Source: Balneolaceae bacterium (GTDB lineage: Bacteria; Bacteroidota; Rhodothermia; Balneolales; Balneolaceae). From it: DNA of 64,000 nucleotides. The first letter of the stretch is position 1. Every line of letters starts with the position of its first letter. The stretch spans positions 25,683-89,682 of the forward strand of contig JAFIFB010000044.1 in assembly GCA_020832285.1 (NCBI GenBank), in the 5' to 3' direction. Positions 1-64,000 of this stretch are shown here, in pieces. A program made the position numbers and the translations under genes. The notes beneath the pieces are model-generated. The model saw nothing but the letters and a program-made list of their open reading frames with translations, had not been told where the DNA came from and did not search any database.

Positions 1-1150
1 CTTTGAGACTATCGAAGATCTGGACATGAGTGCCAAACAGATGGAGGATATTCTTACAAATCCCATTTACAAGCTTCAGGTTGCAGCGCGTGATAACTTC
101 CAGGAAATCATGCTTGGTTATTCCGACAGTAACAAAGATGGCGGATACTGGATGGCAAACTGGGCACTTCAGAAGGCGCAGCTTGAACTGGGCCGCGTTC
201 TTCGGGACTATAAAGTTGATTTCAGGCTTTTCCACGGACGAGGAGGAACCGTGGGCCGCGGAGGCGGGCGTTCGAATCGTGCGATCCTTGCTCTTCCTTC
301 CATCAGTAATAACGGAAGAATCCGGTTTACCGAACAGGGTGAGATTATCTCTTTCCGATATTCACTTACTGATATAACCCGTCGCCACCTTGAACAAGTT
401 GTAAATGCTGTAGTTCGGGTTACCGCAGGAGAGGGACAAAAGGCGATTCAGGAAGGAGATGAAACCGAGGTCATCATGGACAAAATTGCGGAAGGTTCAA
501 TGAAAGCCTACCGAAAACTGATTGACGATTCGGATTTCTGGGAGTGGTTCAAGAAAATCACACCGGTTGAACATATCGGGAATTTGCCAATTGCATCGAG
601 GCCGGTGTCAAGAGGCGGACATAAAGGCCTTCAATTTTCAAATTTACGAGCCATTCCCTGGGTGTTTGGGTGGACACAAGTGCGCTATAACGTTCCCGGC
701 TGGTATGGACTGGGTGCTGTTCTTGACCCACTGCTTAATGAGGAGCCTGAAACTCTTGAAATACTTAGAAAATGGTATAAAGAGTGGAGCTTTTTTGGAA
801 CCATAGTGGATAATGCCCAGCGTGAACTTGCGCGTACACACATTCTGACCACCCAAATGTATAACGAAAGAGGTGATAATCGTCTGCATGATCAAATTAT
901 CGAGGATTTCGAAAAAACCAGCGATGTGATTCTTAAAATCACCGAACAAGAAGCGATACTGGATATGCGTAAAGTGATTCAAAATTCCATAAAATTCCGC
1001 AATGTGTTTACTTATCCGCTCAATCTTATGCAGGTAGAACTTCTGAACCGGTGGGATGAAACATCCAGTGATGAAGAACTGAAAGAGTTAAAACACTCCT
1101 TGTATCTGAGCATTAACGGTGTCTCTGCTGCAATGCAAAGTACAGGATAG
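1..1150 (+). CDS. ppc: phosphoenolpyruvate carboxylase, C-terminal part (5' end outside window)
   Basis: ORF with PEPC motifs MLGYSDSNKDGGY, FHGRGGTVGRGGG, EQGEIISFRYS; reading frame continues to left edge. Confidence 0.93.
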   Translation, partial: FETIEDLDMSAKQMEDILTNPIYKLQVAARDNFQEIMLGYSDSNKDGGYWMANWALQKAQLELGRVLRDYKVDFRLFHGRGGTVGRGGGRSNRAILALPSISNNGRIRFTEQGEIISFRYSLTDITRRHLEQVVNAVVRVTAGEGQKAIQEGDETEVIMDKIAEGSMKAYRKLIDDSDFWEWFKKITPVEHIGNLPIASRPVSRGGHKGLQFSNLRAIPWVFGWTQVRYNVPGWYGLGAVLDPLLNEEPETLEILRKWYKEWSFFGTIVDNAQRELARTHILTTQMYNERGDNRLHDQIIEDFEKTSDVILKITEQEAILDMRKVIQNSIKFRNVFTYPLNLMQVELLNRWDETSSDEELKELKHSLYLSINGVSAAMQSTG

Positions 1151-1229
1151 ACTGGCGGGGAATTTTGCTAATCGTTCGTTAGTTGGAATTAAAGCCGGGA
1201 AGCAGCTTTGATATGTTCGATCTTATAAA

Positions 1230-1268
1230 CCGGGGATTCCGAGTTGAGATCCCTCTGGGTATCCCCGG
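1230..1268 (+). terminator. possible hairpin downstream of ppc
   Basis: Perfect 8-bp stem CCGGGGAT...ATCCCCGG with long loop, A-rich flank, no clear U-tract. Confidence 0.3.
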
Positions 1269-1440
1269 AAAATAAGAAAAGAATAAATATTAGATACCTC
1301 AGATACGGATCGGTATCGGGGGTATCTTCTTTACCTTCCTATCTCAATTTCCGAAAAAAGGCGATGTAGTGACTGCAAAATAAAGTTCATTTAAAAGTGA
1401 TTCTGGTTTCTGGTTTAAAAAAAATGTTATGAGCGTCTCG

Positions 1441-1604
1441 CTTGTGCTTTTCAAGGGCTCCTGGCAGAGTCGCGACGCTCTGCTCTGAAATGCCTTAAAG
1501 CCAACCAAGCCCACAATCCACAACTCACCGAAGTATCGGTGTCTTCGACTTGCAGGAACTTTGCTCCACGCTATGTACTCTGTCAGGTTGTTTATTTCAA
1601 AAGT
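1441..1604. repeat. ~160-bp dispersed structured repeat, copy 1
   Basis: Near-colinear match to 46630-46790 (CTTGTGCTTTTCAAGGGCTCCTGGCAGAGTCGCGAC ... CAGGTTGTTTATTTCAAA). Confidence 0.85.
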
Positions 1605-2036
1605 CTAAAACACGAACACCGCTGCGCAATGATCATGGGTTACAGACATGTCGCACCTCTGGTGCTATCTTTGCCTGAGTCATTTGGAATCATTTCTTTT
1701 TTGTATCCAGAGTCCGAAAATGCCATCCGCAGGCAGATTGGAATGGAAGGAAGAACAGGAAGCTTGACCAGTTATTAAAAGAGTACTTCTCAGGACAGGC
1801 GAAGAATTTTTGCACGCTTGCACCACCGTAGTTTTATGCAAAGGAGAGCTATTTTTGATTCTGCCATGGGCATGTCATTGGCAAACGAAGCTGAGGGGAA
1901 AATTCTGTATGGAAACATGCAGTGAGAACCTGTTTGTGGACCTGTATCAAAGAAACTTTGTGTGGGTTAATTCCCGCAGATCCCGGCAAACACGAGTTGT
2001 CCGGTGAAAACGAATTTTACGATTTAGTCCGGGCAT

Positions 2037-2065
2037 AAAAAACCCTGCACTTAAGGAGTGCAGGG
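2037..2065 (-). terminator. Rho-independent terminator of S41 peptidase gene
   Basis: On minus strand CCCTGCACT-CCTTA-AGTGCAGGG followed by TTTTTT. Confidence 0.85.
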
Positions 2066-2125
2066 CGTATTGTGTTTAATTATAAAATTTTGGACGGCAT
2101 GACTATTTATCCAATAAATTTATGA

Positions 2126-4006
2126 TTAATTATTGGATGATGCCTCAGCCCGCTTTTGAACCAGCATTTCAAGTTCTTCTGCAACATCCCAAAGGTTCAT
2201 CGCCTGAGTAAGGGTTTCATTCAGGTGATCATTAATAACGGGATAGAAGTATTCAGATCCCCAGACTTGTCTTGCAAGTTCAGCTTTCATTCGTCCGCAA
2301 TTCATCCACTTCAATTCATCGAACTGTTCGCGTGAGATACGGAGGTTGTTATTTTCTATAGTGGGTTCATCAATATCTTCATCAAGAACCATACCTTTCT
2401 CCTTCATCAATGAGATAAATAACTCTTCATCGGAATCGCTCCATGAGAAATTATTTCGATATTCCATAAAATCGTTTTCCCATTCAGTGCGGAAATTATC
2501 TCCATGAGTGTCAAGAAAATCCCGTACAAAGTTGAAATCAACACGGTTAACAAGCATAAAGTTGAAAAGATAAGGAGATGTAGTGGTATCGTCCTGAACG
2601 ATCACATCAGGTACAATTCCTCCTCCTCCAAATACATCACGTCCTGCTGATGTTTTGTACCTCAGTGAGTCGGGAACCATCTCTTTAAATTCATCGGCAT
2701 CCATGGTAGCATCCTGGGTGCGATGGGTGATTTCATAGGCATAATCTTCACTGCTTCCATCGAAAGGCTTTTGAATCAATCTGCCGGACGGTGTATAATA
2801 CCTTGAGATCGTGACACGGATATTACTTTTGTCATTCAGCTCATATTGCTGCTGAACCAGGCCTTTACCAAAAGTTCGCCGGCCAACAACCAGGCCTCTG
2901 TCGTGATCCTGAATGGCTCCGCTGACAATTTCACTTGCTGAAGCCGAACCTTCATTTACAAGTGTAATAACCGGAATATCTTTCAGTGCACCATCTTTTG
3001 TGGAAAAGACTTCCTGATTAAACCGCGAATGGCGGCTCTGGGTAGATACAATCTTGGTACCCCGGGGAAAAAACTCTTCAGATATAGCGATTGCCTGACT
3101 CAGATAACCACCGGGGTTATTTCTGAAATCCAGTACAAGGCGCTCCATTCCCTGGTCTTTCAGGTTATTTACAGATGTCAAAAATTCGTTATGAGTAGTT
3201 GCTGCAAACCGGTTAATCTTAATGTAACCGGTATTGTCATCCAGCATGTAATGTGTATCAATAGTAGTAATGGGTATATCATCCCGCTCGATGGTAAAGT
3301 TGAGCGGATTTGGATTTCTCGGGCGAAGAATTTTAACATCAACTGTCGTGCCTTTTTCGCCTCTGAGGCGTCTCATTACGTCCTCATTGTTGTAACCAAT
3401 GGCACTTGTATCATCAATCTCAACAATTCTGTCTCCCGACATAATACCAAGCTGATCACTGGGCCCGCCGGAAATTGGTGTGATTACCGTTATGGTATCC
3501 TGGATAATGTTAAACTGAATTCCAATTCCCTGGAATTTACCTGCAAACTGTTCCTGAATTTGCTCACTCTCTTCGGGCTCAATGTATACAGAATGAGGGT
3601 CAAGCGTTGAGAGCATCTCTTTGATGGATGCTTCAACAATTTTTCTCATATCCTGTTCAGGAAAATTGTTTGCAACATATAAATATGCTTCTTCATATTT
3701 ATTGTAAGAATCCCGAAGATTTTGCACCGAAAAATCCATCGTAGTGTCAATAGGGGTGCCTTCAAGGTCGAGATCGGAATCGTTCAGTTCTTTGACGATG
3801 CCAAAAATGCTCTTTTTGAATAAAATATCGATACTGGTATCACCGAAATAGTTGTCTATCACGCGGCGCTGTACCTGCAGATATTTATGCAGATTATCCT
3901 CATGATATCCACTCTTTACAACGACATTATCAATTCCGGCTAACCATACTGCAGAGAGGATAAGCAGTAATGCGAGTTGGGGTGCTATAAATTTTTTCAC
4001 TGACAT
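2126..4006 (-). CDS. S41 family C-terminal processing peptidase with PDZ domain
   Basis: PDZ (GIGIQFNI...GGPSDQLGIMSGDRIVEID) and S41 catalytic region (LVNEGSASASEIVSGAIQDHDRGLVVGRRTFGKG). Confidence 0.92.
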   Translation of the reverse strand: MSVKKFIAPQLALLLILSAVWLAGIDNVVVKSGYHEDNLHKYLQVQRRVIDNYFGDTSIDILFKKSIFGIVKELNDSDLDLEGTPIDTTMDFSVQNLRDSYNKYEEAYLYVANNFPEQDMRKIVEASIKEMLSTLDPHSVYIEPEESEQIQEQFAGKFQGIGIQFNIIQDTITVITPISGGPSDQLGIMSGDRIVEIDDTSAIGYNNEDVMRRLRGEKGTTVDVKILRPRNPNPLNFTIERDDIPITTIDTHYMLDDNTGYIKINRFAATTHNEFLTSVNNLKDQGMERLVLDFRNNPGGYLSQAIAISEEFFPRGTKIVSTQSRHSRFNQEVFSTKDGALKDIPVITLVNEGSASASEIVSGAIQDHDRGLVVGRRTFGKGLVQQQYELNDKSNIRVTISRYYTPSGRLIQKPFDGSSEDYAYEITHRTQDATMDADEFKEMVPDSLRYKTSAGRDVFGGGGIVPDVIVQDDTTTSPYLFNFMLVNRVDFNFVRDFLDTHGDNFRTEWENDFMEYRNNFSWSDSDEELFISLMKEKGMVLDEDIDEPTIENNNLRISREQFDELKWMNCGRMKAELARQVWGSEYFYPVINDHLNETLTQAMNLWDVAEELEMLVQKRAEASSNN

Positions 4007-4265
4007 CGTACTTAGTTTGAGGTATATATTTCCTTTAACGGAGTTTTGGCATTAAAGATTATACTAATTGATAATTCTAAATGCCACACTAATAACTATC
4101 AACGTAAAATGTGAATAAACGTTTCTTTGGAAGTATTCTTTTTTGTTAAATGATGAAAACCATATGAATTACATTTTTTGTGTATCTGGTAACTTTGATC
4201 AGATTATACACGAAAACAAGAGAAGTACCACAATATGTCGATTTCAGAAGATACCCCTGCCTTGA

Positions 4266-5693
4266 TTATAAAATATAATGACTAAGATCTTTGTTTTTTA
4301 CGAGTCCATCAAGTTGTTTGTGAACGTATGCTTCATCCACATCAATATGTCCGCTGCCGATATCATCGGGAACAGCAAACAGCAATTCTTCAAGTAGTGA
4401 TGATAAAATTGTATGAAGCCGCCTTGCACCGATATTTTCAACTTGTTCGTTTACTTCAGCAGCGATTTTGGCAATTTCGCGCACAGCACCGTCTGAAAAG
4501 GTAACCGTAACGCCTTCTGAAGCAAGCATTGCCTGATACTGCTTGGTAAGTGCATTTTTCGGTATGGTCAATATTTCGATAAAATCTTTTTCAGTAAGTG
4601 AATCGAGCTCAACACGAATAGGGAAACGTCCCTGTAATTCGGGGATCAGATCCGAGGGTTTGGAAACATGAAAAGCTCCTGAGCCAATGAATAAAATATG
4701 GTCTGTCTTTACTATTCCGTGCTTCGTGTTAACAGTGCTTCCTTCAACAATGGGGAGAAGATCGCGCTGAACACCCTGTCTGCTAACATCGGCATTTCCG
4801 CTTTTATTTCCAGAAGAATCACTGGCTACTTTGTCAATTTCATCTATAAAAACAATTCCCTGATTCTGAACTCTTTCCAGAGCTTCCTGAACGGCAGCTT
4901 CATGATCAATCAGTTTTTCAGACTCCAGTTCAATCATCACTTCACGCGCTTCACTGATCGGTAAGGTCCGTTTGGTTTTTTTCCCGCCGCGGGCAAGGTT
5001 TCCGAGCATATCCTGCAGGTTTACACCCATCTCTTCCATTCCCTGAGGGCCAAAAACCTGCATCATCGGGGTTTTTCGGCTGTTCACTTCAATTTCAATT
5101 TTTCGGTCTTCCAGCTCGCCGTTCTTCAGCTTTTCACGGAATCGTTCACGGGTGCGTTCGTTCAGTTCCTGGTCGGAAGCTTTTTCGGGGTTAAAACCAA
5201 CTTCCGGGCTTGTGGATGAACTATTGCTCTTATTCGGACTTTTTGAACGGACTGGCGGTATTAGTATATCCAGAATTTTTTCTTCAACAATTTCAGCCGC
5301 TTTCTCTTTTACCCGTTCTTGCATTTCCATCTTTACCATGTTAACGGCAAGGTCGGTAAGATCACGTATCATGGATTCCACATCACGGCCCACATAGCCC
5401 ACTTCGGTAAATTTAGAAGCTTCTACTTTGATGAAAGGTGCCCCCGCCAGTTTTGCAAGTCTGCGGGCAATTTCGGTTTTTCCTACTCCGGTTGGCCCAA
5501 TCATCAGAATATTATTTGGAATGATCTCTTCCCGGATTTCAGGATCGGCTTTCAGGCGCCTCCAGCGGTTTCTCAGTGCTATAGAGACCGAACGTTTGGC
5601 TTCCTTTTGCCCGATAATATACTTATCGAGCTCAGCAACGATCTGTCTTGGAGTTAGATTTTGTTGTTTTAATAATTTCATGGTACTACTCAA
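4266..5693 (-). CDS. hslU: HslU ATP-dependent protease ATPase subunit
   Basis: [34 protein letters not shown], Walker [10 protein letters not shown], Walker [11 protein letters not shown]; adjacent to hslV. Confidence 0.97.
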
Positions 5694-6234
5694 TTTCTAA
5701 AATGGTCAGATTTTTATTCGTGTAAATACATATATCACCGGCAATGTTTAGTGATTTTTCCACAATTTCTTTAGCAGAAAGATCAGGAGCGTTCTCTTTC
5801 AGTGCACGAGCTGCGGCCAGAGCATAAGAGCCTCCGCTCCCAATAGCGAGAATATGATCGTCCGGCTCTATCACATCGCCCTGGCCGGAAATCAGCAGGG
5901 ACTGATCTTTGTCCATCACAACAAGTAATGCTTCCAGTTTTTGCAAAAACTTGTCTTTTCTCCATTCTTTGGCAAGCTCTACGGCCGCTCGCTGCAAATT
6001 CCCGTTGTAACTGTTCAGTTTTTCTTCAAATTTTTCAAACAGAGTGAAAGCGTCAGCGGTAGAGCCTGCAAAACCGGCCAGGATTTTTCCATCCTGTAAT
6101 TTTCGAACTTTCCGCACCGTCGATTTCATCACGGTTTTATCAAGTGTGGCCTGCCCGTCTCCTCCGATAGCAACTTTTCCATTATGGTTAACGCCCACTA
6201 CCGTTGTTGCGTGCAGATTTTTCAAGTTTGTCAT
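5686..6234 (-). CDS. hslV: HslV ATP-dependent protease proteolytic subunit
   Basis: [39 protein letters not shown]; overlaps hslU start by 8 bp. Confidence 0.97.
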
Positions 6235-6264
6235 GTCGCTTTCTCTTAAATAAATTCGTTTACT

Positions 6265-8010
6265 TTATCCCTGATTTTGTCGTTTCGGTCGCCTGGGCTT
6301 TTTCGATTTGCCGTTGGATGAATTTCTTTGATTCCCATTCTGGTCATTGCTGGAGTAATAATCAAGGGTTTCTGCTCCTTTCTCTTCCAGTTCAAATCCC
6401 CTCACCTTTTCCTGATGTGCTTCCAGGATCTCTTCAAGTGGCTGCCCTTGCAGAACAACATCGGTAATTTCGAGATCGGAACCGGCCAGTGTGGCTTTAA
6501 ATTCATTCAGTGATGTGGTTTCATCAGAAATAAAGGATATTCTGATTTTGTATTTCAACATCCATCTCCAGCGCTGGCTGAAAAACCCTTTGCAGAGGAA
6601 CGAACGCAGGTATGGGTTTACATAGATGTCAACAGCACGATAGTCTGTGGAATATTTGAATTTGCTGATCCAGCTTTCCACATCGGTAACGATAGTATCC
6701 TGACTGACGACATTTCCTGAGCCACCACACATCGGGCACACTTTTGAAACCGAATTTACTACACTCGGACGTATTCGCTGGCGGGTAATTTGTACCAGTC
6801 CGAAATCGCTCATCCCGATAACATTCGTTTTGGCCTGATCTTTTTTAAACTCTTTTTTGAGTTCATCATAAATTTTCTTGCGGTTCTTGTTGTCGCGCAG
6901 ATCGATGAAATCCACTACGATAATCCCGCCTATATCTCTTAACCGGAGCTGCTTGGCAATTTCCCGTGCGGCCTCGAGATTGGTTTTCAAAGAGTTGTCT
7001 TCCTGTTTCTCTTTAGCAGCATAGGGTCCTGAGTTTACATCCACTACATACATCGCCTCGGTCTGTTCAAAAATCAGGTATCCGCCCGATTGCATCCTCA
7101 CACGCGGGCTGAAGATGGAGTTCACATCCTGGCCGATGTTTACATGATCGAAAATATGGTCCCGGCCTTTATAGAGCTGAACCGCAGGAAGCATTTTAGG
7201 TGCAATCTGAGAAACATAGCTTTTTACCGATTTGTAAAGCTGGTAGTCGTCAATCAGCACTCTGTCATACTGTTTCGCGAAGAGATCACGGATAAGACTC
7301 TCGGTAATATCAAGGTCTTTGTATAGCAGGGAAGGGGCTTTAGACGTTTCCAGCTTATTGAGGATGCGTTCCCATTTTTTCAGAACTGTGCGCATATCTT
7401 CTTCGATGGCCTCTTTGTCCTGCTTTTGTGCCACTGTACGAATGATAACACCAAATCCTTCGGGCAGCATGGAGCCAACGGTGCCTTTTAGCCGTCTGCG
7501 TTCACGGTTGTTGGTAATTTTTTTCGAAATTGCGATGTACTGTCCCATCGGAATCAGAACAAGAAAACGTCCAGCGATAGTAATATCGGTCGATACACGC
7601 GGACCTTTTGATCCAATCGGTTCTTTCACGACCTGAACCAGCAGGTTCTGATTATTTTTGAGCATTTTTCCAGCAAGGATCTGCTTATCGTTGTTCGAAA
7701 GCTTGTCGAACTTTTTCAGATCTTCTTTGGCTGAGTTGGGAATGCTTTTTTCACCGTTGAGCATCATAAGGTAAGGGCCGAGATGGTCTCCGGCATCTGA
7801 GAAGTGGAGGAAGGCATCTTTTTCCATGCCAACATCGATAAAGGCGGCACGTATGCCACTCATTACTTTATGAACCCTTGCGAGGTATATATCTCCTACG
7901 GTGCGCTGGTTATCCTCTGATTCGATGAATAACTGTGCTAATTCTCCGTTTTCTAAAAGTGCTACACGGGTCTGTTTGCCCGAGGAATGGATGATGATTT
8001 GATTCTTCAT
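6265..8010 (-). CDS. rng: Rne/Rng family ribonuclease
   Basis: S1-like N-term GDIYLARVHKVMSGIRAAFIDVG, VVDFIDLRDNKNRKKI, zinc motif CPMCGGSG. Confidence 0.93.
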   Translation of the reverse strand: MKNQIIIHSSGKQTRVALLENGELAQLFIESEDNQRTVGDIYLARVHKVMSGIRAAFIDVGMEKDAFLHFSDAGDHLGPYLMMLNGEKSIPNSAKEDLKKFDKLSNNDKQILAGKMLKNNQNLLVQVVKEPIGSKGPRVSTDITIAGRFLVLIPMGQYIAISKKITNNRERRRLKGTVGSMLPEGFGVIIRTVAQKQDKEAIEEDMRTVLKKWERILNKLETSKAPSLLYKDLDITESLIRDLFAKQYDRVLIDDYQLYKSVKSYVSQIAPKMLPAVQLYKGRDHIFDHVNIGQDVNSIFSPRVRMQSGGYLIFEQTEAMYVVDVNSGPYAAKEKQEDNSLKTNLEAAREIAKQLRLRDIGGIIVVDFIDLRDNKNRKKIYDELKKEFKKDQAKTNVIGMSDFGLVQITRQRIRPSVVNSVSKVCPMCGGSGNVVSQDTIVTDVESWISKFKYSTDYRAVDIYVNPYLRSFLCKGFFSQRWRWMLKYKIRISFISDETTSLNEFKATLAGSDLEITDVVLQGQPLEEILEAHQEKVRGFELEEKGAETLDYYSSNDQNGNQRNSSNGKSKKPRRPKRQNQG

Positions 8011-8396
8011 GCAAGAAATGAAATTTCATAAGCAATTCGCGCAGCTCATTCTCTACAACTAAAAAGAACTGCTCAATCCTGCAACAGGTAAAAGAACTTA
8101 TCCGGTAGTTATCATCATTCAGAGCAGCACGGTTTGCCACATAGTTATAATTCTTGTTAAACAAAGGTTGGGCTGTGTGAAAGCCGTCTTCCTTAGAAAT
8201 GCCTGAGAGTTTCCTGTGGCGAAAGACCGCCCACAGGATGAATAAGAAATGGTTTGCTAAAATGTCTAAATTCCGGAATTTATTGGTCTTCAAAGCCATG
8301 TAATTGGTCAGCTTCACACAAATATTTATATTACGTTAATATAGTGTAAACTTATCTAATTATTAAATATTGAATGAGTTAAAAATAATCTGATTT

Positions 8397-9677
8397 TCAG
8401 GCCGGTATTTCCTGGGCTACTCGTTTGATAGAAGCACCGGCATTATTCAGTTTTTCTTCGAGATTTTCATAGCCGCGGTCGAGATGGTAGATGCGTAAAA
8501 TTTCGGATGTTCCTTCGGCAGCCATTGCTGCCATCACCAGGCTCACACTTGCACGCAGATCGGTGCTCATTACAGATGCACAGTCAAGTGGTGTTTTACC
8601 TTGGATGGTTACTTTGTTTTTTTCTACTTTCATTTTGGCGCCCAGCCTGTTCAGTTCGGGAACATAGCTGAACCGGTCGAAATAGACGGTATCGGTTACA
8701 GTGCTGGTTCCGTTAGCCTGCGTCATCAGCGTAGCCCACTGAGCCTGTAAATCTGTGGGGAAGCCGGGGTATATCTCTGTTCTGATCGAAACGGGATGGA
8801 TGGTATTATTCGATTTGATATGAATGTTGGAACCGTCGACCGAAAAATCTACTCCAAGCTTTTTGAAAGCATTTGGGAAACGTCCCAGGTCTTTGGGCTT
8901 GCAGCCGGTAAGTGTAACGTCTGATTCGGGAAGCATGGCTGCAGCGATCATAAACGTGCCTGTTTCAATCCGGTCGGGATCGTTAGAAAAATTTACACCG
9001 CTTAATTTGTCCACTTTTCTGATGGTGAGTGTAGATGTTCCGACCCCTTCAATATCGGCACCCATCTGTTGCAGCATTTTGCAGAGCAGAACCACATCGG
9101 GTTCTCTTGCAGCATTATGAATAGTAAATTTTTTGGCCCGTTTCACAGCCCCGAGCACCAGGTTGATGGTGGCCCCGACGCTGCTGGGTTTGAGTGTAAA
9201 TTCTCCGCCTTCAACCGAGTGGTTTTGAGTAGATGCGTGAACATAGCCCTGATCCAGTTCGATATTGATGCCCATCTCCTCGAAGCCTTTCAGGTGTAAA
9301 TCCACAGGGCGAGGCCCCCAGGCACAGCCGCCGGGCAGAGATACTTTTGCCTGTCCTGAATGGCCAATCAGTGCGCCCAGCATATAAAAAGAGGCCCGCA
9401 TTTTGCGAACTAAATCATAGGGGGCTTCGAGGTACCCAAGGTTTTTTGGATCGATAGTAAGTCTGTTTTCTTCTTCATTAAAATCCACCCTGGCGCCGGT
9501 TACACGAATCACATTATTGAATGTGTAAATATCTTTAAGGCGTGGTACAAGTTGAATGTCAGATGGACTGTCGCCGAGCAGTGATGCAGCCATAAGCGGA
9601 AGTGCTGCGTTTTTCGATCCGCTGATGGGAATGGTTCCTTTTAATGATGTGGGTCCTTTGATGATAAATTTATCCAC
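8397..9677 (-). CDS. murA: UDP-N-acetylglucosamine 1-carboxyvinyltransferase
   Basis: GPTSLKGTIPISGSKNAALPLMAASLL, PGGCAWGPRPVDLHLKGFEEMG active-site region. Confidence 0.97.
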   Translation of the reverse strand: MDKFIIKGPTSLKGTIPISGSKNAALPLMAASLLGDSPSDIQLVPRLKDIYTFNNVIRVTGARVDFNEEENRLTIDPKNLGYLEAPYDLVRKMRASFYMLGALIGHSGQAKVSLPGGCAWGPRPVDLHLKGFEEMGINIELDQGYVHASTQNHSVEGGEFTLKPSSVGATINLVLGAVKRAKKFTIHNAAREPDVVLLCKMLQQMGADIEGVGTSTLTIRKVDKLSGVNFSNDPDRIETGTFMIAAAMLPESDVTLTGCKPKDLGRFPNAFKKLGVDFSVDGSNIHIKSNNTIHPVSIRTEIYPGFPTDLQAQWATLMTQANGTSTVTDTVYFDRFSYVPELNRLGAKMKVEKNKVTIQGKTPLDCASVMSTDLRASVSLVMAAMAAEGTSEILRIYHLDRGYENLEEKLNNAGASIKRVAQEIPA

Positions 9678-10179
9678 GAGGGGTGATTTCTAAAAGTGTT
9701 TGATTTTTTTCAACATTATCGCCCTTTTTTACATGAAGGGCACCGATAATTCCGTCTGAAACTGCCTTGATTTCATTTTCCATTTTCATGGCTTCCAAAA
9801 TCAATACCGGCTGGCCGGCAGAGATCTCATCTCCGGGCGCTATCAGAATGTCAAGAATTTTACCGGGCATGGGGGCCAATATATCTCCGGCCGAGAGTTT
9901 TGCAGATGAGGCAAAACCGAGTTTTTCAAGCAGAAGCTCCTGTTCATCTTTTACTATGGCTTCATAATACGCTCCGTTGATGGTAAACGAGACCTGCTGA
10001 TTATCTATGGTGATGTTATCAATTTTGTAAATTTTAGTTCCCGTTCGCAAGAGAATTCGCCCGTTATTCTGGTGGATGAGCTGGAAGGGCATCTCCAGGT
10101 CATTCACACGAGCGGTTGAAGTATCCGGTTTGATGGATACAGAAAGCACCTTGCCATCAATTTCGCTTTCAAATTGCAT
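9670..10179 (-). CDS. biotin/lipoyl carrier protein (acyl-CoA carboxylase biotin carrier subunit)
   Basis: LEAMKMENEIKA biotinylation motif; start trimmed to the ATG at 10179 (MQFESEIDGK). Confidence 0.9.
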   Translation of the reverse strand: MQFESEIDGKVLSVSIKPDTSTARVNDLEMPFQLIHQNNGRILLRTGTKIYKIDNITIDNQQVSFTINGAYYEAIVKDEQELLLEKLGFASSAKLSAGDILAPMPGKILDILIAPGDEISAGQPVLILEAMKMENEIKAVSDGIIGALHVKKGDNVEKNQTLLEITPRG

Positions 10180-10441
10180 GATTCTGGATCTGTTTGAGTC
10201 CGCGTTTAGTCGCTTTGTACGAAAATTTCTCAACCTGGTCGGAATCGTAAAAAGGAGAAATGGATGAAACCGCTTCGGCGTCATACACTTCAACAAATCC
10301 ATGGCTGATCATGTTGATCAGGTCGTCACGAATGGCTCCGTAAGAGAGCCCGGTTTCAGCCTGGATATGATCGAATGGTTCCGGGAAGATCAGTTCCCTG
10401 AGAATTGACCTTTCTGAAGCTGTAAGTTTGGTTTTTGCCAT
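10169..10441 (-). CDS. small winged-helix-like protein
   Basis: HTH-like SERSILRELIFPEPFDHIQAETGLSYGAIRDDLINMISHGFVEVY; overlaps biotin carrier start. Confidence 0.6.
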   Translation of the reverse strand: MAKTKLTASERSILRELIFPEPFDHIQAETGLSYGAIRDDLINMISHGFVEVYDAEAVSSISPFYDSDQVEKFSYKATKRGLKQIQNHAI

Positions 10442-10521
10442 AGCATCAAAAGATAGAGTCTTAAAATCCGAAAGACAATGGTTGATTGAAACTGGGAAAC
10501 AGAGAAGCTGAGAAACGGAAG

Positions 10522-10630
10522 AACAGATAAACAGATAAAGTGAAAAGTGAAAAGTTTGGGTTTGAGCAATGGACCGGTTAAGGAGTTACTTTATCGGTTG
10601 GACACTTTTCGGTTTATCTGTTTATCGGTT
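10522..10630. repeat. long imperfect inverted repeat in intergenic region
   Basis: AACAGATAAACAGATAAAGTGAAAAGTG vs reverse complement of CACTTTTCGGTTTATCTGTTTATCGGTT. Confidence 0.7.
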
Positions 10631-10696
10631 TAAAAATCCATTTGGTGTAACTGCTCCGGGTTTAAAGGTTCGGGACCGACTCTGAAAGGAGAAGTA

Positions 10697-11233
10697 TTAT
10701 TCAATCTTTACATCCCCATAGGTGACGACGTTATCATTATCATCAACAATGATAATCCGGTATTGACCCCGAGGGTTTTCTGAGAATCGGGCAATTTCGT
10801 TAACGGGATCAAAACTAAAAATTGTAAGAGTTAAGGCGGCTTCTGATTTGATAAAATTATAATGCATGGCATCCCTCATCACATAAGCAAACAGGGTTGA
10901 GATGGTATCAATAAAAGGTAAATGTATCTGAAGAATTAATTGTTGATTGGTGAGTACGGGATTTGGATAAGCAGGGTCAACAAATACTAAACCCTGATAA
11001 AATGGAGATACACGCCAATCATCAGGGTCATTATTTCCATTTATAATTTCACCCCGGTTATTAGTCTGAGTAATACCCTGAGGCGGAGAAAATGCATCAT
11101 TTTCAAACTCGCGCTGATCTTCATCTTGGCTGCAGCCTGATGTCCACATGAAAAGAATCACAAAAATCAAAGGCAGTATTAATTTGAATTTGAACATTTT
11201 TTGAAGAATGCGATATAAATAATCAAAGTACAA
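10697..11233 (-). CDS. putative lipoprotein of unknown function
   Basis: Signal peptide with lipobox-like WTSGC (likely start at MFKFKL). Confidence 0.7.
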   Translation of the reverse strand: MYFDYLYRILQKMFKFKLILPLIFVILFMWTSGCSQDEDQREFENDAFSPPQGITQTNNRGEIINGNNDPDDWRVSPFYQGLVFVDPAYPNPVLTNQQLILQIHLPFIDTISTLFAYVMRDAMHYNFIKSEAALTLTIFSFDPVNEIARFSENPRGQYRIIIVDDNDNVVTYGDVKIE

Positions 11234-11410
11234 TGTGCTAAAACGGACAGGATTCCTGTTTGATTGCAGGATGCGCTTTCTGAACCTTTTTTTCCAATTC
11301 TGAATATTTCAGCATTAAAAAAACAGCACTTCTAAATTGAACAATTGTTACAAAAACAGCGTTAAAAAGTTTGTATTTTACAGGTTTAAACCAAAATTGA
11401 ATCTATCAGA

Positions 11411-11755
11411 ATGATACAAGTTTACGGAATCAAAAACTGCAACAAAATCCGGGATACACTTGCATGGCTCAAAAAAAACGACGTTGAACACCAGTTTTAT
11501 GATCTGAAAAAAGAACCCCTCACAAGAGAAGAGCTCGAAGAATTTGTACACCGAATCGGGCTGGATGTATTGCTAAACAGGCGCGGGATGAAATGGCGCC
11601 AGCTCGGCTTCAAAGACAAAAACCTGAGCGACGAAGAACTGTTCGATCAGCTTCTGGAACACCAGACCATGATCAAAAGACCGGTTTTAATAAAAGGAGA
11701 GGCGATATTAGTTGGCTATGATGAAGAGGCTTTTGAAACATTTATTGAAGAGTAA
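11411..11755 (+). CDS. ArsC/Spx/MgsR family protein (arsenate reductase-like fold)
   Basis: MIQVYGIKNCNKIRDTLAWLKKNDVEHQFYDLKKEPLTREEL, LLNRRGMKWR, IKRPVL. Confidence 0.88.
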   Translation: MIQVYGIKNCNKIRDTLAWLKKNDVEHQFYDLKKEPLTREELEEFVHRIGLDVLLNRRGMKWRQLGFKDKNLSDEELFDQLLEHQTMIKRPVLIKGEAILVGYDEEAFETFIEE

Positions 11756-12542
11756 TGGAATTATCATACTGGCTTTGCTGATACCGCTTCAGCATGTTTA
11801 TGGCCAGTCGGAATTTACCTGGGAAAGGAATAAACCGCCTACAATGGAGATGCTTATTGATGCCCGTGAGGTGTTCGAGTATGAGGTGAGATACGGTTTT
11901 TTTACACTCGGCTGGGTCGACGTTGAACTGCTCCCAGATACCACTTATAATGGCGAAAAAGCGTATCATCTGCGTACACGAATTCGCTCCAATAGCCGGG
12001 TTCCGTTTGTGGGTACCCGGATTGTGAATTACGAGAATATTTTTCAGTACAATGAAAAATGGCCCTACAGTCACGTTTTCTGGAGGGATGATATTCACGA
12101 TGAAGAGTATGAAAGTGTAAAAATTATCTTCGACCGGGAAACGGATAAGGTACACTTTTATGAAAAAGGGGAATTTATGGACTCGCTCGACCTTGAAGAA
12201 CCAGCCAGCGGGGGTGATATTATTTTCTTTTATTCCCGGATGTTTGCCGGAATTGAAAAACCCTATAAACTACCGGCTTATATTGAAAGCGAAATGGGCT
12301 ATGTGCAAGCAAAAAGCGGCCCCAAAACAGAAATGCGAAGTTACGATGCATTCGATGAAGAGATCGAAACATACCTCAGTGAAGGTACCGCTGATATTGA
12401 CGGTCCGTTCGGATTCAGAGGAAGTTTTCGGTCCTGGTTTTCAACGGATGACCTCCGAATTCCCGTTGAAGCCCATGTGCGTGTAATTTTCGGTAATGTA
12501 AGAGTTCGATTGATATCTTATGAGCGACAAGGCACTCCTTAA
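11712..12542 (+). CDS. DUF3108-like exported protein
   Basis: Signal peptide; [19 protein letters not shown] and overall pattern; overlaps upstream arsC-like gene. Confidence 0.7.
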
Positions 12543-12981
12543 AGTTTTTTTTCAGAAACTGGACCATGCAGCCGATTTACCGTATCCCGGCTACGAGACA
12601 TCCGGTTCAGCCGGAATGGATATTCGGGCAGCCAACTCTGAGCCGGTAAATCTCAAGCCGGGTGAACGCGCATTGATCCCAACTGGCTTCAAAATGGCGC
12701 TGCCGGAAGGCTATGAAGCACAGATCCGCCCGCGCAGCGGCCTTGCCTACCGAAACGGCGTTACCATGCTCAACTCGCCCGGTACCATCGATTCGGATTA
12801 CAGGGGAGAAGTGAAAGTTCTCGCTATCAATCACGGTAAAGAAGTTTTCACTGTTCATCACGGAGACCGTATCGCACAAATGGTAATCGCACCTGTTTTG
12901 CAGGTAAAAATTCAGCCTGTTGACGAATTACCGGAAACCGATAGAGGAGAGGGCGGTTTCGGCAGTACCGGAGTGAATTGA
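12520..12981 (+). CDS. dut: dUTP diphosphatase
   Basis: [53 protein letters not shown] motifs. Confidence 0.96.
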
Positions 12982-13146
12982 CTTCAAATTCTGTTCTCAG
13001 TTTCTGTTGATCTGCATAGGACAAAAAAACCGGTTTAATCCTTTTGATGCATTTTCTGTTTATACCCGGTTGTGGTCATTGAACCCTTCTGATCTATGAA
13101 TCGCGAAATCAATAAAACGAAATTTTTAAAGACGTAAGTTTCTTTT

Positions 13147-14451
13147 GTGGCACCCAACATCAAACATAGAGCCAAACCCTATATCGACCTTGTCTCGAAT
13201 AATGTCAATTACAGGCGTTTGTGGATTTCACAGATCATTTCCAATTTTGGGGATTGGTTCGGTATTCTCGCAGTGTATGCAATAATCCATCTTTACAGTG
13301 GTTCGGAATTCCTGCTCGGGCTCATTATTGTCGTAAAAATGCTGAGTCTTGCATTTTCATCACCCATTGCGGGGTTTATCACAGATCGGTTTAACCGCCG
13401 TCACCTGATGATTGCCAGCCACATTGCCCGAGGTATTCTTGTACTTGGCTTTATCCTGATTACATCAGCCGAGCTTCTCTGGCTTGCTTACGCCATCACG
13501 GCCGTTCAGATGGTGTTTTCTGCTATTTTTGAACCGGCCAAAACCTCATCCATTCCCAATATCACGACACCACAGGAGCTGGTGAGTGCCAATATTTTGT
13601 CGGCGGCATCCTGGAGCATTATTTTTACAACGGGTATGGCCATAGGCGGGTTTGCCACTGCATATCTGGGTACCGATGTGGTATTCATCATTAACGGGCT
13701 TAGCTATGGAATCGCGACAATTTTCATTTACCGTACAGTGATTCCTCAAAAGGAGATGAGTTCTGAGCAAAAGCGGGAAAACAAAAATCCGATAAAGGGA
13801 ATTGTACAGGGATTCCGGTTCCTCAAAAATAACCGCGACGTACTGCGCCCTGCCCTGGCAAAAGGCACATTCACAATGTGCCTGGGTGCAATTATTTATA
13901 TGCTGATTATCGTAGCTGAAGAAGTACTGATGATGGGCAGCATCGGGCTTGGAATTTTGTACGCGGCCCGTGGCGTGGGTACAGGCATAGGTCCGGTTTT
14001 GGGGAGGCGCATTTTTCGAAGGGAGGCGGGCTGGGTGCGGGCCATTGGATATTTTATGATTTTTACCGGACTAATGTATGCTGTAGTAAGCAACATAGGC
14101 TCCATTATTTTTATGTGCATCTTTGTAACCATTGCGCACATGGCTTCCGGCTCGAACTGGGTGTTTAGCACAGTGTTGGTCCAGCGGCGCGCACCGGACC
14201 TGTATCGCGGGAGGGTATTCAGTACGGAATGGCTGCTTTTTACCCTCGCTCAGTCGGTCTCGGTAACTGCAGCGGCACTTATTCTGGAATTTAACCTTTT
14301 GAATATTCAGCAGACGATGACACTTTTTTCAGTACTGCTCGTACTCTCAGGGGTATTCTGGCTTGTAAAAGTGGCTCCCAGTGAAAAAAATGTACCTGAT
14401 ACGGTTCTGGATGGATTAAATTTGGATCCTTTCTTTAAGGATAAGCTTTAA
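13147..14451 (+). CDS. MFS transporter
   Basis: Multi-TM protein with MFS_3-like pattern (PIAGFITDRFNRRHLMIASHIARG); GTG start. Confidence 0.85.
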   Translation: MAPNIKHRAKPYIDLVSNNVNYRRLWISQIISNFGDWFGILAVYAIIHLYSGSEFLLGLIIVVKMLSLAFSSPIAGFITDRFNRRHLMIASHIARGILVLGFILITSAELLWLAYAITAVQMVFSAIFEPAKTSSIPNITTPQELVSANILSAASWSIIFTTGMAIGGFATAYLGTDVVFIINGLSYGIATIFIYRTVIPQKEMSSEQKRENKNPIKGIVQGFRFLKNNRDVLRPALAKGTFTMCLGAIIYMLIIVAEEVLMMGSIGLGILYAARGVGTGIGPVLGRRIFRREAGWVRAIGYFMIFTGLMYAVVSNIGSIIFMCIFVTIAHMASGSNWVFSTVLVQRRAPDLYRGRVFSTEWLLFTLAQSVSVTAAALILEFNLLNIQQTMTLFSVLLVLSGVFWLVKVAPSEKNVPDTVLDGLNLDPFFKDKL

Positions 14452-14993
14452 TTGGCGGCAGGTTTCATCAGAGGAGGCTGTTTTGCAGGTGATTCAAATG
14501 ATTCTCCGTAGTTCACCCAAATCATCCAGAGAATAAAAATTATGATGTAAAAAATTGCGGCTGTGGAGTAATCGTGCATAAAATTAAAACCTTGCGGCCA
14601 GTAGAGCTGAACCCAGGCAAGCGTTACAATTCGCGCCACATTGATCAGGTAGATCACAGTGATACCGAAGATGGAAAAAAATATTCTGGGGAGCCAGGCC
14701 CCCGGGTAGGCATAAATAAAACCAAGAAACAGCCCAATTGCGGCAATGCCGTTGCAGCCGTCAACAATCTCGATACCTGGTACACCGCTGATTCCGGTCA
14801 CCCGGTCATATAAGAACACATTTTCACCAAAGAAGGAAAGAATTCCGGCACTCACCGAGGCAATGTTTTTGGAAAGCGGCTCATCAATGGTTCCGTTCGG
14901 GAGCAGCCAGAGTTCATAAACCACGTACCAGACAATGTATATGGCCAGGACTTTAAGCAGAAATTTTGCAATGTCGGATTTGAGTAAATTCAT
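14448..14993 (-). CDS. exosortase/archaeosortase family protein
   Basis: Multi-TM with conserved Cys (IEIVDGCNGI), Arg (INVARIV) and His (HDYSTA) motifs. Confidence 0.85.
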   Translation of the reverse strand: MNLLKSDIAKFLLKVLAIYIVWYVVYELWLLPNGTIDEPLSKNIASVSAGILSFFGENVFLYDRVTGISGVPGIEIVDGCNGIAAIGLFLGFIYAYPGAWLPRIFFSIFGITVIYLINVARIVTLAWVQLYWPQGFNFMHDYSTAAIFYIIIFILWMIWVNYGESFESPAKQPPLMKPAAN

Positions 14994-15174
14994 CGGTCAG
15001 GCATCAAATAATCGTTCTGAAATATCGTAAAATAACCGATTTGAAAAGAAAAAGGCAGCCGGTTCGTTTTCATATAAAATCAGTTCAAAATGTGAGAAAA
15101 TCATTTCCAAATGTCGATCCCATAATAAGTGTAATGATTGTTATCTTCAGTCGAAATAAATGTAAAACGAATAT

Positions 15175-16221
15175 ATGATTTGGGAAAATAGTACCTATTT
15201 ATGGTTTTTACTGCTTTTACCGGTTATTTATGGCTGTTATTGGCTGTATAAACGATATCAGAACAAAAGGAGAATGGCCTATTTTGACGACCGGCTTGTA
15301 AAACAGCTTCGTAAAAATTTCTGGCAAACCGGTGACAAAATACGCCTTTTTTCTCTTATGGCGGCTTCGTTTTTTTTCATCATTGCGCTTGCAGGGCCTA
15401 AAATAGGAACAGAGGTCAGAGAAGTTCAGAGAAAGGGTGTAAATCTTCTTGTAGCGCTTGACCTTTCCCGCAGTATGAATGCTGAGGATGTAAGCCCCAG
15501 CCGCCTCGATAAAGCCAAATTTGAACTGAACCGGCTTATCAACCGCCTGCAGGGTGATCGTGTGGGTCTTTTGGTTTTTACTGATGAAGCTTTTATTCAA
15601 GTACCGTTTACGACCGATTATTCTGCTTTTCGAATGCTGCTTGATATTTCAAATACAGATCAGATGCCTACAAGCGGTACGAATTTTCATTCAGCAATGG
15701 AGAGGGCACTTGAGAGTTTTAAATCCGTGGAGAACCAGGGCAATGCCGCTAATGTGTTGCTTTTCGTGGCCGACGGTGAGAATCACGGGCCAAACTACCG
15801 TTCCTTAATGGAAGAGCTGATCGACAAAGGAGTGATTATTTTTTCTGTCGGGATTGGCACCCCGGAAGGCGGGCCCATTCCCATCTACAACAATAACGGG
15901 CAGTTAGAAGGTTACCACCGAGATGCACAAGGTAACACCGTAACTACGCGGCTCGGTCCTGAAACCATGCGCGACATAGCGGCAGCAGGTGGTGGCGAAT
16001 ATTACGAAATACGATCGGGAAGCGACAATATCGAGCCATTTTTCTCAAAACTCGATGAACTTGAGAGGGGTGAGTTTTCAACTCAGGAGTTTGCCGATTA
16101 TAAAAATCAGTACCAGATTTTACTCTCCCTGGGCATTCTGTTTTTGCTGGTAACTCTTTTCTTTCCCGACAGTATTTCAGACAGAAACCTGGTTAAAAAG
16201 CGATTCAAAAAAGAGCAGTAA
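15175..16221 (+). CDS. VWA domain-containing membrane protein (BatA/BatB-like)
   Basis: MIDAS DLSRSMNAEDVSPSRLDKAKFEL; N- and C-terminal TM segments. Confidence 0.88.
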   Translation: MIWENSTYLWFLLLLPVIYGCYWLYKRYQNKRRMAYFDDRLVKQLRKNFWQTGDKIRLFSLMAASFFFIIALAGPKIGTEVREVQRKGVNLLVALDLSRSMNAEDVSPSRLDKAKFELNRLINRLQGDRVGLLVFTDEAFIQVPFTTDYSAFRMLLDISNTDQMPTSGTNFHSAMERALESFKSVENQGNAANVLLFVADGENHGPNYRSLMEELIDKGVIIFSVGIGTPEGGPIPIYNNNGQLEGYHRDAQGNTVTTRLGPETMRDIAAAGGGEYYEIRSGSDNIEPFFSKLDELERGEFSTQEFADYKNQYQILLSLGILFLLVTLFFPDSISDRNLVKKRFKKEQ

Positions 16222-16239
16222 CCCGAATAAAAACAATTT

Positions 16240-16986
16240 ATGATTAAATTATTTGTCACCGATTTAGACGGTTGTATTTCCTATCCCTTCAGAAGCCCGA
16301 AATGGGAGGCGGTTCAGGAGATCAGAAAGTTGAATATTCAAAGCAGATCTGAAGAAATGATTCCTCCGCTTTCAATCTGTACGGGACGCCCCCACCCCTA
16401 TGCCGAAGCTGTTGCGCAATGGCTGGACATCCGCCTGCCGTTTGTCTTTGAAAGTGCAGGTGTTTACCACTGGGAAGGAAACCGGGTAGAAACCGCACTC
16501 AGCAGTCACGATGGTGTGCTCGATCCTATCCGCGAGATGAAGGATTGGCTCACCTCGGAAATATTGCCGCAATTTCCCGGATCTTATCTCGAATTTGCCA
16601 AAATGATGGATGCCGGTATTGTAGCGTCCGAGCGAGAGGTGATCGACAAGGCCTATCCTATCATCAAAGAAAAAGTAGAGCGTGACTATCCGAATCTCGA
16701 AATTCACACCACGGATGTATCTGTGAATGTGCTTATGCCGGGTAATAACAAACTTCAGGGTATGAAATTACTGGCAAAATCTCTCGGGATTTCCCTCAGC
16801 GAAATGGCCTATATTGGTGATACCGGCGGCGATATCAAGGCTCTGGAGAATGTTAAACTGCCATTTTCACCAAAAAATGCCACAAGAGGAGTGAAAAATG
16901 TGAGCAAAAACCTGAATTTCGAAACTACTGATGCCGTACTCGAAGCCTACAGACAGGTTATTGAGTTTAATTCCGCGCTGAAGTGA
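16240..16986 (+). CDS. HAD-family hydrolase
   Basis: VTDLDGCI, ICTGRP, YIGDTGGDIKALE motifs. Confidence 0.85.
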   Translation: MIKLFVTDLDGCISYPFRSPKWEAVQEIRKLNIQSRSEEMIPPLSICTGRPHPYAEAVAQWLDIRLPFVFESAGVYHWEGNRVETALSSHDGVLDPIREMKDWLTSEILPQFPGSYLEFAKMMDAGIVASEREVIDKAYPIIKEKVERDYPNLEIHTTDVSVNVLMPGNNKLQGMKLLAKSLGISLSEMAYIGDTGGDIKALENVKLPFSPKNATRGVKNVSKNLNFETTDAVLEAYRQVIEFNSALK

Positions 16987-16995
16987 ACTTGTTAT

Positions 16996-17760
16996 TTAAT
17001 CCAGAAACGTAGCACAGCCATCCATCGAGTTTCCGGCAATTTCGATTGTGGCTGTGTGGGTAAATAGGTAACCACTCATAGTATCCTGGCAGTACTTTTC
17101 TACAAGATTCAGCTGAAACTTTCCAAAATCCTCTTCTGCCGAATAACTCAGTTTATCATCACTTCCGGAAGGTTTGTTTATTTCAAAAGAAAGTGTAGAA
17201 TCGGGTGTTAGGAAGTTCAGTTTGTTTTCGCCCTCAATATGCACGGACCAGAACGGTTCATTTCCCGATGCCACAAGACGCACGCCATCTTCTTTTATTT
17301 TTTGATGTTGCTGATAAATTGACCGTGATTCAGCTGATTTTGTCAGCCTGATCGATTCCGGATGTTCTGTATCGATACTGTTTTCGTCACTGTCGAGGAG
17401 TTCCAGTACAACATCATCTAACAGAAAGGTTTTTACGGTTTGATAGTCGTCGTCAAGAATACGCAGAGTATCACTGGCAAGGGTCCAAAGGCCGGTTTTG
17501 GAGAAATCTGTGGGGTCCCGGTCCTGATAGCGGCTGATCTCTTCATAATGATCCTCTTTCAGAATCAGCCAGTATTGAATACCGGGACAGGAAGCGCAAG
17601 GCAAAACACCTGTGTAAAATGCAGGCAGTTCAATTTTGGTATCCGCTTGAGGAGTTTCAAGCTGTTTCTCCCGTGCAAGTTCATTACATGCTACATTAAT
17701 TCTGAAGGAGATGAAAATAGCCAGTAAAATAATGATGGCGATATTTACTACTTTATTCAT
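16996..17760 (-). CDS. NlpE-like envelope protein
   Basis: FYTGVLPCASCPGIQYWLILKEDHYE NlpE-type motif; N-terminal hydrophobic segment. Confidence 0.7.
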   Translation of the reverse strand: MNKVVNIAIIILLAIFISFRINVACNELAREKQLETPQADTKIELPAFYTGVLPCASCPGIQYWLILKEDHYEEISRYQDRDPTDFSKTGLWTLASDTLRILDDDYQTVKTFLLDDVVLELLDSDENSIDTEHPESIRLTKSAESRSIYQQHQKIKEDGVRLVASGNEPFWSVHIEGENKLNFLTPDSTLSFEINKPSGSDDKLSYSAEEDFGKFQLNLVEKYCQDTMSGYLFTHTATIEIAGNSMDGCATFLD

Positions 17761-17798
17761 ACAAATCGGTTTACAAAGAGGATGTTTCAGGCCCGGTT

Positions 17799-18245
17799 TT
17801 ATAATTCTCTTTTAGCTGCGGCTCTCAGGTATTCAAGCACTTCAAAAGCACGCTCTTCATTTAGTCCAAGATTGGTTTTTTGGCCGGGATACGATTCAGA
17901 AAGTTCTTGTCCGACCGGATGATTTTTGGACATTTCGACGGGGTTGAGGATGAAATTCAGAATAAACTCCGGTTCTCTTCGCTCGGCAACATTTCTTAGC
18001 CTTGGTCCGGTCACCACTGCATCCAATTGGTGGCAGGCAGTGCATATTGATTCAAAAATTTGTTGCCCGCGTTCTGCTTTTTCAAGATCCAGTTCACCCA
18101 GTTCCACTTTTTCAGTAATGGGGCCAATACCGTGGTTTAGTTGAAATTCAGTCAGCCCTTCCTCTTCTCCGCTGCCTCCGCAGGATAGTATCATAAATGT
18201 GAAAACCGGCATTAAAATGAGAACGGGAAAATACTTTTTCATCAC
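17799..18245 (-). CDS. c-type cytochrome, lipoprotein
   Basis: CTACHQ heme motif; lipobox ILSCGGSG. Confidence 0.88.
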   Translation of the reverse strand: MMKKYFPVLILMPVFTFMILSCGGSGEEEGLTEFQLNHGIGPITEKVELGELDLEKAERGQQIFESICTACHQLDAVVTGPRLRNVAERREPEFILNFILNPVEMSKNHPVGQELSESYPGQKTNLGLNEERAFEVLEYLRAAAKREL

Positions 18246-18248
18246 TGT

Positions 18249-18737
18249 TCAGATAAGATTTTTTGTTTTGTTGATGGATTCCTCTGCCATCAACTGATGG
18301 TATTTACTCAGTTTTTTCGCGTATTCGTGATTTTCCATACTCAGCATTCGCACGGCAAGCAGGCCCGCATTTTTTGCTTTCCCGATGGCTACGGTGGCTA
18401 CCGGTACCCCGTTAGGCATCTGCACGATGGAGTAGAGGCTGTCAACCCCTCCAAGTGCTGTGGTTTTGACTGGCACGCCAATTACAGGGAGAGTGGTGTA
18501 GGAAGCGAGCATTCCGGGCAGATGAGCTGCTCCTCCGGCACCTGCGATAATAATTTTAAGGCCTTTTTCACGTGCTGTGGCGCCATATTCTGCCATCAAA
18601 CCGGGAGTTCGATGGGCTGAAACCACCTTTTTTTCATAGGAAACATTAAACTCATCCAGAATTTCTGCAGCTTCTTTCATGGTGGGCCAGTCGCTGTCAC
18701 TGCCCATTACCAGGCCTACAACGGGTTGTTGAGACAT
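18249..18737 (-). CDS. purE: N5-carboxyaminoimidazole ribonucleotide mutase
   Basis: [38 protein letters not shown]. Confidence 0.97.
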
Positions 18738-19119
18738 ATTTTTTTAATTGAGGTATTTTTAAGTGTCTGTTTCCCGAGAAAGATATTGATATTCCCCCTT
18801 TTTCTCTGCAATTAAATTTAGGTGTCGGCTTGCAAGCCATTTTAGATTCTGCAATGAGCATGCTTTCGGTAAACGTCCGCCGCCAAACCGATCTATGCCG
18901 GGGCTTATTCCAGAACCACGAAATCGTTCTGCCGCCTGCTCCTCATAGCCTTGGGCGACGTGGTGCCTGCCCCTCAAAGTGTTGGGCTGTATGGGGACAT
19001 AAGAATAGAGTAACTCTTGAGGGAAATGTTTTGTAAAATTGAATAACTCTGAACTTCTCCTGCAGTTGTTATTGAATGTAGAATTATAAACCGGTATCTT
19101 TCTGTTCTGTTTGAAAAAT

Positions 19120-19208
19120 GGAGGGGTGCCAGAGTGGTCGAATGGGCTCGCCTGGAAAGCGTGTGTACCGTGAAAACGGTACCGAGGGTTCGAATCCCTC
19201 CCCCTCCG
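19120..19208 (+). tRNA. tRNA-Ser (anticodon GGA)
   Basis: Acceptor GGAGGGG/CCCCTCC, anticodon loop CTGGAAA, long variable arm, T-arm GAGGGTTCGAATCCCTC. Confidence 0.96.
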
Positions 19209-19319
19209 CTGTTTCGATCTGTCGGAACATGTTTCTGGATAAAGGATACCTGCATTCATTGTCGGTATCCTTTTTTGCTATATAAATCTAAATATAAAAA
19301 GATACCGGGATTTTAAATT

Positions 19320-19904
19320 TTGTTTCTGCTATTCGAAGTCATACCGGCAGCGTATATTCCGCTTTTTATCTTTTTTGCGCGGATACTTGATGTAAGTATC
19401 GGCACATTAAGGATCATGTTTGTGTCGAAGGGATATCGGATGAAAGCCACACTATTGGGTTTTATCGAAGTGTTCATTTGGATTATTATTGTGGCTCAGA
19501 TATTCCAGAATCTCGATAACTGGATGAACTACGTGGCTTTTGCGGGCGGTTTTGCAGCCGGAAACTTCATCGGAATGTATATTGAAGAGCAGATGAAAAT
19601 GGGCATCCAGATTTTCAGGATAATTGTGGGGCAAGAGAGTGCCTTTCTGTCGGAAAAACTGAAAGAAGCAAACTTTCGGGTAACCGAACTCTCTGGAGAA
19701 GGAAAGTACGGGCCGGTAAAAATTATATTTACCGTTGCAAAGCGAAAGCGCTGGCAGGAATTGGCAGATATTGTAGGTAAATACGCTCCAAATGCATTTT
19801 ACTCGGTGGAAGATGTGAAGCACGTTTCCCAGATGGATGAAGAAGTTCAGCCCTACAAGCAGGATCTCATCACGCGGATGTTGAAATTGAAAAAAGGAAT
19901 TTAG
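19320..19904 (+). CDS. DUF2179/UPF0316 family membrane protein
   Basis: FFARILDVSIGTLRIMFVSKGYRMKATLLGFIEVFIWI, FAAGNFIGMYIEE; TTG start. Confidence 0.85.
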   Translation: MFLLFEVIPAAYIPLFIFFARILDVSIGTLRIMFVSKGYRMKATLLGFIEVFIWIIIVAQIFQNLDNWMNYVAFAGGFAAGNFIGMYIEEQMKMGIQIFRIIVGQESAFLSEKLKEANFRVTELSGEGKYGPVKIIFTVAKRKRWQELADIVGKYAPNAFYSVEDVKHVSQMDEEVQPYKQDLITRMLKLKKGI

Positions 19905-19954
19905 TTAAGTCGAATCAGATTTGCCAGTGAGTCATGGGATGAGTCAACACTGTA

Positions 19955-20092
19955 TAGTATCGTGTCAATGATAAAACATCGGGTAAAACCCGCAAAGTTT
20001 CCTTTCTGTAATTATCACTTTCTTCATAATTTTAAGATTTTAAAAAAAACTTTGCGGGTTTCTTACGAAACTTCAAGTTTGACACGACAATA
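19955..20092. repeat. MITE-like hairpin element A
   Basis: Terminal inverted repeats TAGTATCGTGTCAA / TTGACACGACAATA; perfect 15-bp internal inverted repeat AAACCCGCAAAGTTT (19986-20000 / 20047-20061). Confidence 0.8.
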
Positions 20093-20239
20093 GTATCGAC
20101 CCAGATTTGATCAGTTGTGTAAAGACCTGACAGCATTCACGGGGCCAGTGTTTTTCTGGGTAATTGTCAGCGTCAGTAACTTTTAGAAAAAAGTGAACAC
20201 TGTTCGATTATCTCACAAAATCCAACGCTCAGATCCCAC

Positions 20240-20379
20240 TAGTGTCGTGTCAACTGTGAAAGTGTGAGTGAGTCATCAGACGAGTCGATCCGGGATCATC
20301 CCAATCATCTACATTGGTATATTTTTTGAAAAACTCGTCAGATGACTTAACCCGACGTTTTATCTTTGACATAACACTA
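20240..20379 (+). repeat. MITE-like hairpin element B
   Basis: TIRs TAGTGTCGTGTCAA / TTGACATAACACTA; internal IR GTCATCAGACGAGT / ACTCGTCAGATGAC; near-identical inverted copy at 63867-64000. Confidence 0.88.
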
Positions 20380-20445
20380 GGTGACCCTACTTAGGGGCAG
20401 TGGGTGCTGACAGGTTTCGATCGACATTTCATATTTGATACGACA

Positions 20446-20748
20446 CTAATCAGTGCGTCTGGTCCACATCTCTGAATCTCTGGATGTATGAAAAACGGCT
20501 CTGACCGATACGATGTTTTCAGTCTCATCAACAGTAAAATGTATCATATGGGAAAAAGTATGTAGTGGCATGCAGCGGACCTTATCATATCGAACCTGAA
20601 AGAAAGGGGATGTTTTAAGTTTGTTAATTTGTCGGTTCAACTCTTGTTCAAATAAGCGGCCAAGGCCCGGCTGCTTTTCTTCTTAATAATCAATACTTTG
20701 CTGAATATCTTCCACAGCACGCCGGTCAATCCGGATAGAAAAACTCAT
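20446..20748 (-). pseudogene. RelE/ParE family toxin with in-frame nonsense codon
   Basis: MSFSIRIDRRAVEDIQQSIDY*EEKQPGLGRLFEQELNRQINKLKTSPFFQVRYDKVRCMPLHTFSHMIHFTVDETENIVSVRAVFHTSRDSEMWTRRTD; TAA at 20685-20683. Confidence 0.85.
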
Positions 20749-20957
20749 TCTTCCTGATCCTTAAACACCCATTGTTTTCGTGCCTGTTCCCAGGATAGTT
20801 GCTCATGTTGTGATTCTGTACGGATACGCTCTCGAACCACTTCTTTATGAAATTCCGGGACCGGATAAGGCTGTGATGCCTCCAGTCCAAGCTGGCTGAT
20901 TAGCTCCATGAAAAAATCGTATTTATCATCCGGTATTTGTAAAACTATTTCTTTCAT
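20745..20957 (-). CDS. antitoxin of ParE-type toxin-antitoxin module
   Basis: Small acidic ORF MKEIVLQIPDDKYDFFMELISQLGLEA..., ATGA overlap with toxin start. Confidence 0.75.
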   Translation of the reverse strand: MKEIVLQIPDDKYDFFMELISQLGLEASQPYPVPEFHKEVVRERIRTESQHEQLSWEQARKQWVFKDQEE

Positions 20958-21027
20958 AGCCTTCTATTTTGTTGTGTTGTCTTAATATATAAATTATCAA
21001 CGATAAAATAACAGGAAGCATATTTAT

Positions 21028-21159
21028 CCCGCATTTCTCACCAAGAAATTTAGTTGTGGGCAATCCCGACAGTAGTCGGGAGAAAATGGTTGTGGAAACT
21101 TTCCTGAGTATGAGCAAGCCATTTCAGAGACAACGCATCCGCCTGAGGCGGAAAATTTC
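21028..21159. repeat. REP-like interspersed repeat, copy with internal insertion
   Basis: Shares ACCAAGAAATTTRGTTGTGGGCAA and CCATTTCWGAGACAACGCATCCGCCTGAGGCGGAAAATTTC with reverse complement of 37841-37918. Confidence 0.8.
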
Positions 21160-21482
21160 ACAACATCTGACAAGGTGTTTTAGTACTATCACTGAAAATG
21201 TAGGTTAAGGCTTTAATAATCAAATTGATAGATTTATTCATATTTTTTTTGAGTACCGAGCGAAGCGATTCCCGTGAAACGAAATGAGGTCATACCTATT
21301 CAATGGATAAGCCTTCAATAGCATGCATTAACGCCACATCTGGTGAATATCCGGTCAAAAGTTTCTATTCAAACTAATTTCCTTGTATTTTCATTTTATG
21401 GATTATAAAAATATAATAACCCTCGACCATTCCAGCTCACAAATCCTGAGGATTATTCCTTTCAAAGCAACAACAGAAGAGC

Positions 21483-22439
21483 TTACTTCTTACCGTCGTT
21501 AAGCCAGGCCACTTTCTGTTCGGATTGATGCTTCGCACCGATAATGTCACGGTAGAGATCGGGGCGGCGTGCTTTTTTGTAGCGGTGGCCGCCTGCATCG
21601 GTCAGTTTTTTAGCGGTGATGGTGGCTGTGGCCAGGTCATCATCCAGTTTGCGGCATTCGGCAATCACATCTCCGAACGGATCAATTATCATCGAGCAGC
21701 CGTTTTTCAACTGGTCTTCATCCATTCCGATCGGATTGGCAAAAACCACGTAAGCAGCATTATCATATGCCCTGGCAGGAAGCCATTTCATCAGCCATTG
21801 GCGCCCTTTCAGGCCGTCAAACTCCAGTCGGAGAGATGTAGGGTCTTCCCGTCGCTTTTTCCATAGTTCGGGGTCTACGAATCCGGCACCTGGCCGGGTG
21901 GAGGGTGTACACATGGTTACATGTGGCATAAAAATGATATCGGCTCCCAAAAGGTTAGTGGCCCTTACATTTTCGATGATGTTGTTGTCATAACAGATCA
22001 GAATTCCGCAGGTCCACTCTTCGATCTGAAAAAGACAGTAGCTGTTACCTGGCGACAGGTGGCTGCTGATGAATGGGTGCATCTTCCGGTATGTAGCCAC
22101 AACACCATCTCCATTTACACATATATAGGTATTGTATAATTTTTGATCTTCATCTTTCTCATATAATCCGGCCAGCAGATGAATACCGTACTTTTCAGCA
22201 ATTCTTATGAGTTTTTCTGTCGAAGGGCCGTCTGGAACAATTTCTGCAAGATCCAGCATTTCTTCTTTGGAAAGTGAATTGGCAATCGTATACCCGCTGA
22301 TGCAACACTCGTGGAAAGCTACAACGTTTGACCCCTCTTCTGCGGCACCTGCACATAACCGGTCGATTCGACCAAGATTGTATGCTTTATCCAGGCTTCT
22401 GTTTTCAAATTGTACGGTGGTTATTTTAAGGTTTTTCAT
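21483..22439 (-). CDS. carbon-nitrogen hydrolase (nitrilase superfamily)
   Basis: VVAFHECCISGY, CGILICYDNNIIENVRA, start trimmed to MKNLKITTVQFENRS. Confidence 0.88.
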   Translation of the reverse strand: MKNLKITTVQFENRSLDKAYNLGRIDRLCAGAAEEGSNVVAFHECCISGYTIANSLSKEEMLDLAEIVPDGPSTEKLIRIAEKYGIHLLAGLYEKDEDQKLYNTYICVNGDGVVATYRKMHPFISSHLSPGNSYCLFQIEEWTCGILICYDNNIIENVRATNLLGADIIFMPHVTMCTPSTRPGAGFVDPELWKKRREDPTSLRLEFDGLKGRQWLMKWLPARAYDNAAYVVFANPIGMDEDQLKNGCSMIIDPFGDVIAECRKLDDDLATATITAKKLTDAGGHRYKKARRPDLYRDIIGAKHQSEQKVAWLNDGKK

Positions 22440-22549
22440 GGGTATGATTGGATATATTTGTGAGATTTTGAAAAATGAAAGTAATGTAAATCCGGTAAGT
22501 TTCAATGATAGAATGGTCCTGCTGATATAAATCTTTTTTACCGCTCATT

Positions 22550-22972
22550 TCAGCTTCCCATCACGGTTACCACAATTTTTCTTGAACCTCCCCGGTTCCG
22601 GTGTTCGCACAGATAGATCCCCTGCCAGGTACCCAGATTGAATTGGCCGCTGGTAACGGGAATGGTTACCGAATGTCCCAGAATAGAGCTTTTGATATGA
22701 GAGGTCATATCATCAGGGCCTTCGAGTGTATGCTCAAACAGTGAGGTATCTTCCGGCACCATCCGGTTGAAGTGAGATTCAAAATCGCGGCGTACTGAGG
22801 GATCGGCATTTTCATTAAGCGTAAGGCCAGCACTGGTGTGCTTGATGTGGACGTGAGCAATGCCGGTGTTCACATCCGACAGTTCCGGGATATTATCTAA
22901 AACTTCCCGTGTGATCAGATGAAATCCGCGCGGTTTTGGGGTCAGTGAAATCTGTTTCTGGAAAATTTTCAT
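22550..22972 (-). CDS. YjbQ/UPF0047 family protein
   Basis: GIAHVHIKHTSAGLTLNENADPSVRRDFE, GTWQGIYLCEHRNRGGSRKIVVTVMG. Confidence 0.9.
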   Translation of the reverse strand: MKIFQKQISLTPKPRGFHLITREVLDNIPELSDVNTGIAHVHIKHTSAGLTLNENADPSVRRDFESHFNRMVPEDTSLFEHTLEGPDDMTSHIKSSILGHSVTIPVTSGQFNLGTWQGIYLCEHRNRGGSRKIVVTVMGS

Positions 22973-22998
22973 AAGAGAACGATTTTGTTCGATCAATT

Positions 22999-23775
22999 TT
23001 AACCGAATAAGCCGGAAATAGCACCGCCGTCATGGCTGATGGTCTGCCCGGTAACGTAGCCGCTGTGAGGAGAGAGCAGCCACACTGCGAGGGATGCAAG
23101 TTCTTCAGCCTTACCCATTCGCCTGACCGGAATACCGGCTTCCATCTGCTCTTTGGCTTTTTCTTGGGAGATATTTTTCATACTGCTGTTATTTTTAATC
23201 ACACGATCAATAGCCGGAGTTTCGTGAGCACCGGGTGCGATTGTATTAACAGTCACGCCTTTCGGTGCAACCTCCTGTGACAGGGTTTTTGCAAATCCTA
23301 CAACACCTGCTCGAAACGAGTTGCTGAGTGTAAGGGCCGGAATCGGTTCTTTCACCGATTTGCTTTCGATAAAAAGCATCCGTCCATACCCGTTTTCTGC
23401 GAAGATCGGGGCAAGGCGAAGGGAGAGATCCACTTTCCAGCGCATAACAAGCTGCCAGGCGGCGTCCCAGTCATCCATATTGGTTTGGAGCGGAGTACCA
23501 GTCGGTGGTCCGCCTGCATTCAGAACAATTCCGTGCAGGTCATCTTTTTTAGCAGCATTCTCAATTTTATCGATGGTTTCACTGTAGATCAGGCTGCCCT
23601 CGATAATTTCTGTTTTCTCTTCAAAATGGCGATATTTTTCTCTTAATTCGTCCCCGCGCCGGGCTACAACCACAACTTTCGCTCCTTCAATTAAAAGCTG
23701 GCGGGTGATAGCCTCGCCGAAACCGCTGCTGGCTCCGCAAACGATAAATCTCTGATCAGATATTTTTAAGTCCAT
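22999..23775 (-). CDS. SDR family oxidoreductase
   Basis: GASSGFGEAITRQL, LNAGGPP, VNTIAPGAHETP. Confidence 0.92.
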   Translation of the reverse strand: MDLKISDQRFIVCGASSGFGEAITRQLLIEGAKVVVVARRGDELREKYRHFEEKTEIIEGSLIYSETIDKIENAAKKDDLHGIVLNAGGPPTGTPLQTNMDDWDAAWQLVMRWKVDLSLRLAPIFAENGYGRMLFIESKSVKEPIPALTLSNSFRAGVVGFAKTLSQEVAPKGVTVNTIAPGAHETPAIDRVIKNNSSMKNISQEKAKEQMEAGIPVRRMGKAEELASLAVWLLSPHSGYVTGQTISHDGGAISGLFG

Positions 23776-23822
23776 AAATTGAGTTTATTTTTTATTGTTT
23801 TAATCTGAACTATTCACCAATA

Positions 23823-24980
23823 CTACTTTTTACTGCCTCTGTAAAGTTCATATTCCAGAAGACGGCATTCAAGTGTTGAGTTAAAAAAAGCTGTGCGGCT
23901 TGAGGCTCTCAGACCAATTTTCTTGGCCAGTTTCATATTTGCAGTAAAAACGTAGCCTGTTTTTCCCGGGCATTCACTTTTCATAAAATCCCCGATCTGT
24001 TTATAGAGCGGACGCAGATCCCGGTCGTCACCCAGGCGCATACCGTACGGGGGATTAACCACAACTACACCATCTCCATCAGGAATATTTGTCTCGGAAA
24101 TATCACAGGTTTCAAACTCGATGATGTGATCTACACCCGCCGTCTGCGCATTCTTTTTTGCTGTGATGATGGCGTTCGGGTCATTATCTGTGGCGATAAA
24201 CTTGCCCATGGGATTACGGTTTACCCTGGATTTTGCATCCGAACGAATCGCCTGATAGAATTCATCATCATATCCCAGAAGGTGCATAAAGCCAAAATTG
24301 TTCCGGAGGGAAGCTGGTGCGCGGTTCATTGCTTTCATCACGGCTTCAATCACAATAGTGCCACTGCCGGTCATCGGATTGATGAAGTGCTGGCCGGGCA
24401 CCCAGCGGGTTGATTCTGTAATACCAGCGGCCAGTGTTTCCTGCATTGGAGCGGAAGTAGAAGATGTCCGATAATTTCGCCGGGAGAGTGATTCGCCGGA
24501 AGTATCGATAAAAATACGTGCTTCTTCTCCGGTCCAATAGAGAAACAGAACAGATTTGTTGAGGTTTGAGCCACTGTCGGGCCGCCGACCTTGTTTGAAA
24601 CGGACCCGGTCTGCCACGGCATCTTTTACAACCAGGTTGGCGTACTGGTCATTTTCGATGGTAGGATGATCCACCCGGGAGGTTACCGTGAAATATCCAT
24701 CGGGCGAAAACCATTCTTCCCACGGAAGTATTTTTAACCAGTTCCTGAGCTTATCGGGGTTCGCTATATTTTGTTCATCCACAAGATAATGGACCCTGTG
24801 AGCGGTTCGGAGCCAAAAATTGAGACTGATGCAATCGTTCAGGGATGCTTCCACCTCAACGCCGGTTTCCCGTTTTGTTTTGATGGAGAATCCAAGATCT
24901 CTGACTTCTTTCTCGAGAAAAGGAGCGAGACCCAGTGGACAGGTGATGCTAACGGTACTTTTTTTATGAAAATCTGCCAT
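23823..24980 (-). CDS. THUMP domain class I SAM-dependent RNA methyltransferase (RlmL/Trm14-like)
   Basis: FINPMTGSGTIVIEA, VVVNPPYGMRLG motifs. Confidence 0.9.
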   Translation of the reverse strand: MADFHKKSTVSITCPLGLAPFLEKEVRDLGFSIKTKRETGVEVEASLNDCISLNFWLRTAHRVHYLVDEQNIANPDKLRNWLKILPWEEWFSPDGYFTVTSRVDHPTIENDQYANLVVKDAVADRVRFKQGRRPDSGSNLNKSVLFLYWTGEEARIFIDTSGESLSRRNYRTSSTSAPMQETLAAGITESTRWVPGQHFINPMTGSGTIVIEAVMKAMNRAPASLRNNFGFMHLLGYDDEFYQAIRSDAKSRVNRNPMGKFIATDNDPNAIITAKKNAQTAGVDHIIEFETCDISETNIPDGDGVVVVNPPYGMRLGDDRDLRPLYKQIGDFMKSECPGKTGYVFTANMKLAKKIGLRASSRTAFFNSTLECRLLEYELYRGSKK

Positions 24981-24999
24981 TAAAAATGATTTTTACACA

Positions 25000-25036
25000 A
25001 AAAAACCGGTTAACTGATATTTCAATCAACCGGTTT
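25000..25036 (-). terminator. terminator of the FKBP gene
   Basis: Perfect 9-bp stem AAACCGGTT...AACCGGTTT, followed on minus strand by T-tract. Confidence 0.8.
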
Positions 25037-25055
25037 ACATTCTGATGTTAAAAAA

Positions 25056-25484
25056 TTATACAACCTCAACCAGTTCGATGTCAAACGTGAGATCTTCGCC
25101 CGCGAGCGGATGGTTGGCGTCAAGTGTCAGATCAGTATCACCGACTTTGGTAATTCTTACAGGTACAGGCTGACCGTTTGGCTGATTTACTTGCAACTGC
25201 ATTCCAACTTCCGGTTTAACTCCTTCGGGAAGCTGGTCTTTGGGTACGTTGATGACTAAATCTTCTCTTGCCTCACCATATGCCTCATCAGTTGGGATAT
25301 CTATTTTTGTTGAATCTCCCACATCCATACCTACGACTGCTTTTTCAAATCCGGGAATGAGCTGGCCTTCGCCGAGGGTAAATTCAAGAGGTTCTTTTTC
25401 TTCCGAAGTATCAAAAACTTCTCCATTTTTCAATGTTCCAGTATAGTGAACTTTTACAGTATCACCGTCTTTTGCTTTAGACAA
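25056..25484 (-). CDS. FKBP-type peptidyl-prolyl isomerase (SlyD-like)
   Basis: DTVKVHYTGTLKNGEVFDTSEEKEPLEFTLGEGQLIPGFEKAVVGMDVGD. Confidence 0.93.
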   Translation of the reverse strand: MSKAKDGDTVKVHYTGTLKNGEVFDTSEEKEPLEFTLGEGQLIPGFEKAVVGMDVGDSTKIDIPTDEAYGEAREDLVINVPKDQLPEGVKPEVGMQLQVNQPNGQPVPVRITKVGDTDLTLDANHPLAGEDLTFDIELVEVV

Positions 25485-25550
25485 AATGTTCCTATTCTTT
25501 TATTTATATATTTAATTAATCTCTAAAGTTAACCTTTTTTACGCAGAATT

Positions 25551-25994
25551 TTGAATAGAAAGCCGTTATCACCTGAAGAACCAATATCTATTAACGATAT
25601 TTTATATCAAACTAAAACCATTGCCGTGATCGGCTGTTCGTCAAAACTGCACAGAACCAGTCACAGAATTACCGGGTATTTGCAGAATGCCGGTTACCGG
25701 ATCATCCCGGTTAATCCGAATGAATCGGAAGTGCATAGCGAAAAGAGTTACTCTTCGATGAATGAAATTCCCGATGATTTAAACATCGACCTGATCAATA
25801 TTTTCCGCAACAGGAGGCACACACCTGAAATGATGAGAAATATCCTGGAGTGGTCGGGAAAAACCGGGAATAAACCTCCGGTTTGGACTCAGCCTGGAGT
25901 GAGCAGCAACGAGTCAAAAAGCCTGGCTTTAGAGAACGGTTTCACATATATCGAAAACCGCTGTATTATGGTTGAGCATGGCAGGCTGGAATAA
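25551..25994 (+). CDS. CoA-binding domain protein (YccU-like)
   Basis: TIAVIGCSSKLHRTSHRITGYLQNAGYRIIPVNPNE, VWTQPGVSS. Confidence 0.88.
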   Translation: MNRKPLSPEEPISINDILYQTKTIAVIGCSSKLHRTSHRITGYLQNAGYRIIPVNPNESEVHSEKSYSSMNEIPDDLNIDLINIFRNRRHTPEMMRNILEWSGKTGNKPPVWTQPGVSSNESKSLALENGFTYIENRCIMVEHGRLE

Positions 25995-25999
25995 GCAGG

Positions 26000-26788
26000 T
26001 CAATCTTCTTCCTTGAAGAGCTTTTTTTTGCGCTCTTCAAAAAACTCATCCATTTTAGATTTCAGCACAACTTCAATCTCCTTTTTTTCATCTTCGGGAA
26101 TTGAGGTAAAAAACTCTTTGATTCTTTCTTCGCTGCCCTTTTTGCCAGCGATAAACTCAATTCCGATAATTGTTTCACTCTGCCAGCGCCAGGCGATCAC
26201 TTCATTCCAGTGGATGAAGCGATCGAGGAATAGAATTCCCTTTGATCGAAACTCTGGCACCACTTTAAGTGTCCAGGTAAAAAAACCGAAACACATCAGC
26301 GAAATACCTGAAGTGAGCCGGATGCCGGTTACTGGCAGATCGATAAGAATAGCGGTTCGGTAGAGGCCGTATATAATCAGTATGATAGCCAGGAAGTTTG
26401 GGGCGTGATCAATCCAGAAAGAACGGTGTTGATAGAGAATACTACCTGCTTTTTGGCGATGATTCATCAACCGCAATGCAAAACCAAGAAAAAAACCTGC
26501 AACCAGGGAATACAGACTCATCATAAAAGGTGCGGCCACGGATTGCGGGAAAAAGCCGAGAGCATAGGCGATCATCAGGATCGTAAAAAAGATCAGGATG
26601 ATAAGAACACCATTCAGGATGTTTGATTTGGTGAGCAGATCAAAAGAAAACCATGTCCGGTTACCAGCATAGGCTCCGGAAAATGCAACAAAAAGTAAAA
26701 AAAAGGTTAAAAACCACATCTTTTGAACGTATTTTTGAGTCGGATATGTTACTAAGTGAAAACGCGAACTGCAAACTGATTTGAGCAA
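26000..26788 (-). CDS. membrane protein of unknown function
   Basis: Several predicted TM segments; charged C-terminus. Confidence 0.65.
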   Translation of the reverse strand: MLKSVCSSRFHLVTYPTQKYVQKMWFLTFFLLFVAFSGAYAGNRTWFSFDLLTKSNILNGVLIILIFFTILMIAYALGFFPQSVAAPFMMSLYSLVAGFFLGFALRLMNHRQKAGSILYQHRSFWIDHAPNFLAIILIIYGLYRTAILIDLPVTGIRLTSGISLMCFGFFTWTLKVVPEFRSKGILFLDRFIHWNEVIAWRWQSETIIGIEFIAGKKGSEERIKEFFTSIPEDEKKEIEVVLKSKMDEFFEERKKKLFKEED

Positions 26789-27132
26789 TGGAGAAAAGAT
26801 TTATACCTGTATCTGTAGATGTGGGAAACAGTGAACAGACACTTACTTTAGGTTGGGCTGATGGTCACCAGAGCAAGTTTTCCCTTTTTGGTCTGAGAAA
26901 AAACTGTCCCTGTGTTTCGTGCAGGGGAGGACATGATATGATGGGACTTTTTGAGCCGCAGCTTTTTCTGGTTGAGCCAACACAAACATTCAAAATCATC
27001 TCGGCTGAATCGATTGGCAATCATGCTCTTAAAATTACATGGGATGACGGCCATAATGCAGGTATGTATCGATGGGATTTGTTGCGACATATGGATGAAT
27101 CCGTGAGAAATCTGGAACAAACTTCGAACTAA
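26788..27132 (+). CDS. DUF971 domain protein
   Basis: LGWADGHQSKFSLFGLRKNCPCVSCRGGHD, GNHALKITWDDGHNAGMYRWDLLR. Confidence 0.88.
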   Translation: MEKRFIPVSVDVGNSEQTLTLGWADGHQSKFSLFGLRKNCPCVSCRGGHDMMGLFEPQLFLVEPTQTFKIISAESIGNHALKITWDDGHNAGMYRWDLLRHMDESVRNLEQTSN

Positions 27133-27385
27133 AAAAAAGATTCTCCGGCACAATACGTTAAATGGCAGGCTTTATGCAGCTTTAAAGCGTTATATGTATT
27201 ATTTAGGCCGTTCAATGAGGTATGTATCATCTTTTTGAAGGATGGCGGCAGTAAGTCGACAGAATATAGCTTCTGATACTGCTGTTTGCCTGCCGAGAGC
27301 TGATTTCTGCAAGCCTGCAGTGAATGATTTCTGAGGAAATTCAATGCTTGATGTGCAGCAATATGTCAAATTCTAAACCTGCAGA

Positions 27386-28390
27386 ATGAGTAAAAAAACG
27401 GAACAAATCGATGCCGTTGATGCGGTAATAACCTGGGTAGACGGCAGTGACCCTGAACATCAAAATAAAAGGCAGGAAATACTAAAAAGTTTATCCCTTC
27501 AGCACGAACTATCACTTCCAACTGGCCGGGATAAAACCCGGTTTTTAGATAACGGTGAACTACGCTACTGTATTGAATCAATACGCAGGTTTGCCCCCTG
27601 GATTCGGACTATCCATATTATTACAGATAATCAAACTCCTGCTTTTATAACACCGGAGTTTCGTAAGGATTACGGAATAAATATCGTCGATCACACCGAT
27701 GTTTTCAGATCATTCGAATGGGCGCTGCCCAATTTCAATTCACGCACAATTGAAACGGCTCTCTGGAGAACGCCTGGGCTGGCGCCAAGATTTATCTATT
27801 TTAACGATGATTTCATTATTACAAAGAAGGTAAGCCGGGACGATTTTTTCCAGGATGATAAAGTAGTTTTGAGAGGAAGCTGGAAGCCGATTCGCAAGTA
27901 CGGGAGCGTGCGAATGACACTGAATAATGTAGTGAGTTATATCGCAAAGCATGCACTTGGAATTACGCGGTCTATGCACCTGCTGCTTCAGATACGCTCA
28001 GCCGAGCTTGCCGGATTTTCAAAGCAGTATTTTCGTGCTCCCCATGTTCCGCATCCTATTCATACCGAAACTCTGAAAACTTTTTTCAAAGCGAACCCTG
28101 AGCTGTTCAAAGAGAACATTCGCTTTCAGTTCAGGAATATGGATCAGTTTTCTGCGATCCATCTTGCCAATCATGTTGAAATTCTTAAGCAAAAGGCGAT
28201 TCTGAAGGATGAATCGGATGCGATGATGATTAACGGAGAAATGGATTTTTCATTTATGGTGAACAAAAAACTGGTACAGCTTAAAGCAGGTGAAGTAAAA
28301 TTTGTGTGTCTTCAGGGATTTGAAAATTTTGGAGAGAAGCAGCGAAAAGAGATAGAATCCTCCTTTAGTACCGTATTGGGTCTTGCCTGA
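27386..28390 (+). CDS. Stealth-family sugar-phosphate transferase
   Basis: DAVITWVDGSDPEHQNKR, RFLDNGELRYCIESIRRFAPWIRTIHIITDNQTP, NSRTIETALWRTPGLAPRFIYFNDDFII. Confidence 0.88.
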   Translation: MSKKTEQIDAVDAVITWVDGSDPEHQNKRQEILKSLSLQHELSLPTGRDKTRFLDNGELRYCIESIRRFAPWIRTIHIITDNQTPAFITPEFRKDYGINIVDHTDVFRSFEWALPNFNSRTIETALWRTPGLAPRFIYFNDDFIITKKVSRDDFFQDDKVVLRGSWKPIRKYGSVRMTLNNVVSYIAKHALGITRSMHLLLQIRSAELAGFSKQYFRAPHVPHPIHTETLKTFFKANPELFKENIRFQFRNMDQFSAIHLANHVEILKQKAILKDESDAMMINGEMDFSFMVNKKLVQLKAGEVKFVCLQGFENFGEKQRKEIESSFSTVLGLA

Positions 28391-28394
28391 TAAA

Positions 28395-28631
28395 TCAGAA
28401 CGTTTTTTCTCTGAGCAGTCCGCTTATTCCAACAGCTGTAGCTGCAGTACCAAAAATCAGAAGCCAGACTGTTCGGTTGTCAGGTCTTGCCAGAACATAA
28501 TCAGCGATTTCTTCCTGGAATTGCTGATATTCATGGTTTCCGAACCATAATAAAATCAATCCAGTAACCAGGCATATAGCCGGGAACCACCGGGAATAGA
28601 AAAACCCGTCTGATTTACTGCTCTCAGACAT
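28395..28631 (-). CDS. small two-TM membrane protein (DUF3185-like), paralog 1
   Basis: GLILLWFGNHEYQQFQEEIADYVLARPDNRTVWLLIFGTAATAVGISGLL. Confidence 0.65.
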   Translation of the reverse strand: MSESSKSDGFFYSRWFPAICLVTGLILLWFGNHEYQQFQEEIADYVLARPDNRTVWLLIFGTAATAVGISGLLREKTF

Positions 28632-28654
28632 TTTTACAGATTAAATTTTGGGAA

Positions 28655-28855
28655 TTACGATTTTTTGAAAAAGAAACCTACAAGACCGGCAACCGCTGCT
28701 GCTGCACCACCAATCATCATCCACATGGCACCACTGTCGGGTGAACCGGTTACAAACTCCTCAATTTCCGAGCCAATAGACTGCTGCTCCTGGTATCCAA
28801 AGTATAACAGAATCAAACCAGCAACAAAAAGGGCCGCCGAAATCATTTTTTTCAT
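28655..28855 (-). CDS. small two-TM membrane protein (DUF3185-like), paralog 2
   Basis: GLILLYFGYQEQQSIGSEIEEFVTGSPDSGAMWMMIGGAAAAVAGLVGFF. Confidence 0.7.
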   Translation of the reverse strand: MKKMISAALFVAGLILLYFGYQEQQSIGSEIEEFVTGSPDSGAMWMMIGGAAAAVAGLVGFFFKKS

Positions 28856-28878
28856 TTTTGCAGGGATTATGTTCAGTT

Positions 28879-29397
28879 TTATTCTCTGTTGCCGAAATAT
28901 TCCTTTCTGGCTTCAAGAAGTTTTAGAATACGCTGCATACTTCTTTTCTTCACGAGTATATCGCGGGTATAATAGATGGTAGAAAATATTACAAATGCCC
29001 AGGCTGACAGGCCCAATATCAAACTGATATTATTGCCGTCATTGCCATACTGAATAAAGTGATAAACACTAAGGAATGAAAATACCAGGATCGAAAAAAT
29101 CACAAAAACACCGATAATTCTGATCTGCCTGAGTGAGTACGTTGCCAGTTTTTTATAATTCCCCTCTTGCAGCCATTTTTTTTGCTGAAAGAGAAGAAAA
29201 TGATTGTACTGGTTTAACTCCTCTTTTATCATTGCAATAAAAATATCATCTTTCGGCATTGCATTGGAGAAATACTTAACATTCTGATTACTTACAATAA
29301 TAAATTGAGACCTTTGATTCCATACCAGAATAAATTTGTTGATGTAAATTTCATTCAATTTCGTAAGATTTTGTAAAACAGGAAGTAATCTTCTCAT
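28879..29397 (-). CDS. hypothetical membrane protein
   Basis: ORF with two hydrophobic segments. Confidence 0.55.
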   Translation of the reverse strand: MRRLLPVLQNLTKLNEIYINKFILVWNQRSQFIIVSNQNVKYFSNAMPKDDIFIAMIKEELNQYNHFLLFQQKKWLQEGNYKKLATYSLRQIRIIGVFVIFSILVFSFLSVYHFIQYGNDGNNISLILGLSAWAFVIFSTIYYTRDILVKKRSMQRILKLLEARKEYFGNRE

Positions 29398-29400
29398 TTA

Positions 29401-30228
29401 ATGACCAAAAAAACAATTTGTCTGGTAATATCGACCTTGGCAGCAATACTGCTTATTCCAATTGTAACAGCAGCCCAGCAGGGTCCAGCCGAGCTTGCCG
29501 ACCGGTTAAATGACATTTACAGTGAAAGGATTTCATCTATCAATAATTTAACCATCACTGTTGCTTCCGGGAATGGTGACCTTTTTCCGGAAACAACTAC
29601 ACGGTATGTGAAAATTTACCGGGACGGCAGAGATGTACTGGTCACCGAAGATATTGAACTGGACTTGGGTGTTTTGAGCGGAGCGTTTGACGGCCAGCTG
29701 CCTGCTCTGATTCGTGCAGCTCACACAATTTCCAACGAAACCCTTGATGGCAGCGATGTTTACAGAATTGAGGTGGATGATGCCAATGCACTTTTTGAAC
29801 TCGGAACTGAAGATACGGAGTACGCCTACGATGATGTAACGGTTACTCACGCTGTGGTATGGATGCATCGGACGAAATTATATCCGCTGAAACTGGAAAT
29901 GGGACAAATTTCAGAAGAGGGCTTTAACATTACAGTCACGCTGGTAATGGAAGATTATCGTGACTATTCAGGCCTTCCGGTGCCGCACAGGATTGAGATG
30001 AAGGTGGATGGAATGGAAGATCAAATACCAGAGAGTGACCTCGAATATATCCGGCAATATCTTGATAATCTGCAATCCGAACTGGAGGAGATGCCCGAAG
30101 CCGACCGGGAAGCTGCAGAAATTCAGATGCGCCCTCAAATCGAGCAGCTTCAACGTTTTCTTGAAAGTGGCGGTGTAGCAATGGGCGGGATGGTTTTTGT
30201 TATTCGTGATGTTCAGGTGAATCAATAA
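29401..30228 (+). CDS. hypothetical exported protein
   Basis: N-terminal signal peptide; long ORF without competing frame. Confidence 0.65.
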   Translation: MTKKTICLVISTLAAILLIPIVTAAQQGPAELADRLNDIYSERISSINNLTITVASGNGDLFPETTTRYVKIYRDGRDVLVTEDIELDLGVLSGAFDGQLPALIRAAHTISNETLDGSDVYRIEVDDANALFELGTEDTEYAYDDVTVTHAVVWMHRTKLYPLKLEMGQISEEGFNITVTLVMEDYRDYSGLPVPHRIEMKVDGMEDQIPESDLEYIRQYLDNLQSELEEMPEADREAAEIQMRPQIEQLQRFLESGGVAMGGMVFVIRDVQVNQ

Positions 30229-30290
30229 TTGAAACCGTTTGATGGAGCCTGCTATTAGATTCAGAAGAGATCAAACACGGTTTTTTCAGA

Positions 30291-31760
30291 TTAACGGATT
30301 GTTCCGAGTGGATTTTCCGGCATATAAGGTTCGAACGGATACTCATCCGGGTTGACAATCACACCTGTTGTTTGTTTGAATGGCAATTCTGTATCTGCAT
30401 TGTGAGTTGCTTCCACAAACCAAGCGGTAAATCCATCCTCCGGCGTGCCGACTTCAACAAACAGATTTCCTTCTTCGGGGACTTCAAGTGTTTCTGCTTC
30501 CCAGGTCTGGTCGATCACATATAGCCTGAAATCACGGTCATTTGGGTTGTGTACACTCCAGAGAAGCAATTCATCAGGGAGATTATCAGGGTCAAGCTGA
30601 ATACGGAATCCGTTTTCTTCGGTATTCCAGCGAAAGGTGGGGATGGCTTCATCATTGATGATAAAGTTGTGAAAAGCTGCAAGACTAACCGGGGCATCAC
30701 TGCCACTAATGGAGTGGCCGCTATTGGGAATATATCTCATATATTTTTCTTCCGGCAGATCATCCCAGTAAAATTGCCATGAATCGGGCAGGAAAAACTC
30801 ATCACTGGCGGCATTCACGATATATTTTGGCATCTGCAAACGGTCGAGGTAAGAGTAGGGGTCCACAATTTCGAGCATACGGGCAAATTCGGTTGAAAAC
30901 TGCCAGTCCATGATCTGTTCATCGACATACTCGCTGATGGCGGGAGACCATTCTCCATAAGCTTGCCAGTGATGTTCAAATGAAGGAATGATATTCAGCA
31001 GGTCGATCACGGCCGGGGCAATAGCCACTACACGATCATCAAAAATACCGGTCGTCCAGGTGGTCCATCCCCGTTTGGAACCGCCGGTAATCACATAATT
31101 ATCAACACGTCTATCTGTATGTTCAGTGGTGAAATCTGTGATTGTATCCATCGCACGAACAGCTGCAGTAGTCATGGGCAGGCGGCTCAGCCAAACGGCA
31201 TCTTCATCCCTGGCACCACCCTCCAGATATTTTCTCCATCCGAAGGCAATCAGGTCATCTTCATAGCGCTGATCCAGCCGGTCATCATCCAGAAAAGTGA
31301 TCGGTTGAAAGGGGACGTTGTGGAGGTATGCAGTTACTGAATTTGTTTTGATGGCCGTATTCAGTACGAAAGTATTTACCGATTCGGGAAGATCCGTATT
31401 GATGCTGCCTCCGCCAATCCAAAGCAATCCAGTGTTATGGTTTACCTGGTCGGGAACTACGATTGTAAGCCAGTGCCACCATGTTGTTTCGTTTACATCT
31501 TCTGCAGTAAGCCACTCTTGCGATACCATCCGGATGATGTATGCTGTGTAGCCATCCTCTTCAATGGTGCTTTGCAATTCATACTCATAAGCAGGGTGTA
31601 CATCAGAAAGGTAGGCTTCAATCGGATTTACGTCGTTATTCTCCGGAGTACATGAAATAGCATAGAGAGTAAAAAGAGATATTGCCAGAGCAGATATGCA
31701 GAGTTTTTTCATAGCTGTAAACATTGAGAATGTTGGTTTTTGAACTCTGCATATATACAA
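30291..31760 (-). CDS. PhoPQ-activated pathogenicity-related (PqaA-type) family protein, exported
   Basis: WWHWLTIVVPDQV...LLWIGGGS, VDNYVITGGSKRGWTTWTTGIFDDRVVAIAPAVIDLLN. Confidence 0.85.
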   Translation of the reverse strand: MYICRVQKPTFSMFTAMKKLCISALAISLFTLYAISCTPENNDVNPIEAYLSDVHPAYEYELQSTIEEDGYTAYIIRMVSQEWLTAEDVNETTWWHWLTIVVPDQVNHNTGLLWIGGGSINTDLPESVNTFVLNTAIKTNSVTAYLHNVPFQPITFLDDDRLDQRYEDDLIAFGWRKYLEGGARDEDAVWLSRLPMTTAAVRAMDTITDFTTEHTDRRVDNYVITGGSKRGWTTWTTGIFDDRVVAIAPAVIDLLNIIPSFEHHWQAYGEWSPAISEYVDEQIMDWQFSTEFARMLEIVDPYSYLDRLQMPKYIVNAASDEFFLPDSWQFYWDDLPEEKYMRYIPNSGHSISGSDAPVSLAAFHNFIINDEAIPTFRWNTEENGFRIQLDPDNLPDELLLWSVHNPNDRDFRLYVIDQTWEAETLEVPEEGNLFVEVGTPEDGFTAWFVEATHNADTELPFKQTTGVIVNPDEYPFEPYMPENPLGTIR

Positions 31761-31805
31761 ATTGAGGGTGAAACAGACAACCCGAAACTTGCTGAATCAA
31801 ATGAA

Positions 31806-33032
31806 TTATTTTCCGAATGTGAGGACTTTTACTGGGTCGGTCTTTGCTGCTACACGGGCAGGCAGCCAGGAAGCCAGGGCACAAAGCAAAATGGTTACAG
31901 TACTCACAATAATAAAATCGAGCATATGCGGTTCAACGGGAGCTGTGCTCATGTAGTAGTTTTCTTCGGAAAGAGGAATAATTTCATAGGTGATCTGAAG
32001 CCAGTAAAAAAGGAGCGAAATTGCAATGCCCATAATCAATCCGCTGAAAGCCACAAAAAGTCCTTCCAATAGAAAAATCTGCCTGATCGCTTTACTTTTG
32101 GCACCAATGGTTTTCAGAATTCCGATATCTTTCACACGCTCAAGTACCATCATCAGCACTGTGCCGATCAGGTTAAATGCGGCTACGATAATCATCACAC
32201 CAATTACCAGTGGAATGGTTTCTTCCTGAAGATCTACCCATGCAAATATATTCCGATAACGCTGGTAGATACTCTCTGTTACGTAAGGGAAGCTGGTTTG
32301 ATCGCGTATCAAAGAGTAAACTTCCTGAATCTGACCGGTGTCAGTCACATTGATTTCCATGGCACTGGCCTTACCGGGACCAAAATCAAAGAGGTTTCTA
32401 ACCGATTCGATATTTGCAAGGGCAAAATTATCATCAAACCTGGAAATTCCGGTCTGATATATTCCGGTCAGTGTGAACTGCTGAATTTCCGGGGTATTGA
32501 AGGGAGTGGGGAGTTCGTCAATAGCATAAAGTGTAACACGGTCACCAATTTCCGCCCCGATGGTTCGTGCAAGAGCGGTTCCCAGAATAATACCCGGCAG
32601 GCCGCTTTCCTGTACGCTCAGGTCGTATGTTCCCCTTGTTACGTAGGTGTGCAGGCTGGTTGCATCACCTTCTTCATGATCCCCCTTGATTACTGTGCCG
32701 CTTACATCACGGGTTGACTGGACCATAACTTGTCCGAGAATGACCGGCTGAACCTGGGCAACTCCGGGGATATTACTGATGTGGACCTGGAGGGTATCCG
32801 CCCGGTTGATAGTATCACTGGCATAGGAGTTGACCGTGATGTGTGGTGCAAATCCTACAATTTTTTCGTTAATGGTGGATTTAAAACCGTGGACAATCGA
32901 TAGTGCAATCAGCAGTCCTGCTGAACCGATGGCCACACCTCCAATAGCCATAATTTTGATAAAGGAAAGAAAACGCGATTCCCGTTTGTTTCCCTTAAAA
33001 TATTTGCCGGCAATGTACCAGGTGAATTTCAT
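31806..33032 (-). CDS. ABC transporter permease, LolC/LolE-like
   Basis: FIKIMAIGGVAIGSAGLLIALSIVHGFKSTI; C-terminal FtsX-like permease region. Confidence 0.85.
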   Translation of the reverse strand: MKFTWYIAGKYFKGNKRESRFLSFIKIMAIGGVAIGSAGLLIALSIVHGFKSTINEKIVGFAPHITVNSYASDTINRADTLQVHISNIPGVAQVQPVILGQVMVQSTRDVSGTVIKGDHEEGDATSLHTYVTRGTYDLSVQESGLPGIILGTALARTIGAEIGDRVTLYAIDELPTPFNTPEIQQFTLTGIYQTGISRFDDNFALANIESVRNLFDFGPGKASAMEINVTDTGQIQEVYSLIRDQTSFPYVTESIYQRYRNIFAWVDLQEETIPLVIGVMIIVAAFNLIGTVLMMVLERVKDIGILKTIGAKSKAIRQIFLLEGLFVAFSGLIMGIAISLLFYWLQITYEIIPLSEENYYMSTAPVEPHMLDFIIVSTVTILLCALASWLPARVAAKTDPVKVLTFGK

Positions 33033-33112
33033 GATTCCGGTTGCTGATGGCTGGTTACTTGTTGCTGGGTGTTACGATTTCCAATTCGCTTCAACATATT
33101 GAATGAATCTAT

Positions 33113-33436
33113 TTATCTCTTACCAAGAATTTTGTACTCCTTCATAAATGATGTCAAAGGCTTGTCGGGAAAATGAAGTTCACTTATCATTTTTAAATGG
33201 TCTAATGTTTCGTCACAAGAACTCTGAGCATAAACAAGAAATTTTATGAAATCTTGTTTATATCGTCTTCTGCCATAACCCTCGATAATATTGTCTTTTA
33301 TACTTTTACTGGATCTTCGAATTTGGCTGCCCTGTTCATAAAGTTCGTATTTCGGAAGTTCAAGACTCACTTTATGTATTTTCATTGCAAGCTTGTAGCT
33401 TTTCTGATAGATCTCTAAGTCATGATAATTTTTCAT
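33113..33436 (-). CDS. four helix bundle protein (23S rRNA intervening-sequence protein family)
   Basis: [51 protein letters not shown]. Confidence 0.93.
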
Positions 33437-33490
33437 ACAAAAATTTTGACTTAAGAAGATAATATTATTTCATAATTCTACACCTTTTAC

Positions 33491-33547
33491 CCGCAACCAG
33501 CAACCAGCAACCAGCAACCAGCAACCAGCAACCAGCAACCAGCAACC
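33491..33547. repeat. heptanucleotide tandem repeat (AGCAACC)n
   Basis: Eight consecutive GCAACC units at 7-bp spacing. Confidence 0.97.
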
Positions 33548-33557
33548 CGCTACGCTC

Positions 33558-35105
33558 TTACTCCGGCCTCATCAGCGGGAAAAATAGAACATCCCGGATC
33601 GACTCGGAATTGGTCATGATCATCGCAAGGCGGTCAATACCGATGCCGATACCTGCAGTAGGGGGCATGCCGTATTCGATGGCACGGAGAAAATCCTCAT
33701 CGAGGGTCATCGCTTCGTCATCGCCTTCGCTGCGTAAACGAGTCTGTTCCTCAAAACGTTTGCGCTGATCTACCGGATCATTTAATTCTGAAAAGGCGTT
33801 GGCAATTTCTTTTCCGTTGCAGATCGCTTCGAAACGCTCCACCAACCCTTCTTTAGAACGGTGCTTCTTGGCAAGCGGACTCATTTCAATAGGATAATCC
33901 GTGATAAATGTAGGCTGAATCAGTTTCGGTTCCACGTACTCTCCGAAAATTTCATCAATCAGTTTTCCTTTGCCCATTCCATCCTCAATGGGGATTTTCA
34001 GCTCTCTGGCGATAGTAAGAATTTCTACTTCGGTTTTTCCGTATAGATTGTGTCCGGTCTCTTTTTCAATCGCTTCGTACATGGGTATTCGCGGCCAGGG
34101 CCGTTTGAAATCGATTTCATGCTCACCCGATTTTACTTTCGTTGAGCCGTGCAGTGTAACAGCCACGTTTTCAACCATTTCCTCCATGAAATCCATCATC
34201 CAGTTGTAGTCTTTGTATGCGACGTAGAGTTCCACCTGTGTGAATTCAGGGTTGTGAAAACGTGAGAGCCCCTCATTACGGAAATCTTTTGAAAACTCAT
34301 ATACACCGTCAAATCCACCCACAATCAGCCGTTTCAGGTAGAGTTCGTTGGCGATGCGAAGGTACAACTGCATATCCAGAGCATTGTGATGGGTAACAAA
34401 CGGCCGGGCCGATGCTCCGCCATAAATCGGCTGCAAAATGGGTGTTTCTACTTCGAGATAACCGCGCTCGTTCATGAAATCGCGCATCGTCTGCACCATT
34501 CGGGTCCGTTTGATGAATGTTTCTTTAACCTCCGGATTTACAACAAGATCCACATAGCGCTGGCGATAACGGAGTTCTTTATCGGAGAATGCATCGTACG
34601 TAACCACTTCTCCCTCTTCATTTTCTACCTCTTTGGGTGTGGGAAGCGGCCGGACAGTTTTACCTAAAAATTCAAACTCTTCCGCATGAACGGTGGTTTC
34701 GCCGGTGCGGGTTTTAAACACAAATCCTTTGATCCCCACAAAATCTCCGATATCCACCAGTTTTTTGAACACTTTGTTGTATTCATCCACACCCACATCA
34801 TCACGGCGAATATAAACCTGAATGACACCCTGTGAATCCTGGAGTGTAAAAAAAGATGCTTTGCCCATAATCCGCCGCGTTATCACCCGCCCGGCAATAG
34901 CTACTCGTTTGGCGTTTTCGGTGCCCCCGGAAGGATCAATAACGAAAGATTCATCATCTGAAATTTCGGTGGTATGGTGAGTAACATCGTACTGATAGGG
35001 GTAGGGGTTGATATTTAGTTCTCTCAGTTGATTTAATTTCTCCAGCCTGATCTGTTGCTGTTCACTGAGTGAAGGATCTGGGTTGCTCATCAAATGTTGG
35101 TTCAA
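33558..35105 (-). CDS. lysS: lysyl-tRNA synthetase class II
   Basis: [89 protein letters not shown]. Confidence 0.97.
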
Positions 35106-35391
35106 TTTTTATTTAATATTCAAGCCTAATAAGATAAAAAATTATAAGGGAACTTGGCATTGCGAGTTATAACGATGGATGGATTTGCCGGAAATATCTT
35201 TTGAAATGAATAGTTATTATTTTGAAGTATCTTGAAACCTGAAAGTTGTTATTTAAAACACTTGTTTTTCAATGGTATGAACCGGCAATTGATTATAAAA
35301 AATTTGAGGGAAAGACTCCTTAAAGAGAAAAAATTGGTGAGAGCTTTATCAAAATAGTAGATTTCAGTAACTGAAAAACAAAGAAACATCT

Positions 35392-35973
35392 GTGCCCGAA
35401 CGCATTCATCACCCCGATTTGCCGGAAGAAATTCTGGTTTCTTACCAACCGATCATCATCCCGAGAAAGGGGCTGGATGTGAATCAGCTTGAGGCTCATT
35501 CCGGGGCAGCACTTTTGAAAAAATCGGCAAAAATCTGGTTTTCTGTTCAGCAAATGGAGATACACGCCTTAAAGAATGAAAAACCAAGAGCATTCATCAA
35601 TAGTGAGGAGATTTCTGTGAGTTTTTCACATACAAATAATGCACTCTCTGCTGCGATATCTAAACAGTTTGTTGTAGGTTGCGACATGGAAATGGAGAGA
35701 AGGGCAGTTCACCCAAAACTGATGAAGCGAATGAAACATGATCAGGAACAGATGGATCTATATTCCAGAGTTGCCCCAATCCGTATCTGGACATTTAAAG
35801 AATCGGCACTGAAAATGATCGGCACAGGCCTCCGGAAGCCAATGAATAGTGTAAAGGTCACCAGGGAGGATTCTTCTCAATTCAGAGTGGAATTTGATGA
35901 TGGGAAGCGGGCAAAAATTTGCAGCTTTCAGCATAAAGAACACTGGATTTCTATCTGCTATACATTGTTGTAA
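35392..35973 (+). CDS. 4'-phosphopantetheinyl transferase superfamily protein
   Basis: VGCDMEMERR and WTFKESALKMIGTGL; GTG start. Confidence 0.85.
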   Translation: MPERIHHPDLPEEILVSYQPIIIPRKGLDVNQLEAHSGAALLKKSAKIWFSVQQMEIHALKNEKPRAFINSEEISVSFSHTNNALSAAISKQFVVGCDMEMERRAVHPKLMKRMKHDQEQMDLYSRVAPIRIWTFKESALKMIGTGLRKPMNSVKVTREDSSQFRVEFDDGKRAKICSFQHKEHWISICYTLL

Positions 35974-36021
35974 TTACTTGTTGAAGTGAACCCATGATCG
36001 ATCTATATAACCAACCTCGTA

Positions 36022-36912
36022 ATGATAAAGAATCAACCTTTTTTTATAATGAAAGAAGTGAGTGATGTAACTATCATCGGAACAGGAGCGGTCGGTTCGG
36101 CTCTGCTCGATTTTTTCAGGAAGGAACAGATTCCTGTTCGATCTGTATGGAACAGCAGGTCTGGTGTTGTTTATACTGAGAATGGAAAGAAGGTTTCGGT
36201 TCAGAATTCTATTCCGCAGTCAGAAAATCAGATCGGGCGTTATGTTTTTATCACCACACCCGATGATTTGATTGCTGTCATCTCGGAAAAGATTGCGGGC
36301 CTGCCGATTAAATGGCGGGTGAGAAATGTGATTCACTGTTCGGGAAATCTAAATGCCGGTGAACTCTCCGCTCTTTCAGAAAAAGGAGCCAGAACCGTTT
36401 CGATGCATCCGCTTCAAACATTTACAAAAAAAGAGGGTTCAGAACGCCTGGGCGGTATCTCAATCAGTCTTGAAGGGGATGAAGAGCTAATTATGGAACT
36501 GAGAACTCTGATCAAAAGAATGGGAAGCAATCCGGTGGAGTTAAGCAGGGAACAGAAACGGGCTCTGCATATAGGGGCGGTATTTTCCTCAAACTATCTC
36601 GTGGCTCTGCTCCACAAAACGGAAACGTATCTTGAAGAGGAGGGCATCAAGGGTGGACTGGAGATACTAAAACCGCTGATGTTACAAACAGTTGCAAACA
36701 TTCTGGAAAAAGGCCCCGTTGAAGCGCTGACCGGCCCGGTGTCGAGAGGGGACGTCAGTTCAGTACAAAAACACCTTGATTCCCTTCGGGGTGACCATAA
36801 AACCAAAAAATTTTACAAACTTTTGGGGGAAGAGGCACTTCGAATCAGTCAGAAACGCAGCGAGGTAGATCAGGAGCTACTGCAGGAATTGAAGAATTTG
36901 TTGGTGAAGTAG
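36022..36912 (+). CDS. Rossmann-like and DUF2520 domain protein
   Basis: VTIIGTGAVGSALLDFF, ITTPDDLI, VIHCSGNL, MHPLQTF. Confidence 0.88.
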   Translation: MIKNQPFFIMKEVSDVTIIGTGAVGSALLDFFRKEQIPVRSVWNSRSGVVYTENGKKVSVQNSIPQSENQIGRYVFITTPDDLIAVISEKIAGLPIKWRVRNVIHCSGNLNAGELSALSEKGARTVSMHPLQTFTKKEGSERLGGISISLEGDEELIMELRTLIKRMGSNPVELSREQKRALHIGAVFSSNYLVALLHKTETYLEEEGIKGGLEILKPLMLQTVANILEKGPVEALTGPVSRGDVSSVQKHLDSLRGDHKTKKFYKLLGEEALRISQKRSEVDQELLQELKNLLVK

Positions 36913-36967
36913 TGTTGTGTCAATGAGGTTAGGTCAGGTCCTTGTCAACGCAAACCCGCCTGAAGAT

Positions 36968-37372
36968 TTAATGGCCGGGATCCCATATTTGACACACTCC
37001 CGAATTACGGATTCGCTGGTCGTGTGTGACAAGTGGATAGCCAGAAAGCATCGCTGTGGCGACAATCAAGCGATCGGCAGGGTCTGCATGAAAAGATTCC
37101 GGCAGATTACGCTGAGTGAGGATTACATCCAAATCCACAGCCAGTACTGTAAGAAAAGCTTCGTTTGTGGCCTGAGTAATCCAGCTTTGAAAATCGGGGA
37201 GGAGAGTTATCCGGGCTTTTCGTTCCAGCATTTCCGTTTCCCAAAGTGTAGTCCAGGAGATGCATAAATTCCGGCTTTCTGCAAGTTTATCCAGTGCAAG
37301 GCGTTCCTTTTTACGAAGTGCACCATCCCCCAAAAGCCACCAGAGCCAGATGTGCGTATCAAGCAGAACCAT
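36968..37372 (-). CDS. PIN domain toxin (VapC-like)
   Basis: LLDTHIWLWWLLGD, SWTTLWETEML, HADPADRLIVATAM; start trimmed to MVLLDTH. Confidence 0.9.
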   Translation of the reverse strand: MVLLDTHIWLWWLLGDGALRKKERLALDKLAESRNLCISWTTLWETEMLERKARITLLPDFQSWITQATNEAFLTVLAVDLDVILTQRNLPESFHADPADRLIVATAMLSGYPLVTHDQRIRNSGVCQIWDPGH

Positions 37373-37374
37373 TA

Positions 37375-37638
37375 TTAGTCGGGTTCGTTGACCTGATACG
37401 ACTGTACCCAATCGGGACCAGAGTAATCATCAAAGGGTGTATCTGCGGGGTGGAGTTCAGAGGCCGAACCTTTTCCTTTCAGTTTTTTCCAGGGAGCCTT
37501 TGGAATAGCTGCAGTGTGATCCTGAAATTCGCTTTCAAGCAGTTCTGTAAACAACTCTTTGAGCGTAATTCCCCGTTCAACGGCCTTCATTTTGGCCTTT
37601 TTCATTAACTCATCCGGTATGTCGATAGTAGTTCGCAT
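37375..37638 (-). CDS. VapB-like antitoxin
   Basis: MRTTIDIPDELMKKAKMKAVERGITLKELFTELLE; immediately upstream of PIN gene. Confidence 0.85.
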   Translation of the reverse strand: MRTTIDIPDELMKKAKMKAVERGITLKELFTELLESEFQDHTAAIPKAPWKKLKGKGSASELHPADTPFDDYSGPDWVQSYQVNEPD

Positions 37639-37840
37639 AAAAACATATTATCATATTTATGACTAAATGTATATTTTTTTCAAGAGAAATAAAAGCGGAA
37701 ACCGGAAGTTTAATTCTGCCATTAACTTTTTAACCTGCATTATTCACAAAAAAATAAATGATTGGTTTTATCGCTATGTATATGAGTAACTTCTATCAGA
37801 CAAAGATTAAAACTTTATTCAACGTATTGTCACGTACTGC

Positions 37841-37918
37841 GAAATTTTCCGCCTCAGGCGGATGCGTTGTCTCAGAAATGGTTTGCCCACAACCAAATTT
37901 CTTGGTGAATAATGCAGG
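37841..37918. repeat. REP-like interspersed repeat, short copy (inverted)
   Basis: Reverse complement matches 21040-21159 minus ~55-bp insertion. Confidence 0.8.
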
Positions 37919-37946
37919 TTAGATTTCATTAAAATGCTTTTACAGA

Positions 37947-38285
37947 ATGAAAATGAAAAAGAACGACTATTATAAACGTGTTTATGAAATTGTGGCTGAA
38001 ATCCCGTACGGAAGAGTAACAACCTACGGAGCTATCGCACGTTATTTGGGAGTGGCATCCGGCGCTCGGATGGTGGGATATGCACTCAATAACCTGGCCT
38101 CGAACTCTGAGGAAACGGTTTATCCCGCTCATCGCGTGGTGAATCGACTGGGGCAGTTGACCGGCCGTGCACATTTTCCCGGCGATTCGATGCGTGAACG
38201 GCTGGAGCAGGAGGGTGTTACCTTCAGTGAAGAGTATACGGTGGATATTGAGAAGCATTTCTGGGAGCCAGGTATGGGTTTGTAA
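37947..38285 (+). CDS. alkyltransferase-like (ATL) protein, MGMT DNA-binding domain without catalytic Cys
   Basis: IPYGRVTTYGAIARYLG, MVGYALN, PAHRVVNRLGQLTG (Cys replaced by Ala). Confidence 0.9.
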   Translation: MKMKKNDYYKRVYEIVAEIPYGRVTTYGAIARYLGVASGARMVGYALNNLASNSEETVYPAHRVVNRLGQLTGRAHFPGDSMRERLEQEGVTFSEEYTVDIEKHFWEPGMGL

Positions 38286-38340
38286 TGCTCAATCAGGTTA
38301 GTTCCGAAATACTTGCGGAAATTCTCTTACTTTTGAGTTG

Positions 38341-38369
38341 GCCCGCATTTCTTGGTGAGAAATGCGGGC
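38341..38369. repeat. perfect 12-bp-stem hairpin related to REP-like family
   Basis: GCCCGCATTTCT-TGGTG-AGAAATGCGGGC; arm matches 21028-21050. Confidence 0.8.
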
Positions 38370-38404
38370 AAACGGAATAGCGATCCGTTGTACTGTGTGC
38401 TGTT

Positions 38405-39748
38405 TTATTCCCCGAAGAGGACGATCTGAAGGTCCATCACATTATTACCAGTGGGCCCTGTGATGATGTGCCCGCCCGCTTTTTGAAAGAAATGGTAGCT
38501 GTCATTGCGGTCGATGTAATGCTTGGGATCAATCCCGTTATTTTTAGCCTGCCGCCAGGTGTTTTGAGTGACAATCGCTCCTGCGGCATCGGTAGGCCCG
38601 TCAATTCCGTCGGTGCCAGCACTTAGAAAGGCGATATTTTGTTTCAGATCTTTCAGCCGTTTTGCCATTCTCAATGCCAGTTCCTGATTTCTGCCTCCAA
38701 GTCCGTCGCCGGTTACTTTAACAGTACATTCTCCGAAGAATACGAGGGCTTTTTTCTTTGAACCCGAATCCAGGACAGATTCAATTTTTTGAGAAATCTT
38801 CTCTTCAAAATCGTCAATCAGGCCAGACCATGCAGGTGAAACAAGTTCGGCTTGATAGCCTTCCTGTTCGATAATTTCCTTGGTTCGGCCGGCTACTAAA
38901 GATGCCGAGGAAACGATCCAGCTAAAATGCTGATCAAAATCGATCGAGCTTTCGATCTCATTATTTTTCTCCTCGGCATTCAGCCCATTCTGAAGATGTT
39001 TTTTTACTGATTCAGGCATATCGTCCAGGATGGAATATTTTTTGAGTACATCAACCGATTGACGAAAGGAGATCACCTGGGCTGTTGTAGGGCCGCTGCC
39101 GATATATCTGAGATCGTCATCCGGCACGTCCGAAATCACCAGATCAATTAACGTAGTATGGTTCAAATGGCTCAGAAAGCGTCCGCCTTTAACCTGGGAG
39201 AGTGTCTTCCGAACGGTATTAACCTCATGGATGGACGCCCCCGATTGCAGCAACGCCTTAAAAACCTGCTGTAGTTCAGTAATAGAAATCCCTTCAACCG
39301 GTAACGCAAACAGTGCGGAGGTTCCGCCCGAAATAAGGTTGATCACGATGGAATTATCAGGGATTCCATCAGCAAATGAGACAAGTTTTTTAGAGGCTTC
39401 AAAACTTTTTTCATCGGGAAGCGGATGGGTGCCTTCGAGCATCTCGATGGTGGAAAGATCTGCACGGGAACCGGGTGGTGCGATGATCAGTCCGGATTTG
39501 ATCCGGTCTCCCAGAATATTTTCCGTGGCTTCTGCCATTGTAGGAGAAGCTTTCCCGGTGCCAATCACGTAGATGTTTTGCCCATTGTCCGTTCTGAACC
39601 TGTGATCATTAACAGAAAGCAGGTTTTCCTCAGCATTCCAGCGCAGAATTTCCGGAAAAAATTCACGGGGATTCACATTCTTCAGAATAGATCGGAAAAA
39701 GCTTTCGGCCTGGTCTGTAAGATTCATGAGACTATTTTCATTTTGCAA
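38405..39748 (-). CDS. glycerate 2-kinase type (DUF4147/MOFRL)
   Basis: VIGTGKASPTMAEA, INLISGGTSALFALPVEG, FLSAGTDGIDGPTDAAGAIV. Confidence 0.92.
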   Translation of the reverse strand: MQNENSLMNLTDQAESFFRSILKNVNPREFFPEILRWNAEENLLSVNDHRFRTDNGQNIYVIGTGKASPTMAEATENILGDRIKSGLIIAPPGSRADLSTIEMLEGTHPLPDEKSFEASKKLVSFADGIPDNSIVINLISGGTSALFALPVEGISITELQQVFKALLQSGASIHEVNTVRKTLSQVKGGRFLSHLNHTTLIDLVISDVPDDDLRYIGSGPTTAQVISFRQSVDVLKKYSILDDMPESVKKHLQNGLNAEEKNNEIESSIDFDQHFSWIVSSASLVAGRTKEIIEQEGYQAELVSPAWSGLIDDFEEKISQKIESVLDSGSKKKALVFFGECTVKVTGDGLGGRNQELALRMAKRLKDLKQNIAFLSAGTDGIDGPTDAAGAIVTQNTWRQAKNNGIDPKHYIDRNDSYHFFQKAGGHIITGPTGNNVMDLQIVLFGE

Positions 39749-39934
39749 ATGATTGATTTATAGCATTTAAAATACGATAAATTGGAAAGTTTTTTGAATG
39801 GTGATAACACTGGCTCATTAATAGGGTATTTATGTAGCGAAATACTGCCATGTTTTGGATTAGTGAATATGAGTGGGAGTGACGGAGTGATGGAGAGGAT
39901 TAGGGTGAGGTAGGGGTTGGTTCCAAGCGCCGCG

Positions 39935-40145
39935 CTTTCTACTCTAATGCCCTTGTCGTTTCGACCGGAGCACCGGCGGGTTTGCGGTGCGTAGTGGAGT
40001 TCATCTTTTCCCCACGGAGCGAAACGTAGTGAAATCTCTTTGTTATCGGAGGGAGCATGTTGAGGCGTTGTTTGGGTTAGTCCTGCGAACAAGGAGGTCT
40101 CTCCATGCACTCGCTCCGCTCGTTTAGTCGAGATGACAGGCTCTA
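39935..40145. repeat. palindrome-rich intergenic repeat-like sequence
   Basis: TCGTTTCGACCGGAGC ... CTCTCCATGCACTCGCTCCGCTCGTTTAGTCGAGATGACAGG. Confidence 0.5.
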
Positions 40146-40411
40146 TTATATACAGTAGGCGGCGTATAAGATTCCCAAATTTGCAACGCCCTGATTTACA
40201 CCGCTGCATAATTATGTGACTCGGGATGAAAAAGGTTTTGGAGTTGCGGATTATATTAAATAAAAAATGTTTATCAGATTCAATAATTCAACAATTCTTT
40301 CAATAATCTATAAGTGTGAGTGTTCATCAGCGTAAATCAGCGAGAGATTGAACAGCCCTGTCATTTCTTCTGAGATTTTTTATCTGTATAAACCTTTGAT
40401 GAAGAGAATCT

Positions 40412-41089
40412 TCAAAGGATTTTAATGTCGTTTAGTGAACCATTTTCAATCTGAACTGTACGCTTGGGAAATTTTCGGATGGTTTCGTAATCATGCGTCA
40501 CCATTAGTACAGCCATACCTCGGTTATTAATCTGCTGAAGAAGCTCCATGATAGAGCTGCTCGCGTCTGGGTCGAGGTTACCCGTGGGTTCGTCAGCGAG
40601 CAGAAGGCGGGGTTCGTTGGCAAGAGCCCGTGCGATCACAACACGCTGTTTTTCTCCGCCTGAAAGATCATCTGGCATCGAATTTCGTTTGTGGCTCAGT
40701 CCCACCAGCCCCAATACTTCGAGTACCCGGTGTTTAATAAATCGTTTTTTATGGCCAGTTACCCGAAGGGCAAAAGAAACATTTTCAAATACATTCCGAT
40801 CTGGCAGGAGCTGAAAGTCCTGAAATACAACACCGATTCTCCTTCGCAGATAGGGTACTTTTTTATCAGGGAGATTGGCTACATCGTAATCAGCCACACG
40901 GATCATACCCTTGTCAGGTTTTACATCGCAATAGAGAAGTTTCAAAAATGAACTTTTTCCGGCACCGGTTTTGCCAATTACATAGCAGAATTCACCCGTT
41001 TCAAGATAGAAGTCGATACTGTCAAGAACGCGGTTCTGACCGTATGTAACCGATACGTTATTAAGCTGGATTACACCGTTTCCTGTCAT
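40412..41089 (-). CDS. ABC transporter ATP-binding protein, FtsE-like
   Basis: Walker A GKTGAGKSSFLKLLY, LSGGEKQRVVIARAL, LLADEPTGNLDP. Confidence 0.9.
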   Translation of the reverse strand: MTGNGVIQLNNVSVTYGQNRVLDSIDFYLETGEFCYVIGKTGAGKSSFLKLLYCDVKPDKGMIRVADYDVANLPDKKVPYLRRRIGVVFQDFQLLPDRNVFENVSFALRVTGHKKRFIKHRVLEVLGLVGLSHKRNSMPDDLSGGEKQRVVIARALANEPRLLLADEPTGNLDPDASSSIMELLQQINNRGMAVLMVTHDYETIRKFPKRTVQIENGSLNDIKIL

Positions 41090-41862
41090 TGCAGCACCAT
41101 CGTTATTCGTAAACTTTTCAGATGTGCGGGTTTCAATTCAAATCCGTCGTAAGCCTGCAAAATAGTAAAATCTGTTTTTTTTATGAGCGCTTCTATTTCG
41201 GACTGAGAATAAATTTTTTGCTGATGTTTCTCCTCATATTTCTCAACTGAGAGGCCTTCTTCGCCATTTTTTTGTTCGATCTGAAAGATATTCGTATGAA
41301 TTTTTGAAACCGGATCGAACGAACTCTCCCGCTGGTAACGAAATTTATTTTTCACGTATTTCACCTCATTGTTTAAAAATTTGATTGCTTTCCGGGAGTT
41401 TCGCGGAGTGGTAAAATCATACACAAAAATGCCGTCCGGGTTCAGAACTTTTTTTATTTCTTTGTGAAGTTTCAGGATATCCTCTTCATTGTGAAGATAG
41501 TTAATGCTGTCGAACACCATATACACCACATCGAATTTTTTTTTCAGTTGAAGGTTCAAAAAATTCATTGTTTTGAACTCAATCTGGGAATTTACTTTCG
41601 ATGCCTTTTTTTGTGCAATACGGATCATATCTTCCGAGGCATCCGTAGCGGTGATGTTGTAACAATCCAGTTCTTCCAGCGAGAGGGCGATGGTTCCGGT
41701 GCCGCAGGCAAGTTCCAGAAGATTTTCGGCTTCGGGTCTGTGTTCAAGGATGATTTCGTCGATATAATCGGCCCAGGTTTCGTAGTCCACGTCAGACATC
41801 ACCCGGTCGTAAATATCGGCAAGGACGGTATAATTAGGTTTTTTTTTGAAAGAAATACTCAT
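41086..41862 (-). CDS. class I SAM-dependent methyltransferase
   Basis: LLELACGTGTIALSLEEL, ATDASEDMIRIAQKKA. Confidence 0.9.
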   Translation of the reverse strand: MSISFKKKPNYTVLADIYDRVMSDVDYETWADYIDEIILEHRPEAENLLELACGTGTIALSLEELDCYNITATDASEDMIRIAQKKASKVNSQIEFKTMNFLNLQLKKKFDVVYMVFDSINYLHNEEDILKLHKEIKKVLNPDGIFVYDFTTPRNSRKAIKFLNNEVKYVKNKFRYQRESSFDPVSKIHTNIFQIEQKNGEEGLSVEKYEEKHQQKIYSQSEIEALIKKTDFTILQAYDGFELKPAHLKSLRITMVLQ

Positions 41863-42893
41863 GTAGCGATGTTATTTATGCGGTTAATGGCCATTTTCAC
41901 CGCAAGGTTATATGCTTCGATGAACGAGTGTTCATCGGCCTTATTCTTACCGGCTATTGCGAAGGCTGTTCCGTGATCCGGTGATGTACGGATGACCGGT
42001 AAACCAGCCGTAAAATTCACGCCCTGGCCGAATGAAAGTGTTTTGAATGGAATCAGCCCCTGATCGTGATACATTGCAAGCGTTGCATCAAACCTTTTGT
42101 AGAGGTGATTGCCAAAAAATCCGTCTGCTGCAAATGGCCCTTCTGCAACTATTCCTTCTCGTTGTGCCTGTTCAATGGCGGGTTGTATGATTCGCAGTTC
42201 TTCATCGCCGATCACACCGCCATCTCCCGCGTGCGGATTCAGCCCGAGTACGGCAATATTGGGTGACGAAATGGCAAAATCCTGCTGAAGGCTGCGGTTC
42301 AGAAGCTGCAACTGTTCAATAATCGAATCAGTTTTTATGGAATTTGCCACATCTTTTACTGGAATATGGATCGTGGAGATGGCAACCCTCAATACCCGGC
42401 TCACCAGCATCATCACCACTTTTTGGGCGGATGTTATTTCAGCAAGAAATTCGGTGTGGCCGGGTGTGGAGAATCCGGCTTTGGAAATCGCTTCTTTCGA
42501 GATAGGGGCAGTAACCAGTGCGTGGCAAGTCCTGTTCAGGCAAAATCGTGCACCTGTTTCAACGGCTTTCATTGCAGCCGCTCCCGCTTTTTTAGATACA
42601 GATCCGGATTGCAGAGAAATTTCGTCTTCTTCGAATGGATCGAACAAATAGATGTTTCCCGGTTTTAGCGATGTCGGGGTACTGATTTTTGTAAAGGGAA
42701 GGGTATCAGCAAGCTGTGTGGAGTAGTGTTTCAGTACGGTTTCACTGCCGATCCAAAGCGGAATAGACTGCTCAAGATCGGTTTTGGCAAGTGCTTTGAG
42801 AGCTACTTCCGGGCCGATCCCGTTGTAATCTCCCATACTTATAGCGATAATCGGTTTCATACCGAAAAATAGCAAACTGGGCTGCCCCGACAA
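41859..42893 (-). CDS. pdxA: 4-hydroxythreonine-4-phosphate dehydrogenase
   Basis: ISMGDYNGIGPEVALKAL, GHTEFLAEI, LGLNPHAGDGG, YHDQGLIPFKTLSFGQGVNFTAGLPVIRTSPDHGTAF. Confidence 0.95.
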   Translation of the reverse strand: MSGQPSLLFFGMKPIIAISMGDYNGIGPEVALKALAKTDLEQSIPLWIGSETVLKHYSTQLADTLPFTKISTPTSLKPGNIYLFDPFEEDEISLQSGSVSKKAGAAAMKAVETGARFCLNRTCHALVTAPISKEAISKAGFSTPGHTEFLAEITSAQKVVMMLVSRVLRVAISTIHIPVKDVANSIKTDSIIEQLQLLNRSLQQDFAISSPNIAVLGLNPHAGDGGVIGDEELRIIQPAIEQAQREGIVAEGPFAADGFFGNHLYKRFDATLAMYHDQGLIPFKTLSFGQGVNFTAGLPVIRTSPDHGTAFAIAGKNKADEHSFIEAYNLAVKMAINRINNIAT

Positions 42894-42929
42894 AGTTATT
42901 TGGCATAAATCTGTCGGGGCAAAAAATTG

Positions 42930-44324
42930 TTATGAAGACTCTGACACCAGCCTGAAATCACCAAATCCGGTTGTGGCTTCAAATATGAGTGTGCGGTTGG
43001 GGTACTCCCATACTTCCCGGGTAGGAGCATTTGCCGGCAGTCTTCGTTCTACATTGTTTGGGGGACCGTAAACGATGTATGCGCGCCCCTGGTCGGTATT
43101 ATAACCCGGTGTTTGCAGAGAAGAGAAATTCTGATATGCATAATCGATTCGCCGGTAATATTCTGCCATCAGCTCATTGTATTCGGTATCAGGGGTGGGG
43201 TCTCTTTCGGACCAAAACTCCCTGAATTTTCGCTCCCGCTCTGAAGATGAACCGGAGTTAATCCTTCTGAGCTCACTATCACTCACAATAAACCGAAGCA
43301 TCTCGATGGCTACATCGAGATTATAAAGGCTTACAGGCATATCCAGCCATTGTGAGTTGATGGTGCGTTCACCAATAGCCTCTTCATTGTCGTCAGCCAT
43401 CAGGCGCAGCCGGTAGCGTGCATTTTCAAAATCCTGGTTTGGAATGGTTACATGGGCGTAACGCACACCTTCTTCCTGCAGATTGGCACTTAAATGAAAT
43501 CCGTCTGAGGATTCTCTGAACGAGGCTGAGTTAAAATGTATGATCTGGTCATCAGTGATTTCTATGGAATGGCGTACATCTCCAACTGTTGTACTCTCGC
43601 CTGAAGCCATTCTATGGAGATTTAATGTGAGTGTTTCAGCTTCGAGATTTTCTTCTTTTGGAAGCCGGATCAACAGGCTGTAATCCTGCCCGTAGAGAAC
43701 ATTGTTTCCATAATTAAGCAGTGTGGCATTGATGGAATTACCCGAAATTTCATATTCGCTGACGATGATAAATTCTGCATTTTCACTTTCGCTGTAGTCC
43801 GGAACCCTGAAGGAGCGGCGGGTTGATGGCTGCTCACGGACCGAACCTGCCCTGGCGAGCTGTAATTCGTAATGATACTGGCCGGAATCAAGTGTAGTTA
43901 AAGTATGGCCCTGAACGTAATCAAATCGTGATTTGGTGGCTTCGAATGAATCTACCCAAACTGTATCCTGCCATGTATCGCGGAATACGGATGTAGCAGC
44001 GCTGGCACGGCGAGATGTTGGTGCTTGCCCCTCAAATATCTCTACACCCATACGTATAGGGGCATAGTATTCGGCATCACCAGAGGGTGTTGACATGCCG
44101 GGCCGGGCTCTCAGAAAAGGGATGAAATCGTAATCGAGCCGAAACAACACGGCGAGTTGTGCAGGGCCATCTTCCGAAGGAATGACAATATGATCTATAT
44201 AGGCTGCCGGCTGGTCGGTGCGCTGAAGCAGCGATTCATAGGTAGTGGCTCCCCTTCGCTGGGCTTCGGCATCAAACACAGAGAGAAACAGCAAAGCTGC
44301 CAGCAGTATGGTTAGTCTGTACAT
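42930..44324 (-). CDS. GWxTD domain-containing exported protein
   Basis: FREFWSERDPTPDTEYNELMAEYYRRIDYAYQNFSS...GYNTDQGRAYIVYGPPNNVER. Confidence 0.85.
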   Translation of the reverse strand: MYRLTILLAALLFLSVFDAEAQRRGATTYESLLQRTDQPAAYIDHIVIPSEDGPAQLAVLFRLDYDFIPFLRARPGMSTPSGDAEYYAPIRMGVEIFEGQAPTSRRASAATSVFRDTWQDTVWVDSFEATKSRFDYVQGHTLTTLDSGQYHYELQLARAGSVREQPSTRRSFRVPDYSESENAEFIIVSEYEISGNSINATLLNYGNNVLYGQDYSLLIRLPKEENLEAETLTLNLHRMASGESTTVGDVRHSIEITDDQIIHFNSASFRESSDGFHLSANLQEEGVRYAHVTIPNQDFENARYRLRLMADDNEEAIGERTINSQWLDMPVSLYNLDVAIEMLRFIVSDSELRRINSGSSSERERKFREFWSERDPTPDTEYNELMAEYYRRIDYAYQNFSSLQTPGYNTDQGRAYIVYGPPNNVERRLPANAPTREVWEYPNRTLIFEATTGFGDFRLVSESS

Positions 44325-44444
44325 AGTCTGTAGGGTTTAATTTAATTCAAATAGATTCGGGCACAATAGTCTGATATACTTGGAACGTGAACATTACAAT
44401 GAGTATTATCAATCCTGAATAAATAAAATTAATTCATTCTGATC

Positions 44445-46055
44445 ATGAAAGAAAACCGGATGCAGGATTTGCTTGAAGAGCTAAAGAAAGAAGAGGAGAA
44501 GATTAAAAAAGGAGGGGGTGCTTCAAAAATTGAAAAAGAACACATAAAAGGAAAGATGACAGCAAGAGAACGAATCAACATGCTGCTGGATGATGATGAA
44601 GAGTTCTGCGAAATAGGCCTTTGGGCTGCCTATGGCATGTATAAAGAAGAGGGAGGATGCCCTTCGGCCGGTGTGATAACAGGAATCGGAAACGTTTGTG
44701 GCCGGTCATGTATGATTGTAGCCAACGATGCTACTGTGAAAGCAGGTGCGTGGTTCCCGATGACGGCCAAAAAGAATTTACGGGCACAGGAAATTGCTAT
44801 CGAAAATCATCTGCCCATCATCTATCTGGTTGATTCTGCCGGGGTGTACCTGCCCATGCAAGATGAAATATTCCCGGACAAAGAACATTTTGGACGAATT
44901 TTCAGAAATAATGCCGTGATCAGTGCAAAGGGAATTCCGCAGATTGCAGCGATTATGGGAAGCTGTGTGGCTGGCGGGGCATACCTGCCGATAATGAGTG
45001 ACGAAGCGCTCATTGTGGATGGCACCGGCACTGTTTTTCTGGCGGGAAACTATCTTGTCAAAGCAGCCATCGGCGAGGATGTGGACAACGAAACCCTCGG
45101 CGGGGCAAGCGCTCACACAGAAATCAGCGGGGTAACCGATTACAAGATGAAAGATGACACCGAATGTCTGCTAACGATCCGGAGTCTTGTGGATAAACTG
45201 GGACCATATAATACTGCCGGATTCAACAGGAAAAAACCGGTTGCCCCGGAGCTGAAGATGAATGAAGTGCTAAACACTTTCCCTGAAGATCGAACAAAAC
45301 CGTATGATATGTTTCCGATCCTGCAATCGATTGTGGATGCGGGGAGTATCACCGAGTATAAAAAAGGCTACGGACAAACCCTGATAACCACTTATGCCCG
45401 GATCGATGGATGGAGTGTGGGGATTGTAGCCAATCAGCGGAAGATTGTACGTACAAATGCCGGTGAAATGCAGATAGGCGGAGTGATTTATTCCGACAGC
45501 GCCGATAAAGCCGCCCGGTTTGTGATGAATTGTAATCAGAAAAAAATACCAATACTGTTTTTACAGGATGTAACCGGTTTTATGATCGGCAAGCGGAGCG
45601 AGCACGGAGGTATTATTAAAGATGGTGCGAAAATGGTGAATGCCGTGGCAAATTCAACTGTACCGAAAATTACCGTGATAGTAGGAAACAGTTATGGGGC
45701 TGGCAACTACGCTATGTGCGGAAAAGCGTACGACCCCCGGTTTATCTATGCCTGGCCCACCGCTCAAATTGCAGTGATGGGAGGGACACAAGCCGCGAAA
45801 GTGCTTACTCAAATTCAGGTATCGTCACTTGAAAAGAGGGGTAAAGAACTCAGGGATGAAGATAAAGCCGCCATTCTTGAAAAAATAAAAAGCCGTTACG
45901 ACCGCCAGACCGACGTGCGATACGCTGCTGCACGGCTCTGGGTAGATGGTATCATCGATCCGAATGAGACACGCCGCAGGGTTTCACATGCTATCGAATG
46001 CGCCAATCACAATTCAGAAATCCCGGGATTTAAAACAGGTGTGATACAGGTTTAG
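44445..46055 (+). CDS. acyl-CoA carboxylase carboxyltransferase (beta) subunit
   Basis: KMTARERINMLLDDDEEFCEIG, GSCVAGGAYLPIMSDEALIV, VGNSYGAGNYAMCGKAYDPRFIYAWPTA. Confidence 0.94.
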   Translation: MKENRMQDLLEELKKEEEKIKKGGGASKIEKEHIKGKMTARERINMLLDDDEEFCEIGLWAAYGMYKEEGGCPSAGVITGIGNVCGRSCMIVANDATVKAGAWFPMTAKKNLRAQEIAIENHLPIIYLVDSAGVYLPMQDEIFPDKEHFGRIFRNNAVISAKGIPQIAAIMGSCVAGGAYLPIMSDEALIVDGTGTVFLAGNYLVKAAIGEDVDNETLGGASAHTEISGVTDYKMKDDTECLLTIRSLVDKLGPYNTAGFNRKKPVAPELKMNEVLNTFPEDRTKPYDMFPILQSIVDAGSITEYKKGYGQTLITTYARIDGWSVGIVANQRKIVRTNAGEMQIGGVIYSDSADKAARFVMNCNQKKIPILFLQDVTGFMIGKRSEHGGIIKDGAKMVNAVANSTVPKITVIVGNSYGAGNYAMCGKAYDPRFIYAWPTAQIAVMGGTQAAKVLTQIQVSSLEKRGKELRDEDKAAILEKIKSRYDRQTDVRYAAARLWVDGIIDPNETRRRVSHAIECANHNSEIPGFKTGVIQV

Positions 46056-46629
46056 ATCTCGCTTGTGACACCCTTTATGTGTCTTGGTACTGGTCTACTT
46101 CGCCACCCACTACGTTGAAACTTCGATGGTCAGGAAGGCTACGCAGACTGGAGGTGCGGGATACTGGGTACTGGATTTATCAACCCCAGATCCTTTGCGC
46201 TCGTTGCGCTCTTTGCGATTACCCTCCTGCCCGAACATTGGCCTGTACCTGATTTAAATCGAGCCACCCAACTGGCAAGAACCGCAGAAGTACCTGCCTC
46301 TCAAATAAAATTGAACATCTAACCTCCGATTTAAACCGATGTTTTTCATAAATCGAGCCGGAGGTTTTAGGTTTTGGTCTTCCTCTTGTCCCCGGGTTCC
46401 GCAAAAGTACTCCACCCGGGGCTATTTGATGGCCGCCCGCTTTGGGGCTAATTCAGGGGTAAGCACCAAACTATATGCAATGTGTTGGATCTTGCCATAA
46501 TATCGAATATCGATCCATCGAATATCGAGTATCGATTAATCGTTATCCGGGGATTTCAAATCTAAATGAATGGGAGGTCTTTGACCCAAGCGACCTGCCC
46601 TAAAGGGATCGCTGTGCGACAAGAGTTCC

Positions 46630-46790
46630 CTTGTGCTTTTCAAGGGCTCCTGGCAGAGTCGCGACACATTGCTCTGATATGCCTTAAAGCCAACCAATCA
46701 CTCAATCCACAACTCACCGAAATAACGGTTTCTGCGACTTGCAGGAACTCCGCTTCGCTAAGTACTCTGCCAGGTTGTTTATTTCAAAGT
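46630..46790. repeat. ~160-bp dispersed structured repeat, copy 2
   Basis: Matches 1441-1604; perfect 11-bp inverted repeat CCTGGCAGAGT (46649-46659) / ACTCTGCCAGG (46764-46774). Confidence 0.85.
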
Positions 46791-47138
46791 TGAAATGAAT
46801 GACCGATATTATGGCACAAACGCCTCACATGTGCCAGTTGCAGAATAAGCATATCTCTTTTGTATCACTTAACTATTTGACTGGTAATAGGCTGGATATC
46901 GCACAATCCGGCATTCACTTGCAGATGATAAATGATCTGCCCTGAGTAAACGAACTGTTAATTCTTTTAAGAAACAGACCATTTAAACACCGAAGAGTCG
47001 ATTTACAAAATTTAATAGGGTCAAAATTACTTAACACCAAGTTTACGTCAGATTAACACAGGGGTAATATAATCCGCTTTTCTTACCTGCATCACAATCA
47101 ATGATGTGTTAACAAATCAAAAAACACAAGACCAATCT

Positions 47139-49952
47139 ATGAAAACAGAGATAATTGCAGTTATATTAACAATTCTGCTCACTTTGGTAATGGCCATTGA
47201 CCTTACGGCACAGAGTGAGAACAACAGAGCAAGCATCTATGGTATTGTAACTGATGCTGAAACCGGAGATCCCTTAACCGGTGCAACTGTAGTTGTTCGT
47301 GGTACAAATATCGGCACATCCACAGACATTGAAGGGCGTTTTCGCCTTCGCAGAGTTCCAGCAGGCACACAAAAACTTACCATAAACTATATTGGCTATG
47401 AGGCTTTTGAGGAAGAGATCGTTCTTGAAGGGGATGTACAGCTTCGTAAAGATGTCGCTTTACAAATCGGCCGGCTGGAACTGGAAGGTGTGAATGTTGT
47501 GGCACAGGCCATTGGACAGGCAGGTGCATATAATCGCCAGCGAAATGCACCCAATATTATGACGGTGGTCTCCGATGAACAGATTCAGCGGTTTCCGGAT
47601 CTTAACGTATCGGACGCACTTCGCAGAATGCCGGGGATTTCCACAGAAGAATTCCGGGGCGAAGCAACTGCGATGTATGTGCGCGGTATGGCTCCGGGCA
47701 TGAACACAGTTACACTCGATGGTGAAAGATTAGCAACAACAGGAACCACCGACAGAGATGTTGCTCTTACTGGGCTGTCATCTGATCTTGTTGGCGCCAT
47801 TGAAGTTACCAAAGCAATCACGCCGGATATGGACGCTGACACCGTTGGCGGTTCTGTGAACCTGGTTGCAAACCGAACGGTTGGTGATCAGCGAATTTTT
47901 AATGTAATGACATCTGGCGGATGGCACAATTTTGCAGGTATCGGTAATCCAAAAGCCAGCGTTCATTATGGCCGTTCAAGTGGCAACCTAAGCTATTCGC
48001 TTCGGGGAAACATTGGCCGTGAAAACCGAAGGATGGACGATATTCGCCACTTCTGGAGCGAACAGGAATTTAACGGCCAGATGATCGACCGAATCGATCA
48101 GATGAGAATTGGCGAATATGAGTTTCAAACAGACCGCTACGCTCTTGCAGGCCGGCTCGATTACAGGCTGAACGACAATCACTCACTGTTTGTGCGCGGT
48201 ATGTACAACATGAGGGATAAACGCGGCATCCGTCACCAATTCAGGCTTCGTCCAGATCGCGGAGACATTGTTAATTTGAATGGATCTGTCTACGAAATTT
48301 CAGGAGTAAGGGTTGAACCGATTGGCCGGCGAAATCATATCCAGAATGAACTTGCCAGTTTAACAGTAGGCGGCGAAAGTGATTTTAGTTCCATGACGAT
48401 GGATTATAGCTTCACCTATTCTTATGGAACACACAATTCCCCATACCAGGAATATTTACGATATCGGGTAAATGGCATGGATATGACGTATGATGTTTCT
48501 GACAGAAATTCTGCTATAGTTAGCTGGATAAACGGTTCGGAAGCAACGCTTTCAGATCCAGCAAATTTCAGTATGACCCGCTACGAAAACCGGATTGATG
48601 ATGTGGTAGATAACGACATCAACACTCGTGTGAACTTTACGATGCCGTATAATCTTGGGAATGCAGCCGGTAACTTTAAATTTGGTGGTCGTTTCTTCCA
48701 TAAGCAAAAAGACCGCGACCATGAAGTAATCGAATACAATGATATCAATGGCACATTTTTGATGAGCGAAGTGGCTTCAAGTAATTTTAACCGGGAACTG
48801 GTTGATGGCAGGTACCAGATATTCCACACAGTTGACTGGTCGAAAGGAGTTCCGTTCAAGGAAGCAAACATGAGTAATTTCCAGATGGATTCTGATGATG
48901 AACTGGAGTTCTATCTCATTTCTGATCCCTCGGACTACATTGCCACTGAAACCGTTGCAGCAGCCTACCTTATGACCACCATCGAGTTTGATGACTGGAT
49001 GTTTCTTGCTGGTGTACGTGCCGAAAATACCGGTACCACCTATAAAGGAAATCGTACACTGATCGACGAAAACGAACAATTTGCGGGTCGGCAGCAGATG
49101 GAAGAGAGCGGTACATATCTCAAATTCTTCCCGATGGCTCACATTCGTTACAATCTCACAGATCGTTCAAACATCCGTTTGGCGTGGACCAATGCCATTG
49201 CCCGACCATCATTCACTGACCTGGCACCTTTTGAAATTGCCAATTTTGAAAGCGAATCGGTACGTCGTGGTAATCCTAATCTGAAAGCATCGCGTGTGAT
49301 GAATATCGACCTGATGTATGAGCAGTATTTCAGAAGTGTGGGTATTTTCTCAGCCGGATTGTTCTACAAGAGCCTGCAGGACTTTGTGTTTGAAGAAGTA
49401 TCTGTGGAATCTACAGGGCCGTTTGAGGGATTCCAGGCTAGAATGCCACAGAATGGAACTACTGCAGAAGTTTGGGGCGCTGAAGTTGCCTGGGAGCAAC
49501 GACTGCACTTTTTACCCGGTTTCCTGAGCGGTCTTGGTATCTATGGCAATTATACGTGGTCTGGCTCCAACGCCCAGCTCCGAATTGACAGGGAAGTAGA
49601 ACTGCCGCGTCAAATTCCGCATGTTATCAACACAGCACTTACGTTTGAAAGAGGCGGTTTTTATTCGATGCTGTCATACAATTACCAGAGCACGTATTTG
49701 TATCAAGTTAGTACCTCGCAAGTTTCGAACCACCGAAGTCACCTGTTCCCGACCAATGACAGGTACATGCGATGGCAAGACAGGCTTGATCTGACCCTCA
49801 GGTACCAGGCAACCGATTTCATCCAGATATTTGCTGATGCCAGGAATCTGACAAACTCTCCGCAGCTTTGGTATGATGGCGGCCCGGAGTTTCACTACCG
49901 CTCATCATTTAACCATGTAAATGCTACCATGGGAGTTCGTTTAACTTTCTAA
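47139..49952 (+). CDS. TonB-dependent receptor with carboxypeptidase-regulatory-like N-domain
   Basis: IYGIVTDAETGDPLTGATVVVRGTNIGTSTDIEGRFRL, plug DALRRMPGISTEEFRGEATAMYVRGM, C-terminal TMGVRLTF. Confidence 0.93.
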   Translation: MKTEIIAVILTILLTLVMAIDLTAQSENNRASIYGIVTDAETGDPLTGATVVVRGTNIGTSTDIEGRFRLRRVPAGTQKLTINYIGYEAFEEEIVLEGDVQLRKDVALQIGRLELEGVNVVAQAIGQAGAYNRQRNAPNIMTVVSDEQIQRFPDLNVSDALRRMPGISTEEFRGEATAMYVRGMAPGMNTVTLDGERLATTGTTDRDVALTGLSSDLVGAIEVTKAITPDMDADTVGGSVNLVANRTVGDQRIFNVMTSGGWHNFAGIGNPKASVHYGRSSGNLSYSLRGNIGRENRRMDDIRHFWSEQEFNGQMIDRIDQMRIGEYEFQTDRYALAGRLDYRLNDNHSLFVRGMYNMRDKRGIRHQFRLRPDRGDIVNLNGSVYEISGVRVEPIGRRNHIQNELASLTVGGESDFSSMTMDYSFTYSYGTHNSPYQEYLRYRVNGMDMTYDVSDRNSAIVSWINGSEATLSDPANFSMTRYENRIDDVVDNDINTRVNFTMPYNLGNAAGNFKFGGRFFHKQKDRDHEVIEYNDINGTFLMSEVASSNFNRELVDGRYQIFHTVDWSKGVPFKEANMSNFQMDSDDELEFYLISDPSDYIATETVAAAYLMTTIEFDDWMFLAGVRAENTGTTYKGNRTLIDENEQFAGRQQMEESGTYLKFFPMAHIRYNLTDRSNIRLAWTNAIARPSFTDLAPFEIANFESESVRRGNPNLKASRVMNIDLMYEQYFRSVGIFSAGLFYKSLQDFVFEEVSVESTGPFEGFQARMPQNGTTAEVWGAEVAWEQRLHFLPGFLSGLGIYGNYTWSGSNAQLRIDREVELPRQIPHVINTALTFERGGFYSMLSYNYQSTYLYQVSTSQVSNHRSHLFPTNDRYMRWQDRLDLTLRYQATDFIQIFADARNLTNSPQLWYDGGPEFHYRSSFNHVNATMGVRLTF

Positions 49953-50064
49953 TTTGAGTTTGGTATTAATTGATTTAGGCAGGTTTTAGATAATTTTGTC
50001 TTTTTGGACAGCCTCAAACTCATTACACAAATTCTTATATCGTAATTACTAAATATAAAATTTG

Positions 50065-50103
50065 AAAGTGGCACGGGCAGAAATACTCGTTCCACTTTTC
50101 TAT
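50065..50103 (+). terminator. likely terminator downstream of TonB-dependent receptor
   Basis: AAAGTGG-c-ACG ... CGT-t-CCACTTT hairpin followed by T-rich run. Confidence 0.6.
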
Positions 50104-50159
50104 TTCTGCACTATTGAGTTAAAAATCATCAGCCGTTAATTTGATTCAATCTGAACAAT

Positions 50160-51611
50160 ATGAAACGTAAAGATTTTCTGAAAACCGGTATGGCTGCCGG
50201 CTTGGGGGCAATTTTCCCATTCAGTCAAAGCAGTGTATCTCCATCACCCATTATCAGGGAAGCGAGGAATATCATCTTTTTTGCTTACGATGGATTTACC
50301 TGGGAGGATTTTTCCTCGGCTCAGCACTACAATTACAGGAAAACTGGCAAGCCTTTACATCTTGAAAAGCTCTTTAAAACCGGTTCAGCAGGCAGCATGC
50401 AAAGCCATAGTTTAACAAGTATGGTCACCGATTCAGCAGCAGCTACATCCACCTGGGCAACGGGCCGGAAAATAGTAAACGGGTCGCTTTCTATTTATCC
50501 CGATGGTGGTGAACTCACAACGATTCTTGAGCTGGCAAAATCAAAAGGAAAGGCTACCGGAATTATTTCAAATACTACCATCACACACGCCACACCAGCT
50601 GGCTGGATTGCAAAACAGATCAACCGGCGCGATGAGGAGAATATCGCTGAACAGTATGCCAATTTTAAAGCCGATGTGATGATAGGAGGTGGTATAGAAG
50701 CATTTGACCCTGAGTTAAGAAGTGATGGAACAGACCTTTACAAACCTTTTTTGGATACAGGTTATCAGGTGGTGAAAGGCCGGGAAAAATTTGCACGTAT
50801 CCAATCAGATAAAATACTTGCTACATTTAATGAAGGGCATGTTCCGTATGAAATTGACCGCAGATTTCGCGGTGCTGATGCCCCGACTCTCTTGGAAATG
50901 TCAAAGAAGGGCGTTGAGATTTTGGACGGTTCAGACAATGGATTTATACTACACATTGAATCCGGACGGATCGACCATGCCAACCACCGAAATGATGCGG
51001 GTGCATCTCTCTGGGAAACCCTGGCGGCCGACGAAACTCTGTGTATGTTGATGGAATACACAGATCACACTCCCGGAACGGTATTGATTGTTGCCAGCGA
51101 TCACGGAACCGGTGGAGCAAGTGTTTATGGTGTGGGAGAGCGTTACCGTGCTTCGAGTAATATTCACGATCTGCTTGATCGGAGAACGGCCTCCTTTCCC
51201 TGGATTATGGATCAGCTTGGCAATTCACCTGAAACTGCACTTATTCTTGATGTGATTGAAGATGCTACAGGGGTTCTTGTTACCCTATCGGATGCCGAAC
51301 TTTTGCAACAAGCCATATCAGGAGAAATTAACATGCCCGATGCTGCTGCATTTCCGCGTCAGCCCATTGCAACGCTTGGTTGGATCTTAAAGGGAGGGTC
51401 GAATGATGATCCGACACATCTAAACATCAATTATGGGACAACCCAGCATACAGCCGGTGCTGTTCCGGCAGCCGTTTACGGTAATGGAGTGGAGGTGAAA
51501 CCGTTCGGGCTTGTGGATAATACCGACTTTTTTTATTGGATGACCAGTGCACTTGGCATCAATTACAAAAATCCGGAAATGTCAGCAGAAAAAGCACTTC
51601 AGTTTTATTGA
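50160..51611 (+). CDS. alkaline phosphatase, exported
   Basis: TSMVTDSAAATSTWATGRK, HIESGRIDHANHRNDA, VASDHGTGG, HTAGAVP. Confidence 0.93.
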   Translation: MKRKDFLKTGMAAGLGAIFPFSQSSVSPSPIIREARNIIFFAYDGFTWEDFSSAQHYNYRKTGKPLHLEKLFKTGSAGSMQSHSLTSMVTDSAAATSTWATGRKIVNGSLSIYPDGGELTTILELAKSKGKATGIISNTTITHATPAGWIAKQINRRDEENIAEQYANFKADVMIGGGIEAFDPELRSDGTDLYKPFLDTGYQVVKGREKFARIQSDKILATFNEGHVPYEIDRRFRGADAPTLLEMSKKGVEILDGSDNGFILHIESGRIDHANHRNDAGASLWETLAADETLCMLMEYTDHTPGTVLIVASDHGTGGASVYGVGERYRASSNIHDLLDRRTASFPWIMDQLGNSPETALILDVIEDATGVLVTLSDAELLQQAISGEINMPDAAAFPRQPIATLGWILKGGSNDDPTHLNINYGTTQHTAGAVPAAVYGNGVEVKPFGLVDNTDFFYWMTSALGINYKNPEMSAEKALQFY

Positions 51612-51725
51612 CAGATGAGATTTTTGCCTCTGAAATCTATCTGAAAAAAATTTTTAAAAAAATGAGTACGGTAGCTCACGGCTGAGCTCTCTTATATCAA
51701 ACCAGGGTTCAAAAAGAAAACAGTT

Positions 51726-52799
51726 GTGAGCAGAGAATTCTATACCACAGATGAGCTGATCGAAAACCAGTCGTTTTGCCGGATGGTTAATGGAACAGCT
51801 GCAAAAGAAGAAATCGAGCACTGGAGCCAGTGGATAGAACATAGCCCCGAAAACAGGGAGAAAGCTCAAAAAGCAATTCAGAAAATATCCGGTTTCAGGT
51901 TTGGTGATCCGGACTTTCCTGATATTGAGATGCAGTGGGACCGCCTGAAACGGAAAACTGTCAACCGAAATAAAAAACGGTATTCGGGCAGGGGATCTTC
52001 CGGGCGCCGTTATTCGATGTTTATCCGGGTTGCTGCTATTTTGTTGTTGGGATCTTTGGCCGGAGTGGCTTTCTACAATTATTTTGATATTGATGAACCT
52101 CCCCCGCATGTTGAACAGATTACTGAAGAAAATACCATAGTCACCGGAGAGGGTGAACTTAAAACCCTCTCATTTTCGAACGGATCGAGAATTGTACTAA
52201 ACAGCAACTCTTCTCTCACTTACACCCTTGGCCTGCTGCGCTACGAAACCATAAAAATCACCCTGAATGGAGAAGCGTGGTTTGATGTGAAAAACAGCCG
52301 AAAAGATATTCCTGCATTTGCAGTAAGTACCCCCGATGGAATCATCCGGGATATTGGAACCCAGTTTCTGGTTACTGTTCGGGAAGGGAGTTCAAGAGTA
52401 GTCCTTCAGGAAGGGTTAGTTGAGATTGAACAAAATAATTCAAACAGAATCAATCAGGCAGGAGAGGCCGATATATTTCAGGTAAAAAAAGGAGAGATGG
52501 TAGAGTTTGACCGAAGTAGTATCCTGAGACGAAAGATGGTAAACCCCACCTTTTATTCTGCCTGGGCCACGCAGTATATGGAGTTTGACAGAACCAGTAT
52601 CCATGATTTTGCACGCTATGTTGAAAGTCGGTTCGATGTAAATGTAAAAATTGCGGGTACGGATCTGGCCGATATCACCCTCGACGGGGCTGTTTATTTC
52701 AGAAGCCTTGATGAGTTGGTGTTATCTGTTGCCGAAGTAACCGGGATTCCGGTATATCTGACAAAAAGACGATGTACTGTCTATATCGGAAAACCGTGA
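51726..52799 (+). CDS. FecR family anti-sigma/signal-transduction protein
   Basis: LKTLSFSNGSRIVLNSNSSLTY, GEAWFDVKNSRKDIPAFAVSTPDGIIRDIGTQFLV; single TM; GTG start. Confidence 0.9.
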   Translation: MSREFYTTDELIENQSFCRMVNGTAAKEEIEHWSQWIEHSPENREKAQKAIQKISGFRFGDPDFPDIEMQWDRLKRKTVNRNKKRYSGRGSSGRRYSMFIRVAAILLLGSLAGVAFYNYFDIDEPPPHVEQITEENTIVTGEGELKTLSFSNGSRIVLNSNSSLTYTLGLLRYETIKITLNGEAWFDVKNSRKDIPAFAVSTPDGIIRDIGTQFLVTVREGSSRVVLQEGLVEIEQNNSNRINQAGEADIFQVKKGEMVEFDRSSILRRKMVNPTFYSAWATQYMEFDRTSIHDFARYVESRFDVNVKIAGTDLADITLDGAVYFRSLDELVLSVAEVTGIPVYLTKRRCTVYIGKP

Positions 52800-52847
52800 G
52801 GCACGAGATATCTATAAATCATAACCAATAAAGCTAAAAATGAAACA

Positions 52848-55800
52848 ATGAATACAAGCAAAAAAACAGGAAAAGTGGATTGCATGAAGGTGATCATGAT
52901 GTCATTCGCATTTATGCTGATTGGCGGTGTGAGCTTTGCACAGACACTGGGCTCGCTCTATCCTTTGAATCAGCAGGAAAACAGCATGCTTTTTGTAGAA
53001 GATGGAATGGAGCTTAAACAAGCACTTGCACTGCTTGAGAATCATTTTAATGTGGTGTTTCTCTATCGAAGCGAAACAGTGGACGGTGCTGTTGTAAATA
53101 AAAACAGAATGCTGCCCGGGAATGTAGATGCAGCTCTTGAAACGCTTCTCACCGGGAAAGGTTTGACATTTAAGAATCTGAATCCGAAAACCTATGGTAT
53201 CTATGAAGAAGGCGGTGAAACCACAGATATTCCCGAAAGTGCTTATGCGGTTCAGCATACCGTAAGCGGAACGATTGTTGATGCACAAAGCCGGGAAGCG
53301 CTTCCGGGTGTGAATATTGTTGTGGATGGAACCACCACCGGTACCACCACCAATCTTGATGGTGAATTTGAGTTAACTGTATCCGGTCCGGATGTAACAT
53401 TGGTTGTATCCTACATCGGTTATCTAAGCCAGACCATTAATCTGGATGGCCGCACCGAATTGAATATTGAATTGAGTATGGACGTATTCACAGCTGATGA
53501 ACTGGTTGTTGTTGGTTACGGAACCCAGAGAAGCGGTGAAGTTACAAGTTCTATCGCCACAGTGCGATCCGGTGATTTTAACCAGGGTGCATCCAGCAGT
53601 TCGCCCATGCAGCTTGTACAGGGCAAGGTTGCAGGACTGGCCATCCATCGTGCAGCAGGTGGAGACCCCACGCAGGATGTTCATATACTGTTACGCGGAG
53701 TTTCTTCTGTTCGCGGTGATAACTCACCTCTGGTGGTTATTGATGGTGTTCCAGGCGGTCAGCTCAATACCGTTTCTCCGCAGGATATCGAATCGATCGA
53801 TGTGCTTCGGGATGGTTCTGCTGCAGCGATTTACGGAACACGTGGTAACGCCGGTGTTATTATCATCACTACCAAAAAAGGTCAGGCCGATAATCACTCT
53901 ATCTCCTATTCAGGTCGTTCTTATACAGAAAACTGGCACAATAAACCTCGGGTCTTGAATGCAAATGAGTACAGAAACCTTCGAACCGAGTTTCAAAACT
54001 CAGGCAACCCGCTTTTGGAGAGCCGGGCGTCCAGTATAGTGGACTTTGGTCATGAAACCGATTGGTTTGATGCAATCACTGAGGACTTTCCGATCAGTCA
54101 TGAGCATTTTCTCTCGATTTCAGGAGGAAGCGCGAACACAACCTATTACGGCTCGATTAACTATCGCGATTTGCAGGGATTCATCCGGGAGTCGAGCAAC
54201 AATATTCTGAATGGCCGCTTGAACATAACTCACTCCGGACTGGATGACCGCATGTCGGTAGATGTGAATATCAGTAATACACTTCGCAGAGGTAATCCGG
54301 TAAACTACCAGGCCTACCGCCAGGCACTGGGCCGCAACCCGACCATGCCCATTTATAACGAGGACGGCACGTTTCATGAAGTAGATGGATGGGAAATGTT
54401 TAACCCTATTGGACTTCTGGAGCAGTTTCAAAGGGATGATGAAAACCGAGAACTATTGGCCAATACCGGCATCAGGTTTTCTTTTACCGATGCACTCGAC
54501 GTTTCTGTCAGGGGAGCTATGCAAACCAGAAACCGCATGGAGGGTTTTTATGAAAGCCGAAATAGCTGGCCAAGTCAACTGGGTGGTTATCAGGGAAGTG
54601 CAAGCCGAACTGCCTCTCAGTGGACAGACCGTACCTTTGAGTCCTATTTAAATTATACTGAAACCTTTGGAACCGGCCATAATTTTAGCGGCATGGCGGG
54701 GTATAGTTATCAGGATTTTGAGTATGAAAGTTTTGGAGCCAGTAACCGATATTTTCTGACTGATAGTTTTGGGTATAATAACCTGGGTGCCGGATTGCAT
54801 CTCAGTGAAGGTATTTACCAAAATGATGTAAACAGTTATAAGCGATCCAACAAGCTGGTAGCCTTTTTCGGTCGCGTTAACTATAACTTCAATAACACAT
54901 ACATGGTCTCTGCCAGTCTGCGCCACGAAGGGTCCTCGCGGTTCGGTGACGGAAATAAATGGGGTAACTTCCCCGCTGTCTCTTTTGGTTGGGCTGTCAG
55001 CAATGAAAGTTTCATGCAGGATTTCACGGCCATTGACGAACTCCGCCTCCGGGTGGGTTACGGTGTAACCGGGAACCAGGGTTTTGATGACTATATATCC
55101 CTGGAAAGATTACAGCGATCAGGTGTAATGTTCTACGAAGGGAACTGGATTCCGGGCTATGCTCCGGGCAGCAACCCCAATCCAGATCTTCGCTGGGAAC
55201 GAAAAGGCGAAATTAATTTCGGTGTTGATCTTGCGATGCTCAATAACCGTCTTAAATTTAACGTAGATGTTTATGACCGAAGCACCAAAGATCTGATCTA
55301 CGAATATCCTGTGCCAGTCCCTCCAAATCTTTATCCTACACTCTGGACAAATGTTGGAGACCTGAAAAACAGAGGTATTGAGTTTACTGTCAGCTCTTCA
55401 CCGATAGTAACACCCAGATTTTTCTGGAGAACAGATTTCAATATTTCATACAATACCAATGAGCTGGTTTCATTGAGTGATGATATTTTCAGCCACTCGC
55501 CACTGGACCATACGGCTCTTGGAGCACCGGGCATGTCCGGTCATACGGTGTTCCGGCTTGAAGAAGGCGAGCCTATTGGAAATATTGTTGGATGGAGACA
55601 CGCAGGTTTTACCGATGATGGCCGCTGGTTATTCTACAACAAAGATCGCAGCGAGACACTGACAGCCGATCAAATTACATTCGATGACCGTGTGATAATT
55701 GGCAACGGCCTTCCTAAAAGCATCATGGGCTTTACCAACTCATTCAATTACAGGAATGTGGATCTGAGTCTGGGTCTTCGGGGGTCATTTGGTTTCCACC

Positions 55801-56147
55801 TGGTAAATACCCGCAGAAACTACTATGAGAATGTCATAATGATGCCTACCAATATCCTGAAATCTGCCCTTGATATTCCAATGGTGGATGACCCTCAGTT
55901 CTCGGATTACTATGTGGAAAGAGGTGATTATGTGAAGATCGATAACCTGACTCTTGGGTATACTATTCCTGTTTCTGGAATCAGGTATCTGAGAGTGTAC
56001 GCCAGCGGACAGAATCTCTATACGTTTACCGGCTACAGCGGGCAGGATCCCGAAATCGGGATTGAAGGTTTGGCTCCCGGTTTTGATGTGCGATGGATCT
56101 ATCCAAGCGTAAGAACCTTCACTGTTGGCATTGATATTCAGTTCTAA
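52848..56147 (+). CDS. SusC/RagA family TonB-linked outer membrane protein with STN domain
   Basis: STN-like LKQALALLENHFNVVFLYRSETV, VSGTIVDAQSREALPGVNIVVDGTTTGTTTNLDGEFEL, DGSAAAIYGTRGNAGVIIITTKKG. Confidence 0.95.
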   Translation: MNTSKKTGKVDCMKVIMMSFAFMLIGGVSFAQTLGSLYPLNQQENSMLFVEDGMELKQALALLENHFNVVFLYRSETVDGAVVNKNRMLPGNVDAALETLLTGKGLTFKNLNPKTYGIYEEGGETTDIPESAYAVQHTVSGTIVDAQSREALPGVNIVVDGTTTGTTTNLDGEFELTVSGPDVTLVVSYIGYLSQTINLDGRTELNIELSMDVFTADELVVVGYGTQRSGEVTSSIATVRSGDFNQGASSSSPMQLVQGKVAGLAIHRAAGGDPTQDVHILLRGVSSVRGDNSPLVVIDGVPGGQLNTVSPQDIESIDVLRDGSAAAIYGTRGNAGVIIITTKKGQADNHSISYSGRSYTENWHNKPRVLNANEYRNLRTEFQNSGNPLLESRASSIVDFGHETDWFDAITEDFPISHEHFLSISGGSANTTYYGSINYRDLQGFIRESSNNILNGRLNITHSGLDDRMSVDVNISNTLRRGNPVNYQAYRQALGRNPTMPIYNEDGTFHEVDGWEMFNPIGLLEQFQRDDENRELLANTGIRFSFTDALDVSVRGAMQTRNRMEGFYESRNSWPSQLGGYQGSASRTASQWTDRTFESYLNYTETFGTGHNFSGMAGYSYQDFEYESFGASNRYFLTDSFGYNNLGAGLHLSEGIYQNDVNSYKRSNKLVAFFGRVNYNFNNTYMVSASLRHEGSSRFGDGNKWGNFPAVSFGWAVSNESFMQDFTAIDELRLRVGYGVTGNQGFDDYISLERLQRSGVMFYEGNWIPGYAPGSNPNPDLRWERKGEINFGVDLAMLNNRLKFNVDVYDRSTKDLIYEYPVPVPPNLYPTLWTNVGDLKNRGIEFTVSSSPIVTPRFFWRTDFNISYNTNELVSLSDDIFSHSPLDHTALGAPGMSGHTVFRLEEGEPIGNIVGWRHAGFTDDGRWLFYNKDRSETLTADQITFDDRVIIGNGLPKSIMGFTNSFNYRNVDLSLGLRGSFGFHLVNTRRNYYENVIMMPTNILKSALDIPMVDDPQFSDYYVERGDYVKIDNLTLGYTIPVSGIRYLRVYASGQNLYTFTGYSGQDPEIGIEGLAPGFDVRWIYPSVRTFTVGIDIQF

Positions 56148-56151
56148 CTAA

Positions 56152-57771
56152 TTGATTAAAAGAAAAAGGAATTTTGTTATGAAAAGAATTGCAATAGCAA
56201 GTTTAATCGGATTACTATCAGTAATCGTTATTATAGCCTGTACGGATCTGTCTGAAACTGTGTATAGCGATGTTCTCGCTTCCGAGTTCTATCAGACAGA
56301 AGAAGAAATCATTGCGTCGATGGCTCCTGCGTATGGGGAGCTTCGCAACTATGTGAATTCGAATCTTTACCGGGTCCGCTCGATGGGTACCGACGAAATT
56401 GTAACTCCTACCCGTGGACGTCACTGGTATGACGGAGGTGCGTTTCAGCGATTCCATGAGCACAGCTGGTCAACCGATCATAACTGGCTGCGTGGTTCAT
56501 GGGATACTCTGTTTGGATGGGTGAACCGATCCAATATGCTGCAGTTTCAGTATGCTCAGATGACGGGAATGAATCCCGAATTGAGGGATCAGTTTACGGC
56601 CGAACTGAAAATGATACGTGCTTTTGCCTACTATCAGCTGATCGACTTTTTCGGGAATGTACCGATTGTTGACCGGTTTGATGTACCAGAAGATTTCAAT
56701 GCTGCCAATAACTCCAATTTCGAAGCCGGACGAACGGAAGTGTTCAATTTTATCGAGCAGGATATTTTGTCCAATATTGATAACCTCAATGATAATGTGG
56801 ACCCGTCCACATACGGCCGGTTTCACAAATATGCTGCACATGCAATCCTTGTTCGGTTATACATGAATGCGGAAACATGGACCGGCACACCAAGGTGGGA
56901 TGATGCCATAGCTCACGCCGATGCTATTATCAATTCAGGCCATTTTGACCTGGAGCCCGATTATTTCTTTAATTTCTCATTAAATAACCGAAGCTCCAGT
57001 GAAAATATATTTGTGGTTCCGTTTGAGGATGGCCGTACGGGTGGGAATATGTCCAATATGGCATATATAAATCATCATCATTATCAAATGGGCAGATATT
57101 TTAATGCACCACGCGGAGGAAACAATGGAATCAGTGCAATACCAAGCCATTACCGTTCATTTGATGAGGCAGACCGGCGCAGAAATGGCTGGCTGACCGG
57201 CCCGCTGTACGATACATCAACCGGTGCTGCACTTGTTTGTACAGAGGAGAGTGCGCCTAACCCTCTGAACTATACCGTTGAATATGATAATATCTACGAT
57301 CCAACAGATACGGCGGTTTATGACTACAGAAATGCTCTGGAATACCATGGAGCACGTATGGTCAAATGGGAGATTAATTATAATTCCTCTGCCGGGAATG
57401 ATCTTGCAGTGATACGTTATGCTGATATCCTGTTGCTCAAAGCTGAAGCGCTGATGAGAAAAAATGGCGGTTCAGCAACTCAGGAAGCTGTCAATATTGT
57501 GAATCAGGTCCGGGAAAGAGCATTTGAGAATCCTTCTCAGCACGAGTATACAACCGCAACGTTAACGTTGGATGAACTGCTTGCTGAACGTTCCCGGGAG
57601 CTTTACTTTGAAGGTGTGCGCCGCAACGATCTTGTCCGGTTCGACAAATGGGTTCGCGGTGAGTGGGAGTGGGCGGATCGCTCAAACGAAGGTGATTACA
57701 GAAATGTGTTTCCGATTCCCCTGCACCACATCAATGTAAATCCGAATCTTACCCAAAACCCGGGATACTAA
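56152..57771 (+). CDS. SusD/RagB family nutrient-binding lipoprotein
   Basis: Lipobox VIIACTDLSE; RAFAYYQLIDFFGNVPIV; LDELLAERSRELYFEGVRRNDLVRF; follows SusC. Confidence 0.95.
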   Translation: MIKRKRNFVMKRIAIASLIGLLSVIVIIACTDLSETVYSDVLASEFYQTEEEIIASMAPAYGELRNYVNSNLYRVRSMGTDEIVTPTRGRHWYDGGAFQRFHEHSWSTDHNWLRGSWDTLFGWVNRSNMLQFQYAQMTGMNPELRDQFTAELKMIRAFAYYQLIDFFGNVPIVDRFDVPEDFNAANNSNFEAGRTEVFNFIEQDILSNIDNLNDNVDPSTYGRFHKYAAHAILVRLYMNAETWTGTPRWDDAIAHADAIINSGHFDLEPDYFFNFSLNNRSSSENIFVVPFEDGRTGGNMSNMAYINHHHYQMGRYFNAPRGGNNGISAIPSHYRSFDEADRRRNGWLTGPLYDTSTGAALVCTEESAPNPLNYTVEYDNIYDPTDTAVYDYRNALEYHGARMVKWEINYNSSAGNDLAVIRYADILLLKAEALMRKNGGSATQEAVNIVNQVRERAFENPSQHEYTTATLTLDELLAERSRELYFEGVRRNDLVRFDKWVRGEWEWADRSNEGDYRNVFPIPLHHINVNPNLTQNPGY

Positions 57772-57778
57772 CCGTAAT

Positions 57779-59143
57779 ATGAATCGACGTAATTTTATAA
57801 AAAATACAGCAGTAACTTCGGCAGGGGCTATCTTCCTGCCGAGGTACGTTCTTGGAGGAAAAGGCTATCAGGCCCCAAGCGATACGCTTAATATCGCTGT
57901 AATTGGAGCCGGCGGCCGGGGAGCAAGTGTGATGAGCCAGCTCACATCCCAAAATATCGTGGCTATCTGCGATGTGGACTTTAACCGGGTTGAAGGAGCA
58001 TTTTATAATAACCAGGGTGAATTAAACGAATCGCGCCGTCCGCTGAAAGAGGCATACGATAAAGCGGTTCGCTATCACGATTTCAGGGATATGCTCGAAA
58101 AACAGAACGACATCGACGCCGTGGTGATCGCCACACCCGATCATACTCATGCACCGGCAGCCTCCATGGCTATGAAGCTGGGTATGCACGTATATGTGGA
58201 AAAACCACTGACCTGGTCGGTCCATGAAGCCCGTGTTCTTCGTGATCTTGCTCAAGAAACCGGCCTGGCAACACAAATGGGCAATCAGGGACACTCTGGC
58301 GATGATGGCCGGAGGCTGGTTGAACTGGTCAGAGCTGGAGTCATCGGTGAGGTGTACGAATCACACATCTGGACAGATCGTCCGCGCTGGCCGCAAGGAA
58401 TGCCTTATCCCGGTACCCCTGAATCTATTCCTGACTACGTTAACTGGGACATGTTCCTGGGTCCGGCACCCTACCGGCCATACCATTCAGCATTCCATCC
58501 CTGGAACTGGAGAGGATGGGTCGACTGGGGAACCGGTGCCCTTGGTGATATGGGCGCTCATCTGATCGATCACGCCAAGTGGGCCGTAAACCTGGGAGCA
58601 CCCAAAGCGATTGAGGCCAGCGGATCGCCTTTTGGAGAAAATCAGGCATCTTACCCGCTCTCCACTCTCATTCACTACGAGTTTGAGCTGGAATCCGGAA
58701 ATACCCACAAGATGAGCTGGTACGATGGCGGGCTGCTACCGGGCCGCCCTGAAGCCGTACCTTCCAGCGTGGAGATTAACCGTGGCGGCGGCGGAATGCT
58801 AATAGGTGAAAAAGGTGTGGTGATGTACGATACCTACGGAAACAATCCGCGCTATTTCCCTGAAGGAATCGAGCAGGAGTATAGCAACGTGGAACAGTCT
58901 CTGGACCGTATCGATGTAAGCCATGGGATGAACTGGGTGAATGCCTGTAAAGGCCTCAACGAACCGAGTTGTCCGTTTGATTACGCCGGTCCGCTTACTG
59001 AACTGATGCTTCTTGGGGTAATTGCTCTCAGAACAGAGTACGGCAAGAAGTTTTACTGGAATGAGGATGCCGGTCAATTCAGTAACTCAACCGATGCCGA
59101 CCAGTTACTGCATCGTGAATACAGAAGAGGCTGGGAGCTCTGA
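57779..59143 (+). CDS. Gfo/Idh/MocA family oxidoreductase with signal sequence
   Basis: Twin-Arg-like MNRRNFIKNTAVTSAGA; IAVIGAGGRGASVM; VYVEKPLTWSVHEARVL. Confidence 0.93.
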   Translation: MNRRNFIKNTAVTSAGAIFLPRYVLGGKGYQAPSDTLNIAVIGAGGRGASVMSQLTSQNIVAICDVDFNRVEGAFYNNQGELNESRRPLKEAYDKAVRYHDFRDMLEKQNDIDAVVIATPDHTHAPAASMAMKLGMHVYVEKPLTWSVHEARVLRDLAQETGLATQMGNQGHSGDDGRRLVELVRAGVIGEVYESHIWTDRPRWPQGMPYPGTPESIPDYVNWDMFLGPAPYRPYHSAFHPWNWRGWVDWGTGALGDMGAHLIDHAKWAVNLGAPKAIEASGSPFGENQASYPLSTLIHYEFELESGNTHKMSWYDGGLLPGRPEAVPSSVEINRGGGGMLIGEKGVVMYDTYGNNPRYFPEGIEQEYSNVEQSLDRIDVSHGMNWVNACKGLNEPSCPFDYAGPLTELMLLGVIALRTEYGKKFYWNEDAGQFSNSTDADQLLHREYRRGWEL

Positions 59144-59179
59144 TACCATGAAGTAAATTTCTGAAGTGTAAAAAACATG

Positions 59180-59216
59180 GCCATTCTTTCCGGAATCCGG
59201 AGGGAATGGCTTTTTA
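59180..59216 (+). terminator. Rho-independent terminator after Gfo/Idh gene
   Basis: GCCATTCTTTCCGGAATCCGGAGGGAATGGC followed by TTTTTAATTTTTT. Confidence 0.8.
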
Positions 59217-59270
59217 ATTTTTTCTCATGAATACCAAAATCAAAACCACATTTTAAAAAAAAACCAAAAA

Positions 59271-60053
59271 ATGAAAAACGTCATCGTATTTTCCGTCACA
59301 TTTTTTGCACTATTGTTTTTCACTGCTTTTACTGCTGCTCAACTTCACGCGCAATCAGTTTTTGATTATGAAGTTCACGATACCGAACGGGAACAACCAC
59401 CCATCGTAGATCCCGGTCCAGCACCGGCTCAGCCAATGCCGGTACCATCCGATGCCGTCATCCTGTTTGATGGTTCCGACTTTTCCCATTGGGTAGATAG
59501 TAACGGGGAAGAACCGGAGTGGCTTATTGAGAACGGATACATGGAAGTCGTTCCACGTACGGGATCGATCTTTTCAAAGGAAGAGTTCGGGGATATCCAG
59601 CTTTATGTAGAATGGGCCACACCTGAAGAGATTGAAGGCGACGGTCAGGGACGTGGTAACAGCGGGGTTTTCTTCATGAACCGCTACGAAATCCAGGTAC
59701 TCGATTCGTATGATAATCTCACCTATCCCGACGGTCAGGCTGCTTCAGTATATGCGCAGTATCCGCCGCTTGTAAATTCAAGCCGGGCTCCGGGTGAGTG
59801 GCAAAGCTTCAACATGATTTTTCGCAGGCCTCTGTTCGACCCGAACGGAAACCTGAGAGAACCAGCTAGGGTTACCGTTTTTCACAACAATGTACTGGTT
59901 CACGATAATGTTCCGCTTATCGGTCCCACCGGACAATCAAGGGCGCCGTATCAAATGCATGAAGATAAAGGGCCGATTCGTCTGCAGGATCACCGCGATA
60001 AAGTACGGTTTCGAAACATCTGGGTTCGGGAGCTTCCAGAACGCAGGGAATAA
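59271..60053 (+). CDS. DUF1080 (3-keto-disaccharide hydrolase-type) exported protein
   Basis: VILFDGSDFSHWVDSNGEEPEWLIENGYMEVVPRTGSIFSKEEFGDIQLYVEWATP, GNSGVFFMNRYEIQVLDSY. Confidence 0.93.
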   Translation: MKNVIVFSVTFFALLFFTAFTAAQLHAQSVFDYEVHDTEREQPPIVDPGPAPAQPMPVPSDAVILFDGSDFSHWVDSNGEEPEWLIENGYMEVVPRTGSIFSKEEFGDIQLYVEWATPEEIEGDGQGRGNSGVFFMNRYEIQVLDSYDNLTYPDGQAASVYAQYPPLVNSSRAPGEWQSFNMIFRRPLFDPNGNLREPARVTVFHNNVLVHDNVPLIGPTGQSRAPYQMHEDKGPIRLQDHRDKVRFRNIWVRELPERRE

Positions 60054-60114
60054 AGTCGAAAAGATTTTTAATTTAAGCATTACCAAAAAATCTGCAGATA
60101 TCTACCCTGACTGT

Positions 60115-63100
60115 ATGCGATCAAAACCCATGGCGAAATTCTCAGTTACGTTTTTTATCGGTTTGATCTTTCTGATCTCATGCAGCAAACAGCCGGAGCC
60201 GGTTTTTACCCTGCTTTCATCAAGCCACACAAACATCGATTTTGTAAATAAAGTCGAAGAAAGCATTGAGTTTAACATTCTCAACTATCTTTATTTTTAC
60301 GATGGAGCGGGAGTGGCCGTGGGTGACATCAATAATAACGGACTTCCCGATCTATTTTTTGTAGGCAACGAAGTGGAGAACCGGCTCTATCTGAATAAAG
60401 GGGATTTTGTGTTTGAAGATATCACTCATTCGGCCGGGGTTGCCGGAGATCCCGGTTCGTGGTCCAAAGGCGCTACCATGGCGGATGTGACCGGGAATGG
60501 CTACCTCGATATTTATGTGAGTAGGGTGAACTTCCTCAACAAAAAAGGAGCCAATCAGCTTTTTATCAATAACGAAGACGGAACCTTCACTGAACGCGCC
60601 GCTGAATTCGGACTCGATTTCAGGGGATACTCCACCCAGGCCGTTTTTTTCGATTACAACAAAAACGGCAGACTCGATCTATTTCTGCTGAACCACTCCT
60701 TCCACAGTGACAAAACCTACGGCCCGGCAGAAGAACTTCGCCAGATCGATGATCCCAAAGCGGGCGACCGCCTCTTCCGGAACGATGGTGATCGATTCAC
60801 CGAAGTAACACATGAAGCCGGTATCTACACCAGTGCACTGGGGTATGGCCTGGGAGTGGCCGTCAGCGACATCACTCTGAACGGCTGGCCCGATATCTAC
60901 GTGGGCAACGATTTTCTGGAGGATGATTACCTCTACATCAACAATGGGGACGGCACTTTTACCGAGGCTCTTTACACCTCCGTCGGCCACACCAGCCGCT
61001 CATCGATGGGCAACGACATCGCCGATATCACGAATAACGGATTAGTGGATATCATTTCGCTCGACATGATGCCCGAAGATCATGAAATTTATATGCGATC
61101 CGGCGGACCGGATATCCAGGAGGTGTACGACCAGAAAATTGATCTGGGTTTTGGCCATAAAAATGCACGCAATACTCTTCAACTAAACCGGGGTCATCTG
61201 CCAGACGGCACACCTGTTTTCAGTGAAATTGCATTTCTGTCAGGAGTGGCCAAAACCGATTGGAGCTGGGCTTCCCTCTTCGCCGATCTGAACAACAGTG
61301 GCTGGAAAGATCTGTTGGTTACAAACGGAATGGTGCGCCGTCCGAATGATATGGATTTTGTGGTTCACAGCGATTCGTTTCCAGAGAGTGAGATGGAAGA
61401 TCCAATGAGCCCGGAAGAGTTCGAGTCCATACAGATGATGCCTGAGCTCCGGATCCCGAACTATCTTTTTCAGAACAACGGTGATTTGACATTTACTGAC
61501 AGAACTACGGAATGGGGCCTTGGCCAGCCGGCCTTTTCGAGCGGGGCTGCTTATGCCGATCTGAACGGTAACGGCCGCCTCGATCTGGTAATCAGCAATC
61601 TGAATGGGGAGTCCTTTATCTATCGAAACACTATTCCGGAAGAGGCTTCCGGTGCCAGCTTTATCAAAGTGCAGCTTCGTGGTGAAGGGTTCAACACCAG
61701 CGGAATCGGCTCAAAAGTAATTTTTTATAAAAATGACCTGATCTATTTCCAGGAACAAATGCCTACACGGGGCTACCAGTCGTCGGTGGATCATATTCTT
61801 CATTTTGGTTTCGGCGATCATCAGGAGCTGGATTCCCTGGTTGTGATCTGGCCGGACGACCGCTTCGAGGTGCAGTACAATATTCCCGTCAATCAGACTC
61901 TTACATTGGATCAACAAGATGCCGGCGGCCGGTTCGATTACAGTCAGTTTCGCAGGTCTTGGAATCGTGCACTTTATCGGGATGTGTCCGATCAGATTGA
62001 CCTGGACTATCACCACCGGGAAGTTGTTTTTGATGATTACGCCCGTGAACCGTCGATGCCGTACCGGCTCACCACACAGGGGCCAGCGATGGCAGCGGGT
62101 GATGTGAACGGGAACGGACTGGATGATCTCTATCTTGGCGGGGCGAAAGGTCAGCCCGGCAGCCTGTTTCTGCAGCAGGCCGATGGCCGTTTTGTCCGGT
62201 CACAGCAAGATCTTTTTGATCAAAATACCGGTTCTGAAGATGTGGACGCCATCTTTTTTGATGCAACCGGAAACGGTCTGCCTGATCTCTACGTGGTGAG
62301 CGGCGGCGGAGAACTCACAGGCAACGATTCCGGTCTCAGGGATCGAATCTACATCAACAACGGTGAAGGTATTTTTGAAAAATCAGCCAATCGCCTGCCC
62401 GAACTGTTTGTGAACGGATCGGTTGTGCGTGCGGCGGATATTAACGGGAACGGACATCTCGATCTTTTAGTGGCAGGCCGCTCGATTCCGTTTCGGTACG
62501 GATTAACCCCGCAACACGCGATCTTACTGAACGACGGGAACGGGTATTTTCGCGATGGCACAGAAGAAATAGCCCCGGACCTGAGAAATTCGGGGATGAT
62601 TACTGATGCGCGATGGGCTTACATTTCAAATAGTCAATATCCCGATTTAATCATCGCAGCTGAATGGATGCCGCTGCAATATTTTTCGAATGAGGACGGG
62701 CGGCTGGTAAACCGCACAAGTGAAGCTGGGCTTAATAGCTTCAGAGGGCTTTGGCAAAGCCTGACGGTGGAAGATGTTACCGGGAACGGGCTTCTCGATA
62801 TTGTTGCGGGAAATTTTGGCCTGAATTCCAGGATTCAGGCATCGCCCGACAGGCCATTTCGTCTTTATCTGAATGATTTTGCCGATATCGGTCAGCCAGA
62901 ACCTGTACTTGCCTATTACCGGAATGGCGATTTTTATCCGTTTGATCAGCATGAGCTGCTGATGCAGTTCGACCGCCTTGCCCGTTCCATTTCAAGCTAC
63001 AGGGAATATTCTGAAAAAAGTATTCGCGGACTATTCGGCAGTGAAAAAGAGCGTAGTTCCCTTGTGCGTGATCTAACCGATTTGAGGACCTCACTTTTTG

Positions 63101-63453
63101 TAAACAATGGTGACGGTACGTTTTCGCGAAAAACACTGCCTAATGAAGCTCAGTTTTCACCTGTCATGGCCATTCATACCGTTCAGAATGAAAAGAGTGG
63201 CGGAAAAGATCTGATCCTGGCTGGAAATCTGCTGGATGTGAGGCCCGCAACCGGCGGCAGGCAGGATGCCGGGCTTGGCCTCTTTTTGAGAAACAGCGGC
63301 GGCGGAGATTTTGAGCCTCTGGAACTTCAGTCAAGCGGCATTTTTATGCGCGGTGAGGCAAGGGGAATCAAGGAGGTTCGAACTCCTGACGGTACGATGC
63401 TGATCATTGCAAGAAACGATGAACCTGCCAAGTTTTTTCAACGGAATGAATAA
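60115..63453 (+). CDS. FG-GAP/VCBS repeat and ASPIC/UnbV domain lipoprotein (CRTAC1-like)
   Basis: Start trimmed from ORF at 59890; lipobox LISCSKQ; about 11 DxxxNGxxD blade motifs; ASPIC/UnbV-like segment GSKVIFYKNDLIYFQEQMPTRGYQSSVDHILHFGFG. Confidence 0.9.
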   Translation: MRSKPMAKFSVTFFIGLIFLISCSKQPEPVFTLLSSSHTNIDFVNKVEESIEFNILNYLYFYDGAGVAVGDINNNGLPDLFFVGNEVENRLYLNKGDFVFEDITHSAGVAGDPGSWSKGATMADVTGNGYLDIYVSRVNFLNKKGANQLFINNEDGTFTERAAEFGLDFRGYSTQAVFFDYNKNGRLDLFLLNHSFHSDKTYGPAEELRQIDDPKAGDRLFRNDGDRFTEVTHEAGIYTSALGYGLGVAVSDITLNGWPDIYVGNDFLEDDYLYINNGDGTFTEALYTSVGHTSRSSMGNDIADITNNGLVDIISLDMMPEDHEIYMRSGGPDIQEVYDQKIDLGFGHKNARNTLQLNRGHLPDGTPVFSEIAFLSGVAKTDWSWASLFADLNNSGWKDLLVTNGMVRRPNDMDFVVHSDSFPESEMEDPMSPEEFESIQMMPELRIPNYLFQNNGDLTFTDRTTEWGLGQPAFSSGAAYADLNGNGRLDLVISNLNGESFIYRNTIPEEASGASFIKVQLRGEGFNTSGIGSKVIFYKNDLIYFQEQMPTRGYQSSVDHILHFGFGDHQELDSLVVIWPDDRFEVQYNIPVNQTLTLDQQDAGGRFDYSQFRRSWNRALYRDVSDQIDLDYHHREVVFDDYAREPSMPYRLTTQGPAMAAGDVNGNGLDDLYLGGAKGQPGSLFLQQADGRFVRSQQDLFDQNTGSEDVDAIFFDATGNGLPDLYVVSGGGELTGNDSGLRDRIYINNGEGIFEKSANRLPELFVNGSVVRAADINGNGHLDLLVAGRSIPFRYGLTPQHAILLNDGNGYFRDGTEEIAPDLRNSGMITDARWAYISNSQYPDLIIAAEWMPLQYFSNEDGRLVNRTSEAGLNSFRGLWQSLTVEDVTGNGLLDIVAGNFGLNSRIQASPDRPFRLYLNDFADIGQPEPVLAYYRNGDFYPFDQHELLMQFDRLARSISSYREYSEKSIRGLFGSEKERSSLVRDLTDLRTSLFVNNGDGTFSRKTLPNEAQFSPVMAIHTVQNEKSGGKDLILAGNLLDVRPATGGRQDAGLGLFLRNSGGGDFEPLELQSSGIFMRGEARGIKEVRTPDGTMLIIARNDEPAKFFQRNE

Positions 63454-63866
63454 AAGTTTGTCAAAAATACGACTTGTCGTGATTTCTTCACATTTCCCCT
63501 CTCAAAGAGGAGATTGTAAGGCCACCACTTCAATTTAGCAAAATAATACCTGATGGTTCGTAAACTTTTCCTTGATAACGCATGCATCCCGCTTATGCCC
63601 TATAATTCAAGTTCCGAAAAATGGCGATGAAGTGGCTACAAAAAAATGAAAAATTACTTCCATATTTCAGATTTCCACTAAATAAGAATTGTGAAAATAA
63701 TAAATTATGAATTTCAATATGTGGAAATTGTTTGAGAAATTTTTTAACAGGCCTTGAATCGGTTGGCGGGAACAGGGTGTTTTCAGCGACGCTATGGCAG
63801 CATTTTATACCGGCTGGATCTTTGATTATGGGCAATGAGTGTGATGGACCATTACCCCGCGGTTCC

Positions 63867-64000
63867 TAGTGTTATGTCAAAGATAAAACGTCGGGTAAGC
63901 CATCTGACGAGTTTTTCAAAAAATATACCAATGTAGATGATTGGGATGATCCCGGATCGACTCGTCTGATGACTCTCTCACACTTTTACAGTTGACACGA
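63867..64000 (-). repeat. MITE-like hairpin element B, inverted copy (runs off window)
   Basis: Reverse complement differs from 20240-20379 at about four positions including one indel. Confidence 0.88.

Follow-up and report, generated by a model that had tools for sequence, protein, structure and literature searches.

There is a good body of work on REPINs, BIMEs and REPtrons (PMC3116915, PMC2817692, PMC3733652). A published survey of RAYTs, the REP-associated tyrosine transposases, found by eye that some of those from Bacteroidetes are flanked by atypical structures (PMC6006769). Here we analyse a repeated non-coding block in a 64,000-nucleotide stretch of DNA (the window) whose host is a Rhodohalobacter-like member of the Balneolaceae. 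We are confident that the block is a REPIN, an inverted pair of REP hairpins, and that it is the non-autonomous substrate of a cognate RAYT encoded elsewhere in the genome between copies of the element, an arrangement known as a REPtron. This reading accounts for a class of repeat that at first resembles an unknown RNA.

A dispersed family of inverted hairpin pairs

The two copies of the block in the window (copy 1, 1438-1601; copy 2, 46627-46788) are non-coding and 88% identical, a similarity far beyond chance (E about 1e-54). The first-pass annotation had correctly noticed that the block recurs about 45 kb away, and had counted two copies; the blastn search that it proposed, run on this and related genomes, reveals a much larger family. 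In the organism's own genome (5.33 Mb in 130 contigs), BLAST returns 40 matches to the block, full or partial, and with a covariance model of the REP unit the count is 62 at E<=0.001 and rises to 82 at E<=1, or some 60-80 units overall. Close matches to the window element are confined to 3 of the 59 genomes searched, namely its own genome and those of two congeners.

The aligned copies follow one plan: a left hairpin, then a spacer, then a right hairpin. The left hairpin is laid out as AGCGACCTGGCAGAGT, an apical stem-loop and TCCTGGCAGAGTCGCG, and the right hairpin as CCACAACTCTTGCAGG, a loop and ACTCTGCCAGGTTGTT. Once the right hairpin is reverse-complemented, it and the left hairpin prove to be the same unit, which makes the element an inverted doublet. 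The same organization holds across the genome, where the unit model finds neighbouring units inverted in 21 of 22 adjacent pairs. Gaps from a left to a right unit measure 41-44 nt in 9 of 14 pairs and those from a right to a left unit 5-6 nt without exception, so that the arrays alternate as in BIMEs. REPINs are multicopy and intergenic, and some form tight arrays by themselves. The intergenic gaps around them are convergent in 8 cases, tandem in 13 and divergent in 2, a weak bias, and their lengths are near background.

Copy 1 opens with a truncated left unit (1441-1474, plus strand) that consists of the apical stem-loop and the 3' arm only (CTTGTGCTTTTCAAGGG-CTCCTGGCAGAGTCGCG); complete units elsewhere begin AGCGACCTG..., a 5' arm that is absent here. 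A 43-nt spacer containing GCCTTAAAGCCAACC follows (1475-1517, plus strand), which is alike among copies of this genome and different in other species. The right unit, CCACAACTC...CTGTCAGGTTGTT, is the left unit inverted (1518-1592, minus strand), and it matches the unit model weakly (E 0.85) because of a 23-nt hairpin insert (1527-1549, plus strand). This insert is common to the right units of copies 1 and 2 and is present at five loci (L001-L005), whereas most copies lack it and carry an uninterrupted CACAACTCTTGCAGG. Copy 2 has a complete left unit (46589-46663, plus strand, with a unit-model match at 46615-46663 on the same strand), the 5' arm of which contains an insert module of about 24 nt (CCTAAAGGGATCGCTGTGCGAC). 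Alignment of the copies places its 43-nt spacer at 46664-46706 (plus strand), and its right unit (46707-46781, minus strand, with a minus-strand model match at 46738-46773) bears a hairpin insert of the copy 1 kind.

These anatomies revise the original outline, in that the block falls short of the whole unit: copy 1 is without the 5' arm of its left hairpin, and copy 2 has that arm, starting at 46589. The outer stem first proposed for the block was quoted with the right sequences, coordinates and complementarity, but it joins one arm from each of two inverted units, and the hairpins that covary lie within the units. Similarly, the inner hairpin CACCGA-AGTA-TCGGTG lies for the most part within the 23-nt insert and so belongs to some copies only.

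A RAYT gene between copies of the element

On contig C125, three elements bracket an open reading frame: two precede it and a third follows, all three sharing one orientation, and both sides have complete elements. The frame reads as a RAYT of 213 residues whose codon 49 is a single in-frame TAG (positions 7184-7186 of locus L042, minus strand). Orthologues have W, Y or F at this codon, and the closest has W; the gene is therefore either broken or misassembled at a single base. Pfam gives the protein no name and its Y1_Tnp model does not match it; the best match in the PDB is E. coli TnpA-REP (4er8, E 7e-4). The sequence is too divergent for Pfam Y1_Tnp, and the cognate RAYT came to light only when the DNA that separates copies in an array was read. 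The presence of the family on either side of a RAYT gene, together with its amplification between genes, supports the mobile element that the first-pass annotation had listed among its possibilities.

Seven genes of this genome that do match Pfam Y1_Tnp were considered as carriers and rejected: when the arms of the element were blasted against the seven loci, no copy was found, with a divergent look-alike at L034 only, and a full reading of three of these loci (L033-L035) shows other palindromes. RAYT-like genes elsewhere in the genome (L130, L131, L033 and L034) each adjoin palindromic repeats of their own, and the gene at L130 has a copy of CCCTCCAAGGGTTTCAAACCCTTGGAGGGTTT within it.

RAYT orthologues and matching elements across the genus

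A search of 28 genomes of the genus turned up relatives of the RAYT in 18, the close ones sharing 48-72% amino-acid identity. All ten intact orthologues tested match the NCBIfam model for REP-associated tyrosine transposases, NF047646, at scores below its curated cut-off (best E 2.4e-14), and five of the ten give weak matches to Pfam Y1_Tnp. Both catalytic signatures are invariant among orthologues: the HUH motif NH.H (N54-H55-x-H57) and the tyrosine motif CYIH.NP (C143-Y144-I-H-x-N-P).

We read the flanks of 15 RAYT loci in 13 genomes. The genus has orthologues in 12 further species, and the elements that flank them share the architecture but not the sequence, the two-hairpin plan being written in other letters, such as CCTGTCAGC...CTGACAGCGTCGG or CCTTCAAGCG...CCTTGAAGCGTGGCGG; two of the flanking sites are truncated or degenerate. 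At 13 of the 15 loci, the upstream and downstream flanks have a direct repeat in common, with bit scores of 57-345 against a maximum of 28.3 among 200 random controls. Left units and reverse-complemented right units are also more alike within genomes than between them (permutation p 0.005).

Scanning with the covariance model detects REP units in 24 of the 28 genomes of the genus, with hundreds of matches. Genomes with a close RAYT have a median of 12.2 units per Mb and those without one 2.8 (p 3e-4, and p 0.02 among the more complete genomes), a comparison that is somewhat circular because the model was trained on units flanking RAYT genes. Beyond the genus, a RAYT of the Rhodothermaceae (L208) shows the exact unit pattern, as one locus of the Bacteroidales (L217) perhaps does, and the remaining out-of-genus RAYT loci tested have other repeats or none.

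Surrounding repeats and the sister species

The first-pass annotation described the flanks of the two copies as unrelated. They do differ from each other, but rather than unique DNA they are other dispersed repeats. To the left of copy 1 lies repeat module A (1336-1447, plus strand) and to its right repeat module B (1585-1780, plus strand). The left unit of copy 2 is adjoined and overlapped by a larger non-coding repeat, module X (46181-46626, plus strand), a 430-bp sequence for which this genome yields 24 matches and the sister species, G017, yields 4; these are the two species in which it is found. These modules contain several hairpins and are combined around REPINs in varied ways; at locus L092, module B comes after module X, with a short hairpin replacing the REPIN.

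Could the composite of modules A and X, REPIN and module B be the mobile unit, with the REPIN as a passenger or internal hairpin? The recurrence of the modules around REPINs in several combinations is in keeping with this idea, as are the junction of X and B at L092, which has no REPIN body, and the fact that the entire 730 bp at copy 1 differs from the sister species. We nevertheless consider it unlikely. Many REPINs, among them the ones beside the RAYT gene, are without X or B, and REPINs also make up tight arrays on their own; moreover, X is limited to this species and its sister, whereas the association of REPIN and RAYT extends across the genus.

We also sought a clean empty site in G017, covering the loci of both window copies and that of the RAYT gene, and found none. 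At the copy 1 locus, where the flanks have 93% DNA identity, 160 bp of unrelated sequence replaces about 730 bp, and the copy 2 locus is rearranged, which explains this outcome. At the RAYT locus, G017 has kept a REPIN, interrupted by a MITE-like insert of about 260 bp, and no RAYT was found beside it.

Several further repeats were observed. One element with inverted ends CCCGCATTTCTCACC...GTGAGAAATGCGGG is present in the window at 21022-21173 and 37731-37924, and again at about 1745-2005 of L189; a copy in G017, about 260 bp long, splits a REP unit and has a CTAT duplication at its borders. The window also has two segments of some 130 bp each, at 20245-20381 and 63865-64000, that lie inverted and 43 kb apart with 96-100% complementarity, the second reaching the end of the window. 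Half-REPINs fused to one repeat (CTCTTCAGAAAATTCAGTACTT...TCATAAATCGTTCAATCATAACG) occur at L055, L056, L046, L044, L045 and L031 (G017), with junctions mostly at about one position, which suggests a recurrent composite.

Covariation within the hairpin

Thirty-two aligned units from the genus form a hairpin of 12 pairs with a one-base bulge. Paired cells amount to 94.5% in this alignment, against 30-45% when it is slid, and cells with double changes number 69 where shuffles lead one to expect 22. The invariant letters form a basal stem, CNAC on the 5' side and GTNG on the 3' side, with the C present in 29 of the 32 units; this stem stands at the hairpin foot instead of the canonical 5' GT[AG]G tag, which is absent. 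G-U pairs make up 2 of about 363 paired cells. Across these units the hairpin is maintained by compensatory changes, and copies of the element number in the dozens.

A stable predicted fold with covariation might also be expected of a dispersed structured RNA, regulatory or terminator-like, that is selected for its RNA fold, and an element that sits in intergenic, mostly tandem or convergent gaps could be transcribed within 3' UTRs. The first-pass annotation had entertained such an RNA, but we regard it as very improbable. The Rfam scan of the window, judged at the gathering score, reports a tRNA alone and no match for the block; the covariation is almost purely Watson-Crick, unlike that of typical RNA helices; and sequence, spacer and insert modules change between species while the link to a gene for a single-stranded-DNA transposase persists. 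The near absence of G-U pairs is what one would see in a DNA hairpin and speaks for recognition as DNA rather than for a structured RNA, although, the sequences being related, this is an argument and not proof.

Still less credible is a MITE of a DDE transposase, despite the inverted ends, small size and intergenic amplification of the element. The gene that it flanks, in 13 species, is of the Y1 HUH type; at the loci that were read, no DDE gene was seen within the flanking elements, nor could a target-site duplication be recognised. We reject this reading on the end sequences and the associated gene. On the same grounds we dismiss, as having practically no likelihood, an array of integron-type attC recombination sites, although the elements are imperfect palindromes of 150 bp and some are arrayed a few hundred bases apart: here the 3' end is GTTGTTT and not GTTRRRY, the 5' end is AGCGACC and not RYYYAAC, and the arrays contain no series of cassette ORFs. 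A dispersed or decayed gene, another of the initial suggestions, is unsupported and was also rejected, as the copies are pairs of non-coding hairpins whose differences break the reading frame; the indels had already been taken, rightly, as evidence against protein coding.

Discussion

Our analysis points to a REPIN family and its RAYT, and by analogy with described systems we infer that the enzyme transposes the element. If it behaves as TnpA-REP and the known RAYT family do, this Y1 HUH enzyme would bind the foot of the hairpin in single-stranded DNA; its tyrosine would then cut and rejoin at the foot, as in other RAYTs, so that the doublet is moved or copied, and REPINs would thereby spread into intergenic DNA. 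Given the stop codon in its own RAYT, the family in this genome is probably now static and decaying. The REPIN system here looks recently disabled, and truncation of the left unit in copy 1 would be in line with a decaying family.

The material assembled here comprises 15 RAYT loci and 32 aligned units, and within one genus it includes hundreds of matches to the unit, spread over 24 of 28 genomes. It yields a consensus and a covariance model, along with natural pairs of enzyme and substrate. As these pairs differ in sequence, recognition by each RAYT of its own REP can be tested by swapping them.

The family consists of RAYT-associated REPs in the broad sense, but not of canonical GTAG REPs, and is a variant of the REPtron/REPIN theme. 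More tentatively, and with rather more doubt than conviction, we raise the possibility that it represents a further REP superfamily, defined by a basal stem of reversed polarity (CNAC/GTNG), a one-base bulge and an inverted pair spaced, in this genome, by 43 nt. Such REPs would be read by a clade of Balneolota/Rhodothermia RAYTs without the conserved tryptophan that known RAYTs have near the tag-recognition region, and tag recognition may have been reinvented there, co-evolving from species to species.

The closest parallels are the REPINs and REPtrons of E. coli and Pseudomonas fluorescens SBW25 (PMC3116915, PMC2817692), which share inverted REP hairpins with a spacer, an intergenic location, clustering near a Y1 HUH gene and one REP family per RAYT. 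Unlike those REPINs, the present ones lack the 5' GT[AG]G, have the CNAC/GTNG stem with its one-base bulge and a 43-nt spacer, and carry hairpin inserts in some copies. Among classified enzymes, subclass 2.6 of TnpA-Y1, the Bacteroidetes RAYTs with 'atypical secondary structures' (PMC6006769), resembles ours in its long HUH-to-tyrosine distance (87-89 residues here), its tyrosine motif of the YIH.NP type, and flanking repeats that are without GT[AG]G and have copies elsewhere in the genome. The motifs of that subclass are NH[LIV]H, WQ and YIH[QN]NP with an HUH-to-tyrosine distance near 82, whereas those seen here are NH[FIY]H (consensus NHFH), no clear W, and YIH[RK]NP (consensus YIHRNP) with 87-89, and on these sequences our RAYT is not placed with confidence in a published subclass. 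The 'double foot' REPs of subclass 2.4 (PMC6006769) also have complementary tetranucleotides, GTNG and CNAC, at the hairpin ends, but in our units the polarity is reversed, with CNAC on the 5' side and GTNG on the 3' side. Finally, CGTC-tagged REPs (PMC3733652) are likewise palindromic intergenic repeats; they have no associated transposase of any kind, whereas the family described here has one.
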